The notes under the pieces were generated by a model. That model ran no database searches, was not told the DNA's origin, and saw only the letters and a list, made by a program, of their open reading frames with translations. Of a stretch of 46,875 bases of DNA, positions 1 to 46,875 are shown piece after piece (the stretch's first letter is position 1; every line of letters starts with the position of its first letter). The translations under genes were made by a program, and so were the position numbers. Source of the stretch: Gaiellales bacterium (GTDB taxonomy: Bacteria > Actinomycetota > Thermoleophilia > Gaiellales > JAICJC01); NCBI GenBank assembly GCA_036403155.1, contig DASWRM010000032.1, positions 1-46,875 on the forward strand, given 5' to 3'.

Positions 1-1053
1 GTCGCCGACCTCGAGCAGGCGGCCGTCACGGCGCTGCGCGAGGACGGTGCCCGCGCGCTCGCCTATACGCCGGGTGGGTACCCCCCGCTGCGCGAGTGGA
101 TTGCCGAGCGTCACGCGGTCGATCCGTCGCGCGTGCTGCTCGTCAACGGCTCGCTACAGGGAGTGGCGTTCCTGGCCCAGCACCTGTTCCTGGGCAGGGG
201 CGGGTCGGCGGTGGTCGAGGATCCGACATACGACCGCACGCTCATCTCGCTTCGCACCTTCGGTGCCGAGGTCGCCGCGGTGCCGCTGACGCCGGAGGGC
301 ATCGACGTCGACGAGCTGGAGCGCACGCTCGACGGCGCGGCGAGCGTCCGGCTGCTCTATGTGATCCCGACGTTCCAGAACCCCGCGGGCGTGTCGCTCC
401 CAGAGGAGGGCCGGCGGCGCGTCGTCGCGCTCGCACGCGACCGGGGCATCCTGGTCGTCGAGGACGACCCGTACGGGCTGCTCCGGTTCGAGGGCTCGCC
501 GGCGCCGACGTTGCACCAGATCGACGGCGGCGACAACGTGGTCTACTCCTCGTCGTTCACCAAGACCGTCGCCCCCGGGATCCGCACCGGATACCTCGTC
601 CTGCCCGAGCGGCTCGCACCCGGTCTCGCGAAGCTGTCCGAGAACACCTACATCGCCCCGAACACGTTCGCCGAGGCCGCGCTGGCCGCGTACTGCCGCG
701 CCGGACGGTTCGAGCCGAACGTCGAGCGGGCGACCGCCACGTTGAAGGAGCGCCGCGACGCGATGGAGGCGGCGCTGCAAGAGCACTTCCCGGAGGGCGC
801 GCGCTGGACGACCCCGCAGGGCGGCTACTTCTACTGGGTCGACCTGCCGGACGCCATCGACACCGCTGCGCTGCTCCCTGAGGCCGCCGAGCGCGGGGTG
901 CCCTACGTCAGCGGCGGCGACTTCTGCGCTGGCGGCGGCGGCCGCTCGTCGCTCCGCCTGGCTTTCAGCGCCGTGCCGCCGGATCGGATCGCCGAGGGCG
1001 TTGCCCGGCTGGGCGCGCTGCTCAGCGAGCAGCTGGCGCCCGCCTCCGTCTGA
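1..1053 (+). CDS. PLP-dependent aminotransferase, class I/II (5' partial)
   Basis: The window opens inside this gene and frame 1 stays open from base 1 to a TGA at 1051-1053, leaving 350 residues of a family usually about 390-430 long. It is a fold-type I aminotransferase of the group annotated as 2-aminoadipate transaminase (LysN) or as the catalytic half of MocR regulators. Visible landmarks are the NPAG loop (TFQNPAG), the Asp-containing VVEDDPYG strand, and SSFTKTVAPGIRTGY, whose lysine (bases 562-564) should bind pyridoxal phosphate. The start, and any N-terminal GntR-type helix-turn-helix that would make it a MocR regulator, lie outside the window. Substrate cannot be told from the sequence; transamination between an amino acid and 2-oxoglutarate is the family role. 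Confidence 0.93.
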   Translation, partial: VADLEQAAVTALREDGARALAYTPGGYPPLREWIAERHAVDPSRVLLVNGSLQGVAFLAQHLFLGRGGSAVVEDPTYDRTLISLRTFGAEVAAVPLTPEGIDVDELERTLDGAASVRLLYVIPTFQNPAGVSLPEEGRRRVVALARDRGILVVEDDPYGLLRFEGSPAPTLHQIDGGDNVVYSSSFTKTVAPGIRTGYLVLPERLAPGLAKLSENTYIAPNTFAEAALAAYCRAGRFEPNVERATATLKERRDAMEAALQEHFPEGARWTTPQGGYFYWVDLPDAIDTAALLPEAAERGVPYVSGGDFCAGGGGRSSLRLAFSAVPPDRIAEGVARLGALLSEQLAPASV

Positions 1054-1078
1054 CGCTCGCGCCGTCGCCCGGAATCGG

Positions 1079-1294
1079 TCAGGCGACGCCGGCCGCGACG
1101 CGTCCACCGGACAGCCACCCGGGAGGCGTGAACTGCGGAGCGGCGTCGACCAGTCGCGCCTGCGGTGGCGCGACCATCTGACCCTTCAGGGCCGGGCGGA
1201 AGGTGGGGCAGGGCTCAGCGAGGTCCAGCGCACAGAGGCTCGTCTTGCGAAAGAAACAATCGTTGCAGGTGACGCATCGAGCCTTGTGTGCCAC
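1079..1294 (-). CDS. Small cysteine-rich protein of unknown function
   Basis: A 71-aa frame starting at GTG 1294, with AAAGG nine bases upstream as a possible ribosome binding site. Five cysteines sit in the first 30 residues at positions 7, 10, 13, 21 and 29 (CVTCNDC, then SLC and EPC followed by PTFRP), a spacing suited to binding zinc or an iron-sulfur cluster. The C-terminal half is low in information and may be ordinary out-of-frame sequence. It faces the aminotransferase tail-to-tail and lies upstream of the PDZ-Lon protease on the same strand. I do not recognise a named family. The compact cysteine motif and ribosome binding site argue that it is real; its short length is the main reason for doubt. 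Confidence 0.55.
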   Translation of the reverse strand: MAHKARCVTCNDCFFRKTSLCALDLAEPCPTFRPALKGQMVAPPQARLVDAAPQFTPPGWLSGGRVAAGVA

Positions 1295-1424
1295 GTTGAG
1301 GGACCTTTCGTCGAGGAGTGAAACCCGGTCGGAGAGAGCGCAGTGTAGGGATCGCCACTACCGCCATCCAGTGTTGCCTCATCGGAATATGCGCTGTTTG
1401 CGGCAGATCGATTTCACCAAATCC

Positions 1425-2447
1425 TCACCCCGGCGGGAGGCGTCTGATGACCGCCAGCGCCTGCGTGAAACTCGTCACTCCGATCACATGGATGCGTCCA
1501 TGGGCGGCCGCCCTGGCGTCCCTCAGGTTGTCGCCGACAGGGACCAGGAAGGTGTCCGCGCCGGCCTCGATGGCGCCCACCGTCTTCTGCTGAACGCCGC
1601 CGATGGCGTGCACCGTGCCGGCCACGTCGAGCTCGCCCGTCACGGCGATCTTGTGCCCGTCCAGCAGGTGCCGGCCGCTCAGCGAGTCGTAGATCTCGAG
1701 GGCGAAGCCCAGCCCCGCCGACGGCCCTCCGATGTCGCCGGTGTCGATCTTGACCGGGATCGGAAGCTTGCCGAATCGGACGGCGTCAGCGACGGACACG
1801 CCGATGATCGCGTGCACCGGCGGCTTGGGCGACCTGATGGTGGGCACGGTGACCTTGCCCGCCTGCCGCAGCGTGAGCCGCACCGACTGCCCCGGGTGGA
1901 CGGGACGCATGTCGTCGATCATGTCCTGCGCCGAGCGCACGGGGTCGCCGTTGACCGACGTGACGACATCGCCCGACTCGATGCCGGCCTTTGCCGCCGG
2001 GTCACCGGACTCGATCCCGACCAGCAGGGCGCCCTGCCGGATCAGGGGCACGCGCTTGCCGAGCCCTCGCTCGGCCACCACCTTCGCGGTCTGCTGCGAT
2101 GTGGCCATGGCGTGGAAGTCCTGCTGCACGCGCTGCTGGTTCGACTGGCCGGGGGCGAGGATCTCCCGGTCGGGCACGAGGCTGGCTCCGTCGACGAGGT
2201 GCTCCGCCCAGAGCTTCTGGATCAGGTTCGCGTGCAGCAGGTTGACGTCGACGAAGTAGAACCCGGTGTCCTTCGCCGGCGGCCGGCCGCCCCGCGCGTG
2301 CACAACCTTCGCGAGCGGGTGCGCGGGGTCAGGGAGGAACGCGTAGTACCCGGACTGCTTCTCCCACCCGTAGGTGAACGCGCCGGCGACGAGCGCGAAG
2401 GCCAGGGCCAGAGCGACCGGCCAGCGAGGCCTGCGGAGCTGCGTCAC
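1425..2447 (-). CDS. Membrane-anchored PDZ-Lon (S16) serine protease, YlbL-like
   Basis: This 340-aa protein has the layout of the YlbL family: an N-terminal membrane anchor (WPVALALAFALVAGAFTYGW), a middle PDZ domain (about residues 130-215, with GIESGDVVTSVNGDPV) and a C-terminal Lon-type proteolytic domain. The Lon Ser-Lys dyad is visible as DIGGPSAGLGFALE (serine) and GGVQQKTVGAIEAGAD (lysine). There is no ATPase domain, so it is not classical Lon; the catalytic domain should face outside. The start is GTG 2447, which overlaps the stop of the upstream rhomboid gene by 4 nt (GTGA), indicating translational coupling. Two membrane-associated proteases in one operon suggests a joint role in envelope protein turnover, which is inference. 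Confidence 0.93.
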   Translation of the reverse strand: MTQLRRPRWPVALALAFALVAGAFTYGWEKQSGYYAFLPDPAHPLAKVVHARGGRPPAKDTGFYFVDVNLLHANLIQKLWAEHLVDGASLVPDREILAPGQSNQQRVQQDFHAMATSQQTAKVVAERGLGKRVPLIRQGALLVGIESGDPAAKAGIESGDVVTSVNGDPVRSAQDMIDDMRPVHPGQSVRLTLRQAGKVTVPTIRSPKPPVHAIIGVSVADAVRFGKLPIPVKIDTGDIGGPSAGLGFALEIYDSLSGRHLLDGHKIAVTGELDVAGTVHAIGGVQQKTVGAIEAGADTFLVPVGDNLRDARAAAHGRIHVIGVTSFTQALAVIRRLPPG

Positions 2448-3280
2448 CCGCCTGCCACCGCGAGCGATCCGCCCACCGTCACCACGGCGATGACGGCCAG
2501 CCCGAGCACCGTCAGCGGCGTGAGGCGGCTGTACGCGAGGTTCCCCCGACCGTAGCCGGACAGCACCACGCCGGTGGCGATGCCTCCGAGCAGCCCGCCG
2601 ATGTGGCCGCCGATCGAGATCCCGGGCACGCCGAAGGTGAACAGCAGGTTGATGAGGAGCAGGCCGCCGATCGACCCGCCGAGCAGCGCCGTCCCGCGCT
2701 GCCGCTCCAGCACGAGCAGCGCGCCCATGACGCCGAAGATCGCTCCGGAGGCGCCGGCGGATTGCGCGTCCGGCGTCACCACCAGCGCGCCGAAGCTGCC
2801 GGCGAGCAGCGAGAGCAGGTAGATCAGGCCGAAGCGCACCGAGCCGGCGTACCGCTCGAGCGCCGACCCCAGGATGTAGAGCGCGTACATGTTGAAGGCG
2901 ATGTGGAGCGGGCCGTAGTGGATGAAGCCCGAGGAGACGAGCCGGTACCAGTCGCCGTGCTCGACGGCCGGTCCGAACAGGGCCAGCCGGTTTCCCAGCG
3001 AGTTGAGCGCGCCGCCGCCGCCGAACAGCCCGCCGCCGCCACTGCCAAGCCGGTTGGTCGCGACGAACAGCAGGACGTTCGCCGCGATGATGGCGTAGGT
3101 CAGCCGCGGCTCGTTTGCCATCAGGAAGGCGGGCGTGCTGGTGCGCGTACGCTGCGATGCGCACTCGGGGCACCGCACGCCGACGGGCGTCTGCCGCATG
3201 CAGTCCGTGCAGATCGGCCGGCCGCAGTTGGAGCAGCTGACGGCCGTCTCGCGATCGGGGTGTCGGTAGCAGGTTTCCAT
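2444..3280 (-). CDS. Rhomboid intramembrane serine protease with N-terminal zinc finger
   Basis: A 278-aa protein. Residues 1-42 form a cysteine/histidine-rich finger (CYRHPDRETAVSCSNCGRP, then CTDC and CPEC) resembling the B-box-like finger found before many bacterial rhomboids. The rest is a multi-span membrane domain with the catalytic serine in GASGAIFGVMGA and the histidine in GGHIGGLLGG; rhomboids cleave transmembrane substrates with a Ser-His dyad inside the membrane. A glycine-rich stretch (about residues 78-92) lies between the first membrane segment and the core. It starts at ATG 3280 and its stop overlaps the start of the PDZ-Lon gene. Substrates cannot be predicted. Confidence 0.95.
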   Translation of the reverse strand: METCYRHPDRETAVSCSNCGRPICTDCMRQTPVGVRCPECASQRTRTSTPAFLMANEPRLTYAIIAANVLLFVATNRLGSGGGGLFGGGGALNSLGNRLALFGPAVEHGDWYRLVSSGFIHYGPLHIAFNMYALYILGSALERYAGSVRFGLIYLLSLLAGSFGALVVTPDAQSAGASGAIFGVMGALLVLERQRGTALLGGSIGGLLLINLLFTFGVPGISIGGHIGGLLGGIATGVVLSGYGRGNLAYSRLTPLTVLGLAVIAVVTVGGSLAVAGG

Positions 3281-3296
3281 CGTGTCAACCTGCCCA

Positions 3297-3321
3297 ATTG
3301 TAGGTAGCCAATATTGCTACC
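3297..3321 (-). promoter_or_regulatory. Candidate promoter/operator before the rhomboid-Lon operon
   Basis: On the minus strand a -10-like TACAAT (3302-3297) sits 16 bases before the rhomboid start. Immediately beside it is a perfect inverted repeat, GGTAGC-N7-GCTACC (3303-3321), with an AT-rich centre that stands out in this GC-rich DNA. The repeat would cover the spacer upstream of the -10, where a repressor or activator could act. No good -35 hexamer is seen. It overlaps the last codons of the SDR gene. Confidence 0.35.
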
Positions 3322-4078
3322 AGATTCCGCGCAGGGCCCCACCGTCGACCGGGATCACCGTGCCGGTGATGTACCCGGCCTGCGGTGAGCAGAGGAACGC
3401 GACGGTCGCTCCGACCTCGGCCGGGTCGCCGAGGCGGCGCGCGGGGATCGCCTGCAGATCGCGGTCACGGGCGGCGTCCGGGTCGGACTGGTGCTGCCAC
3501 AGCTCACGGGCGCGCGGCGTGTCGATCTTGCCCGGTGCAATCGTGTTGACGGTGATGCCATCCGGGCCGAGCTCGTGGGAGAGCGTCTTGGCCCACCCCA
3601 CCACACCGGGCCGCAGCGCGTTCGAGAGCATCAGGTTCGGGATCGGCTCGCGCACCGACCACGACGTGATGTTGACGACGCGTCCGCGCCCGCTCGCCTT
3701 GAGATGCGGCAGCGCCAGCCGCGTCAGCCGTACGGCCGAGTTGAGGGACAGCTCGAACGCCTCGGCCCACGCCTCCTCCGGCGTCGACTCGAACGTCCCC
3801 GGCGGCGGCCCGCCGGCGTTGTTGACGACGATGTCGAGGCGTCCGCGCTCGGCGACCGTACGCTGCACCGCCTGCTCGAGCGCGGCGCGGTCGCGCACGT
3901 CTCCTGCGACGGCGATCGCACCCTCGACGCCCGACGCGGCCTGCTCCAGGCGCTCCGGCGTGCGGGCGAGCATGGTGACGGCGCAGCCCTCGGCGGCCAG
4001 GGTTCGCGCGATGGCGAGCCCCATGCCGGACGATGCGCCGCCGACGATCGCGGCGGTTCCCTCGAGTCCCAGCTCCAT
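3317..4078 (-). CDS. SDR-family oxidoreductase with degenerate catalytic motif
   Basis: A 253-aa short-chain dehydrogenase/reductase fold. The nucleotide-binding loop is VGGASSGMGLA in place of the usual TGxxxGxG, and VNNAG is intact. The family's YxxxK active-site pair is missing: at that position the protein reads LSNALRPGVVGWAKTL, so tyrosine is replaced by serine and lysine by arginine. A known SDR subgroup related to 3-oxoacyl-ACP reductases (BKR-like) shares this LSNALR signature and lacks the standard tetrad, so this looks like an established variant and not decay. Full length, ending in the typical VDGGALRG. Substrate unknown. It is divergent from the ureohydrolase gene, with 20 bp between the two starts. 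Confidence 0.88.
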   Translation of the reverse strand: MELGLEGTAAIVGGASSGMGLAIARTLAAEGCAVTMLARTPERLEQAASGVEGAIAVAGDVRDRAALEQAVQRTVAERGRLDIVVNNAGGPPPGTFESTPEEAWAEAFELSLNSAVRLTRLALPHLKASGRGRVVNITSWSVREPIPNLMLSNALRPGVVGWAKTLSHELGPDGITVNTIAPGKIDTPRARELWQHQSDPDAARDRDLQAIPARRLGDPAEVGATVAFLCSPQAGYITGTVIPVDGGALRGIW

Positions 4079-4098
4079 CGCCGGTACGATAGGCCGCC

Positions 4099-5055
4099 AT
4101 GCGGTACGGCCCCATCGATTCCTCGCAGTCGCCGCGGTTCACCGGCGTGCGGACGTTCATGCGGTTGCCCTACGTGGAGACGCTGGACGACGTCGACGTC
4201 GCGGTGATCGGCGTGCCGATCGACGACGCGGTGTCGTTCAAGTCGGGCGCGCGGTTCGGTCCCGAGGGCATCCGCAGCGCGTCGGTGCTGCTGCGGCCCT
4301 ACAACCAGCGGCTGCGGGTCGACGTGACCGAGCACCTCTCGCTGATCGACCACGGAGACGCCCCGACCGTGCCGGGCTACCACGAGGAGACGCTGAAGCG
4401 GATCCAGGCGCACCTCGAGCCGGTGCACCGGGCGGGCGTGATCCCGCTCTGCCTCGGCGGCGACCACTCGATGGTGCTCGGCGAGCTGCGTGCTGCCGCG
4501 GCCGTCCACGGCCCGCTCGCGCTTGTCCACCTGGATGCGCACGCGGACATCTGGGAGTCCTACTACGGCGCCCGGTACTTCCACGGCACGGTGTTCAAGC
4601 GGGCGGTGGAGGAGGGGCTGGTCGATGCGCACGCCTCGGTGCAGGCCGGCATGCGGGGGACGCTCTACGGCGAGAGCGACATCGAGGCGCCGCGCGAGCT
4701 CGGCTACGACGCGATCTACTGGGACGAGCTGGAGCAGCTGGGGCCTCAGGCGTACGGCGACCGCGTGCGGGCGCGCGTGGGCGACCGGCCGGCGTTCCTG
4801 TCGTTCGACATCGACTTCGTCGACCCGGCGTTCGCGCCGGCCACGGGCACGCCCGAGGTGGGCGGGCCGTCGAGCGGGCAGGCGCTCGCCTTCGTGCGCG
4901 CGCTGACTGGGATCGACTTCCGCGCATTCGACTGCGTCGAGGTGGCGCCGGTCTACGACCAGCCGGCCAACATCACCGCATGGGTGGCGGCCAGCGCCTG
5001 CTTCGAGATGCTGTCGCTGCTGGCGCTGCGGCGCCGCGACGCGTCTGCCGGGTGA
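4099..5055 (+). CDS. speB: Agmatinase / ureohydrolase family enzyme
   Basis: A 318-aa member of the arginase/agmatinase superfamily, binuclear manganese hydrolases that release urea from guanidino compounds. The metal ligands are all present: GGDHS (His123), DAHAD (Asp146, His148, Asp150) and SFDIDFVDP (Asp237, Asp239), followed by the conserved glutamate in VEVAPVYD. Length and the N-terminal PIDDAVSFKSGARFGP stretch fit agmatinases, which make putrescine, but guanidinobutyrase and similar enzymes share these features, so the substrate and the gene symbol are tentative. Start ATG 4099 has no clear ribosome binding site. The gene faces malate dehydrogenase tail-to-tail. Confidence 0.9.
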   Translation: MRYGPIDSSQSPRFTGVRTFMRLPYVETLDDVDVAVIGVPIDDAVSFKSGARFGPEGIRSASVLLRPYNQRLRVDVTEHLSLIDHGDAPTVPGYHEETLKRIQAHLEPVHRAGVIPLCLGGDHSMVLGELRAAAAVHGPLALVHLDAHADIWESYYGARYFHGTVFKRAVEEGLVDAHASVQAGMRGTLYGESDIEAPRELGYDAIYWDELEQLGPQAYGDRVRARVGDRPAFLSFDIDFVDPAFAPATGTPEVGGPSSGQALAFVRALTGIDFRAFDCVEVAPVYDQPANITAWVAASACFEMLSLLALRRRDASAG

Positions 5056-5101
5056 CCCCGAGGGTCTGCGGCTGACGCCATGCGCGGGAGGATGGCCCTT
5101 G

Positions 5102-6100
<999 letters not shown>

Positions 6101-6143
6101 CTACCATCCGGTCGAAGTCCAAGCAAGGGAAAGGCGCGCGAAG

Positions 6144-7280
6144 ATGGCTGACAAGGGAGGGCTCGAGGGCATCGTCGTCGCGCGAAGCCGTCTCTGCTCG
6201 ATCGACGGGCAGAGGGGCGTCCTGATCTACGGCGGGTACGACGTCAATGACCTCGCCGATCACTCGAGCTACGAGGAGACCTGCTTCCTGATCCTCCGCG
6301 GGCGGCTGCCGAGCGCCGAGGAGTTGGACGCTTTCCGGCGCGAGCTCGCGACCGCGCGGGCGCTGTCGGACGAGACCGAGTCGGTGATCGACATGCTGGC
6401 GAGCCACGCCGCACCGATGGAGATGCTGCGGACGGCGGTGTCGGCGGACTCGTTCGACGACCCGGACAAGAGCTCGAACGCCGAGGAGGCGAACTTCCGG
6501 AAGGCGACCCGGCTGATCGCGAAGATGCCGACGATGGTGGCGCGCTACCACCGGCGGCGGAGCGGGCAGGAGCCGGTTGCGCCGGACTCGGAGCTGGGCC
6601 ACGCCGCCAACTTCCTGCACATGCTGACGGGCGAGCGGCCGGACGAGCAGGCGGCGCGGACGTTCGACGTGGCGCTGATCCTGCACGCCGACCACGAGAT
6701 GAACGCGTCGACGTTCACGGCGAGGGTGATCGCATCGACGCTGTCGGACATGCATTCGGCGATCACGGGGGCGATCGGCGCGCTCAAGGGGCCGCTGCAC
6801 GGGGGCGCGAACGAGCAGGTGATGCACCTGCTGATGGACATCGGTACCGACGAGAACATCGAGCAGGAGATCCGCGGCCGGCTGGCGCGCAAGGAGCGGA
6901 TCATGGGCTTTGGGCACCGGGTGTACAAGACGTACGACCCACGCGCCGTGATCCTGAAGCGGTTCTCGAAGCAGCTGGCCGAGCGGTCGGACGAGCCGCA
7001 CTGGTTCTCGATGAGCGAGCACATCGAAAAGGCGGTGATGGAGGAGAAGGGGCTGTACCCGAACGTGGACTTCTACTCCGCCTCCACGTACCACTACCTG
7101 GGCATCGAGACGGGCCTGTTCACGCCGATCTTCGCGATGAGCCGGGTGGTCGGCTGGGCCGCGCACGTGATCGAGCAGCACGGCGACAATCGCCTGATCC
7201 GGCCAAGCTCGGAGTACGTCGGGCCGCCCCTGCGGGCCTACGAGCCGATCGAGCAGCGCTCCGCTTCAGCAGCCGCGTAG
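6144..7280 (+). CDS. gltA: Citrate synthase
   Basis: A 378-aa citrate synthase condensing acetyl-CoA and oxaloacetate. Catalytic residues are all visible: LHGGANE (His220), MGFGHRVYK (His258) and NVDFYSAS (Asp309), with the HADHEMNAST block before them. The length matches the short Gram-positive/archaeal-type enzymes (about 370-380 aa), not the longer NADH-sensitive proteobacterial type. 2-methylcitrate synthase belongs to the same family and cannot be excluded by motif alone, but the malate dehydrogenase neighbour favours the TCA enzyme. Start ATG 6144 is preceded by the purine-rich GGGAAAGG; a short hairpin follows the stop. Confidence 0.95.
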   Translation: MADKGGLEGIVVARSRLCSIDGQRGVLIYGGYDVNDLADHSSYEETCFLILRGRLPSAEELDAFRRELATARALSDETESVIDMLASHAAPMEMLRTAVSADSFDDPDKSSNAEEANFRKATRLIAKMPTMVARYHRRRSGQEPVAPDSELGHAANFLHMLTGERPDEQAARTFDVALILHADHEMNASTFTARVIASTLSDMHSAITGAIGALKGPLHGGANEQVMHLLMDIGTDENIEQEIRGRLARKERIMGFGHRVYKTYDPRAVILKRFSKQLAERSDEPHWFSMSEHIEKAVMEEKGLYPNVDFYSASTYHYLGIETGLFTPIFAMSRVVGWAAHVIEQHGDNRLIRPSSEYVGPPLRAYEPIEQRSASAAA

Positions 7281-7288
7281 AGCCGGGG

Positions 7289-7304
7289 CCACCCATACGG
7301 GTGG
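7289..7304 (+). terminator. Hairpin after citrate synthase
   Basis: Perfect six-base stem CCACCC / GGGTGG with the tetraloop ATAC, beginning 8 bases after the citrate synthase stop. No T-tract follows, so it is at best a weak or Rho-assisted terminator. It insulates citrate synthase from the strong promoter candidate just downstream. Confidence 0.4.
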
Positions 7305-7325
7305 GGTGAGATTGCGCGTAAGGGG

Positions 7326-7354
7326 TTGACTCTCTTGTGCCTACGCGACACAAT
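7326..7354 (+). promoter_or_regulatory. Housekeeping-sigma promoter for the repeat-protein gene
   Basis: TTGACT (7326-7331), a 17-base spacer, then CACAAT (7349-7354): one and two mismatches from the consensus -35 and -10. It lies 36 bases before the GTG start of the secreted repeat protein, leaving a leader with a GGGGGG ribosome binding site. Few other places in the window match consensus this well. Confidence 0.65.
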
Positions 7355-7389
7355 CGCCCAATCAGCGCCTAGCCCTGGGGGGTCTTGTT

Positions 7390-10300
7390 GTGCGCATCGC
7401 TCCGAATACTCCGCGCGGTTTCCGCGCCCTGAAGCTCATGGTCGTTCTTGTGCTGGTCGCGCTCGCGGCCGGGCTGACGGGGTCGTCCGCGTCTGCGGTG
7501 GGACTGGTCGTCGATCAGGCGACGGATGACGGCACTGGCAACGTCAACGGGTCGCTGAGCTTTGCAATCGAGCAGGCGAACGCTTCCACCGGGGAGACGA
7601 TCACCTTCGCCTCCGGCCTCTCAACGGTGACGGAGACGGCCTCCCTCCCAGCCATCACGAAGCCCACAACCATCAGCGGAGCGAACGTGACGCTGGATGG
7701 ATCAGGCGCGACGGCGGGCGCGAACGGCATCACGCTGGGTCCTGGGTCGGGCGGCTCGGAAATCGACGGTCTGACGGTCACGGGCTTCACCCGCTCGAAC
7801 ACCAGCGGCGGAAACGGAATCTTGGTTCAGTCCAGCGGAGACACGCTTTCCGACGTGACGGTCACGAGCAACGGTGGCTACGGGATCTACCTCTCCGACG
7901 TCTCCAATACCAGGGTAAAGGGGAATACCGTCGGTGGCTCCGGTTCGGCGGGTAACGGCTTTGGCGGGGTTCGCATCGACGGAAACTCCGGTGGCAACGC
8001 GACCGGCAACGTGATCGGCGGCTCCACCCCCGCCGATGGCAACACCATCCTGAACAACGCGAACAACCAGATCTATATGGAAGGCAGCACCAGCGCCAGC
8101 CAAGCGAACCACAACACCATCGAGCACAACACCATCACAAACTCGCCGTCGTCCTCGGCGAACGGCGTGGCGATCATCGGCAACCTAAACGTAATCTCCA
8201 ACAACGCCATCTCAGGCACTGCCGGCCCGGCCATCGTCATCCGCACCGACAGCTCAGGTAACACGATCTCTCACAACTCGCTGACGGTTACTGGCTTCCC
8301 GCAGATCAAGCAGGAGGCCGGATCAAGCAACGATGGTCAGGTGCCGCCGATTCTCGAGTCCGTCGACGCCGGCGGCAACGTCGTGGCGGATGCGCCCGTC
8401 GCCACCGGACATAGCTTCACGACTGAGTTCTTCGCCTCCGCCGCCTGTGACCAGGCGGCGCAGTTCTTAGAGGCAGACACCTTCAACTCGGGGCAGCAGC
8501 GAACCATCGCGCTGAATCTCCCGAGTGGGTTGGACAAGGTGACCGCCACCGCGACGGACGATACGACCCACGACACGTCCACGCTTTCCAACGCGGTCGA
8601 CCCGGCTCAGGACTGCGGCGCCCCGCCGGCGACGCATGCGGATCTCAGTACGGATATCTCGGCTCCGGCGACAGTAGCGGCGGGGAACTCGGTTACGTAC
8701 GACGCTTCAGTGTCAAACGCGGGCCCGGCCAACTCCGGCTTCACGCTCACGGTTACACTCGATTCGTCTGAGACATTCGTCAGCGCGCCAGCCGGCTGTT
8801 CGAACGCTAGCGGTACGGTCACGTGCACAGGAACGCAGACAGCGGGCGCAGCAGCGGCTCATTTCTCGATCGTCGCTTCAACTCCGTCGTCCCAGGCAGC
8901 GGGCGCGACGCTATCGACGTCATCTTCTGTCGCTGCCAACGCCCCGGTGACCGATCCGATCGCTGGGAACGACGGTCCAAAGACCGCGACGACAACTGTG
9001 ACAAATCAGGCTGATCTGTCGGTGACGGTTGCGAATCATGTTTCGACGTCGCCGGTGATCGCTGGGTCGCCTGCGCAGGGGTCGTTCTCGACCCAGGCGA
9101 CGGTGTCGAATGGTGGGCCGTCGGATAGCCACGGCTACAAGGTGACGTATTCGCTGGGGACGAGTGGTGGTGGACAGGCGCCGACGGACGTGGCGTTCGC
9201 TTCCCCGGGTGGCTCGGGTTGTGTGTATGGCGCGACGCATCAGATAGTGGTGTGTACGGAGCAGACGAGTTTGACGCCGGCGTCTGGGTCGAATACGAGC
9301 GAGGTAGCGCCGCAGCAGACGGTGGTGGCGTCGAGTGCTGCGCTTGGTGATTACACGGTGACAGCGGCGGTGCTGCCGATCTCGCCTGTGACTGACCCGG
9401 ATACAAGCGGCGCGAGCCAGGATAGCGACGTCGCCACGACGAACGTGACCGCCCAGGCCGATTTATCCGTAACGGGTGTGTCTAGCACGCCGACGAATGC
9501 GCCAGTGGTCGCTGGTGGGCCGGTTGCTGCGTCGGGATCGTTCTCGGTCCAGGCGACGGTGTCGAATGGTGGGCCGTCGGATAGCCACGGCTACAAGGTC
9601 ACCTATGCGCTGGCAACGACCGGTGGCAGTGGTCAGACGCTAACAGATGTTGGGTTTGTGTCCCTACCGACTGGGTGCTCGCTCACCGCGGCTGGTGTGG
9701 ATGACAGCGTTGATTGCTCGAGGTCGACGAGCCTGAGCGGCTCGTCGCATGGCAGTGAGGCGGCGCAATCGCTGACTGTGCAAGCGGCTAGCTCAGCGCT
9801 CGGTGGCTACACGGTCACAGCCACCGTGTCTCCGAGCGCTGCCGTGACGCAGCCGCCCGGGAACGATCCCAATCAGGATCGCGCATCGGCGACGCAGAAC
9901 GTGACGGCGCAAGCTGATCTGAAGGTAACGGGTGTCGTGAGTACTCCCTCGAGTGCGCCTGTCGTTGCTGGCGGGCACGCGCCGGGGTCAGGCTCATTCA
10001 CGACGCAGGCGACGGTGGCGAATGCTGGGCCGTCTGATAGCCACGGCTACAAGGTGACTTATGCATTGGGGACGACCGGGGCCAGTGGCCAAACGTTGGC
10101 AGATGTGGGCTTCGTGTCGCTGCCGACCGGGTGCTCCTTCACTACAGCGGGGCTGGACGATAGTGTGGATTGCACCAAGTCTACGAGCTTGAGCGGCTCA
10201 GCGCATCAGAGCGAGACGGCCCAGACGCTTGAAGTTGACGCGGCTAGCTCGGCGCTTGGGGATTACACGGTCACAGCTACCGTGTCTCCGAGCGCTCCGG

Positions 10301-11754
10301 TGACCCAGCCGTCCGGGAATGACCCGAATCAAGATCATGCGTCCGCCGCGACCGCTGTGGTGGCGCGGGCGAACCTTTCGGTGACGAAGTCTGGCTCTAG
10401 CTTCAACAACAACTACCTGGTCAGTGGTACCGAGTCAGCCAACCTTGTATATGCCAACCTCGACGCGACGAAGAACGTCGTGACGTATACGATCACGATC
10501 ACCGCGCTTGGCGGCCCGTCAGATGCTCGCAACGTCACGATCACGGACGACGTGAACGCTGGAATAACGCCCTCGCCCAATGTTACGTCCGCATTTTCAG
10601 CGCGGATTTGCGGACTAAACATTCCGACCGAAGGTACGACTGGATGTGCACCGCTCACAACGGCCGGTGTGAACGTCGGCACAATGAAGCCGACAGACAG
10701 TCGGACGTACACCATCACATCGACCGCTAGCGATTCGCTGAGAAGTGGCGGTTACTTGGTTGGCGGCACAACTCCGAACCTCATCGGCAACGTCGTCACC
10801 CTGACGTCCACCACGCCCGACGTACATACGCTTTCGCCTATCAATAAGCAGGCGGCGTCCGGCCGTCGCGCGTTCATCGCTACGCGGCCCGACGCCCCAA
10901 CCAACGTCGCGGCCTTCGCCGGTAACGGCAACGCTGGCGTCACCTGGTCGTCCTCACTCCATGATGGTGGGCAGCCTCTTACGTACCACATCACTGCGAC
11001 ATCGGGCTCGACCGTCATCACGCGAGACCTAGATCCGAACACGGTCGGTTCGAACGGTTTTAACCTCGGACCGAATAACACATTCCAGTACCTCTTGGCT
11101 CCGCTTACGAATGGGCTGACGTACACGATCACGGTGCGTGCCGATAACACAGTGGGGTCGAGCGGTCTGTCGAACACCGCGACGACTCTGCCGTCAGTGA
11201 ACAACTCCGCCTTCGTCTTCACAAACGGCGGCACCCAGCAGACGGCCCCGGTTCCATCGACCACCGACCCCCAAGTCGAGTCGCAGACGTTCAACACCGG
11301 CACCAGTGGCCTCGGCACCATCCAAGAGTGCGCAACCACGGGCTCGAACTCGTGCAACCTCACCAACGGCGCGATCGCGAACGCGACACTCGCCGGCGCG
11401 GCAAACAAGAAGAACACGACGATCATCCCGACCACCTTCTGCGGCGGGGCGCAGTGCATCGGCGCCGTCGTCATCACGAAGCTCAGCAACCCCGCCAACG
11501 GCCGCTACACCGTGATCCTGCAGTACGCAAAGCAGATCATCAGCGGTACCGGGACGAGCTTCAAGGTGTACTTCGAGAATCCGGCTACGCAGACGAGTCC
11601 CACCGTGATCCCGGATTGCCCGAACAAGGGCACTCCGACGGTGCCGGCGTGCGTCGTCAAGATCGTGAGCCAGCCGGCTTCGAACCCGGCGCTCAAGGTG
11701 CAGCTCAGCGTCGCACCGGGCGTCTTCGACCCGGTCATCGGAACCCGCAAGTAG
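7390..11754 (+). CDS. Large secreted repeat protein (beta-helix, DUF11-like repeats, FN3)
   Basis: A 1454-aa exported protein starting at GTG 7390 after a GGGGGG ribosome binding site. Residues 1-36 are a Sec signal peptide (hydrophobic VVLVLVALAAGLTG, probable cleavage after SASA). Residues about 37-320 have the NGSLSFAIEQANA signature and Asn/Gly-rich strands of a right-handed beta-helix. A divergent DUF11/CARDB-like domain (about 415-540) is followed by three close repeats of about 150 residues (from 541, 690 and 842), a fourth divergent one (994), a fibronectin type III domain (about 1167-1268) and a C-terminal domain with paired cysteines. There is no LPXTG motif or C-terminal membrane anchor, so it is probably released or held non-covalently. 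Codon use is visibly less GC-rich than in neighbouring genes. Function unknown; adhesion or surface structure is the usual guess. Confidence 0.92.
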   Translation: MRIAPNTPRGFRALKLMVVLVLVALAAGLTGSSASAVGLVVDQATDDGTGNVNGSLSFAIEQANASTGETITFASGLSTVTETASLPAITKPTTISGANVTLDGSGATAGANGITLGPGSGGSEIDGLTVTGFTRSNTSGGNGILVQSSGDTLSDVTVTSNGGYGIYLSDVSNTRVKGNTVGGSGSAGNGFGGVRIDGNSGGNATGNVIGGSTPADGNTILNNANNQIYMEGSTSASQANHNTIEHNTITNSPSSSANGVAIIGNLNVISNNAISGTAGPAIVIRTDSSGNTISHNSLTVTGFPQIKQEAGSSNDGQVPPILESVDAGGNVVADAPVATGHSFTTEFFASAACDQAAQFLEADTFNSGQQRTIALNLPSGLDKVTATATDDTTHDTSTLSNAVDPAQDCGAPPATHADLSTDISAPATVAAGNSVTYDASVSNAGPANSGFTLTVTLDSSETFVSAPAGCSNASGTVTCTGTQTAGAAAAHFSIVASTPSSQAAGATLSTSSSVAANAPVTDPIAGNDGPKTATTTVTNQADLSVTVANHVSTSPVIAGSPAQGSFSTQATVSNGGPSDSHGYKVTYSLGTSGGGQAPTDVAFASPGGSGCVYGATHQIVVCTEQTSLTPASGSNTSEVAPQQTVVASSAALGDYTVTAAVLPISPVTDPDTSGASQDSDVATTNVTAQADLSVTGVSSTPTNAPVVAGGPVAASGSFSVQATVSNGGPSDSHGYKVTYALATTGGSGQTLTDVGFVSLPTGCSLTAAGVDDSVDCSRSTSLSGSSHGSEAAQSLTVQAASSALGGYTVTATVSPSAAVTQPPGNDPNQDRASATQNVTAQADLKVTGVVSTPSSAPVVAGGHAPGSGSFTTQATVANAGPSDSHGYKVTYALGTTGASGQTLADVGFVSLPTGCSFTTAGLDDSVDCTKSTSLSGSAHQSETAQTLEVDAASSALGDYTVTATVSPSAPVTQPSGNDPNQDHASAATAVVARANLSVTKSGSSFNNNYLVSGTESANLVYANLDATKNVVTYTITITALGGPSDARNVTITDDVNAGITPSPNVTSAFSARICGLNIPTEGTTGCAPLTTAGVNVGTMKPTDSRTYTITSTASDSLRSGGYLVGGTTPNLIGNVVTLTSTTPDVHTLSPINKQAASGRRAFIATRPDAPTNVAAFAGNGNAGVTWSSSLHDGGQPLTYHITATSGSTVITRDLDPNTVGSNGFNLGPNNTFQYLLAPLTNGLTYTITVRADNTVGSSGLSNTATTLPSVNNSAFVFTNGGTQQTAPVPSTTDPQVESQTFNTGTSGLGTIQECATTGSNSCNLTNGAIANATLAGAANKKNTTIIPTTFCGGAQCIGAVVITKLSNPANGRYTVILQYAKQIISGTGTSFKVYFENPATQTSPTVIPDCPNKGTPTVPACVVKIVSQPASNPALKVQLSVAPGVFDPVIGTRK
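9010..10368 (+). repeat. Three tandem ~150-codon repeats inside the secreted protein gene
   Basis: Units start at 9010, 9457 and 9913 (spacing 447 and 456 nt), each opening with Ala-Asp-Leu-(Ser/Lys)-Val. Each carries the core SDSHGYKVTY. Units 1 and 2 share about 50 identical consecutive bases (9094-9143 and 9550-9599); units 2 and 3 share long near-identical stretches in their second halves. The DNA-level identity implies recent duplication or gene conversion. Confidence 0.9.
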
Positions 11755-11757
11755 AGA

Positions 11758-14700
11758 TCAGTTCAGCGCAGCGACCGCAGCCCGCTCGACCAGCGGGACC
11801 TGCGGGAGCCTGACCACGCCCAGCCGCTCGAGGAGCGTCACGCACCCGTCCGCCACCAGCGGGTCGGGCGGGCGATCCTCGAGCAGGGCGAGGTCGAGCA
11901 GCGCGGCCAGCGACTGCGCCTCCTCGTAGAGCAGTCCGACGCGGCGGCTCTCGTCGAGGCTCAGCTCGAGCAAACCGTTGGCCTGCTCCGGGCGGCCCAG
12001 CTGCATCAGCGCATAGGCCATCACCCGCCGCAGCAGCGGCCGCTGCAGCACCGTTTCGCCGACCGGCCGCTCCAGCACCTGATCGGCCGTTCGGAGCGCC
12101 GCATCCGGCTCACCCCCGAACAGCTGCGCTTCGGCGACCCTCGCCTCAGTCTCGACCATCATGAACGTGAACTGATTGGCCGTCGCCATCGCGAGCGCCT
12201 GCTGCAGCAGCTCCAGCCCCTCCTCCGCGCGCCCCCCGCGTGCCGCCGCCCTGCCGAGGTTTCCGATCGCGGCCGGAATCAGCTGGTCGAACCGCGCGGC
12301 GCGCCAGACGTCGAGCGCCCGCCGGAACCGATCCTCGGCCGCCTCGAGGTGCCCCTGGTCGGACAGGATCTCGCCGATGTTGTTCGTGGCCATCGCCGCG
12401 TTGACCGCGTCCCCAGTGCGCAGCCTGATCGTCTCCGACCGCTCCCACAGCTGGCCGGCTTCGTCCCAGCGGCCCTCGTAGTAGATGAACCCGCCCAGGT
12501 TGTTCAGCGCCAGCGCCTGCAGCGGCAGGTCGCTGATGCGCTCCGCGATCGCCAGCGCCTGGCGCGCATGGTCCTCGCCCCCCAGGCCCAGCTCGGTGTG
12601 CGCCCATCCCAGGATCAGGTGCGCCTCCGCCACCGTCGACATGTCTCCGGCCGCCTCGGCCGCGGCGATCGCGTCGGCCCCCAGGGCGACCGCATCGCGG
12701 TGCCGTCCCTGCGCCTGCTTGATGGTCGCGCGGGCAGCGATCAACCTCGATCGCACGCGCGACGCCTCCTCGCCTTCACTCTTGACGATTGCCGCCAGCC
12801 CGCGGTTGATCCATCGCAGCGATTGCGTGAAACGGCCCTCGCGCTCGCGCACCCACGCCTTGCGCAGCAGCAGCGCCGCCTCCTTCACCGGGTCGTCATG
12901 CACGAGCCTCTGCGCCTGCTTGAACGCGTGCATGGCACGGTCGTAGCGGCCGATCCGGTCCTCGAGCTCGCCCAGCGTCTCGAATGCGTCGGCGAGCGAG
13001 ATGCGGGGCACGTTCCCCGCCCGAGCGGCCGCCTCGACGGCGTCCGAGAGCAGGGCCGCCGCCTCGGTGTTGGCGTACCGCAGCCGCGCGCGGTCCGCCG
13101 CAGCCCGGCCGTACCGCCACGCCAGGTCGTATCGCTGAGCGCGGTTGAAGTGCAGCGCGAGCAGGCTGGCATGCTCGTCCGCATTGGGCAGCCGCTCCAG
13201 CGCCTCACCCGCCCGGGCGTGCAGCTCTCGCCGGCGCCGGAACGGCAGACCCTCGTACGCGGCGTCGCGCACCAGGGCATGGCGGAACCGGTGGTGCTCG
13301 CCCTCCATCGTCAGGAAGGCCGACAGCCGCCGCCAGGTGGCTGCGTCCGGTGGCGCCTGGTCGGCGAGCACGTGCGCCACCAGCTCGTCCGAGAAGCTCA
13401 TTCCAAGCACGCTCGCCAGCCGCAGCAGCCGCCGGTCGGGAGGCGGCAGCTGGTCGATCTCGGCCATCGCCATCGCCTCGATCGTGTCGGGCAGATCGGT
13501 CACGTCGTCTGCGGCTGAGCGGAGCAGTTCGCGCAGGAACAGCGGGTTGCCACCCGAGCGCTCGGCCAGCGCCGTCCGCGCATGTGGCAGCAGCGGCTGG
13601 TCGGTGGTGGCCGCTCCGATCAGCTTCTCGGCCTCGTCGGCGGACAGCCGCTTCGGGCGCAACGTGATCGCGCCTTCGGCCGGCAGGTAGCCGGTGGTGT
13701 CGTCCCGGCGGCTGACGCAGATAACCCAGCCGGCGCGGGGCGCCTCCTCGGCGATGCGGGCCATGACCTCGGCGGACGCCTCGTCCATCCAGTGCACGTC
13801 CTCGATCGAGATCAGCGCCGGCGATGTGCGCGCCGCCAGCAGCTGCGCCGTCGCCTCGGCCAGCCGCATCCTGCGGAACTCCTCCTCGAGGTCGGCCACC
13901 TCCGGAGTCATGGGCACGCTTACGTCGAGTGGCACCGCAAGCAGCGGCAGCCACGGTTCCAGCGCCGGGGCCGACTCCCGCACCGCCTGCTGGAGGAGCG
14001 TCGACCGCCGTTCCGCGCTGTCACCGGGCTCGCAGCCGATCGCCTGCGCGACCAGCTCGCCGATCACGCCGTAGGGGCTTGACATCGTGTACAGCTCGCA
14101 CGCCGATCGCAGCTGAGGCAGCGCACCGCCCAGCCGGCGCACCTCGGTCATCAGCCGCGTCTTGCCGATGCCCGGCTCCCCCACGATCGCGATCTGTGCG
14201 CTCTCGCCCCGCCAGGCTCCGTCCACCGCGGCCGCCAGCACGTCGAGCTCCCGGTCGCGGCCGACCAGCGGCAGCTCATCGTCGTCTGACCGCCGCGCCC
14301 CCGAGATCGCGCCGACCGCGTATGCCTGGACGGGAAGGCGCTTCCCCTTGACCATGAACGGCTCCAGCGCCTGGGTGTGGAAGTGGATCGGCGAGGCGTC
14401 GAGCACGGGCGCCGTCGCAAGCAGCTGCCCGGGCGCCGCCTTCGCCATCACACGTGCGGCGAGGTTCACCGCGTCGCCCATGACCGTGTACGTCCGCCGG
14501 TACGACGGGCCGATGTCGCCGGCGAAGACGGGGCCCCGGTTCACGCCGATCCGCACCGGGATCTTCGGCTCGGACACGATGATCGACCGGAGCGTCAAGA
14601 GCATCCGCTCCTCGTCGTCGCCGAGCGCCTGCGGCGTGCCGGCCACGAGGATGATCTTCCCGCCGTCCTTGTCGATGTCGCTGCCGAGGAACGTCACGCC

Positions 14701-15573
14701 GTGCTCGTCGGCGGCCAGCTGCGCGGCGATGACGAGGTGTTCGAGCCGCGCGGCCACGACATCCGGGCCGTCATCGCGCATCATCGCGTCCACGCCGTCG
14801 AAGTGGACGAACGCAACGGTCACCGGCCGGTGCACCGGATCGTCGCCGCCTGCCAGCACATGGCCCCGGATCGCCGTCGGCATGTAGGCGACCAGGTCGG
14901 GATCGGCCAGCCCGTCGTCCAGGCCCGGTGCCTGCACGCCGATGCCCGCCGGCGAGCGACGGAGCAGGAACCCCGGGCCCTTCGCCGCCCCGATCGCGTC
15001 GGCCGGGAGGCTGGCCGCCGTGCTCGGGCTGACCAGGATCTCGCCCGCGGTGGCCGTCGACTCCATGGTCACCGTCTCGGTCGCCGCCGGTCCGGTCACG
15101 ACCAGCTCGCGGTGCGACTCGCCGATCAGGAAGATGTGGAATATGCCGCTGTGCACGCCGACCGACATGCGCAGCGTGATGGCACCGGCCGATGTGGGGA
15201 TCGGGCCGATCTCGCGAAGCTCACGGCGCATCCCGAATGCGGATCGCGCGGCATGGCCGGCATGGTCACCGCCCGTGAACAGCAGCAGCAGCGCGTCGCC
15301 GCCGAACTTGATCAAGCCGCCGCCGTTGCCGTAGGCGATCGCGAGCAGGCGGGCGAAGACGGGACCGAGGACGTCGGTCACCTCCTCCGCACCGGCCTTC
15401 CCCTGGCGCGCCAAGCGCTCCGACATCTTGGTGAATCCCGAGATGTCGACGAACACGATCGACCCCTCCACCTCCCGCCAGCGGGAATCCGGTGACTCCA
15501 CGGCCCACCGCAGGAGCAGGCGTGGCAGGTAGGGGCGGAGCAGGCGAGTCGGGGCAGCGTCCTGCTCGTTCAT
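11758..15573 (-). CDS. Tandem class III cyclase - P-loop ATPase - TPR protein (soluble adenylyl cyclase-like)
   Basis: A 1271-aa protein with the same order of parts as mammalian soluble adenylyl cyclase: two cyclase homology domains (about 35-195 and 248-390), a P-loop ATPase (Walker A GEPGIGKT, Lys471) and a long TPR region (about 850-1271). Domain 1 has both metal-binding aspartates (FVDISGFT, Asp43; KFGGDALL, Asp93). Domain 2 supplies the Thr363-Asn370-Arg374 trio (TVMGDAVNLAAR) matching the adenine-binding threonine, transition-state asparagine and arginine of human sAC; its substrate lysine is not clear. cAMP synthesis is therefore likely. Start ATG 15573 is where the cyclase homology begins, though no good ribosome binding site precedes it. 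Next on the strand upstream are an MFS transporter with a cyclic-nucleotide-binding domain and a free one. The stop lies 3 bp from that of the convergent repeat protein. Confidence 0.9.
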   Translation of the reverse strand: MNEQDAAPTRLLRPYLPRLLLRWAVESPDSRWREVEGSIVFVDISGFTKMSERLARQGKAGAEEVTDVLGPVFARLLAIAYGNGGGLIKFGGDALLLLFTGGDHAGHAARSAFGMRRELREIGPIPTSAGAITLRMSVGVHSGIFHIFLIGESHRELVVTGPAATETVTMESTATAGEILVSPSTAASLPADAIGAAKGPGFLLRRSPAGIGVQAPGLDDGLADPDLVAYMPTAIRGHVLAGGDDPVHRPVTVAFVHFDGVDAMMRDDGPDVVAARLEHLVIAAQLAADEHGVTFLGSDIDKDGGKIILVAGTPQALGDDEERMLLTLRSIIVSEPKIPVRIGVNRGPVFAGDIGPSYRRTYTVMGDAVNLAARVMAKAAPGQLLATAPVLDASPIHFHTQALEPFMVKGKRLPVQAYAVGAISGARRSDDDELPLVGRDRELDVLAAAVDGAWRGESAQIAIVGEPGIGKTRLMTEVRRLGGALPQLRSACELYTMSSPYGVIGELVAQAIGCEPGDSAERRSTLLQQAVRESAPALEPWLPLLAVPLDVSVPMTPEVADLEEEFRRMRLAEATAQLLAARTSPALISIEDVHWMDEASAEVMARIAEEAPRAGWVICVSRRDDTTGYLPAEGAITLRPKRLSADEAEKLIGAATTDQPLLPHARTALAERSGGNPLFLRELLRSAADDVTDLPDTIEAMAMAEIDQLPPPDRRLLRLASVLGMSFSDELVAHVLADQAPPDAATWRRLSAFLTMEGEHHRFRHALVRDAAYEGLPFRRRRELHARAGEALERLPNADEHASLLALHFNRAQRYDLAWRYGRAAADRARLRYANTEAAALLSDAVEAAARAGNVPRISLADAFETLGELEDRIGRYDRAMHAFKQAQRLVHDDPVKEAALLLRKAWVREREGRFTQSLRWINRGLAAIVKSEGEEASRVRSRLIAARATIKQAQGRHRDAVALGADAIAAAEAAGDMSTVAEAHLILGWAHTELGLGGEDHARQALAIAERISDLPLQALALNNLGGFIYYEGRWDEAGQLWERSETIRLRTGDAVNAAMATNNIGEILSDQGHLEAAEDRFRRALDVWRAARFDQLIPAAIGNLGRAAARGGRAEEGLELLQQALAMATANQFTFMMVETEARVAEAQLFGGEPDAALRTADQVLERPVGETVLQRPLLRRVMAYALMQLGRPEQANGLLELSLDESRRVGLLYEEAQSLAALLDLALLEDRPPDPLVADGCVTLLERLGVVRLPQVPLVERAAVAALN

Positions 15574-15620
15574 GACTCGTTCGAGTGTACCGGTCGCTTG
15601 CAGAGGGCGGAAGGCCCCGC

Positions 15621-17267
15621 TCAACCACCCGCGCCGAGCGAGTGAAGCTCGCTCAGCCGCTCGTCCACGAGCCCGTCGGCTCCGGTGGTGACCGCCGCGT
15701 CGCCGGCCACGGTCCGCAGGAACTCGTCCCGCCCGAGCGCGTAGAGGTCCGAATCGATCGATGCGACGACCGTCGCCGTCCGCGGGATGTCCCGCAGCAG
15801 CGCGATCTCGCCGGCCACCGAGCCCGGCCCCAGGTCGGCGAGGTGCGAGCCGTCGCGCAGCACCTCGAGCGCGCCGCCGTCGACGAGGTACACGTGGTCG
15901 CCGTGGTCGCCCTGCCTGATGAGGACGTCCCCCTTGCTGACGTGCATGGGCTCGAGATGCGCCGCGACCCGCTCCATCCCGGCCGGCGTCAGGTAGGAGA
16001 ACATCTCGATCGACCGCAGCAGCGCGATGCGCTCCGGCGGTGCGCCCGCAAGCCGGTCGACCCGTCGCAGGGCACGCCATGCCAGCGCCAGGCCAAGCGG
16101 TTGCAGGGCGGCGACGACCACCAGCGTGGTCGTCAGCGAGACGTGCGCGGCGAGCACGGCCACGGCCACCGCCCCCAATCCGATCGCGGCCCGCATCAGG
16201 CTCTCGAGCACGCCGAACACCCGCGCCAGCAGGTCGTCGTCGGCGGCGCGCTGGAGCAGCGTGTACGTGACCACGTCCATCAGCACCATCCCCGCGCCCG
16301 GCACGGCGACCATCGCGTAGGCCAGCCCGGTGGTGGTCGTCAGTGCCAGCACGGCCAGTGCGCCCGACCACGCGACCATTCCCAGCGTCATCGCCGGAAC
16401 CAGCCGCGGCCGTCCCACCAGGATCGCGGACCCCACGGCGCCGCAGATCGCGCCGATCCCGGCTGCGGACGCGAGCAGCCCTGCGCCGCCGCTCGCCACC
16501 CCCAGCCGTTCCACGGCGACCGCGACCAGCAGCACCTGGAAGAACGCTCCCCAGACGACCATGGACACGCTGTAGGTGCCGACGAGCACGCGGACGTCCG
16601 GGTTCTGGATCGTCGTCCTGAAGCCGGCCAGCAGGTCCTGGCGATGAAGCCGGCGCGGCGCCGGGCGTCGATCCGGGGTGATCCGAAGCGCCGCGACCGC
16701 CGTCGCAGCAGCCAGCGCCGCCATCGCGAGGAAGCCGTATTCCGGCCCCGCGGCGATGATCAGCCCGCCCGCGAGCAGGGGCCCGGCCAGGTTGCCCACA
16801 CCCTCGAGCAGCGAGACGGTGACGTTTGCAGCCGTCAGCTGCGCGGGCGTCGAGGAAAGGTGGGGGAGCATCGCCGCCTGCACCGGCCGGTACACCGGGA
16901 TCGCGACCGCCGATGCCACGCCAAGCGCGTACACCCACCACGACGGCAGGTCGGCCGCCGCTGCGGCCGCCGTGGCGGTCAGGAGTAGTGCGGTGACCGC
17001 CCCGGTCGCAACCAGGACGAGCCGGCGCGAGAAGCGGTCGCCGAAGCTGGCCGTGAAGGGCGCCGTCGTGGCGGCGACCACGGACCGGGCGAGTGCCAGC
17101 AGGCCGGTCGCCTCGTAGCCACCGGCGTTGTACGCGTAGACGATGAGCGCGATGGCAAGGCCCTGCTCGCAGGTGATGTACGCGCCCCACGCGACCATCG
17201 ACCAGCGCAGATCGCGCCCGCGGATGGCCAGCTGGATCGCGCGCCAGACCGGGGCCAGCAGCCGCAT
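15621..17267 (-). CDS. MFS transporter fused to a C-terminal cyclic-nucleotide-binding domain
   Basis: A 548-aa protein. Residues 1 to about 400 form a 12-span MFS transporter of the MFS_3/DHA3 type (ASFGDRFSRRLV loop; PVYRPVQAAMLPHL). Residues about 415-530 form a cyclic-nucleotide-binding domain with GDVLIRQGDHGDHVYLV and the phosphate-binding cassette AGEIALLRDIPRTATV, including the arginine that contacts the cyclic phosphate. I start at ATG 17267 because AGGAG lies 7 bases upstream; the GTG at 17273 would be only 1 base from it. The gene is 16 bp downstream of the free cyclic-nucleotide-binding gene and 47 bp upstream of the cyclase, so all three are probably one operon. Inference: transport activity gated by cAMP. 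Cargo unknown. Confidence 0.9.
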   Translation of the reverse strand: MRLLAPVWRAIQLAIRGRDLRWSMVAWGAYITCEQGLAIALIVYAYNAGGYEATGLLALARSVVAATTAPFTASFGDRFSRRLVLVATGAVTALLLTATAAAAAADLPSWWVYALGVASAVAIPVYRPVQAAMLPHLSSTPAQLTAANVTVSLLEGVGNLAGPLLAGGLIIAAGPEYGFLAMAALAAATAVAALRITPDRRPAPRRLHRQDLLAGFRTTIQNPDVRVLVGTYSVSMVVWGAFFQVLLVAVAVERLGVASGGAGLLASAAGIGAICGAVGSAILVGRPRLVPAMTLGMVAWSGALAVLALTTTTGLAYAMVAVPGAGMVLMDVVTYTLLQRAADDDLLARVFGVLESLMRAAIGLGAVAVAVLAAHVSLTTTLVVVAALQPLGLALAWRALRRVDRLAGAPPERIALLRSIEMFSYLTPAGMERVAAHLEPMHVSKGDVLIRQGDHGDHVYLVDGGALEVLRDGSHLADLGPGSVAGEIALLRDIPRTATVVASIDSDLYALGRDEFLRTVAGDAAVTTGADGLVDERLSELHSLGAGG

Positions 17268-17283
17268 CCCCACGCTCCTGCGC

Positions 17284-17766
17284 TCAGTCCACGACCGTGC
17301 GATCCGCGGCGCGCAGCCGTCCGGCCAGGGTGTTCAGCATCGCCAGCGAGACCTTCGGCTCGCTCTCGAGCACCTTCTTGAACGCCGCCGTGCCGAGCCG
17401 CATGGCGAACACCTCGGTCTCCGCCTCGACCGTCGCGCTGCGCGGCGAGGCGTCCAGGAGCGCCAGCTCGCCGAAGAAGTCGCCTGCGTGGAGCTTGATC
17501 GCCCGCTTGCCGGGGCGCCGCACGCTCGCGGTGCCGTCCAGGATCACGTAGAACGCATCACCGCGGTCTCCGCTGCGCACGATCTCGGTATACGGCGCAT
17601 AGCGCTTCATCGTCGCCTTGTCGGCGACCCGGCGGAGGTGCCGCGTCGAGAGGCCGGCGAACAGGGGCACCGTCCCCAGCACCTCGGCCCATCCCCTGCG
17701 CGTCCCCGACCGGTGCCCGGTCAGTGCGGCGTCCATCAACTCTGCGGGTGCTCCCTGTGGGCTCAT
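17284..17766 (-). CDS. Cyclic-nucleotide-binding domain protein
   Basis: A 160-aa protein consisting of one CAP-ED domain (about residues 28-145) and no DNA-binding helix-turn-helix, so it is not a CRP-type regulator. The fold is clear from VPLFAGLSTRHLRRVAD, the strand SGDRGDAFYVILDGTASV and the phosphate-binding cassette FFGELALLDASPRSATVEA, with the glutamate and arginine that hold cyclic nucleotide. Start ATG 17766 has a strong ribosome binding site (GGAGGAG, spacing 6). It is the first gene of the three-gene set with the MFS-CNB fusion and the cyclase. It may act as a cAMP sensor for a partner protein or as a cAMP sink; neither is shown. Confidence 0.92.
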   Translation of the reverse strand: MSPQGAPAELMDAALTGHRSGTRRGWAEVLGTVPLFAGLSTRHLRRVADKATMKRYAPYTEIVRSGDRGDAFYVILDGTASVRRPGKRAIKLHAGDFFGELALLDASPRSATVEAETEVFAMRLGTAAFKKVLESEPKVSLAMLNTLAGRLRAADRTVVD

Positions 17767-17795
17767 CGGCGGCTCCTCCGTGGGGGCCGCAGAGT

Positions 17796-18326
17796 CTACT
17801 GACCGCCGGAGAGGCTCTCAACCGGGAGGAACCGCGCGCGCGGCAGGCGCATCGTGATCTCGCCGTCGTGCTCGAACCCGACCGTCCGGTACGCGCGCAC
17901 CGCGGGCTCGTTGCGCGGGTCGACGTCCAGCACGATCTCCCGCAGGCCGAGCTGCTCGAACCCGAAGCGGCAGACCAGCGCCGTCGCCTCCGTCCCCAGC
18001 CCTCGTCCGCGGAACTCGCCGACGCCGATCATGATCGAGAACTTCGCCCGGCGGCGTCCCACCGGCGTCAGGCGGGCGTCGCCGATCAGCCGGCCGGACG
18101 CGCCGTCGGTGAGCGCGAACACCACACGCTCCGGGTCGCTGAGGATGCGGCGACCCCAGTCGAGCAGCCCGCTCGGCGTCGGAGCCTGCGCCGGCCGGTC
18201 GCCGGGGGCGTAGAGATAGCGGATGGTGTCCGCGTCCTGCATCCAGCGCACCCACTCGCCGACCGAGTCGGTGGACAGGGGCGCCAGGCAGACCAGCCGC
18301 CCGCAGATCGGCTCGCGGATCGTCAT
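17796..18326 (-). CDS. GNAT N-acetyltransferase (RimJ/RimL-like)
   Basis: A 176-aa GCN5-related acetyltransferase of the RimJ/RimL/Acetyltransf_3 type. The acetyl-CoA pyrophosphate loop is GVGEFRGRGLGTEAT, followed by LREIVLDVDPRNEPAVRAYRT, the standard motif B with N-x-x-A-x-x-x-Y, and a final VGFEHDGE strand. Such enzymes acetylate protein N-termini, antibiotics or small metabolites; the substrate cannot be read from the sequence. It lies upstream of the cyclic-nucleotide genes on the same strand with a 29-bp gap, so co-transcription is possible. Acetyltransferases controlled by cAMP are known in mycobacteria, but this one has no cyclic-nucleotide domain of its own. Confidence 0.9.
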   Translation of the reverse strand: MTIREPICGRLVCLAPLSTDSVGEWVRWMQDADTIRYLYAPGDRPAQAPTPSGLLDWGRRILSDPERVVFALTDGASGRLIGDARLTPVGRRRAKFSIMIGVGEFRGRGLGTEATALVCRFGFEQLGLREIVLDVDPRNEPAVRAYRTVGFEHDGEITMRLPRARFLPVESLSGGQ

Positions 18327-18391
18327 GGCGGAAGAGGGTAGCGTCGGGTCCGTCGCCGAAGGGGACCGGGCGGGCGGCTTGGAGGGTGAGG

Positions 18392-18465
18392 GGCCGTGGT
18401 GGGCCGGCCGGGTCAGACCCTGCGGGTCAGACCCGAGGCCGTGGTGGGCCGGCCGGGTCAGACCC
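18392..18465. repeat. Direct repeat holding three GGGTC-A-GACCC palindromes
   Basis: In the 149-bp gap between the GNAT start and the pckA stop, a 29-base unit occurs twice without mismatch (18392-18420 and 18437-18465). The 11-base palindrome GGGTCAGACCC occurs three times (18410-18420, 18424-18434, 18455-18465). It lies downstream of pckA on that gene's strand and could serve as terminator or as an interspersed palindromic repeat. No T-tract is present. Confidence 0.75.
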
Positions 18466-18475
18466 GAGCGCCCCG

Positions 18476-20014
18476 CTACCGAACCGAGTCGACGATCTCG
18501 GCCGAGAGGCTCGGGTACTGCGCCAGGAACTCCGCCCGCTCGGCCTTCAGCTTGGCCACCCGCTCGCGGTACTCATCGCCCCTGCCGGTCGCCTCGTACA
18601 GCCGCCCGGGCTGCAGCAGGTCGATGTCGCCGTCGTCGATGCCCGGCACGTGTGCCGCCACCTTGTAGCCGAAGTCCGGGTCGGTCTCCCACCGGATCGT
18701 GCCCTCGGCGATCGCCTTCACGATCGCCGACGAGTGGGGGATCCGCACCTTCTTCGATCCCTCCTCGGTCTCCGGCCCGCCCACGCGCCCGGTGTTCATG
18801 ATGTAGACGTCGATCGGGTTCTGCTCGAGCAGCTCGAGAAAGCGGTTGCCCTGGTTGTCGTGGTGCATCGGGAAGAACGGATTGGTGCCCGGCACGCGCA
18901 GGAACACTCCCTCCTCGTCCTTGCCGCCCGCCGCCGTGCCGGTGGTCTCGCCCAGCATGAAGAACGCCGCGGCCTGCGGGCCCTCCAGCTTGGCAACCGC
19001 CGGGATGACGTTCTCGTTGCGGTTCAGGATCAGCAGGAAGTCGGCCTTCTCGATGGTCGACGCGTCCGCCGCCTCGATGTCGCTGAAGGAGAACACCGCG
19101 CGGCCGTTCTTCGTGTAGCTCTCGTCGAAGAAGTCGACCTCGCCGTTGTCGTCCTGGCTGACGTTCTCGAGATACGCCGTCGGCCTGGTGACCGCGCCGT
19201 AGATGGTCGGCTCGTCCTTCGGGTTGAGCGCGAACGTCTTTGCGAAGCAGCCCGCCTCGGTGGCCGAGATCGACCCGTCCGGCCACCACGCGACGAAGTC
19301 GTCCTGCACCGGCAGCGAGCCGTTCTGGCGGGTGAAGGTGGTCGTGGTCTTGCCGGTGCCCGAGAGCCCGACGATCAGGCCGGTCTTCGTGCCGTTGTCG
19401 GTCGGGATCACCTTGCAGCCGGCGTGCAGGGCGAGGCCGCCGCGCTCGTAGACCAGGTGGTTCCACATCCGCAGGCCGCCCTTCTTCGACTCGCCGAAGT
19501 AGTCGGAGTTGAAGACGCGCGTGACGTACAGATCGAGGTTGACGGCGATCAGGCGGTCGTCGGGATAGCCCGGGACGTCGAGGTTGGGCGTATAGATGAC
19601 CAACAGCTCCGGCTCGAACTCGCCCGCGGCTTCGTCGTGGAAGTAGAGGACGTCCTGCATGCCGGCGATGTTGGCGTTCGCGGCCTCGATGTACAGGCGC
19701 GCCGGGACGCGTCGCTCGGGGGTGTCGCCGACGTACCCGTCGACGACGATCATCTCCTGGTCGGCGATGTAGCCGTCCTGGAGCTCGGAGATCCGGTCCC
19801 ACTCGTCGCGGTCGATCGCCTGGTGCGGATAGGCGTCGGGGTCATCGGCGACGATGAACGTGCTCCCCTTCGATCGGGCGAGCACCTCGGTCTGCACGTT
19901 CGGCGCGCCGTAGCTCGTTCGCCGGGCGGTGGGCATGGCCAGCGCCCGGTCCAGCAGCTCACGCTGCGTGAGGTTGCGATGCAGCTGCCGTGCCGCAGGT
20001 AGAGCAAAGGCCAT
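18476..20014 (-). CDS. pckA: Phosphoenolpyruvate carboxykinase (ATP)
   Basis: A 512-aa ATP-dependent PEP carboxykinase, which turns oxaloacetate into PEP and CO2 at the start of gluconeogenesis. The P-loop GLSGTGKTTTTF (about residues 214-225), the metal/substrate segment QDDFVAWW and FFDESYTKNGR are those of the ATP-dependent family, not the GTP-dependent enzyme common in many Actinomycetota. Length is slightly short of the E. coli enzyme (540). I start at ATG 20014; a GGAGG lies 13 bases upstream, and an in-frame TTG at 20023 sits nearer to it, so the start is uncertain by three residues. Divergent from the sdh operon, with the shared intergenic region containing a repeat-type operator candidate. 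Confidence 0.95.
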   Translation of the reverse strand: MAFALPAARQLHRNLTQRELLDRALAMPTARRTSYGAPNVQTEVLARSKGSTFIVADDPDAYPHQAIDRDEWDRISELQDGYIADQEMIVVDGYVGDTPERRVPARLYIEAANANIAGMQDVLYFHDEAAGEFEPELLVIYTPNLDVPGYPDDRLIAVNLDLYVTRVFNSDYFGESKKGGLRMWNHLVYERGGLALHAGCKVIPTDNGTKTGLIVGLSGTGKTTTTFTRQNGSLPVQDDFVAWWPDGSISATEAGCFAKTFALNPKDEPTIYGAVTRPTAYLENVSQDDNGEVDFFDESYTKNGRAVFSFSDIEAADASTIEKADFLLILNRNENVIPAVAKLEGPQAAAFFMLGETTGTAAGGKDEEGVFLRVPGTNPFFPMHHDNQGNRFLELLEQNPIDVYIMNTGRVGGPETEEGSKKVRIPHSSAIVKAIAEGTIRWETDPDFGYKVAAHVPGIDDGDIDLLQPGRLYEATGRGDEYRERVAKLKAERAEFLAQYPSLSAEIVDSVR

Positions 20015-20106
20015 CTTCGCCAACGGTCCTCCCAAGAACGAACGGGCCCGCGACGCCGGGGGTCGCGCGGCGAGTCCAGAATACCCCAACGTTGCGTATT
20101 TGTCGC

Positions 20107-20129
20107 CGCTTGTGACACGTTTGTGACAG
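20107..20129 (-). promoter_or_regulatory. PHO-box-like / TGTGA tandem repeat between pckA and sdhA
   Basis: Two adjacent 11-base repeats, CGCTTGTGACA and CGTTTGTGACA (20107-20128 on the plus strand). Read on the minus strand this is CTGTCAC-AAAC-GTGTCAC, a 7-4-7 arrangement like the E. coli PHO box (two CTGTCAT-type half sites spaced by 4). It also holds two TGTGA half sites of CRP type, but as direct, not inverted, repeats. It lies 93 bases upstream of the pckA start and 90 upstream of sdhA. Confidence 0.5.
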
Positions 20130-20218
20130 TGGTATCGCGCGCCCTCATGGCGACGCGTCCGCCTGGTACGGCTTGGTAGGCTGCAGCGCAGAGTCCCTCG
20201 GATCTTCGGAGGCGTGTG

Positions 20219-21901
20219 ATGGTGCGACACGACGTGGTGGTGGTCGGCGCCGGCCTTGCCGGTATGCGGGCGGCCATCGAGGCATCCCGTTACGGCGTGG
20301 ACGTCGGCGTGGTGTCGAAGCTGCATCCCACGCGCAGCCATTCCGGCGCCGCCGAGGGCGGGATCAACGCCGCGCTGGGAAACGCTGGCGAGGACAGCCC
20401 CGAGAAGCACACCTTCTTCACCGTCAAGGGCTCCGACTACCTCGGCGACCAGGATGCGATCGCCGTCATGTGCGCCGACGGCCCCGGCGACATCTACGAG
20501 CTCGAGCACATGGGCGCGATCTTCTCGCGCACCGAGGACGGCAGGATCGCGCAGCGGCCGTTCGGCGCAGGCGGCGCGCCGCGCACGTGCTATGCGGCCG
20601 ACATCACCGGCCACGTGCTCCTGCACGTGCTCTACGAGCAGCTGGTGAAGAGCGGCGTCACCGTCTACGAGGAGTGGTTCGCGCTCGACCTCGTCACCGA
20701 CGGCGAGCGCTGCGTCGGCGTCACGGCGTGGGATCTGGTGCGGGGCGGGGTGCAGGGCGTCGAGGCGAGCGCCGTCGTGCTGGCCACGGGCGGGCTCGGC
20801 CGCATCTACCGCGGCACCACGAACGCGTATGCGTGCACCGGCGACGGCATGTCGATGGCCTGGCGCGCGGGTGTGCCGCTCAAGGACATGGAGTTCATGC
20901 AGTTCCATCCGACGACCTTGAAGTCCAACGGCGTGCTGATCACCGAGGGCTGCCGCGGCGAGGGCGGCTACCTTCGCAATGCCGAGGGTGACCGCTTCAT
21001 GTTCAACTACGCACCCAACGCCGGCGAGCTGGCGTCGCGAGACGTGGTCTCGCGGTCGGAGCAGACCGAGATCGACGAGGGCCGTGGCGTCGACGGGACG
21101 GTGCTGCTCGACCTCACCCACCTCGGCGCCAAGCGCATCAACGAGCGCCTGCACGGGTCGCGGGAGCTGGCGATGGACTACGCCGGCGTCGATCCGATCG
21201 AGGAGCCGATTCCCGTCCGGCCGGGCGCGCACTACCACATGGGCGGCATCGATACCGACGTGTGGGGCCGCACCGTGATGCCGGGGCTCTACGCCGCGGG
21301 CGAGTGCGCATGCGTCTCCGTGCACGGCGCCAACCGCCTGGGCGGCAACTCGCTGCTCGAGACGGTGGTGTTCGGCCGGCGCTCCGGCGCGGCGGCCGCG
21401 CAGGACGTGCGGCGCGACGGGATGGGCGGCGTGTTCTCGCCGTCGGCCGTCCGCGTCACCGAGCGCGCGATCGGGCGCATGCTCGACGTGAACGAGGGCG
21501 AGCGGCCCTACGTCCTGCGCCAGGAGCTGGCCGAGGTGATGTACGAGGACGCCGGGATCTTCCGCACGGCCGAGAAGCTCGAGGCCTGCAAGGCGGCGGT
21601 CACCGACCTGCGTGAGCGCTACGCCCGTGGGGTCGTCGTCCAGGACAAGGGACGGACATTCAACAGCGACCTGATCCAGGCCATCGAGCTCGGCTCGATG
21701 CTGCAGATGGCAGACTGTCTCGTCACGGGCGCGATCGCCCGCACCGAGAGCCGCGGCGCCCACAGCCGCCTCGACTACCCCGACCGCGACGACGAGAACT
21801 GGCTGCGCCACACCATGGCGCACTACGACGACGGCGAGGTCGCGCTCGACTACAAGCCGGTGACCATCACCGAGTACGAGCCGGCGGTTCGCACCTACTG
21901 A
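20219..21901 (+). CDS. sdhA: Succinate dehydrogenase / fumarate reductase flavoprotein subunit
   Basis: A 560-aa flavoprotein subunit. The FAD loop [12 protein letters not shown] opens the protein; the histidine in [15 protein letters not shown] is the usual covalent FAD attachment site; [17 protein letters not shown] and HYHMGG supply substrate-binding His and Arg residues; [14 protein letters not shown] is the C-terminal signature. I choose ATG 20219, six bases after GGAGG; the overlapping GTG 20216 would be only three bases from it. There is no twin-arginine signal, so the complex faces the cytoplasm, unlike the periplasmic methylmenaquinol:fumarate reductases that also use an SdhE-type subunit. 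First gene of sdhA-sdhB-sdhE. Confidence 0.96.
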
Positions 21902-21917
21902 GCAACAGGGAGCCTGC

Positions 21918-22931
21918 GTGCACGTCACCCTCAAGATCCAGCGGTACAACCCCGAGACCGAGGAGCAGCGGCTCGAGAGCCACAGCGTCGAGATGAACGA
22001 CGAAGCGACGCTGCTCGACACGCTGGACGCGATCAAGGATCAGGTCGACGGCTCGCTCAGCTATCGCAAGTCGTGCCGGATGGCCGTCTGCGGCTCGTGC
22101 GGCATGCGCATGAACGGCGCGGCGGTGCTCGCGTGCAAGACGCCGATGAAGCCGATCGTCGAGTCCGGCGAGGTGCCGGTGATCTCGCCGATGGGCAACC
22201 TGCCGGTGATCAAGGACCTGGTGGTGGACATGGGGCCGTTCTGGGCCAAGTTCCAGGCCGTCAAGCCGTACCTTGACGAGGACGAGAACCCGCCGGTCAA
22301 GGAGTGGCGCGTCCAGCAGGAGGAGCTCGACCGCGTGATGACCGAGGCGCTCTGCATCCAGTGCGGCTGCTGCGTGTCTGAGTGCAACTCGATGGAGTCG
22401 GATCCCGACTTCCTCGGGCCGGCCGCGCTCGCCAAGGCGGCCCGCTTCGTCTACGACGTGCGCGACCGCGGCGGCAAGGCCCGGCTCGAGCTCTACAACG
22501 GCCCGCATGGGGTGTGGGACTGCACCCGCTGCTACTTCTGCAACCAGCGCTGCCCGAAGGGCGTGCACCCGCGCGACGCGATCGCCAAGGTCGGCGCCGC
22601 CATCTACCAGGCCGGCATGCACTCCGACGCGGGCGCGCGCCACGCCAAGGTGTTCGTGAAGTCGACGCATCAGACCGGCTACCTGCTCGAGACGAACCTC
22701 GTGCCCGAGACGGTCGGCGCCGTCAACGCCATCAAGGACATCCCGTTCGCGCTCAGGCTGGCCCGCGCCGGCAAGGTGCCCAACCCGCTGCGGCCGCACA
22801 AGGCAAAGAAGCTGGACGAGGTGCGCAAGCTCCACAAGCTGATCGAGGCGCAGGAGACGGCCGCGCGCGAGGAGGCCACGGCCGGCCCGCGCCGGCCGCC
22901 CGACGACGTTCGAGCAAAGGATTCCGAGTGA
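21918..22931 (+). CDS. sdhB: Succinate dehydrogenase iron-sulfur subunit
   Basis: A 337-aa iron-sulfur subunit with ligands for three clusters: the [2Fe-2S] ferredoxin domain (SCRMAVCGSCG and a later ACKTP cysteine), a four-cysteine cluster motif CIQCGCCVSEC, and a second set in CTRCYFCNQRCPKG. It is about 100 residues longer than E. coli SdhB; the extra C-terminal tail (from about residue 240) is rich in Lys, Arg and Glu. Starts at GTG 21918, five bases after AGGGAG and 16 bases beyond the sdhA stop. Its stop overlaps the sdhE start by 4 nt (GTGA), so the two are translationally coupled. Confidence 0.96.
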   Translation: MHVTLKIQRYNPETEEQRLESHSVEMNDEATLLDTLDAIKDQVDGSLSYRKSCRMAVCGSCGMRMNGAAVLACKTPMKPIVESGEVPVISPMGNLPVIKDLVVDMGPFWAKFQAVKPYLDEDENPPVKEWRVQQEELDRVMTEALCIQCGCCVSECNSMESDPDFLGPAALAKAARFVYDVRDRGGKARLELYNGPHGVWDCTRCYFCNQRCPKGVHPRDAIAKVGAAIYQAGMHSDAGARHAKVFVKSTHQTGYLLETNLVPETVGAVNAIKDIPFALRLARAGKVPNPLRPHKAKKLDEVRKLHKLIEAQETAAREEATAGPRRPPDDVRAKDSE

Positions 22932-23821
22932 AGCCGAGCTACGCGTATTACCCGGGCTGCCTGGCCAGCCTCTCGCAGAAGGAGCTGGACACGTCGACCC
23001 GCGCCATCGCGGAGAAGCTGGGCATGGAGCTCGTCGACATCCCCGGCTTCACGTGCTGCGGGGCCGGTGACGTCCACGAGGCGCGGCCGGAGTACTACCT
23101 GCACCTGAACGCCCGCATCCTCGGCCAGGCGGAGCAGCTCGGCCAGGACACGCTCCTGACGATCTGCAACGTCTGCACGCTCAACCTTCGCCAAGCGGAC
23201 AAGAAGCTGAAGGACGATCCCGAGGTGCTGGCGCGCGTCAACCGCAACCTCAAGGAGGTCGGCGCGGCGTCGTACTCAGGCGGCGTGGAGGTGCGGCACC
23301 TGCTCTGGGAGATCGCCGAGGGGGAGGGCTACGAGCGACTCAAGCAGATCGCGCAGCGGCCGCTCGAGGGCGTTCGCATCGCGCCGTTCTACGGCTGCCA
23401 GATTCTGCGGCCGTCGCGGCTGCTGGGCTTCGAGGACCCGGACCGGCCGCAGTCGCTCGAGCGGATCATCGAGGCCTGCGGCGCCGAGGCGGTCGATTAC
23501 CCGAGCAAGATCAAGTGCTGCGGGTTCCCGATCGTGCTGGCCCGCTCCGAGGTCGCGCTGGGAGAGCTGATCCAGCCCCTGGCCGAGGCGAAGGAGGCGG
23601 GGGCAGACGCGATGGTGACCCCCTGCCCGCTCTGCCACCTGTCGCTCGACGCCTGGCAGGGCAAGGCGTCGCGCGAGGCGGACATGCAGTTCGACCTCCC
23701 CATCTTCCACCTCGCACAGCTGGTGGGCGCGGCGGCCGGCCTGAGCTACGACGAGCTGCAGTTCAAGCGCCACGTCGTCAAGCCGCATCCGGCGACCGAC
23801 AAGATCTACCAGGGCGCCTGA
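22928..23821 (+). CDS. sdhE: CCG-domain (HdrB/SdhE-like) subunit of succinate:quinone oxidoreductase
   Basis: A 297-aa protein with two cysteine-rich CCG domains. The first set is YYPGC, FTCCGAG and CNVC; the second is FYGCQ, IKCCGFP and CPLCH. These domains carry the non-cubane iron-sulfur cluster in heterodisulfide reductase HdrB and occur in the SdhE subunit of class E succinate:quinone oxidoreductases, as in Sulfolobus, where no cytochrome b anchor is used. Start GTG 22928 overlaps the sdhB stop. No membrane-anchor gene follows: the next gene is an MFS transporter 28 bp on. (The name SdhE here is the SQR subunit, not the flavinylation factor.) How it meets the quinone pool is unclear without a membrane partner. 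Confidence 0.92.
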   Translation: MKPSYAYYPGCLASLSQKELDTSTRAIAEKLGMELVDIPGFTCCGAGDVHEARPEYYLHLNARILGQAEQLGQDTLLTICNVCTLNLRQADKKLKDDPEVLARVNRNLKEVGAASYSGGVEVRHLLWEIAEGEGYERLKQIAQRPLEGVRIAPFYGCQILRPSRLLGFEDPDRPQSLERIIEACGAEAVDYPSKIKCCGFPIVLARSEVALGELIQPLAEAKEAGADAMVTPCPLCHLSLDAWQGKASREADMQFDLPIFHLAQLVGAAAGLSYDELQFKRHVVKPHPATDKIYQGA

Positions 23822-23849
23822 GCCCTCGGGCGGAGCGCCGCGTGGCGTC

Positions 23850-25268
23850 ATGAGTTCAGGTCCCAGCTATTCCGCACTGTTTCGGTCGCCGTACCGCGCG
23901 CTGATGGTGGCCGCGCTCGGCGCGACGTTCCTGGGATCGCTCGACGCGCTGATGGTGGTGACGGCGCTTCCCAGCGCCGCCCAGGACATCGGCGGCGTCG
24001 ACCTGATCTCGCTCGCGGTCGGCGCAACGATGGTCACGATCTGCATGACCCTGCCGGTGGCCGGCGCGCTGATCGACCGCTACGGGGTCGCTCGCAGCTT
24101 CGCGATCGCCTGTGTCCTGTTCGCGGGCGCGAACATCGTCGGCGGGCTGGCGCCGACGATGCCGATCGTGGCGGTCGCCCGCGGCGTGCTCGGCCTCGGT
24201 GCCGGGTTCATGTTCGCCGTGCCGCTCGGGCTGTTCGCCCTGTACGTGCCGAAGGAGCTGCGGCCCCGCGCCTTCGGCCTGAACGCTGCCATGTGGGGCG
24301 TGTCCGCGCTGGTCGGCCCCGCGCTTGGCGCGGCGCTGACCGGGTCGGTCGGCTGGCGGTGGGTGTTCTGGGTGAACCTGCCGCTGATCGCGATCGTCGC
24401 GTGGGCGGCGCGGCTCGCGCTCCGGTCGCACGCAGCACGCGACCGGCAGCACCACGGCGAATCGCTGAACGTGGTCGGCCCCGTGCTGCTCGGGGCGACG
24501 GTGTTCGCGCTGCTCGTCGCGGCCCGCGATCCCATCTTTGCCGCGATCGCGATCGTCCCGGCCGTGGGATTCCTCGTGCACGAGCGACGGACGGCCGTCC
24601 CGGTGTTCACGCACCGGCCGGTCTCGCTCGCCGCGAACGTCACGTCGCTCGCAGCCGGCGCCGCGTTCCTCGGCGCCGAGGTGTACCTGCCGCTGCAGCT
24701 GCAGGTCGGCTTCGGGGAGCCGATCGGTATCGTCGCGATCGCGCTCGTCCTCACCACGCTCGGGTGGACGGCCGGCTCCATGGCGGCCGCCCGGTTCGAC
24801 GCCGCGCCGTCCGGCCAGATCCTGCTCGGGTCGGTGCTCGTCTTCTTCGGCACGCTGGCGATGGCGCTGCCCGCAGGCGGCGTCGCGCTGCCGATCGTCG
24901 CCTACGCGATCTCGGGGCTCGGCATGGGGATCGCGAGCCCGGCGCTGTTTGCGGTCGTGCTGGCCGACGGCGAGGCCGGCCGCGAGGGGAAGGCGACGTC
25001 GTCGATCCCGCTCGCCCGCCAGGTGGGCGCCGGCCTCGGCACCGCGGTGGCGGGCATCGTGTTCGTGGCTTCGCTGTCGGATCGTGCGGTGAAGGCGGCG
25101 GAGAAGAGCGGATCCCACGTGCCGGCCGTCGTCCCGGCTGCCCGGCACACCTTCGTGGCCGCCGCGCTGCTCGGTGCGATCGGGCTGGTCGCCTGCTACT
25201 GGCTGCGGCGCGAGCCGCGGCCGGCGGTGGCCGCGCGGCCCGAGCGGGCCGACCGCGCCGCCGCCTGA
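23850..25268 (+). CDS. MFS transporter (DHA2/EmrB-like)
   Basis: A 472-aa multi-span transporter of the drug:H+ antiporter-2 type. It opens with FLGSLDALMVVTALPSAAQDI, a version of the D1 motif of this family, then DRYGVARSF (motif A loop) and the glycine-rich PALGAALTGSVGWRWVFWVN of motif C, which marks exporters. It ends in a charged, alanine-rich cytoplasmic tail. Start ATG 23850 has only a distant GGAG. It follows sdhE by 28 bp and may be co-transcribed, but nothing ties its cargo to succinate oxidation. The second DHA2-type exporter in the window is at 45232. Confidence 0.93.
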   Translation: MSSGPSYSALFRSPYRALMVAALGATFLGSLDALMVVTALPSAAQDIGGVDLISLAVGATMVTICMTLPVAGALIDRYGVARSFAIACVLFAGANIVGGLAPTMPIVAVARGVLGLGAGFMFAVPLGLFALYVPKELRPRAFGLNAAMWGVSALVGPALGAALTGSVGWRWVFWVNLPLIAIVAWAARLALRSHAARDRQHHGESLNVVGPVLLGATVFALLVAARDPIFAAIAIVPAVGFLVHERRTAVPVFTHRPVSLAANVTSLAAGAAFLGAEVYLPLQLQVGFGEPIGIVAIALVLTTLGWTAGSMAAARFDAAPSGQILLGSVLVFFGTLAMALPAGGVALPIVAYAISGLGMGIASPALFAVVLADGEAGREGKATSSIPLARQVGAGLGTAVAGIVFVASLSDRAVKAAEKSGSHVPAVVPAARHTFVAAALLGAIGLVACYWLRREPRPAVAARPERADRAAA

Positions 25269-25312
25269 CTGCGCCAACATCGCACGCGGCGGTCACGGCG
25301 GCCGGGTCCGGT

Positions 25313-25433
25313 GTTTGACTCCGAGGGTGGGGGTGTCGCCCAACCATCGGGCGAACCGTCGCAGTCCTGTGCCAAGCGAGCCCCCACCACCTCCGCGGGG
25401 GTTTGACTCCGTCCCGTCGGGTGCGCCGACGGG
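25313..25433. other. Folded intergenic element framed by direct repeats
   Basis: The 263-bp gap before recQ holds an unusual pattern. GTTTGACTCCG occurs twice (25313-25323 and 25401-25411). Between the copies, GTGGGGG (25326-25332) can pair with CCCCCAC (about 25381-25387), flanked by GAGG/CCTC, enclosing an inner hairpin TCGCCC-N7-GGGCGA (25336-25354). After the second copy comes a perfect 8-bp stem, CCCGTCGG-GTGCG-CCGACGGG (25413-25433). No convincing gene is seen here. It could be a structured RNA, a double terminator for the MFS gene, or a mobile palindromic element. Confidence 0.45.
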
Positions 25434-25531
25434 GGCAAATAGGCGCGGAGCTGTGCGCGGTGTGGCGAAGCTCTCGCACGATGTCCCCGGCCGCCCGGCC
25501 TGTCCGCGATGCATGCGACACTGCGTGGCCC

Positions 25532-27268
25532 ATGCCCACAGCCGTCCATGACCTCACCGCCGAGCTCGGCCGCCTGTTTCGCTTCGACGAGTTCCGTCCG
25601 GGACAGCTCGAGGCGATCGAGGGCACGCTCGCGGGGCGCGACGTGCTCGCGATCATGCCGACCGGCTCGGGCAAGTCGCTCTGCTACCAGCTGCCCGCGT
25701 TGCTCGGCGACGGCGTCACGCTGGTCGTCTCGCCGCTGATCGCGCTGATGCAGGACCAGTCCGCGGCGCTTCGCGCCGCCGGGCACGACGGCGTCGAGAT
25801 GATCGCGTCGATCATGACCGGCGAGGAGGTCGCGGCCGCGCTGCGCCGGATCGCCGACGGCCAGGCGAGCCTGGTCTACGTCGCCCCCGAGCGGTTCTCC
25901 AGCCGCAAGTTCCTCGACGCGATCGGCACCGCCGGGGTCGACCGGCTCGCGATCGACGAGGCGCACTGCCTGTCGGAATGGGGTCATGACTTCCGCCCGG
26001 ACTTCCTGCGGCTGGCCGACGTCCGCGAACGGCTCGGCTCGCCGCCGACCATGGCCCTGACCGCCACGGCCACGCCGCGCGTCGCCCGTGACATCGTCCA
26101 GGCCCTCGGACTGCGTGATCCCGTCATGGCGCGCACGGGATTCGACCGCCCGAACCTGTTCTTCGAGGTCGTGCACGTGGCCGGTGAGGCCGGGAAGCCG
26201 CGCATGCTGCTCGCCCACCTCGGCGACGCGAGCCGCCTGCCCGCGGTGGTCTACTGCGGGCGCCGTAAGACGTGCGAGGAGGTCGCCGCCCACCTGCTCG
26301 GCAGCGGCATCAGCGCGGCGCCCTACCACGCCGGCCTCCCGCCCGCCGAGCGCACCGAGACGCTCGAGGCGTTCCTGGCCGGACGGCTGCAGGCGGTCGC
26401 TGCGACGACGGCGTTCGGCATGGGCATCGACAAGGCGGACGTGCGCTCGGTCGTCCACTGGACGATCCCCTCATCCCCCGAGGAGTACTACCAGCAGGCC
26501 GGGCGTGCAGGGCGCGACGGCGCTCCCGCCGTCTGCACGCTGCTCTACAGCGCTGCGGACAAGGGCCTGATCGCCTACTTCATCGAGCGAGCGAAGCTGA
26601 GCGAGGGCCAGCTGGAGCAGGTGCACGGCCTGCTCGCCGGCAGGGCCGATCCGTCCGGCCTGTTTTCGGTGAGCGAGCGGGACATCCCTGTCGACGAGCC
26701 TCGCATCGCCGTGGCCGTGCTGGAGCGGGTCGGCGCCCTGGAACTCTTCCCCGCGCGCAACGGCACCTTTACCGGCCGTCTCGCCGCCCCGGCGCTGAAC
26801 CGCGCCCATCGTGCCGCCGCCATGGTGGCGATGCGCCGGCAGGAGACCGTTCGCTGGGACCGGCTGAAGGCGATCGACCGCTACGCGGCGGGGGATCGTT
26901 GCCGGCGGGCGGAGCTGCTCGGCTATTTCGGGGACACGCCGGCGCCGCGCCCGGACGACATCTGCTGCGACAACCACGGGGGCCGTCCGACCTCCCGCCT
27001 CAGCGTCGACGAACGCGCGGCGGTGCTGCGGGCGGTGGACGAGACGCACGGCTCTGTCGGCCGCACCCGGCTGACGCAGATCCTCCGCGGGGGGCGCGCC
27101 CGCGATCTCGTCGCCGCAGGGCACCATCGGCTGGACAGCCACGCGGAGCTGGCCCACCGCACGGAGGCCCACGTGCTCGGCCTGATCGACGGCCTGATCG
27201 ACGAGGGGCAGCTGGAGAAGACGGGAGGCCGCTACCCGCTCGTCCGGCGCGCCGCCCAGGCGGGCTGA
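25532..27268 (+). CDS. recQ: ATP-dependent DNA helicase RecQ
   Basis: A 578-aa RecQ-family helicase. Helicase motifs run in order: FRPGQLEAIEG (motif 0), MPTGSGKSLCYQLPA (Walker A), VVSPLIALMQDQ (Ia), IDEAHCLSEWGHDFRPDF (DEAH plus the RecQ-specific loop), ALTATATPRV (III), then GMGIDKADVRSVVHW and QQAGRAGRDG (V, VI). The zinc-binding RQC subdomain is partly kept: RCRRAELLGYFGD and CCDNH give cysteines, with the first ones reduced. An HRDC domain is not obvious; the C-terminal 90 residues look like the winged-helix part. Start ATG 25532 lies just before the conserved region; no ribosome binding site is seen and longer N-terminal starts would add unrelated residues. Confidence 0.94.
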   Translation: MPTAVHDLTAELGRLFRFDEFRPGQLEAIEGTLAGRDVLAIMPTGSGKSLCYQLPALLGDGVTLVVSPLIALMQDQSAALRAAGHDGVEMIASIMTGEEVAAALRRIADGQASLVYVAPERFSSRKFLDAIGTAGVDRLAIDEAHCLSEWGHDFRPDFLRLADVRERLGSPPTMALTATATPRVARDIVQALGLRDPVMARTGFDRPNLFFEVVHVAGEAGKPRMLLAHLGDASRLPAVVYCGRRKTCEEVAAHLLGSGISAAPYHAGLPPAERTETLEAFLAGRLQAVAATTAFGMGIDKADVRSVVHWTIPSSPEEYYQQAGRAGRDGAPAVCTLLYSAADKGLIAYFIERAKLSEGQLEQVHGLLAGRADPSGLFSVSERDIPVDEPRIAVAVLERVGALELFPARNGTFTGRLAAPALNRAHRAAAMVAMRRQETVRWDRLKAIDRYAAGDRCRRAELLGYFGDTPAPRPDDICCDNHGGRPTSRLSVDERAAVLRAVDETHGSVGRTRLTQILRGGRARDLVAAGHHRLDSHAELAHRTEAHVLGLIDGLIDEGQLEKTGGRYPLVRRAAQAG

Positions 27269-27334
27269 ACCGGCACGGTTCTGCAGCGGTTCGTGACGGA
27301 CACGCGACGGCCGTCGCGGATAGCGTCCGAGCCG

Positions 27335-27833
27335 ATGAACCGATTGCTTCCGCCGCTGCTGCTCGCCGCGCGTCGTCGCCGCCGGCTGGGCCTGGGCGCA
27401 CCGCGAGGGTCCGCCTCCGCCGGAGGGCACGATCGCCCGCGTCGTGGACGGCGACACCGTCATCGTCCGCGCCGGCTCGCGGACGCTCGACGTCCGCCTG
27501 CTGGGGATCGACACGCCGGAGACGGTGGATCCGCACCGGCCGGTCGGGTGCTTCGGGCCGGAGGCGTCCGCATACACCAAGCACCTGCTCACCGGGCGCC
27601 GCGTCCGTCTGGTCTACGACCGGCAGCTGCACGACCGCTACGGGCGCTGGCTGGCATACATCTACCTGCAGCGGCCGGGGCGGCCTGACCTGTTCGTGAA
27701 CGCCCGGCTCGTGTCGGGCGGCTTTGCGCGGACGCTCTCGATCCCGCCAAACACGGCGCACGCCGCCGACCTGGCGGCGCTGGAGAGGGCCGCGGCGCTG
27801 GCCGGCCGTGGCCTGTGGTCAGCCTGCGGCTGA
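27335..27833 (+). pseudogene. Secreted thermonuclease-like (SNase) gene with a single-base frameshift
   Basis: ATG 27335 begins a clear signal-peptide start (MNRLLPPLLLAA), but that frame then degrades into arginines. Dropping one C near 27371 joins it to the +1 frame, which continues the hydrophobic segment as VVAAGWAWAHREGPPPPEG and runs into a complete staphylococcal-nuclease-like domain: VVDGDTVIV, VRLLGIDTPE (Arg, Asp, Glu of the active site) and HDRYGRWLAYIY (second Arg). The nuclease frame has no start codon between its upstream stop (27336-27338) and GTG 27444. So either the gene is disrupted, the assembly has an extra base in a CGCGCGTCGTCG run, or a shorter cytoplasmic protein starts at 27444 (129 aa). 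Intact, it would be a 165-aa secreted calcium-dependent nuclease. Confidence 0.8.
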
Positions 27834-27914
27834 ATCAGCGGTCTCTCATGGCGGTCATACCAGCGACGGTAGACCATCCAGCCCCGGCGGCTGAGCGAGG
27901 GGTAGACTGCGGCC

Positions 27915-28118
27915 ATGCGCCGCCTCATCGGCATCGCCGTTCTGATCGCCGCGGGGGCCGTTCTCGCCCGGCTGCTCGGCACTCGCGACGCGCCCGTCGC
28001 CGCGAGCGGAAACGGCCACGCCGCCGACGAGGAGCGTGTCGAGATGCTGCGCGAGCGGATCGGTGCGGCCCGCCGCCGGCTTCGCGACGAGTTCGACAGC
28101 GTGCGTGGCGCCGAGTAG
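27915..28118 (+). CDS. Small single-span membrane protein
   Basis: A 67-aa frame with an N-terminal membrane segment or signal anchor (LIGIAVLIAAGAVLARLLG) and a charged helical tail (EERVEMLRERIGAARRRLRDEF) that could form a short coiled coil. It ends inside the start of the phosphoesterase gene (14-nt overlap), which suggests coupling. No family is recognised and there is no strong ribosome binding site, but the amphipathic composition and position favour a real gene. Confidence 0.55.
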   Translation: MRRLIGIAVLIAAGAVLARLLGTRDAPVAASGNGHAADEERVEMLRERIGAARRRLRDEFDSVRGAE

Positions 28119-28944
28119 GACGCGGGGCGCAGCCGCGGCGGTCGCAGCGGGCGCCGGGCTGCTCGCTGCGTGGGGGATGTTCGAGGCGCAGTGGCTCGAG
28201 ACGCGCGAGCTGGACGTGCCGGTCGCCGGCCTGCCGCCCGAGCTGGAAGGCCTCACCATCCTGCACCTGTCCGACTTCCACGCCGGCACGCCGTCGCTCA
28301 ACCTGCGCACCATGCGCAAGGCGGTCGCATTCGGTGTCGAGCAGCAGCCGGACATGGTCGTTGTCACAGGAGACATCATCACCCACCGCCGTGGAGTGGA
28401 CGCGGTGCTCGAGCAGCTCGCGCGCCTGCAGCCGCCGCTCGGGATGTACGGGTCGCTCGGAAACCACGACACCGGCGACACGCGCGATCCGTTCTCGCGA
28501 GCGGTCGTCCCTGAGGAGTGGGGCGCGGCGCCGATGCAGCTGCTGCGCGACCGCAGCGTGACGCTCGAGCACAACGCCGGAGTGATCGAGGTCGCCGGCA
28601 TGGAGCCGGAGCCGTGGACGCAGGGGGTGGCCGCACCCGAGCGACTGTTCACCGGCGCCGCCCAGCTTCGGATCCTGCTCTCGCACTTTCCCGATGTCGT
28701 CGACGACCTGCCCCCGGGTGCCTGCTCGCTGGTGCTCGCGGGTCACCTGCACGGCGGGCAGATCTGCCTGCCCCGGCCGGGCGGGCGGCTGCGGCTCTCG
28801 CACACGCGCTGGCGGTACCTGGACGGCGTCCACCATGTCGGCGACACCACCCTCGTCGTCTCGCGCGGCACCGGCACGACGCTCGTGCCCTTCCGCCTCC
28901 TCGCCCGGCCGGAGGTCGCGCTCCTCCGGCTGCGGCCGGCCTGA
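28105..28944 (+). CDS. Membrane-anchored metallophosphoesterase (YkuE-like)
   Basis: A 279-aa calcineurin-like phosphoesterase. After an N-terminal hydrophobic segment (AAAAVAAGAGLLAAWGMF) come the metal-binding motifs in order: LSDFHAG (Asp, His), VVTGDII (Asp), GSLGNHD (Asn, His), LLSHFPD (His) and LAGHLHGGQ (His-x-His). This is the YkuE/YaeI set of proteins, which act on lipid A precursors or cell-wall-linked substrates in some bacteria; the substrate here is unknown. I start at GTG 28105, just before the hydrophobic segment, because earlier in-frame sequence is a shadow of the preceding small gene. Convergent with the DUF4097 gene, stops 8 bp apart. Confidence 0.92.
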   Translation: MAPSRTRGAAAAVAAGAGLLAAWGMFEAQWLETRELDVPVAGLPPELEGLTILHLSDFHAGTPSLNLRTMRKAVAFGVEQQPDMVVVTGDIITHRRGVDAVLEQLARLQPPLGMYGSLGNHDTGDTRDPFSRAVVPEEWGAAPMQLLRDRSVTLEHNAGVIEVAGMEPEPWTQGVAAPERLFTGAAQLRILLSHFPDVVDDLPPGACSLVLAGHLHGGQICLPRPGGRLRLSHTRWRYLDGVHHVGDTTLVVSRGTGTTLVPFRLLARPEVALLRLRPA

Positions 28945-28952
28945 CCGGCCGC

Positions 28953-29780
28953 TCAGGCTGGAGCGACGCCGGCCGCCCGGAACAGCCGCACGTCGCCGCT
29001 GGTCGAGTTCGCGCTGATGCGCAGCTCCACCTCGCGGTCTCCCTCGTGCCCGCCGAGCGGCTCGAGATCGGACCGCGTCTCGCCGCTCAGCGACGCGACG
29101 TCCATCCAGAGGCGCGCGCCGGCGGCAACTCCGACGGTGATGTCGCCGGAGACGCTCTGCAGCTTGACCTCGCCGCGCGTGACCGCGTCGAGCAGCACGT
29201 CGCCCGAGACCGTCTTGGCGCGGAGCGAGGAGCCGGCCCAGCCGACACGCAGGTCGCCCGAGACGGACGTCAGCGTCGCCTCGCCCTCGACCGACCGCAG
29301 CTCGACGTCGCCGGACACCGTCGCTGAACGTGCCTCGCCCGCCACGGCGCCAGCCTCGATGTCGCCGCTGACCGTCTTCAGCGACGCGGGGCCGCCCACG
29401 TCGCCGACCGACACGTCGCCCGACGCCGTCTCGATCCGCGCCTCCGCGAGCCGTCCGACGACCGTCACGTCGGCGGACGCGCTCTCGGCGTCGAGGCGGC
29501 TGCCGTGGGGCGCCCTGATCGTCGTGCGCAGCTCCGGATCGCGCCGGATGCCGAGCAGGCCCCGGCGCCCGGTCGACTCGACCACGATCTCCTGACCGTC
29601 GCCGGTCTCCCGCACGTCCTGGCGCACGCCGGCGGCTGCCTCGGCGGCCGCGCTGTCGCCCGGCGACGCCGGCTCGACAAGCACCTCGGTGACCGGCTGG
29701 TCCCATGTCGCGATCTCGATTCGCCCCGCCGGGATGCGCAGCCGCAGACGCGGGGGAGTGGGGGTCTCGTACGTGTTCAT
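28953..29780 (-). CDS. DUF4097-family beta-strand repeat protein
   Basis: A 275-aa protein built of short repeats of about 18-20 residues centred on (T/S)VSGD(V/I), seen at least seven times (TASGDVSV, TVSGDIEA, TVSGDVEL, SVSGDLRV, TVSGDVLL, SVSGDITV, STSGDVRL). This is the DUF4097 family, thought to form a beta-solenoid. No signal peptide or membrane segment is seen, so it should be cytoplasmic here, although many relatives are membrane-linked. Start ATG 29780 has AGGAG at spacing 7. It is the last gene of an operon with a ribbon-helix-helix protein and a 49-aa ORF. Molecular role unknown. Confidence 0.9.
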   Translation of the reverse strand: MNTYETPTPPRLRLRIPAGRIEIATWDQPVTEVLVEPASPGDSAAAEAAAGVRQDVRETGDGQEIVVESTGRRGLLGIRRDPELRTTIRAPHGSRLDAESASADVTVVGRLAEARIETASGDVSVGDVGGPASLKTVSGDIEAGAVAGEARSATVSGDVELRSVEGEATLTSVSGDLRVGWAGSSLRAKTVSGDVLLDAVTRGEVKLQSVSGDITVGVAAGARLWMDVASLSGETRSDLEPLGGHEGDREVELRISANSTSGDVRLFRAAGVAPA

Positions 29781-29793
29781 GCGTCGGCTCCTC

Positions 29794-29943
29794 TCACGAC
29801 CGGACGTATCCGGCGTGCCGGGTCGTCTGGATCTCGGATGCGTGCCGCTGCGCGGGCCGCCTGGGCCCGGTGGTCGGCTGTGTCCACGGCGTCAGCATCG
29901 CTGCCGCGCTCGCGGGCAGGGCGGTGTTGTCTCGGTGCGTCAT
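29794..29943 (-). CDS. Small ORF (49 aa) between RHH and DUF4097 genes
   Basis: ATG 29943 is preceded by GAGGAG at a 6-base spacing, which overlaps the stop of the RHH gene, and the frame ends TGA 29794-29796 just two bases before the ribosome binding site of the DUF4097 gene. The 49-residue product is Thr-, Pro- and Arg-rich (start MTHRDNTALPASAAAML) with no recognised domain. The exact fit between two well-spaced ribosome binding sites argues for translation, perhaps mainly to couple its neighbours. Confidence 0.6.
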   Translation of the reverse strand: MTHRDNTALPASAAAMLTPWTQPTTGPRRPAQRHASEIQTTRHAGYVRS

Positions 29944-29953
29944 GTCGTTCTCC

Positions 29954-30403
29954 TCAGCTGCTTGCGTAGCCGGTCAGCCGCTTGCCCGGTCCGAAACGGC
30001 GACGACCTTGGTCGAGCCCGCGTGCGGTGGCGCGCACGAGCCAGGTGTTCAGGGACACACCCTCGGCGGCCGCAGCCGCCTCGGCCTGCGTCTTCAAGCT
30101 CTCCGGCAGGCGCAGCGTGATGCGAGCCGCCTGCTCGTCGTCCGCCGGCGGAGCGTCGGCTGCCGCTTCGGCAAAGGCGAGCGTCACCTCGCGGCCGGCC
30201 AGCCGCACCTCGACGTGCCCGATGGGGAGCTGTGCGTTGAGCTCGAGCGCCGCCTCGCCCAGGATGTCGAGCAGCCGCAGCCGCAGGGCGGGCTCGAGCA
30301 CTCGCCCGAGCTGTTCTGCGATCCGCTGCCCGTCCTCGTCGGCAATCGCCGCCGCCGACGCCAGGTCGGCGCGAAGCGCTTCGATGTGTCCTGACGTATC
30401 CAT
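29954..30403 (-). CDS. Ribbon-helix-helix (HicB/Arc-like) DNA-binding protein
   Basis: A 149-aa protein. The C-terminal part (about residues 92-135) is a ribbon-helix-helix motif: the strand ARITLRLPESLK, a first helix TQAEAAAAAEG, then VSLNTWLVRATARGL, as in Arc, MetJ and HicB-type antitoxins. The N-terminal part is acidic and helical with no recognised domain. It heads an operon with a small ORF and DUF4097, and no toxin is recognisable beside it. Start ATG 30403 has no ribosome binding site but lies about 7 bases after a -10 hexamer, so the transcript is probably leaderless. The overlapping palindrome TGACGTCA and related repeats suggest that it represses its own promoter. Confidence 0.85.
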   Translation of the reverse strand: MDTSGHIEALRADLASAAAIADEDGQRIAEQLGRVLEPALRLRLLDILGEAALELNAQLPIGHVEVRLAGREVTLAFAEAAADAPPADDEQAARITLRLPESLKTQAEAAAAAEGVSLNTWLVRATARGLDQGRRRFGPGKRLTGYASS

Positions 30404-30444
30404 GACGTCATTATGACATCACTTAGGCGTCTGTCAAGTGTCAT
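30402..30444 (-). promoter_or_regulatory. Consensus promoter and operator repeats for the RHH operon
   Basis: Minus strand: TTGACA (30438-30433), a 17-base spacer, CATAAT (30415-30410), then 6 bases to ATG 30403. This is the best promoter match in the window and implies a leaderless mRNA. Repeats overlie it: ATGACGTCA (30402-30410) and ATGACATCA (30413-30421) with an 11-base period, and AAGTGTCAT (30436-30444), close to an inverted copy. These are likely RHH-protein sites. Confidence 0.75.
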
Positions 30445-30458
30445 GGTGACGAGCAGGG

Positions 30459-30464
30459 TAGAAT
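30459..30464 (+). promoter_or_regulatory. -10 element of a leaderless transcript for the Asp23 operon
   Basis: TAGAAT at 30459-30464 is followed after 6 bases by ATG 30471, with no ribosome binding site between, the geometry of a leaderless actinobacterial mRNA. A -35 is not obvious. The divergent RHH promoter and its repeats lie 15 bases upstream, so the same protein could affect both directions. Confidence 0.5.
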
Positions 30465-30470
30465 CGGGCA

Positions 30471-30836
30471 ATGGACGCGCCGCACGACCTGCCGCCGGAA
30501 TCCGTACACTCTGCCGCCGCGAGCGCGCACATCAGCCACGCCGTGATCGCGACGTACGCCGCGGCCGCCGCGGTCGAGGTCGCTGGCGTCCATGCGATCG
30601 CGGGCGGTGAGCGCGGCACTGTCGATCCCGAGCGCGCGCCGAAGGGGGTGCGAGTCGTGACCGAGGGTGACGCACTGGGCCTCGAGCTGCACCTCGTGAC
30701 GGAGTGGGGCGCCAGCATCCCGCGCGTCGCGGGCGAGGTGAGCCGCCGCGTTCGCGACTACCTCGGCTCGATGATCGAGCTCGAGCCGTCCTCCGTGTCG
30801 GTCGTCGTCGACGACGTCGCTCCGCCCCTGTCATGA
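30471..30836 (+). CDS. Asp23/Gls24 family envelope stress protein
   Basis: A 121-aa Asp23-family protein: HISHAVIATYAAAAAVEVAGVHAI matches the first helix-strand block (the usual 'A...AEVPGV' pattern), followed by basic GVRVVTEGDALGLELHLVTEWGASIP and VSRRVRDYLGSMIELEPSSVSVVVDDV. These proteins are linked to envelope stress in Staphylococcus and are often found near fatty-acid or cell-wall genes. Starts at ATG 30471, probably leaderless. Its stop overlaps the GNAT start (ATGA), and the sigK/rskA-like pair follows, so the operon has an envelope-stress flavour. Confidence 0.88.
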   Translation: MDAPHDLPPESVHSAAASAHISHAVIATYAAAAAVEVAGVHAIAGGERGTVDPERAPKGVRVVTEGDALGLELHLVTEWGASIPRVAGEVSRRVRDYLGSMIELEPSSVSVVVDDVAPPLS

Positions 30837-31444
30837 CCAGCGTCGAGCACCTGACCGGCGCGACGGTCGGCATCGCGCCCACCCCGTGCCGCGACTGCAT
30901 GTGGTGGCAGACGCGCCCGGGGGGCCGGTCGGGAGATCGTGAACGATGGGCTCGCGAGGCCGAGGAGGACTTCGGGCCGTGGGGGAAGCTGTACATCGAC
31001 GAGGGGCGGGTGATCGGCCTCATCCAGTACGGCCCGAGCGACCGCTTCGCACGCGCCCGCCATCTACCGGCCGGGCCTCCAGGCCGCGACGCGGTGCTCG
31101 TCACCTGCGCCTACCTGACCGACGCGCAGAGCCCCTGGGTGCTCCAGAGCCTGTTCCTCGCAGCGATCGGGGAGTGTCGGGACCGGGGGCTGCCTGCGCT
31201 GGAGACGTTCGGCTACCGCTATCCGCCGGACGAGGGGTTCGCGTCGCGGTTCCTCGGCCACCGCACGATCTTCCCGGCCGACTTCCTGCGCGACCTCGGC
31301 TTCCATCCGCAGCGGACGGCCGGCCGCGTCTCGCTCGAGCGGCTCGACCTGCGCGCCATCGAGACGGTCACCGAGGAAAGCCGGCTGGAACGGCTGCGCG
31401 CGCGGCTCGCGCTGGTCAACCCCGCGCCGGCCGGCGTCGCGTGA
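30833..31444 (+). CDS. GNAT-like N-acetyltransferase
   Basis: A 203-aa protein that fits a GNAT-type acetyltransferase: central strands GRVIGLIQYGPSDRF and DAVLVTCAYLTD, then the acceptor-type segment SLFLAAIGECRDRGLPALETFGYRY. The acetyl-CoA loop is less typical than in the gene at 17796. An N-terminal CRDCMWWQTRP segment with two cysteines is a conserved feature of this actinobacterial group. ATG 30833 overlaps the Asp23 stop by 4 nt. Substrate unknown; because it is coupled to Asp23 and followed by a sigma factor 22 bp on, a stress-linked role is possible. Confidence 0.78.
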   Translation: MTSVEHLTGATVGIAPTPCRDCMWWQTRPGGRSGDRERWAREAEEDFGPWGKLYIDEGRVIGLIQYGPSDRFARARHLPAGPPGRDAVLVTCAYLTDAQSPWVLQSLFLAAIGECRDRGLPALETFGYRYPPDEGFASRFLGHRTIFPADFLRDLGFHPQRTAGRVSLERLDLRAIETVTEESRLERLRARLALVNPAPAGVA

Positions 31445-31466
31445 ACCATTCTTGGACGATGGGCGA

Positions 31467-32084
31467 ATGATGGATCGCACACCGAGGAAGGATCCGGTCA
31501 CGGAACATCTGTCCGATCACGGGCTGCTCGCGCTCGTGGCGCGAGGCGACCGTGAGGCGTTCGCCAGGCTGTACGACCTGTACGCCGCCCCGGCGTACTC
31601 GCTCGCGCTGCGCGTCGTCCGCGACCGCGACCTGGCGTCGGACGTCGTCCAGGACGCCTTCCTCACGATCTGGAACCAGGCGTCGAAGTTCGACTCGTCG
31701 CGTGGCCAACCCTCGAGCTGGATACTGACCGTGACCCATCACAAGGCCGTCGACCTGGTTCGACGAGAGGAGCGCCGTCGCGCCGAGGCGATGGACGAGG
31801 CGCGCGACACGCCCGACACAGCGGCTCCCGTCGAGGAACAGGCGTGGCAGGGCGTCGCCCGCGAGCAGGTGCGGGCGGCGATGTCGAAGCTGCCGGACCC
31901 GCACCGCGAGGTGCTCGAGCTCGCGTACTTCGCCGGCTACACCCAGTCGCAGCTCGCCGAGCGGCTGGCCGTCCCGATCGGCACCGTCAAGAGCCGCACC
32001 TTCGCGGCCATGAACGCCCTACGCGACCTGCTGGCCGCGTCGGGCATGCATCCGGAGCAGGAATGGAACACGTCGACGAGCTGA
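31467..32084 (+). CDS. sigK: ECF sigma factor, SigK-like
   Basis: A 205-aa extracytoplasmic-function sigma factor. Region 2 is ARLYDLYAAPAYSLALRVVRDRDLASDVVQDAFLTIWNQASKFD with the -10-recognising WILTVTHHKAVDLVRRE helix; region 4 is LPDPHREVLELAYFAGYTQSQLAERL and GTVKSRTFAAMNALRDLL. Together with a downstream RskA-type anti-sigma gene this matches the SigK group (ECF19). Adjacent ATGs at 31467 and 31470 are both possible starts, and a TTG at 31452 is less likely. The last 22 bases overlap the anti-sigma gene. It probably belongs to the Asp23-GNAT-sigK-rskA operon. Confidence 0.94.
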   Translation: MMDRTPRKDPVTEHLSDHGLLALVARGDREAFARLYDLYAAPAYSLALRVVRDRDLASDVVQDAFLTIWNQASKFDSSRGQPSSWILTVTHHKAVDLVRREERRRAEAMDEARDTPDTAAPVEEQAWQGVAREQVRAAMSKLPDPHREVLELAYFAGYTQSQLAERLAVPIGTVKSRTFAAMNALRDLLAASGMHPEQEWNTSTS

Positions 32085-32731
32085 TTGCCGCACACGCGCT
32101 GCATGCGCTCGATGCCGACGATGAGCGCAGGGTCGAGGAGCACCTCGCGGGCTGCGACCGGTGCCGTGCGCAGCTGCGCGAGATGGAGGGCGTCGCCGCG
32201 GCCATCGCGTATTCCGCCCCCGCGGCGCACCCGCCTCCGGAGCTCCGAGCGCGCGTGCTCGAGGCGATCGGCCCCACGGTCGTCGCGCCGCCGGCCGAGC
32301 TGCAGGCCGCCCGGCCGCGGCGGTGGTCGTGGTGGCCGCGGTTCGCGGCGTTCGCGGTGCCCGCTCTCGCGGCGGCCGTGGTGGCGCTCGCAGTCTGGAA
32401 CGTCTCGCTGCGCAACGACAGCGGCGGGCCCGCGATCCAGTCCGTCGCCACGGTCGGCAACGTCGGCAGCGTGGTGGCCTACCGAGGCGGCGAGGCGACG
32501 CTGGTGGGAAACCTGAGGCCGGCCCCTCCCAACCACGTCTACGAGGCGTGGGTGATCCCGCGCGGGCAGTCGGTGCCCGTCGCGGCGGGGACGTTTGCCG
32601 GTGGCCGGGCCATCTCCTTCACACTCACGCGCGAGGCGTCCGCGGGCGACAAGGTCGTGATCACGCTCGAGCCGGGGCACGGCGGCTCTGCGCCGAAGGG
32701 CCCGGCGGTCGGCCAGGCCGTGATCGCCTGA
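32063..32731 (+). CDS. rskA: Anti-sigma factor, RskA-like
   Basis: A 222-aa single-span membrane protein. Residues 1-40 are a zinc-binding anti-sigma domain (AAHALHALDADDERRVEEHLAGCDRCRAQL: His and the C-x-x-C pair), a proline-rich linker follows, then one membrane segment (FAAFAVPALAAAVVALAVW, about 94-112), and an outer RskA domain (VYEAWVIPRGQSVPVAAGTF). Such proteins hold the sigma factor at the membrane until cut by regulated proteolysis. ATG 32063 has GGAG at spacing 6 and lies inside the sigma gene. The site-1/site-2 proteases are not in this window, though a rhomboid and PDZ-Lon protease are. Convergent with the next gene, 2 bp between stops. Confidence 0.93.
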   Translation: MEHVDELIAAHALHALDADDERRVEEHLAGCDRCRAQLREMEGVAAAIAYSAPAAHPPPELRARVLEAIGPTVVAPPAELQAARPRRWSWWPRFAAFAVPALAAAVVALAVWNVSLRNDSGGPAIQSVATVGNVGSVVAYRGGEATLVGNLRPAPPNHVYEAWVIPRGQSVPVAAGTFAGGRAISFTLTREASAGDKVVITLEPGHGGSAPKGPAVGQAVIA

Positions 32732-32733
32732 CG

Positions 32734-33195
32734 CTACCGGGCGAGGAACGCCAGCGTGGCGGCGACGATGCTCGCCGACACCACGACGCGGGCGCTACGC
32801 CCGGGGTCGGGCAGGCGCACGCTGAGCCCGGACAGCGGCGCGGCCTCGCGCCTGCGCGCCTGCGACCGGCGGGCCAGGCGCACCCTGGCGAGCGCGGACT
32901 CACGCTGCGCGGAGGGGAGCAGCAGCTCGTCGAGACGGAACGGGCCGTGCTGATCGTGTGCGTGACCGTGATCCAGGCACGCGAACCCGCCGCGCGCCTC
33001 GGCCACCTCGCCGACGCACCGCGGGCAGGCATGCGGCAGCGGCTCGAACGGCTGCCAGCGCTCCCGTGAGCTGCGCCGCCGGTCGCCGTGGGTGAGCAGC
33101 TGGTGCGCCTTCCACGGGCCGTGGTCGGGGCACGTTCCGCGGTGGACGGGCCTGATGCACACGGGGCACAGGTGGCCCCGGGCACCTCGCCTCAC
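32734..33195 (-). CDS. Double zinc-ribbon protein with C-terminal membrane tail
   Basis: A 153-aa protein with two short C-x2-C...C-x2-H metal-binding knuckles: CPVCIRPVHRGTCPDHG and, after about 45 residues, CPRCVGEVAEARGGFACLDHG. A histidine-rich segment (HGHAHDQHG) follows, then an arginine-rich stretch, and the last 19 residues (ARVVVSASIVAATLAFLAR) are a single hydrophobic tail. The layout suggests a tail-anchored cytoplasmic protein. GTG 33195 overlaps the asd stop by 4 nt, placing it last in the lysC-asd operon. No known family recognised; whether it has anything to do with aspartate metabolism is unknown. Confidence 0.8.
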   Translation of the reverse strand: MRRGARGHLCPVCIRPVHRGTCPDHGPWKAHQLLTHGDRRRSSRERWQPFEPLPHACPRCVGEVAEARGGFACLDHGHAHDQHGPFRLDELLLPSAQRESALARVRLARRSQARRREAAPLSGLSVRLPDPGRSARVVVSASIVAATLAFLAR

Positions 33196-34229
33196 GCCAC
33201 GCGCTCCTGCTCGGGGACACGGATCAGGTCGCGCTCGACCAGCAGCTCGGCGATCTGCACGCCGTTCAGCGCGGCGCCCTTGCGAAGGTTGTCCGCGACC
33301 ACCCACAGCGCGATGCCGTTGCGGCGCGATCGGTCCTCGCGGATCCGCCCGACGAGCACCTCGTCCGCGCCGGCCGCGTCGCTGGGCATCGGGTAGCGGG
33401 CGGCCGCGGGGTCGTCGACGACCCGGATGCCGGGCGCCTCGGCCAGCAGCTCGCGCGCGCGGTCGGCACCGAGCGGCTGCTCGGTCTCGATCCACACGGC
33501 CTCGCTGTGCGACCGCCAGACCGGGACGCGCACGCAGGTGGCGCTGATGCCGATGCCGTCGTCCTCCAGGATCTTGTGGGTCTCGTTGACGAGCTTCGTC
33601 TCCTCGGTGGTCTCGTCGCCCTCGAACGCATCGCAGTGCGGCAGCGCGTTGAACGCGATCGGGTGAGGATAGACGTGAGGCTGGACGTCCTCGCCCTGGA
33701 GCAGCGCGACCGACTGCGTGCGAAGCTCGTCCATCGCTCGCTTGCCGGTGCCGGAGACCGCCTGGTAGGTGGCGATCGTGAGATGGCGGATACGAGCCGC
33801 GTCGTGGAGCGGCTTCAGGGCGACGACGAGCTGGATGGTCGAGCAGTTCGGGTTCGAGACGATGCCCTGGTGCGCCGCGGCGGCTCCCGGATTCACCTCG
33901 GGAACGACCAGGGGCACGGCGCGATCGAGCCGGAATGCGCTGGACTTGTCGATCACCACGCACCCGCGCTTGACGGCCTCGGGGGCGAAGCGCCTGGCGG
34001 TGCCGCCTCCGGCCGAGAACAGCGCCAGGTCGAAGCCGGCCAGCGCATCCTCGGTCAGCTCGCGCACCTCGAGCTGCTCGCCGGCGAACGGGACTCGCGT
34101 CCCGGCAGAGCGCGCGGACGCGAACGGCACCACCTCGGACGCCGGGAACGACCGCTCCGCGAGGATGGACAGCACCTCGGGACCGACCGCGCCGGTCGCG
34201 CCCACCACGGCGACGCGCGGTTCAGACAT
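33192..34229 (-). CDS. asd: Aspartate-semialdehyde dehydrogenase
   Basis: A 345-aa enzyme reducing aspartyl phosphate to aspartate semialdehyde, the second step toward lysine, threonine, methionine and diaminopimelate. The NADP loop [13 protein letters not shown], the catalytic cysteine in SNPNCSTIQ (Cys129) and the substrate histidine region GHSEAV-like segment ([11 protein letters not shown]) are present, as is the full C-terminal domain. Its start overlaps the lysC 3' end by 8 nt, so the two sequential enzymes of the pathway are coupled. Confidence 0.97.
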
Positions 34230-34725
34230 GCGCCGCGCCCTGATGCGACTGCTCCAGCTCGTCGGCGAACGTGTCGTGCAGCGCCTTCACGGCCTCCGGC
34301 ACCTTGTCACGGCCGATCACGCAGGAGACCTTGATCGGAGACGTCGCGATCATGCGCACGTTGACCCCGTGGTCGGCCAGCGTCTGGAACATCCGCGCCG
34401 CGATGCCGGGGTGGCTCTTCATGCCGGCGCCGATCAGGCTGACCTTGCCCGCCTCGTCGTCCACCCGCCAGTGCAGGCCAAGCTCGCGGCAGAGATCCTC
34501 GATCGTGTCGGTCATCAGCAGGAGGTCGTTCCGCGGGATCGAGAAGGTCACGTCGGCGTCGCCGTGCGTGACCGCGTTCTGGATGATCGTGTCGACGTTG
34601 ATGCCTGCGGCAGCCACGGCGTTGAAGATGCTCGCCGCGGTGCCCGGCTTGTCCGGGACGTCGGTCAGCGTCACGTAGGCCTCGTCGACCGTGTGGGTGA
34701 TGCCGGAGATGATGGCGTCTTCCAT
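34222..34725 (-). CDS. lysC: Aspartate kinase beta subunit from an internal start
   Basis: Inside lysC and in the same frame, ATG 34725 ([12 protein letters not shown]) is preceded by a textbook ribosome binding site, GGAGG (34738-34734), at a spacing of 8. The product would be 167 aa: the two ACT domains only. Corynebacterium and Bacillus lysC also encode a beta subunit from an internal start at this boundary, forming alpha2-beta2 enzymes, so this is very likely functional. Confidence 0.75.
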
Positions 34726-35484
34726 GCTCGGGTCCTCCCGGATCCAGGTTCCCTCGGCTCCCGTGAACGTCGATCGGACATGGATCGGCACGCCGTGGTT
34801 TCGGGCGAACTCGACCGATCGTAGCTGCAGCACGCGCGCGCCCGATCCGGCCATCTCGAGCATCTCGAGCGGCGAGACCCGCGGGAGCTTGCGCGCGTCG
34901 CGGACGATGCGCGGATCGGCGGTGTAGACGCCTTCCACGTCCGTGTAGATCTCGCAGTCGCCGTCGAGCGCCGCGGCCAGCGCAACCGCGGTCAGATCGG
35001 AGGCGCCGCGGCCGAGCGTCGTCACGTCGAAGGCGGTCGATACGCCCTGAAAACCCGCGACCAGCACGATCCGCCCCTCGGCCAGCGCCTCGAGGATCCT
35101 GCGCGGCCGGATGTCCACGATCTTGGCGTTCGTATGCCGCGTGTCCGTGACGATCCCCGCCTGCGATCCGGTCAGCGAGACCGCTCGGTGCCCGAGGTCC
35201 TCGATCGCCATCGCGCACAGCGCCGCCGAGATGCGCTCGCCGGTCGAGAGCAGCATGTCCATTTCGCGGGGGTGGGGGCGCGGTGACACCTCCGCAGCAA
35301 GCGCGGCCAGCGTGTCCGTCGTCTCGCCCATCGCCGAGACGACGCCGACGACCGGCCGGCCGGTCTCGTGGGCGGCGACGAGCCGCCGCGCCACGCTGCG
35401 GATCTTGTCGGTGTCGGCGACGGAACTGCCGCCGAACTTCATCACGTTGACGCGCCCGGCGAGGGCTGGTGCGGCCTGTTCCAC
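34222..35484 (-). CDS. lysC: Aspartate kinase (lysC), with internal beta-subunit start
   Basis: A 420-aa aspartokinase that phosphorylates aspartate at the head of the aspartate family pathway. The kinase domain opens with [11 protein letters not shown] and carries LTGSQAGI and the [19 protein letters not shown] segment; two ACT domains (about residues 265-340 and 345-405) provide feedback control, the arrangement of lysine/threonine-sensitive enzymes. The start is GTG 35484, six bases after a -10-like TACACT (35496-35491), so a leaderless mRNA is possible; an in-frame ATG just before KFGG is an alternative. A second start at 34725 probably makes a separate regulatory subunit. Confidence 0.96.
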
Positions 35485-35532
35485 CGGGACAGTGTAGAGG
35501 CCGGGTTGGCGCGCCCGCCCCGCGGGCGGACG

Positions 35533-36888
35533 CTACGCCATCGTCGCGAGGATGCCCGCGATGTCCGAGGCCGTCGTCCGCGGGTTGATGATCGCAAACC
35601 GCGTGCAGGGCTCGCCCCGGTGCGTCGTCGGCGTGACGAAGGCGTATCCCTGAGCGAGCATCCTCTGCGTCCAGGCGAGATAGTCCTCGGCGACCCAGCC
35701 GGTGCGCCTGAACGCGAGCACCGTCAGGTCGGGCTCGACCAGCAGCTCGAGGTAGGGCCGGCTGCGGATCTCGTCCGCGCCGGCCCGCGCGACGGCCAGC
35801 GTGGTCTCGATCGCCTCGCGGTAGCTGTCGGTGCCGTGGACGGCCAGCGAGAACCAGAACGGCAGGCCTCGCGCCCGCCGCGACAGGTGCACGGCGTAGT
35901 CGGAGGGGTTCCACTCGCCGGCCGCCGAAACGGGATCCAGGTACCCCGCGTGCTGGGTGTGCGCCCGCCGCGCCAGCTCCGGGCTGCGGTACACCAGCGC
36001 ACAGCAGTCGAACGGCGCGAACAGCCACTTGTGGGGGTCGACGATGAAGCTGTCCGCCCGCTCGATGCCCTCGAACAGGTGCCGCACGGACGGGGCCGCG
36101 AGCGCGGCCGCTCCGTACGCGCCGTCCACGTGCATCCAGATCCCCCGCTCGGCGCAGACGTCGGCGATTCCGGCGAGGTCGTCGACGATGCCGAGGTTGG
36201 TCGTGCCCGCGGTCGCGACGACCGCGAACACGCCGCCGGCGGCGTCAGCCTCGAGTGCGTCGCGCAGCGCCTCGCCGGTCATCCGTCCCCGCTCGTCCGC
36301 CGGGACGACGAGCGGCTCCACGTCCATCACGTTCTCGAGCGCGTAGACGACCGAGCTGTGCGTCTCGGCGGTCACCGCGACCCGCCAGCGCGATGGCGAT
36401 CCGCCGGCCCGGTCGCGCGCCGTCTGCCGCGCGGCAACCAGCGCAGAGAGGTTTCCCACCGTCCCACCCTGCACGAAGCAGCCGCCGGCCTCGGGAGGCA
36501 TGCCTGCGAGCTCGGCCACCCACCGCAGCGCCTGGTTCTCGGCGTACACCGCGCCGGAGCTCTCGAGCCAGCTGCCGCCGTACAGCGACGAGGCCCCGAC
36601 GACCAGGTCGAACAGGGTCGACGCCTCCGTCGGCGCCCCCGGGATGAACGCGAGGTACCGGGGATGGTCGACCGACATCGTCGCCGGCGCGAGCACGTCG
36701 GTCCACACGCGCAGCGCATGGTCGCCGCCGAGCCCCTCCGGCGTGATCGTCTGACCGGCGCGGCGGCCGAGCTGGTCCGGCGTCGAGGGCCCGTCCAGCG
36801 GCGCGTCCATCCGGAGGCGGTCGAGTGCGATCCGCATCACGGCCTGCGCGAGCTGCTCGGTCTCGCGCGAGTACCGGTGCATGTCCAT
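35533..36888 (-). CDS. PLP-dependent group II amino acid decarboxylase
   Basis: A 451-aa fold-type I decarboxylase of the group II family (aromatic amino acid, glutamate, 2,4-diaminobutyrate and aspartate decarboxylases). Visible residues: the PLP lysine in FIVDPHKWLFAPFDC, the aspartate/alanine block WMHVDGAYGAAALA, and the cofactor-stacking histidine in TAETHSSV. The N-terminal GPSTPDQLGRRAG and AFIPGAPTEASTLFD segments are typical of the actinobacterial 'pyridoxal decarboxylase' group. Because lysC is next downstream (48-bp gap), aspartate or diaminobutyrate are conceivable substrates, but this is a guess. Start ATG 36888 or ATG 36882; no good ribosome binding site. Confidence 0.9.
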   Translation of the reverse strand: MDMHRYSRETEQLAQAVMRIALDRLRMDAPLDGPSTPDQLGRRAGQTITPEGLGGDHALRVWTDVLAPATMSVDHPRYLAFIPGAPTEASTLFDLVVGASSLYGGSWLESSGAVYAENQALRWVAELAGMPPEAGGCFVQGGTVGNLSALVAARQTARDRAGGSPSRWRVAVTAETHSSVVYALENVMDVEPLVVPADERGRMTGEALRDALEADAAGGVFAVVATAGTTNLGIVDDLAGIADVCAERGIWMHVDGAYGAAALAAPSVRHLFEGIERADSFIVDPHKWLFAPFDCCALVYRSPELARRAHTQHAGYLDPVSAAGEWNPSDYAVHLSRRARGLPFWFSLAVHGTDSYREAIETTLAVARAGADEIRSRPYLELLVEPDLTVLAFRRTGWVAEDYLAWTQRMLAQGYAFVTPTTHRGEPCTRFAIINPRTTASDIAGILATMA

Positions 36889-36936
36889 GGCTCGGAGAGT
36901 AATCGCGCGGCGCGGCCTGCGACCGCGCTCCCGGTG

Positions 36937-37527
36937 CTACATCTCGCGGCGCCCGGAAAACGCGCGGCCGAGCGTCACCTCGTCGGCGTACTCGAGGTCG
37001 CCGCCGACCGGGAGGCCGCTCGCCAGGCGCGTCACGCGGCACCGGCCGCGCAGACGGTCGGCGATGTAGACGGCGGTCGCCTCGCCCGTCATCGTCGGGT
37101 TGGTCGCCAGCACGACCTCCCCGGCGCCGTTCGCCTCCACCCGCTGGAGCAGCTCTGCGATGCGCAGGTGCTCGGGGTCGACGCCGTCGATCGGGGACAG
37201 CGCTCCGCCGAGCACGTGGTAGACGCCGCGGTACTCGTGCGTCCGCTCGATCGCCACGATGTCGCTGGGATCCTCGACGACGCAGATCACCGCCCGGTCG
37301 CGGCGCGCGTCCTCGCAGATCGTGCAGAGCGGTCCCTCCGCGAGGTTGAAGCACTCCTGGCAGAACCCGATCTTCTCCTTCACCTCACGGATCGCGTCGG
37401 CGAGCGCGAGCGCCTGCTCGGGCGTCGAGCGGAGGATGAAGAACGCGAGCCGCTGCGCCGTGCGCCGGCCGATGCCGGGCAGGCGGGCGAGCTGCGTGAT
37501 CAGGTTGTCGACCGCCGGCGAGTACAA
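36937..37527 (-). CDS. recR: Recombination mediator RecR
   Basis: A 196-aa RecR, which works with RecO/RecF to load RecA at gaps. It has the helix-hairpin-helix LARLPGIGRRTAQRLAFF, the four-cysteine zinc finger CQECFNLAEGPLCTIC, and the Toprim domain ICVVEDPSDIVAIERT with the conserved VLGGALSPIDG segment. Length is normal (about 200). It starts at TTG 37527, immediately after the TAG of ybaB with no gap, so translation is probably coupled. Confidence 0.97.
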   Translation of the reverse strand: MYSPAVDNLITQLARLPGIGRRTAQRLAFFILRSTPEQALALADAIREVKEKIGFCQECFNLAEGPLCTICEDARRDRAVICVVEDPSDIVAIERTHEYRGVYHVLGGALSPIDGVDPEHLRIAELLQRVEANGAGEVVLATNPTMTGEATAVYIADRLRGRCRVTRLASGLPVGGDLEYADEVTLGRAFSGRREM

Positions 37528-37851
37528 CTACATGCCGGGCAGGCCGAGGCCGCCGAGCCCGCCGAGCTGGCCCATCATCTTCTGCTGCTGCATCTGCTGC
37601 GCAGCGGCAAGCGCGCCGTTCACGGCCGAGACCAGCAGGTCCTGCAGCATCTCGGGATCGTCCGCGTCGATCGCCTCGGGCTTGATGGTGATGTCAGCCA
37701 CCTCGAGCGCACCGGACACCTTGACGGTGACGGCGCCTCCGCCCGCGCTGTGCTCGACGTAGGCCGTCTTCAGCTCCTCCTGCGCCTTCTCCATCTGCGC
37801 CTGCATCTGTCCGAGCTGGGCCATCATCTTGTTCGGGTCCATCTTGCTCAT
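37528..37851 (-). CDS. ybaB: YbaB/EbfC nucleoid-associated protein
   Basis: A 107-aa YbaB/EbfC-family DNA-binding protein: N-terminal helix [21 protein letters not shown], the central [26 protein letters not shown] sheet and a second helix with [18 protein letters not shown]. The tail is rich in Gln, Met and Gly. Start ATG 37851 has AGGAG at spacing 7. It sits between dnaX and recR exactly as in Bacillus and many other bacteria. Confidence 0.96.
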
Positions 37852-37862
37852 GCGGTGCTCCT

Positions 37863-39500
37863 TCAGACCTCGTGTGCGTCGAACTCCTGCGCGAGGCGCG
37901 AGACCAGCTCGTCCTCGGACACCTGCTCCTCGGCGGCCGGCGCCGCCTCCGCCTGCTCCTGCGGATCGTCGCCGCCGGCCACGACGAACCGGACGCGGGG
38001 CGAGCCGCCCAGCGCCTGCGCCACCACCTCGGTGATCAGCCGCAGGTTCTGCGGCGCCTCGATCATGCCCTTCGCGAACGACTGCGAGGCGGGCAGCCCG
38101 ACGACCATCTCGGAGCCGTCGTAGGACACGGGACGCGCCCGCACGATGAGGGCGTGCAGCGGCGTGGCGCGCCGGCCGATCTCGGGCAGGATGGCGTCCG
38201 ACCAGCGCTGCGTGGCCTGCTCGACCGTCGGCTCGGAGGCGGCCGGCGACGGCGAAGCGGGAGGCGCCGGTGCCGGCGCCACCGGATCGGGATGCGGGGC
38301 CGGCGGGGGCGGCGCCGCTGCGGCGGGCGTCGGAGCGGCGGGCTCGGGCGCCGGCCGCGCGGGCGCCCCGGTCTCGAGCTGCGACAGCCGCTGGTCGAGC
38401 GCCTCGAGGGCGAGCTCGGTCTGTGGGCGGCTGATCTTCACCAGTGCCAGCTCGAGCGGCAGCCGCGGGTCCCCACCCTCCTTCACGTCGGCGACCACCT
38501 CGCGCAGCAGGTCGATCAGCCGCACGACCGCCCGCGCGGGGACGGCCGACGCCTGTGCGACCAGCTGCTCGATCTCGTGCGGTGCGAGCGCCAGGTCGGC
38601 CGGCGGGCGCCCGAGCTGCTGCGTCAGGAACAGCCCGCGCAGGTGCCCGAGCAGGCCGGTCGTGAACGAGGCGAGGTCGGTGCCTCCCTCCGCGAGCTGG
38701 TCGACGAACACGAGCAGGCCGGCCGCGTCGCCCGCGGCGACGAGGTCGAGGGTGCGGAACATCGAGGCCTCGTCCGCCGTGCCGAGCAGGCACCGCACCT
38801 CCGCCGCGCCGATCGCTCCGCTGGATGCCGTCGACAGCTGGTCGAGGATGGTCACGCCGTCCCGGAAGCTGCCTGCGGCCGCGCGGGCGACCAGCTGGAT
38901 GGCGGCATCGTCGATCTGGATCGTCTCGGCGGTGGCGATGCGCCGCAGCACCTCGGCGATCTCCGGCAGCCCCGGCCGCTGGAACGCGAAGCGCTGGCAG
39001 CGGCTGCGGATCGTGGGCAGCATCGCGGCCAGCTCGGTCGTGCAGAGCACGAACACGACGTGGTCGGGCGGCTCCTCGAGCGTCTTCAGGACGGCGTTCG
39101 ACGCCTCCTTGGTGAGCATGTGCGCCTCGTCGACGATGTACACCTTCCTCCGGCCACGGACTGGGCGCAGCGCGACCCGGTCCCGGATCTCGCGGATGTC
39201 GTCGATCCCGCGGTGGCTGGCCGCATCCATCTCGATCACGTCGATCGCCGTGGCGTCGTGGATCGTGCGGCATGACTCGCAGATCAGGCAGGGGGTGACC
39301 GTCGGGCCCTGCTCGCAGTTGATCGACTTCGCGAGGATCTTCGCCATCGACGTCTTGCCGGTCCCGCGCGGTCCCGCGAACAGGTAGGCGTGCGCGACGC
39401 GGTCGAGCTCGACCGCGTTTCGCAGCGTCTGCACGATGTGCGGCTGGCCGACCACCTGGCCGAAGTCCTGCGGTCGGTGTGTGCGGTAGAGGGCGGACAT
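37863..39500 (-). CDS. dnaX: DNA polymerase III subunit gamma/tau
   Basis: A 545-aa clamp-loader subunit. The conserved core begins at [17 protein letters not shown]; Walker A is [12 protein letters not shown], the zinc motif is CLICESC preceded by a further cysteine, [22 protein letters not shown] is the Walker B/sensor region, and [11 protein letters not shown] follows. After the three clamp-loader domains comes a Pro/Ala-rich linker (about residues 345-390) and a tau-like C-terminal domain. I start at ATG 39500, where homology begins; upstream in-frame codons run into the SRP RNA gene. No slippery A-rich run for programmed frameshifting was noticed. Confidence 0.96.
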
Positions 39501-39514
39501 CGGAAGGAGTGTAG

Positions 39515-39790
39515 TGACCGTGCACCCACCGTCGAAGCTCCGTACCCGGACGGTGTCAGTGCCCCCGGCTCCTTCCAGGCTGGCCCACGGCACCCGGTTG
39601 ACGTTGCTTAGCGCTGCTTCCTTCCGGACCTGACGCGGTTCGCAAGCCTCCGTTGCGTGGGACCTGGCGATCGACACCGAACGCACAGACCCTGATCCCG
39701 AACACGCTGCCCCTCGGGTGGGAATTCGGCCCGGCTAGAGCGGATTGCCGGTACAGGGAACCGCTATCTCCCCGCTTAGCACGGTCGGCG
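39515..39790 (-). ncRNA. ffs: Signal recognition particle RNA, large bacterial form
   Basis: The S-domain signature CAGGTCCGGAAGGAAGCAGC lies at about 39632-39613 on the minus strand, inside a helix formed by CCCACG and CGTGGG. Upstream is the Alu-domain sequence typical of the Bacillus-type 6S scRNA: GTGCTAAGCGGGGAG, AGCGGTTCCCTGTA, CAATCCGCTCTAGC and GGGCCGAAT. The two ends pair perfectly as GACCGTGC (39786-39779) with GCACGGTC (39523-39516). So this is a roughly 275-nt Alu-plus-S-domain RNA; exact ends are estimates. A -10-like TAGCAT (39799-39794) lies just before it. The neighbours dnaX-ybaB-recR keep the order seen in Firmicutes. Confidence 0.95.
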
Positions 39791-39805
39791 GGGATGCTAC
39801 CACCG

Positions 39806-40231
39806 TCACCTGGCTGCCTGGCGCTCCTCCGTCTCACGCAGCCGGCGGGCGAGCAGCTTCGCCACCTTGATGGCGATCTGGGGGTGCTGCTCGAGCAGCG
39901 GCGTGAACTGCCAGGATGTGAGCGCGAAGACGCGCAGTGGAGACTCCGCGATCACCGAGGCGGTGCGGCGGCCGCCCTCGTCGAGCAGCGCGACCTCGCC
40001 GAACGACGCGCCCGCGCCCAGGGTGGCTCGGCGCTCGCCCCGGGTCTCGACGCGGGCCGTGCCCTCGGCGATGACGAAGAAGCCGACGCCGCCCTCGCCC
40101 TCGCCGACGATCGTGTCCCCGGTGTCGTACCGGCGCTCCTTTGCGGCGGAGGCGACGGCGGCGAGCTCCTTCTCGGACAGCCCGTCGAAGAGCGGGACGC
40201 GTCCCAGGATCTCGGTGCGCTCGTCAGCCAT
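39806..40231 (-). CDS. Cyclic-nucleotide-binding domain protein
   Basis: A 141-aa protein consisting of one CAP-ED domain: VPLFDGLSEKELAAVASAAKERRYDTGDTIVGEGEGGVGFFVIAEGTARV region followed by the phosphate-binding cassette SFGEVALLDEGGRRTASVIA (given here in part), with Glu and Arg present but Pro replaced. No helix-turn-helix. It resembles the free domain at 17284 and makes a third cyclic-nucleotide-binding protein in the window. Start ATG 40231, with AGGAG close upstream; an in-frame start 60 bases earlier would add unrelated residues. It precedes the SRP RNA on the same strand and is divergent from tRNA-Ser. Confidence 0.9.
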   Translation of the reverse strand: MADERTEILGRVPLFDGLSEKELAAVASAAKERRYDTGDTIVGEGEGGVGFFVIAEGTARVETRGERRATLGAGASFGEVALLDEGGRRTASVIAESPLRVFALTSWQFTPLLEQHPQIAIKVAKLLARRLRETEERQAAR

Positions 40232-40324
40232 GCCACTCCTTCCGTTGCTCGCGGGAGCGCATAGTACAGCGCAGTGGGCGCCCGGGGGCAAGTGCCGGAC
40301 GGGGCTGGCATACTGGGGCCTCCA

Positions 40325-40415
40325 GGAGAGGTGTCCGAGCTGGCTTAAGGAGCGCGACTGGAAATCGCGTAACGGGGGGTTTCCTCGTTCGCGGGTTCGA
40401 ATCCCGCCCTCTCCG
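40325..40415 (+). tRNA. tRNA-Ser (anticodon GGA)
   Basis: Acceptor stem GGAGAGG (40325-40331) pairs with CCTCTCC (40408-40414), discriminator G. Anticodon stem CGCGA / TCGCG encloses the loop CTGGAAA, anticodon GGA at 40360-40362, reading UCC/UCU serine codons. A long variable arm (class II tRNA) and the T-arm GCGGG-TTCGAAT-CCCGC follow. 91 nt; CCA is not encoded. Confidence 0.97.
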
Positions 40416-40435
40416 CTGCCCGCGTGCGCAGCCGC

Positions 40436-40470
40436 GGTGAAAAAAACGTGCCTGGCACCTTTTTTTCACC
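40436..40470. terminator. Bidirectional hairpin with A/T tracts
   Basis: A 35-base near-perfect palindrome: GGTGAAAAAAA pairs with TTTTTTTCACC, and inside it GTG pairs with CAC around CCTGG, with a single C-C mismatch between. It carries an A-run and a T-run, so it can stop transcription from tRNA-Ser on the plus strand and from kup on the minus strand. The inner GTGCCTGGCAC core resembles intergenic palindromes found in many copies in some genomes. Confidence 0.7.
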
Positions 40471-40474
40471 CTCG

Positions 40475-40497
40475 CCCGGCCGGCGCACCCGGCCGGG
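40475..40497 (-). terminator. GC-rich hairpin downstream of kup
   Basis: Perfect 9-bp stem CCCGGCCGG / CCGGCCGGG with the loop CGCAC, lying 13 bases beyond the kup stop on the minus strand. The A/T-rich palindrome at 40436-40470 follows directly, so the two together probably form the kup terminator. Confidence 0.55.
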
Positions 40498-40510
40498 TTG
40501 ACGGCCAGGC

Positions 40511-42460
40511 TCACATCGTCACGTACATGCCGACCTCGAGCAGACGGTCGGGCGGGATCTTGAAGTACCGCGCCGCCGGCGTCGAGTTCTGGTGCAGGAG
40601 CGCGAACAGCTTCGTCCGCCACCGCGACATGGTCGGCTCGCCCGCGGGCACGAGCGACACGTGGTTCACGTAGTACGACACATCATCGACGTCGATACGC
40701 AGGCCGTTGCCGTCGGCGATCCGAAGCGCGGCGGGGACGTCCGGATCGTCCTGGTACCCGTAGCGGGCGACGATGCCGACGAAGCCGAGGCGGTGGTGGG
40801 TCACTCGCAGGCGCTGGGAGGGCGGCACCGTGGGCACCGTCGCCGTCTCGACGGTCAGGAGCACGACCTGCTCGTGGATCACGTGGTTGTGGGCCACGTT
40901 CGTCATCAGCGCCGCGGGCACGGTGTCCTGGGACGACGTCAGGAACACGGCCGTGCCGGGCACGCGCACCGGCGGATCGTCCACCAGGCGGTTCAGGTAC
41001 CGGCGCAGCGGCACGCGCCCCTTGCTGATGCGGCGGTTGAGGGTCGCCCGGCCGCGCCGCCACGTCGTCAGCACCGCGAAGAAGACCGACCCAACGGCCA
41101 GCGGGATCCAGCCACCGCTGAACAGCTTCCCGAGGTTCGCGGCGAAGAACGTGAGCTCGACCGTGAGGAACACCGCGGCGCCGGGGATCACCAGCCACAG
41201 GCTCCTGTGCCACAGCACGCGGAAGACGGTGAAGGCCAGCAGCGTGTTGGTCGCGAAGATCGCGCTCAGCGCGACGCCGTACGCCGACGCCAGCCCCTCC
41301 GGGTCGCGGAAGCCGATCACCAGTGCGAGCACCGCCGCAAGCAGCGCCCAGTTGACGAGCGGGATGTAGATCTGACCGATGATCCGCGCGGACGTGTGCC
41401 GGATCGACATGCGCGGCAGGAACCCGAGCTGCACCAGCTGCTGGGTCACCGAATACGCCCCCGAGATGACGGCCTGCGAGGCGATCACGGTCGCCATCGT
41501 GGCGAGCACGACCATCGCCGTCTGCGCGGTCTGGCCGCCGGGGACGGCGATGAAGAACGGATTCGAGACGGCCGCCGGATGCTCGAGCACGAGCGCCCCC
41601 TGCCCCAGGTAGTTCAGCATCAGCGTCGGCAGGGCGACGACCAGCCACGCGCGGGTGATGGCCGTGCGGCCGAAGTGCCCCATGTCGGCATAGATGGCCT
41701 CCGCTCCCGTCACGGCCAGGAAGACGGATGCGAGCGACAGGAAGCCGGCGCCCGGCTCGTTCCACAGGAAGGCCGCGCCGTAGCTTGGTGACAGCGCCCG
41801 CAGCACGGCGGGGTCGTTCACCACGCCGCGCAGGCCGATCGCGCCGATCGCCGCAAACCACACGAGCATGATCGGGCCGAACAGCACGCCGATCGTGCCC
41901 GTGCCGAAGCGCTGGAGCAGGAACAGGGCGATCAGGATCGCGAGCGAGAACGGCACGACCTGCGCGGCCAGCGACGGAGACGCCACCTGCAGGCCGCTCA
42001 CTGCGGAGACGACCGAGATCGCGGGCGTCAGCATGCCGTCCCCATAGAAGAGCGACGCGCCGAGGATGCCGACCAGGATCAGGACCTCCTTCCGCCGCCC
42101 GGGAACGGCCCGTTGGATCAGGGCCACCAGCGCCATGATCCCGCCCTCGCCGTGGTTGTCGGCGCGCAGGATCAGGAGGACGTACTTGAAGGTGACGACC
42201 GTGAGCAGCGACCAGAAGATCAGCGAGAGCGCTCCGTACACGTGGGTCGGGCTCGGGGCCAGCGGGTGCAGCGTGAAGACGAGCTGCATCGTGTACAGGG
42301 GGCTCGTGCCGATGTCTCCGTAGACGACGCCGAGCGCGCCCACCGACAGCGCGAGCGCTCCCAACCGGGTCGTCCGTCCGTGGCCGACTGCGCTCTCGCC
42401 CGGTGTGCCGGCAGGCGCGGGTACCGAGCGGGTCGCAGACCGTGCGGTGAGCGCCTTCAT
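40511..42460 (-). CDS. kup: Low-affinity potassium transporter Kup
   Basis: A 649-aa KUP/HAK-family K+ uptake protein. Near the N-terminus is GVVYGDIGTSPLYT, the family signature, followed by GEGGIMAL, GASLFYGDGMLTPAISV, ALTGAEAIYADMGHFGR-like VTGAEAIYADMGHFGR, about 12 membrane spans, and a cytoplasmic C-terminal domain with GTAVFLTSSQDTVPAAL and the final strands. Length is close to E. coli Kup (622). Start ATG 42460 overlaps the uspA stop by 4 nt (ATGA). It ends an operon-like run kdpD-kdpE-uspA-kup, suggesting that a two-component system of KdpDE type controls K+ import through Kup here. Confidence 0.96.
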   Translation of the reverse strand: MKALTARSATRSVPAPAGTPGESAVGHGRTTRLGALALSVGALGVVYGDIGTSPLYTMQLVFTLHPLAPSPTHVYGALSLIFWSLLTVVTFKYVLLILRADNHGEGGIMALVALIQRAVPGRRKEVLILVGILGASLFYGDGMLTPAISVVSAVSGLQVASPSLAAQVVPFSLAILIALFLLQRFGTGTIGVLFGPIMLVWFAAIGAIGLRGVVNDPAVLRALSPSYGAAFLWNEPGAGFLSLASVFLAVTGAEAIYADMGHFGRTAITRAWLVVALPTLMLNYLGQGALVLEHPAAVSNPFFIAVPGGQTAQTAMVVLATMATVIASQAVISGAYSVTQQLVQLGFLPRMSIRHTSARIIGQIYIPLVNWALLAAVLALVIGFRDPEGLASAYGVALSAIFATNTLLAFTVFRVLWHRSLWLVIPGAAVFLTVELTFFAANLGKLFSGGWIPLAVGSVFFAVLTTWRRGRATLNRRISKGRVPLRRYLNRLVDDPPVRVPGTAVFLTSSQDTVPAALMTNVAHNHVIHEQVVLLTVETATVPTVPPSQRLRVTHHRLGFVGIVARYGYQDDPDVPAALRIADGNGLRIDVDDVSYYVNHVSLVPAGEPTMSRWRTKLFALLHQNSTPAARYFKIPPDRLLEVGMYVTM

Positions 42461-42948
42461 GCCGCCTCCGGCGGCTTGACGAACATCGTCCGCAGGCCGG
42501 GCTGCTCGGCCAGCCGCCGGGCGACCGGGTCGCGCAGCAGCGCGCTGACCGCGGCGCGGCCCGGGCCGGTTGCCCCGAGCACCACCAGCTCCGCCTTGCG
42601 GCGCCGCGCCTCGGCCAGGATCATCTCGGCGGGCTCCCGCGTCCGCGGCGCGACCACGTGCACGCCGACGCCGTAGCGCCCGGCCACCGCGCGTGCCCGC
42701 TTCGCCATCTCCTGGACGCGCTCGTCGGCCCCGGGCAGCTCGACGTCCATCTCCTCCCAGAGCGGGATCTGGGTGAACGCGACCAGCACGATCGCGGAGC
42801 GCCGCTCCGTTGCTAGACGGGCCGCCAGGTCGAGCATGTCGCATGGCAGCTCGGGCTGCGCGGTGTTGACGGGAACGAGGATCGAGTGGAAGCCCCGGCG
42901 CACCCGGGTGGTGCTCGTCTCGCGTGTCCGCATCAGCGTCATGCCCAC
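42457..42948 (-). CDS. uspA: Universal stress protein domain protein
   Basis: A 163-aa UspA-fold protein. It begins with ILVPVNTAQPE, where the usual Asp after Val-Pro is Asn, and ends with the nucleotide-binding-type loop VVLGATGPGR followed by DPVARRLAEQPGLRTMFVKP; the G-x2-G-x9-G(S/T) ATP loop is incomplete, so ATP binding is doubtful. Starts at GTG 42948 or ATG 42942. In canonical KdpD the Usp domain lies inside the sensor kinase; here the kinase lacks it and a free Usp protein is coupled to kup, so it may be a detached regulator of potassium uptake (inference). Confidence 0.88.
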   Translation of the reverse strand: MGMTLMRTRETSTTRVRRGFHSILVPVNTAQPELPCDMLDLAARLATERRSAIVLVAFTQIPLWEEMDVELPGADERVQEMAKRARAVAGRYGVGVHVVAPRTREPAEMILAEARRRKAELVVLGATGPGRAAVSALLRDPVARRLAEQPGLRTMFVKPPEAA

Positions 42949-43007
42949 ATCGTGGCGCGGAATGCGTCACGGAGGCATGACGATCAGGTCGGTTTGCGCA
43001 TCGGTTC

Positions 43008-43035
43008 CATCACAACGCCATCACGGCCGCATCAC
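43008..43035 (-). promoter_or_regulatory. Three direct repeats, 11-bp period, before uspA-kup
   Basis: On the plus strand CATCAC recurs at 43008, 43019 and 43030 (minus strand GTGATG), exactly 11 bases apart, in the 89-bp gap between the kdpE stop and the uspA start. Tandem hexamers with one-turn spacing are the usual binding pattern of OmpR/PhoB-family response regulators, and such a regulator (KdpE-like) is encoded next door. The first copy lies 60 bases from the uspA start. Confidence 0.6.
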
Positions 43036-43037
43036 GC

Positions 43038-43724
43038 TCAGCCGCGCAGGCGGTAGCCGACGCCGGTCAGCGTCTCGATCGACGTGCGCGGGACGCCGTG
43101 CTCCTCGAGCTTGTCGCGCAGGCGGCCCATGTGCGTGCGCAGCAGCTGCATCTCCTGGGCGTATCCCGGCCCCCATACCGCGCGCAGCAGCATCTTGTGG
43201 GTGAGCGGCCGCCCGTCGGCCAGCGCCAGCTCCTTCAGCAGGTCGAACTCGGTCGGCGTGAGGTGCACCTCGCTGCCGGCCGCCGTGACGATCCGGTGGG
43301 GGAGGTCGATCGAGAGCGCGCCGACGCTGACCACCTGCTCCCCCGACACGGCGCCCTCAGACCGCCGCAGCAGCGCACGGACGCGGGCGAGCAGCTCCCC
43401 GATGCCGAACGGCTTGGTCAGGTAGTCGTCCGCACCGGCGTCGAGCGCGCGGATCTTGTCGCCCTCCTCGCCGACGGCGGAGATCAGCAGGATCGGCGCG
43501 CGCAGCCAGTCGCGCAGCTGCCGCGACACGTCCGCCCCGTCGGCGTCGGGGAGCATCAGGTCGAGGATGACGAGGTCGGGGGGCGTGAGCGCCGCCTTCG
43601 TCAACGCGTCCGATGCGTCCGTCGCCGTGTCGACGGTGTAGCCGGCCTTGGCGAGCGTCACCTCGAGCGCGCGGCGGATCGGCCGTTCGTCGTCGACCAC
43701 GAGGATCCGCGTGCCGCCGCTCAT
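43038..43724 (-). CDS. kdpE: KdpE-like response regulator (OmpR/PhoB family)
   Basis: A 228-aa response regulator. The receiver domain has VVDDE (Asp11, Asp12), the phospho-acceptor in VILDLMLPDADG (Asp55) and LTKPFGIGEL (switch lysine). The C-terminal winged helix includes HLTPTEFDLLKELALADGRPLTHKMLLRAVWG and the recognition segment LRTHMGRLRDKLEE, with the GYRL end characteristic of KdpE. Start ATG 43724 overlaps the kinase stop by 4 nt. KdpE normally activates kdpFABC; those genes are not in the window. Confidence 0.93.
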   Translation of the reverse strand: MSGGTRILVVDDERPIRRALEVTLAKAGYTVDTATDASDALTKAALTPPDLVILDLMLPDADGADVSRQLRDWLRAPILLISAVGEEGDKIRALDAGADDYLTKPFGIGELLARVRALLRRSEGAVSGEQVVSVGALSIDLPHRIVTAAGSEVHLTPTEFDLLKELALADGRPLTHKMLLRAVWGPGYAQEMQLLRTHMGRLRDKLEEHGVPRTSIETLTGVGYRLRG

Positions 43725-45163
43725 CCCCCGCGGCCTCCGGGCACCGGCAGGTCGAGCGTGAAGCGGCTGCCCCCGCCCTCGCGCGGCTCGACCGACACCC
43801 TGCCGTCGTTCGCCTCGGCAAGCCCGCGGGCGATGGCCAGCCCGAGCCCGGAGCCCGGCGCGTCGCGCCGCGACGGCGACCGGTAGAACGGCTCGAAGAT
43901 GCGGTCCGCCTCCTCGGCCGCCACGCCCGGGCCGCGGTCCTCGACCGCGATGCAGACACGCGCGCCGGCGCGCCGCACGGTCACCGCCACCGGCTCGTCC
44001 GGCGGGGAGAACTTGGTTGCGTTCTCGAGCAGATTGACGAGCACGCGCTGCAGCTGGGGGGCGTCGCCGCGCACCAGCGGCAGCTCGCCGTCGAACGCGA
44101 GCCGCACCGCCCCGGCGCCCGGCATACGCCGTTCCAGCTCGTCGGCGGACGCCTCGACGAGCTCGCGCAGGTCGATCCAGTCGGCCCGTGTCGAGACGGC
44201 GCCGGCCTGCAGCTTCGAGAGGTCGAGGAGATTCTCGATCATCCGGTTCATGCGGTCGGTCTGCTCGGTGATCGTCTCGAGCAGCTCGCGGTCGTCGTCG
44301 TCGAGCCCGGCGTAGCGGAGGCCGCCGGCCGCCGTGGTGATCGCCATGAGCGGGGAGCGCAGGTCGTGCGAGACAGCGCGCAGGAGCGCGGTCTTGAGCT
44401 CGTCGGACCGCGAGAGCGCCTCGGCTTGCACCTGCTGGCGGAGGCGGTGCTCCCGCTCCTCGCCGAGTGCGATCAGTCCGGCCAGGCTGCGCCCGACGCG
44501 TTCGGATGCCGGCGTCTGAAGCGCCCCCGGCGGCGGTTCGATCATGCGCAGCTCGCCCATCCAGCGCCCGTTGAAGTCGAGCGGCAGCACCGACCCGCGG
44601 CGCTCGGGCGGCGACGGCCGGCCGCGGTGGATGACGCCGTCGGCCGCCCCCAGGGCACGGGCGGCCTGGCTGGCCAGCGTCGGCAGCACCGAGGCAAGGT
44701 CGTCGGCATCGGCCACGAGCGTCGCGAACGACTCGCTCAGGCGGGCCTCGGCGGCGCGGCGGGCGGCCTCGTCTCGCTCCCGCCGAGCGCGGGAGGCGAG
44801 GTTCGAGGTGACCAGCGCGGTGAGGATGAAGGCGGCGAGCGCGGCCCAGTCGCTCGACGAGTTGATCACCAGCGTATGGGCGGGCGGCAGGAAGAAGAAG
44901 TTGTACGCGAGCGCCGAGACGAGGCTCGTGGCGAGGCCCCACCAGAGGCCGTAGAGAGAGGAGATCCCGAGCACGCCGACCAGGTAGATCACGCCGGCCG
45001 CGTCGTAGGGAACGGTCGGCGTGACGAGGGCTGTCACCAGCGTCGAGAGCAGGACGAGCGCCGCCGCAGCAGCCGGCGCTGTGGCGTGGGAGGACAGCGA
45101 CCGCAGGAGCGTCGGGTGCGGCCGGCCGCGGGCTGCGGAACCGTCGCTCTGGGTCAGGGCCAT
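43721..45163 (-). CDS. kdpD: KdpD-like sensor histidine kinase lacking the N-terminal sensor half
   Basis: A 480-aa kinase beginning with the DUF4118 membrane region found in the middle of KdpD (about residues 30-130; LYGLWWGLATSLVSALAYNFFFLPP is its signature, shown here in part by LAYNFFFLPP), then a GAF-like linker, the HisKA box AVSHDLRSPL (His266) and the ATPase with NLLENATKFSP (N box), DRGPG and GSGLGLAIARG. The roughly 380-residue KdpD N-terminal part with Walker motifs and Usp domain is missing. The start ATG 45163 precedes the membrane region; upstream codons are arginine-rich and not homologous. Its stop overlaps kdpE. The truncated type occurs in other bacteria, so this need not be damage. 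Confidence 0.9.
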   Translation of the reverse strand: MALTQSDGSAARGRPHPTLLRSLSSHATAPAAAAALVLLSTLVTALVTPTVPYDAAGVIYLVGVLGISSLYGLWWGLATSLVSALAYNFFFLPPAHTLVINSSSDWAALAAFILTALVTSNLASRARRERDEAARRAAEARLSESFATLVADADDLASVLPTLASQAARALGAADGVIHRGRPSPPERRGSVLPLDFNGRWMGELRMIEPPPGALQTPASERVGRSLAGLIALGEEREHRLRQQVQAEALSRSDELKTALLRAVSHDLRSPLMAITTAAGGLRYAGLDDDDRELLETITEQTDRMNRMIENLLDLSKLQAGAVSTRADWIDLRELVEASADELERRMPGAGAVRLAFDGELPLVRGDAPQLQRVLVNLLENATKFSPPDEPVAVTVRRAGARVCIAVEDRGPGVAAEEADRIFEPFYRSPSRRDAPGSGLGLAIARGLAEANDGRVSVEPREGGGSRFTLDLPVPGGRGG

Positions 45164-45231
45164 GCGGCAGATTGTGGCAGGCCGCACGGCGGCGTGGAGC
45201 GCGGAGGCGGCTGCTACGGTGAGCCGGTCTC

Positions 45232-46647
45232 GTGACGCACCCCTCGGACCGCACGCACTACCGGCTGACGTTCGCGATCCTGGCGGTCGCCGGCGGCGCC
45301 TTCTCCCTGCTGCAGTCGCTTGTCGCCCCCGCCCTGCGCGACATCCAGCTCGACCTGCACACGAGCACCACCGGGGCGACGTGGATCCTGACCGCATACC
45401 TGCTGAGCGCCTCCGTCGCGACGCCCATCCTCGGCCGGCTGGGCGACATCTACGGCAAGAAGCGGATGCTCGTCGCGGCGCTGTGCGCGCTGGCCGTCGG
45501 GACGGTCATGTCGGCGGTGGCGCACACGATCGCGGTGATGATCGCGGGCCGCGTCGTGCAGGGCCTGGGCGGCGCCGTCTTCCCGCTTGCGTTCGGGATC
45601 ATCCGCGACGAGTTCCCGCCGCTGCGGGTTGCGACCGGCATCGCGACGATCTCGTCGATCCTCGGCATCGGCGGCGGGGCGGGCATCGTCCTGGCCGGGC
45701 CGATCATCGACCACCTCGGGTACCACTGGATCTTCTGGTTCCCGCTGCTCCCGGTCGTGATCGCGATCGTCGCCGCCGTCGTCATCATCCCCGAGTCGCC
45801 GGTGCGCGCGCCGGGCCGCATCAACTGGGTCGGGTCGCTGCTCCTGGCCGCCTGGCTGGTCGCACTGCTGATCGGCGTCAGCGAGGGCTCCGACTGGGGC
45901 TGGCGGTCGGACCGGGTGGTCGGGCTGTTCGCCGTCTCGGCGGTGCTGCTGGTCGTCTGGATCAGGGCTGAGGCCGCCGCCGCTCAGCCACTGGTGGACA
46001 TGCGCATGATGCGCCTCCGCGGCGTGTGGACGACCAACACCGCGGCCCTGCTGATCGGGTTCGGGATGTACAGCTCGTTCGTGCTGGTGCCGGAGTACGT
46101 GCAGATGCCGCCGTCGACCGGGTATGGCTTCGGTGCGAGCACGACCGAGGCGGGGCTCTTCCTGTTTCCGGCGACGCTCGCGATGCTCCTCGTCAGCCCC
46201 CTGGCCGGCAGGCTGTCGTCCACGGTCGGGTCGAAGGTCCCGCTCGTGCTCGGGGCGGCGGTGTCGGCGGCCGCCTTCGCGCTGCTCGCCGCGGAACGCA
46301 GCCGGCACTGGGAGGTCTACGCGGCGACCGCCCTGCTGGGGACGGGGATCGGCCTGGCGTTCGCGGCGATGGCGAACCTGATCGTCGAGGCGGTGCCGCG
46401 CGAGCAGACCGGCGTCGCGGGCGGCATGAACACGATCATGCGCACCATCGGCGGCGCGGTCGGTGCGCAGGTCTCCGCAAGCGTGGTCGCGGCATCGGCC
46501 GCGGCGTCGGGGCTGCCGGAGGCGGGGGGCTGGACGGACGCCTTCGCGCTGTGCTCGGTTGCGCTGGTGGGCGGGCTCGCGGTCGCCCTGGCCGTGCCTG
46601 GGCGTGCTCGGGCCGGCGTGGGCGAGCCGGCGCTCGACCAGACCTGA
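45232..46647 (+). CDS. MFS exporter (DHA2/EmrB-like)
   Basis: A 471-aa exporter of the drug:H+ antiporter type. ILTAYLLSASVATPILGRLGDIYGKKR is the motif A region (shown in part), GRVVQGLGGAVFPLAFGIIRDEFP is motif B, and LGIGGGAGIVLAGPIIDHLGYHWIFW is motif C, the exporter signature (all abbreviated). It starts at GTG 45232; no ribosome binding site stands at a suitable distance, and TACGGT about 11 bases upstream might be a -10 for a leaderless mRNA. Divergent from kdpD by 68 bp, so the potassium operon and this gene share a promoter region. Cargo unknown. Confidence 0.93.
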   Translation: MTHPSDRTHYRLTFAILAVAGGAFSLLQSLVAPALRDIQLDLHTSTTGATWILTAYLLSASVATPILGRLGDIYGKKRMLVAALCALAVGTVMSAVAHTIAVMIAGRVVQGLGGAVFPLAFGIIRDEFPPLRVATGIATISSILGIGGGAGIVLAGPIIDHLGYHWIFWFPLLPVVIAIVAAVVIIPESPVRAPGRINWVGSLLLAAWLVALLIGVSEGSDWGWRSDRVVGLFAVSAVLLVVWIRAEAAAAQPLVDMRMMRLRGVWTTNTAALLIGFGMYSSFVLVPEYVQMPPSTGYGFGASTTEAGLFLFPATLAMLLVSPLAGRLSSTVGSKVPLVLGAAVSAAAFALLAAERSRHWEVYAATALLGTGIGLAFAAMANLIVEAVPREQTGVAGGMNTIMRTIGGAVGAQVSASVVAASAAASGLPEAGGWTDAFALCSVALVGGLAVALAVPGRARAGVGEPALDQT

Positions 46648-46679
46648 GAGCCATGCGCGGCGGCCCACGAGGGCTCACG

Positions 46680-46875
46680 ATGGGCGCAACAGGGCTCGAA
46701 CCTGTGCTTCACCACTCAAGCGGGAGGCGGTTCGAGCCGATGACAGTCCCCATGGCAACCCTCGTAAAGCCGTTCTTTGCAGCGCATCTGGCCCGTCCCG
46801 TGGCCGGCATGATCGGACCCGACGCGGACGTCTACCTGGGCGTACTCGAGATGCAGGGCCTGCAGGTGACAAGTC
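46680..46875 (+). CDS. Open frame running off the window (3' partial, doubtful)
   Basis: From ATG 46680 the frame stays open to the end of the window (65 codons); ATG 46740, 12 bases after GGGAGG, is the better start. The product from there begins MTVPMATLVKPFFAAHLARP, with no recognised family. The first codons of the longer version (GATGLEPV) are what one gets by translating a tRNA 3' end backwards, so that part is not evidence of a protein. Confidence 0.3.
   Translation, partial: MGATGLEPVLHHSSGRRFEPMTVPMATLVKPFFAAHLARPVAGMIGPDADVYLGVLEMQGLQVTS
46681..46706 (-). other. tRNA 3'-end-like fragment, possible attachment site
   Basis: Read on the minus strand this is ACAGG-TTCGAGC-CCTGT-TGCGCCC-A: a perfect T-arm (5-bp stem, 7-base loop) followed by a 7-base acceptor strand and discriminator. 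The matching 5' acceptor strand (GGGCGCA) and an anticodon arm are not found on the adjoining side. A lone tRNA 3' end is the usual mark left by tyrosine-recombinase integration. Confidence 0.5.

Follow-up and report, generated by a model that had tools for sequence, protein, structure and literature searches.

An sAC-type twin cyclase encoded beside an MFS exporter with a cyclic-nucleotide-binding domain: a candidate direct-acting cAMP effector cassette in a Gaiellales bacterium

The window (the whole stretch of 46,875 nucleotides from a Gaiellales bacterium that was analysed here) carries on its minus strand, at 11758-17766, genes for a free cyclic-nucleotide-binding (CNB) protein, an MFS exporter with a C-terminal CNB domain (MFS-CNB) and a twin cyclase, all three of which were found in the list of open reading frames (Table 1). 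An earlier note on this DNA had described them as a cAMP sensor-like protein, an MFS-CNB transporter and a cyclase-ATPase-TPR protein, and these identities were confirmed by Pfam matches above cut-off for every domain, namely two Guanylate_cyc domains, AAA_16 and TPR_12 in the cyclase, MFS_1 and cNMP_binding in the exporter and cNMP_binding in the free protein. The note stopped one gene short, as a GNAT acetyltransferase gene is conserved with the block in a genome of the same genus, and the order of transcription is GNAT, free CNB, MFS-CNB and cyclase. The gaps are 29 bp between GNAT and CNB genes, 16 bp (with an ATG start at 17267) or 10 bp (with GTG) between CNB and MFS-CNB genes, and 47 bp between MFS-CNB and cyclase genes, such that the spacing of 16 and 47 bp previously given for the three same-strand genes holds with the ATG start. 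This start, giving 548 aa, is the likely one, having AGGAG 7 nt upstream and matching the start of a 64%-identical relative. A site scan of the block detected no terminator-like site inside it. The layout is operon-like and, together with the promoter-like site, this gives a weak indication that the block may be read as one transcript. An ORF of 1810 aa in the cyclase frame was rejected as a gene because it is the cyclase frame read on upstream. Only 3 bp separate the cyclase stop codon from the end of a convergent gene (7390-11754) for a beta-helix/DUF11/fn3 surface protein.

Table 1. Features of the block, with loci of related arrangements in other genomes
Feature	Position	Strand	Evidence or remark
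GNAT acetyltransferase (RimJ/SpeG type)	17796..18326	-	Acetyltransf_3 4.5e-18
Promoter-like site TTGAGA-17-TAGACT	17793..17821	-	26 bp before CNB start codon; consensus scan, 1 found vs 0.1 expected; weak
Free CNB protein, 160 aa, without DNA-binding domain	17284..17766	-	Pfam cNMP_binding 1.4e-16, sole domain
Phosphate-binding cassette of free CNB protein, F-GELALLDASPRSATV (Gly99, Glu100, Arg109, Ala111)	17428..17475	-	Translation; matches PKG/PKA cassettes
MFS exporter with C-terminal CNB domain, 550 aa from GTG	15621..17273	-	MFS_1 8.2e-27, cNMP_binding 2.5e-18
CNB domain of exporter, residues 415-525 (from GTG)	15699..16031	-	hmmsearch on orthologue and homologues; PF00027 at 15708-15947
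Phosphate-binding cassette of exporter, A-GEIALLRDIPRTATVV (Glu489, Arg498)	15765..15815	-	Conserved in homologues
Twin-CHD adenylyl cyclase, ATG, 1271 aa, C1-C2-NTPase-TPR	11758..15573	-	Pfam, alignment, AF2, fold search
C1 cyclase domain with metal Asp43 and Asp93, without Asn/Arg pair	15004..15462	-	PF00211 match; Asp43/Asp93 19/19
C2 domain with Lys302, Thr363, Asn370 and Arg374, without metal Asps	14302..14826	-	PF00211 at 14320-14601
NTPase (AAA_16), Walker A GEPGIGKT	13735..14271	-	Pfam 6.5e-18, residues 435-613
TPR region, residues ~832-1226	11896..13080	-	TPR_12, TPR_10, TPR_8, TPR_MalT; PDB matches to kinesin light chain TPRs
Loci with CNB-enzyme fusions	L098 4720-6498; L101 486-2480; L105 4265-6424; L151 382-4040; L007		
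Surface proteins beside twin cyclases	window 7390-11754; L097 2145-5009; L099 11771-14113; L090 4395-5819; L096 10599-11993		

Both catalytic domains of the cyclase, C1 and C2, lie within its first 425 residues. Alignment of 19 cyclase sequences demonstrated that the metal aspartates Asp43 and Asp93 are each invariant, while in C2 Arg374 was present in 19/19, Thr363 in 14/19 and Asn370 in 13/19. These five residues, which the earlier note had described as intact, are all in place and align with Asp47, Asp99, Thr405, Asn412 and Arg416 of soluble adenylyl cyclase (sAC). Neither domain has the full set, the Asn/Arg pair being absent from C1 and the metal aspartates from C2, so that one active site is predicted at the C1/C2 interface. 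The adenine-selecting pair lies in C2, with Thr363 placed by alignment and Lys302, less certainly, by aligning the DK-G loop manually, and this adenine-type pair indicates that the local product should be cAMP. For the AF2 model of the cyclase core (pLDDT 93.2, pTM 0.92), the best 24 PDB fold matches were all human sAC (TM ~0.83), with transmembrane cyclases ranking lower.

Cyclases of sAC type are already known in bacteria from sequence. The window cyclase resembles ADCY10/sAC, its best structural match, in the tandem C1-C2 arrangement with one working site predicted, the Asp/Asp metal pair of C1, the Lys/Thr and Asn/Arg pairs of C2 and an NTPase followed by a long TPR-like half, but shares only ~21% identity with it and has Val168 at the position of Arg176. 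The likeness to sAC proposed previously therefore extends to architecture and fold but not to the switch, Arg176, that bicarbonate releases in sAC (PMC12250328). Arginine was found at this position in none of the 19 cyclase sequences compared, and a bicarbonate effect of the mammalian sAC kind is thus not expected. The counterpart of sAC Lys95 is present as Lys89; salmon sAC, with Lys95 changed to Asn, and sea urchin sAC, with Arg176 changed to Asn, are reportedly not controlled by bicarbonate (PMC12867704). The sequence and the model point to a cyclase of sAC order that is apparently a competent adenylyl cyclase. Assignment to the TOMM kinase/cyclases was rejected, the NCBIfam match of 185.8 bits being far below the cut-off of 705.75. 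Between the catalytic core of the twin cyclase and copies in other classes of the phylum (G336:C66, G453 and G272 vs G215), identity is 60-69%; these are at least as close as the same-genus copy (~60%), suggesting horizontal exchange of the twin cyclase.

The exporter cassette is strictly conserved. Glu489, Ile490, Ala491, Leu492, Arg498, Thr499 and Ala500 were invariant in 36/36 homologues, most of which are ~33-42% identical to the window protein and all of which share the MFS-then-CNB order, and again in 26/26 members of a second set (A2). Such conservation is what selection for cyclic-nucleotide binding would be expected to look like. The Gly-Glu and Arg of the phosphate-binding cassette are present in both the free CNB protein and the exporter, in agreement with the earlier description of both cassettes as intact. 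In fold searches with the AF2 model of the exporter (pLDDT 89.4, pTM 0.81), the MFS half resembled SotB, MdfA, NorA and G6PT and the CNB half resembled the CNB domains of SthK, HCN and PKA. Most of the 26 members gave TIGR00900-, EntS- or Mef-like matches in the MFS half, the window protein itself falling below all curated cut-offs. These matches to proton-antiporter, multidrug and siderophore exporters, together with the fold, mean that 'exporter' fits better than the 'transporter' used previously, and the protein is probably an MFS member of the multidrug/siderophore proton-antiporter kind. Pfam and fold searches detected MFS only, with no NHE fold or voltage-sensor family.

Compared with the products of the genes at the same positions in L001/L088, the free CNB protein shows 73% identity over residues 24-160 and the GNAT protein 74%. 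We considered whether the free CNB protein could be a degenerate CRP (a CRP/FNR factor) and rejected this on the basis of its 160 aa, its cNMP_binding domain only and its lack of an HTH. Similarly, a split Pat/KATmt made up of the GNAT and CNB proteins was rejected, as these are separate genes and the GNAT is of SpeG/RimL type; its nearest solved structures are spermidine acetyltransferases and not Pat/KATmt.

Conservation of the whole block is narrow. All four genes occur in the same order in L001 (Thermoleophilia bacterium LS_ISSM_2_bin.20), a same-genus genome; the collection of named genomes contained no other close relative. This shared gene order, with the family-wide invariance of residues, indicates that the three-gene feature is not due to chance. 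Among 249 genomes of the class, relatives of MFS-CNB were present in 65 and relatives of the cyclase in 96, many of the latter only through the C2-NTPase half, and the two were adjacent in G000 (the window genome), G215 (at C115, a locus that agrees with that of L001) and G150. The last, from another family (L101), has genes for a PLP-decarboxylase-CNB, an MFS-CNB and a twin cyclase on one strand and is a partial equivalent. In the tree, the L101 MFS-CNB groups with the C36 paralogue of the window genome and not with the window gene, and the L101 cyclase falls in another clade. This indicates that the pairing of cyclase and MFS-CNB was not simply inherited with the gene; two separate origins, or an ancient origin followed by loss in most lineages, would explain it. 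The search for co-occurrence suggested by the earlier note was therefore positive within the genus and in part at L101, but elsewhere a cyclase was nearby in only 1 of 20 further MFS-CNB loci whose flanks were sampled. No cyclase was found beside the C33 and C36 paralogues in the flanks sampled, and no MFS-CNB/cyclase adjacency was seen in other classes of the phylum. On the basis of the 1/20 figure and the lack of adjacency in other classes, the idea that MFS-CNB genes are generally accompanied by cyclases was rejected, and local synthesis is evidently not a requirement of the MFS-CNB family.

A different pattern emerged when twin cyclases were surveyed in 15 Thermoleophilia genomes for a CNB domain within 4 kb, a criterion set after the first loci had been seen. 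This was the case for 10/16 twin cyclases versus 3/142 of the other cyclases listed from the same genomes (Fisher p ~1e-9, kinship ignored), where the boundaries of the other cyclase genes are approximate, counts are among the matches listed and the contigs are drafts. The expectation from CNB density was 0.4, and the ten loci reduce to roughly seven separate lineages. In an independent set of 30 twin cyclases from 25 genomes of other classes of the phylum, which was not used to form the idea, a CNB domain lay within 4 kb of five, compared with 0.67 expected (P ~5e-4, kinship ignored); one of these five neighbours is a weak match just over the Pfam cut-off, and the remaining 25 had no CNB neighbour. 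Partners in Thermoleophilia were MFS-CNB with free CNB, PLP-decarboxylase-CNB with MFS-CNB, glutaminase-CNB directly upstream, a free CNB one gene away, an EntS-like MFS-CNB and, as identified by eye, an oxidoreductase-like-CNB. Those in other classes include ABC-ATPase-CNB and patatin-CNB, which lie beside the twin cyclase in G338. CNB proteins were the only recurrent neighbours of twin cyclases across many loci. The proximity of twin cyclases and CNB genes is far above chance and suggests direct local control of transport.

The window genome (3.2 Mb, 98% complete, draft) was found by profile searches to contain 18 CNB domains and at least seven cyclases. The cassette is intact in most of its CNB proteins, which either stand alone or are joined to other domains; among them are the two further MFS-CNB paralogues, at C33 and C36, and a PEP-utilising-enzyme-like CNB protein identified by eye. 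The sole CNB domain next to HTH_Crp_2 (C68:7431-8003, L006) has lost both pocket residues, the cassette Glu (changed to Gln) and the Arg, and this CRP/FNR-type regulator therefore probably does not sense cAMP. Thus, the absence of a CRP-type transcription factor from the scheme, as proposed in the earlier note, is supported at the level of the draft genome. As a separate observation, some relatives (G075, G243, G033 and G147) have a very high density of class III cyclases, with 25-36 matches per genome of 2.6-2.8 Mb.

We consider that the locus is best explained as a direct-acting cAMP effector cassette, analogous and not homologous to the sperm sAC-SLC9C1 pair, and assign this reading a probability of roughly 0.55. 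The sequences and models on which it is based predict an sAC-type twin cyclase with one complete site and an NTPase-TPR half, in an operon-like layout with an exporter whose cassette is strictly conserved. The earlier interpretation is accordingly retained with regard to the cyclase, the intact pockets, the operon-like arrangement and the lack of an intact CRP, and is restricted by the narrow conservation of the block and the missing bicarbonate switch.

The cyclase may alternatively be one of several that feed a cell-wide cAMP pool read by many CNB proteins, in which case adjacency would reflect co-expression at most. With 18 CNB domains and at least seven cyclases in the window genome, cAMP need not be local, and a shared pool would also account for the C33 and C36 paralogues without a cyclase in the flanks sampled and for relatives with up to 36 cyclase matches per genome. 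However, such a pool does not predict the strong enrichment beside CNB genes that sets twin cyclases apart from other cyclases, with partners that differ by lineage, and we regard it as unlikely while giving it appreciable weight. The earlier proposal of locally made cAMP is thus favoured by this enrichment, but less strongly than had been claimed because of the many other cyclases in the genome.

It is improbable that the CNB domains respond to cGMP or another cyclic nucleotide for which the adjoining cyclase is not the source. Thr after the cassette Arg is a feature of cGMP-dependent kinases and is present in 36/36 exporters (Thr499 in the window protein), and the best PDB sequence matches of the CNB half were to Plasmodium PKG, so that the exporter ligand could be cGMP. 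However, the free CNB protein has Ser at this position, as does CRP, the adenine-type Lys302/Thr363 of the cyclase leads to cAMP as the expected local product, and dual binding of cAMP and cGMP is frequent among bacterial CNB domains. That these are unrelated genes, chance neighbours in a genus-specific operon, would fit an exact block found in two genomes of one genus only, but is very improbable given the short gaps, the lack of an internal terminator-like site and the recurrence of twin cyclase-CNB proximity in two genome sets.

Under the preferred reading of a direct-acting effector cassette, a cytoplasmic signal (a ligand or the ATP state) would be read by the NTPase/TPR half and would set the activity of the cyclase. 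The resulting cAMP would bind the CNB domain of the exporter and may move its C-terminal helix (residues 526-548) together with the linker after the last transmembrane helix, a shift that would change the export rate without transcription. As a second reader, the free CNB protein could act as a cAMP buffer or as an adaptor for a partner protein.

Teaching on bacterial cAMP centres on its role in transcription through CRP. A compact locus such as this, where the genes for source and target adjoin, offers a convenient system for asking whether a bacterium uses cAMP to gate a secondary transporter directly. The closest working precedent is the animal sperm pair, and the proposed likeness is one of function only: in both cases a secondary transporter with a CNB domain is associated with an sAC-type cyclase. 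Sea urchin SLC9C1 and sAC reportedly associate physically, and cAMP is reported to shift activation of the transporter (PMC12867704; PMC6052114). SLC9C1 is an Na+/H+ exchanger of the NHE type with a voltage sensor, whereas the window protein is a non-homologous MFS exporter without one.

MFS-CNBD proteins are also found in Mycobacterium tuberculosis, Rv3239c and Rv3728 being examples. The window exporter has the same domain order as the bacterial fusions that have been catalogued as presumed regulatory, unexplored fusions of MFS transporters (PMC10710835), but differs in that genes for a cyclase and for another CNB protein lie alongside its own. It may similarly be compared with actinobacterial CNB-fused effectors (ABC ATPase-CNB, patatin-CNB and Pat/KATmt), presumed to be direct, non-transcriptional effectors of cAMP, although the effector domain is different and the GNAT and CNB proteins of the window are separate, with the GNAT not of Pat type. 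Our literature searches for MFS-CNB in mycobacteria and for cyclases in Thermoleophilia, including the twin form in this class, returned nothing direct. As far as we found, two points appear to be new, namely the co-encoding of cyclase and MFS-CNB and the association, measured here, of twin cyclases with CNB-fused proteins of diverse kinds.

A broader and tentative possibility, which we think doubtful as a general statement, is that actinobacterial twin sAC-type cyclases are private cAMP sources for adjoining CNB-fused enzymes and transporters, with the window as a bacterial counterpart of sAC-SLC9C1 in which the CRP-like regulator is blind to cAMP. The link between twin cyclases and CNB fusions can serve as a guide to further pairs of this kind and points to enzymes that may be under cAMP control without transcription. 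CNB domains were seen fused to glutaminase, PLP decarboxylase, oxidoreductase-like, ABC ATPase, patatin and PEP-utilising-enzyme-like proteins, several of them beside a twin cyclase (Table 1).

Two further observations concern the surroundings of these genes. Next to a twin cyclase there is often a gene for a large surface protein, secreted and of Ig-like or beta-helix type, and these proteins are mostly not mutually homologous (Table 1). Finally, the window has a second free CNB protein (161 aa, intact cassette; 39806-40291, minus strand), and 219 bp upstream of its gene lies that for a KUP potassium transporter (40511-42970, minus strand), giving another same-strand pair of transporter and CNB neighbour.
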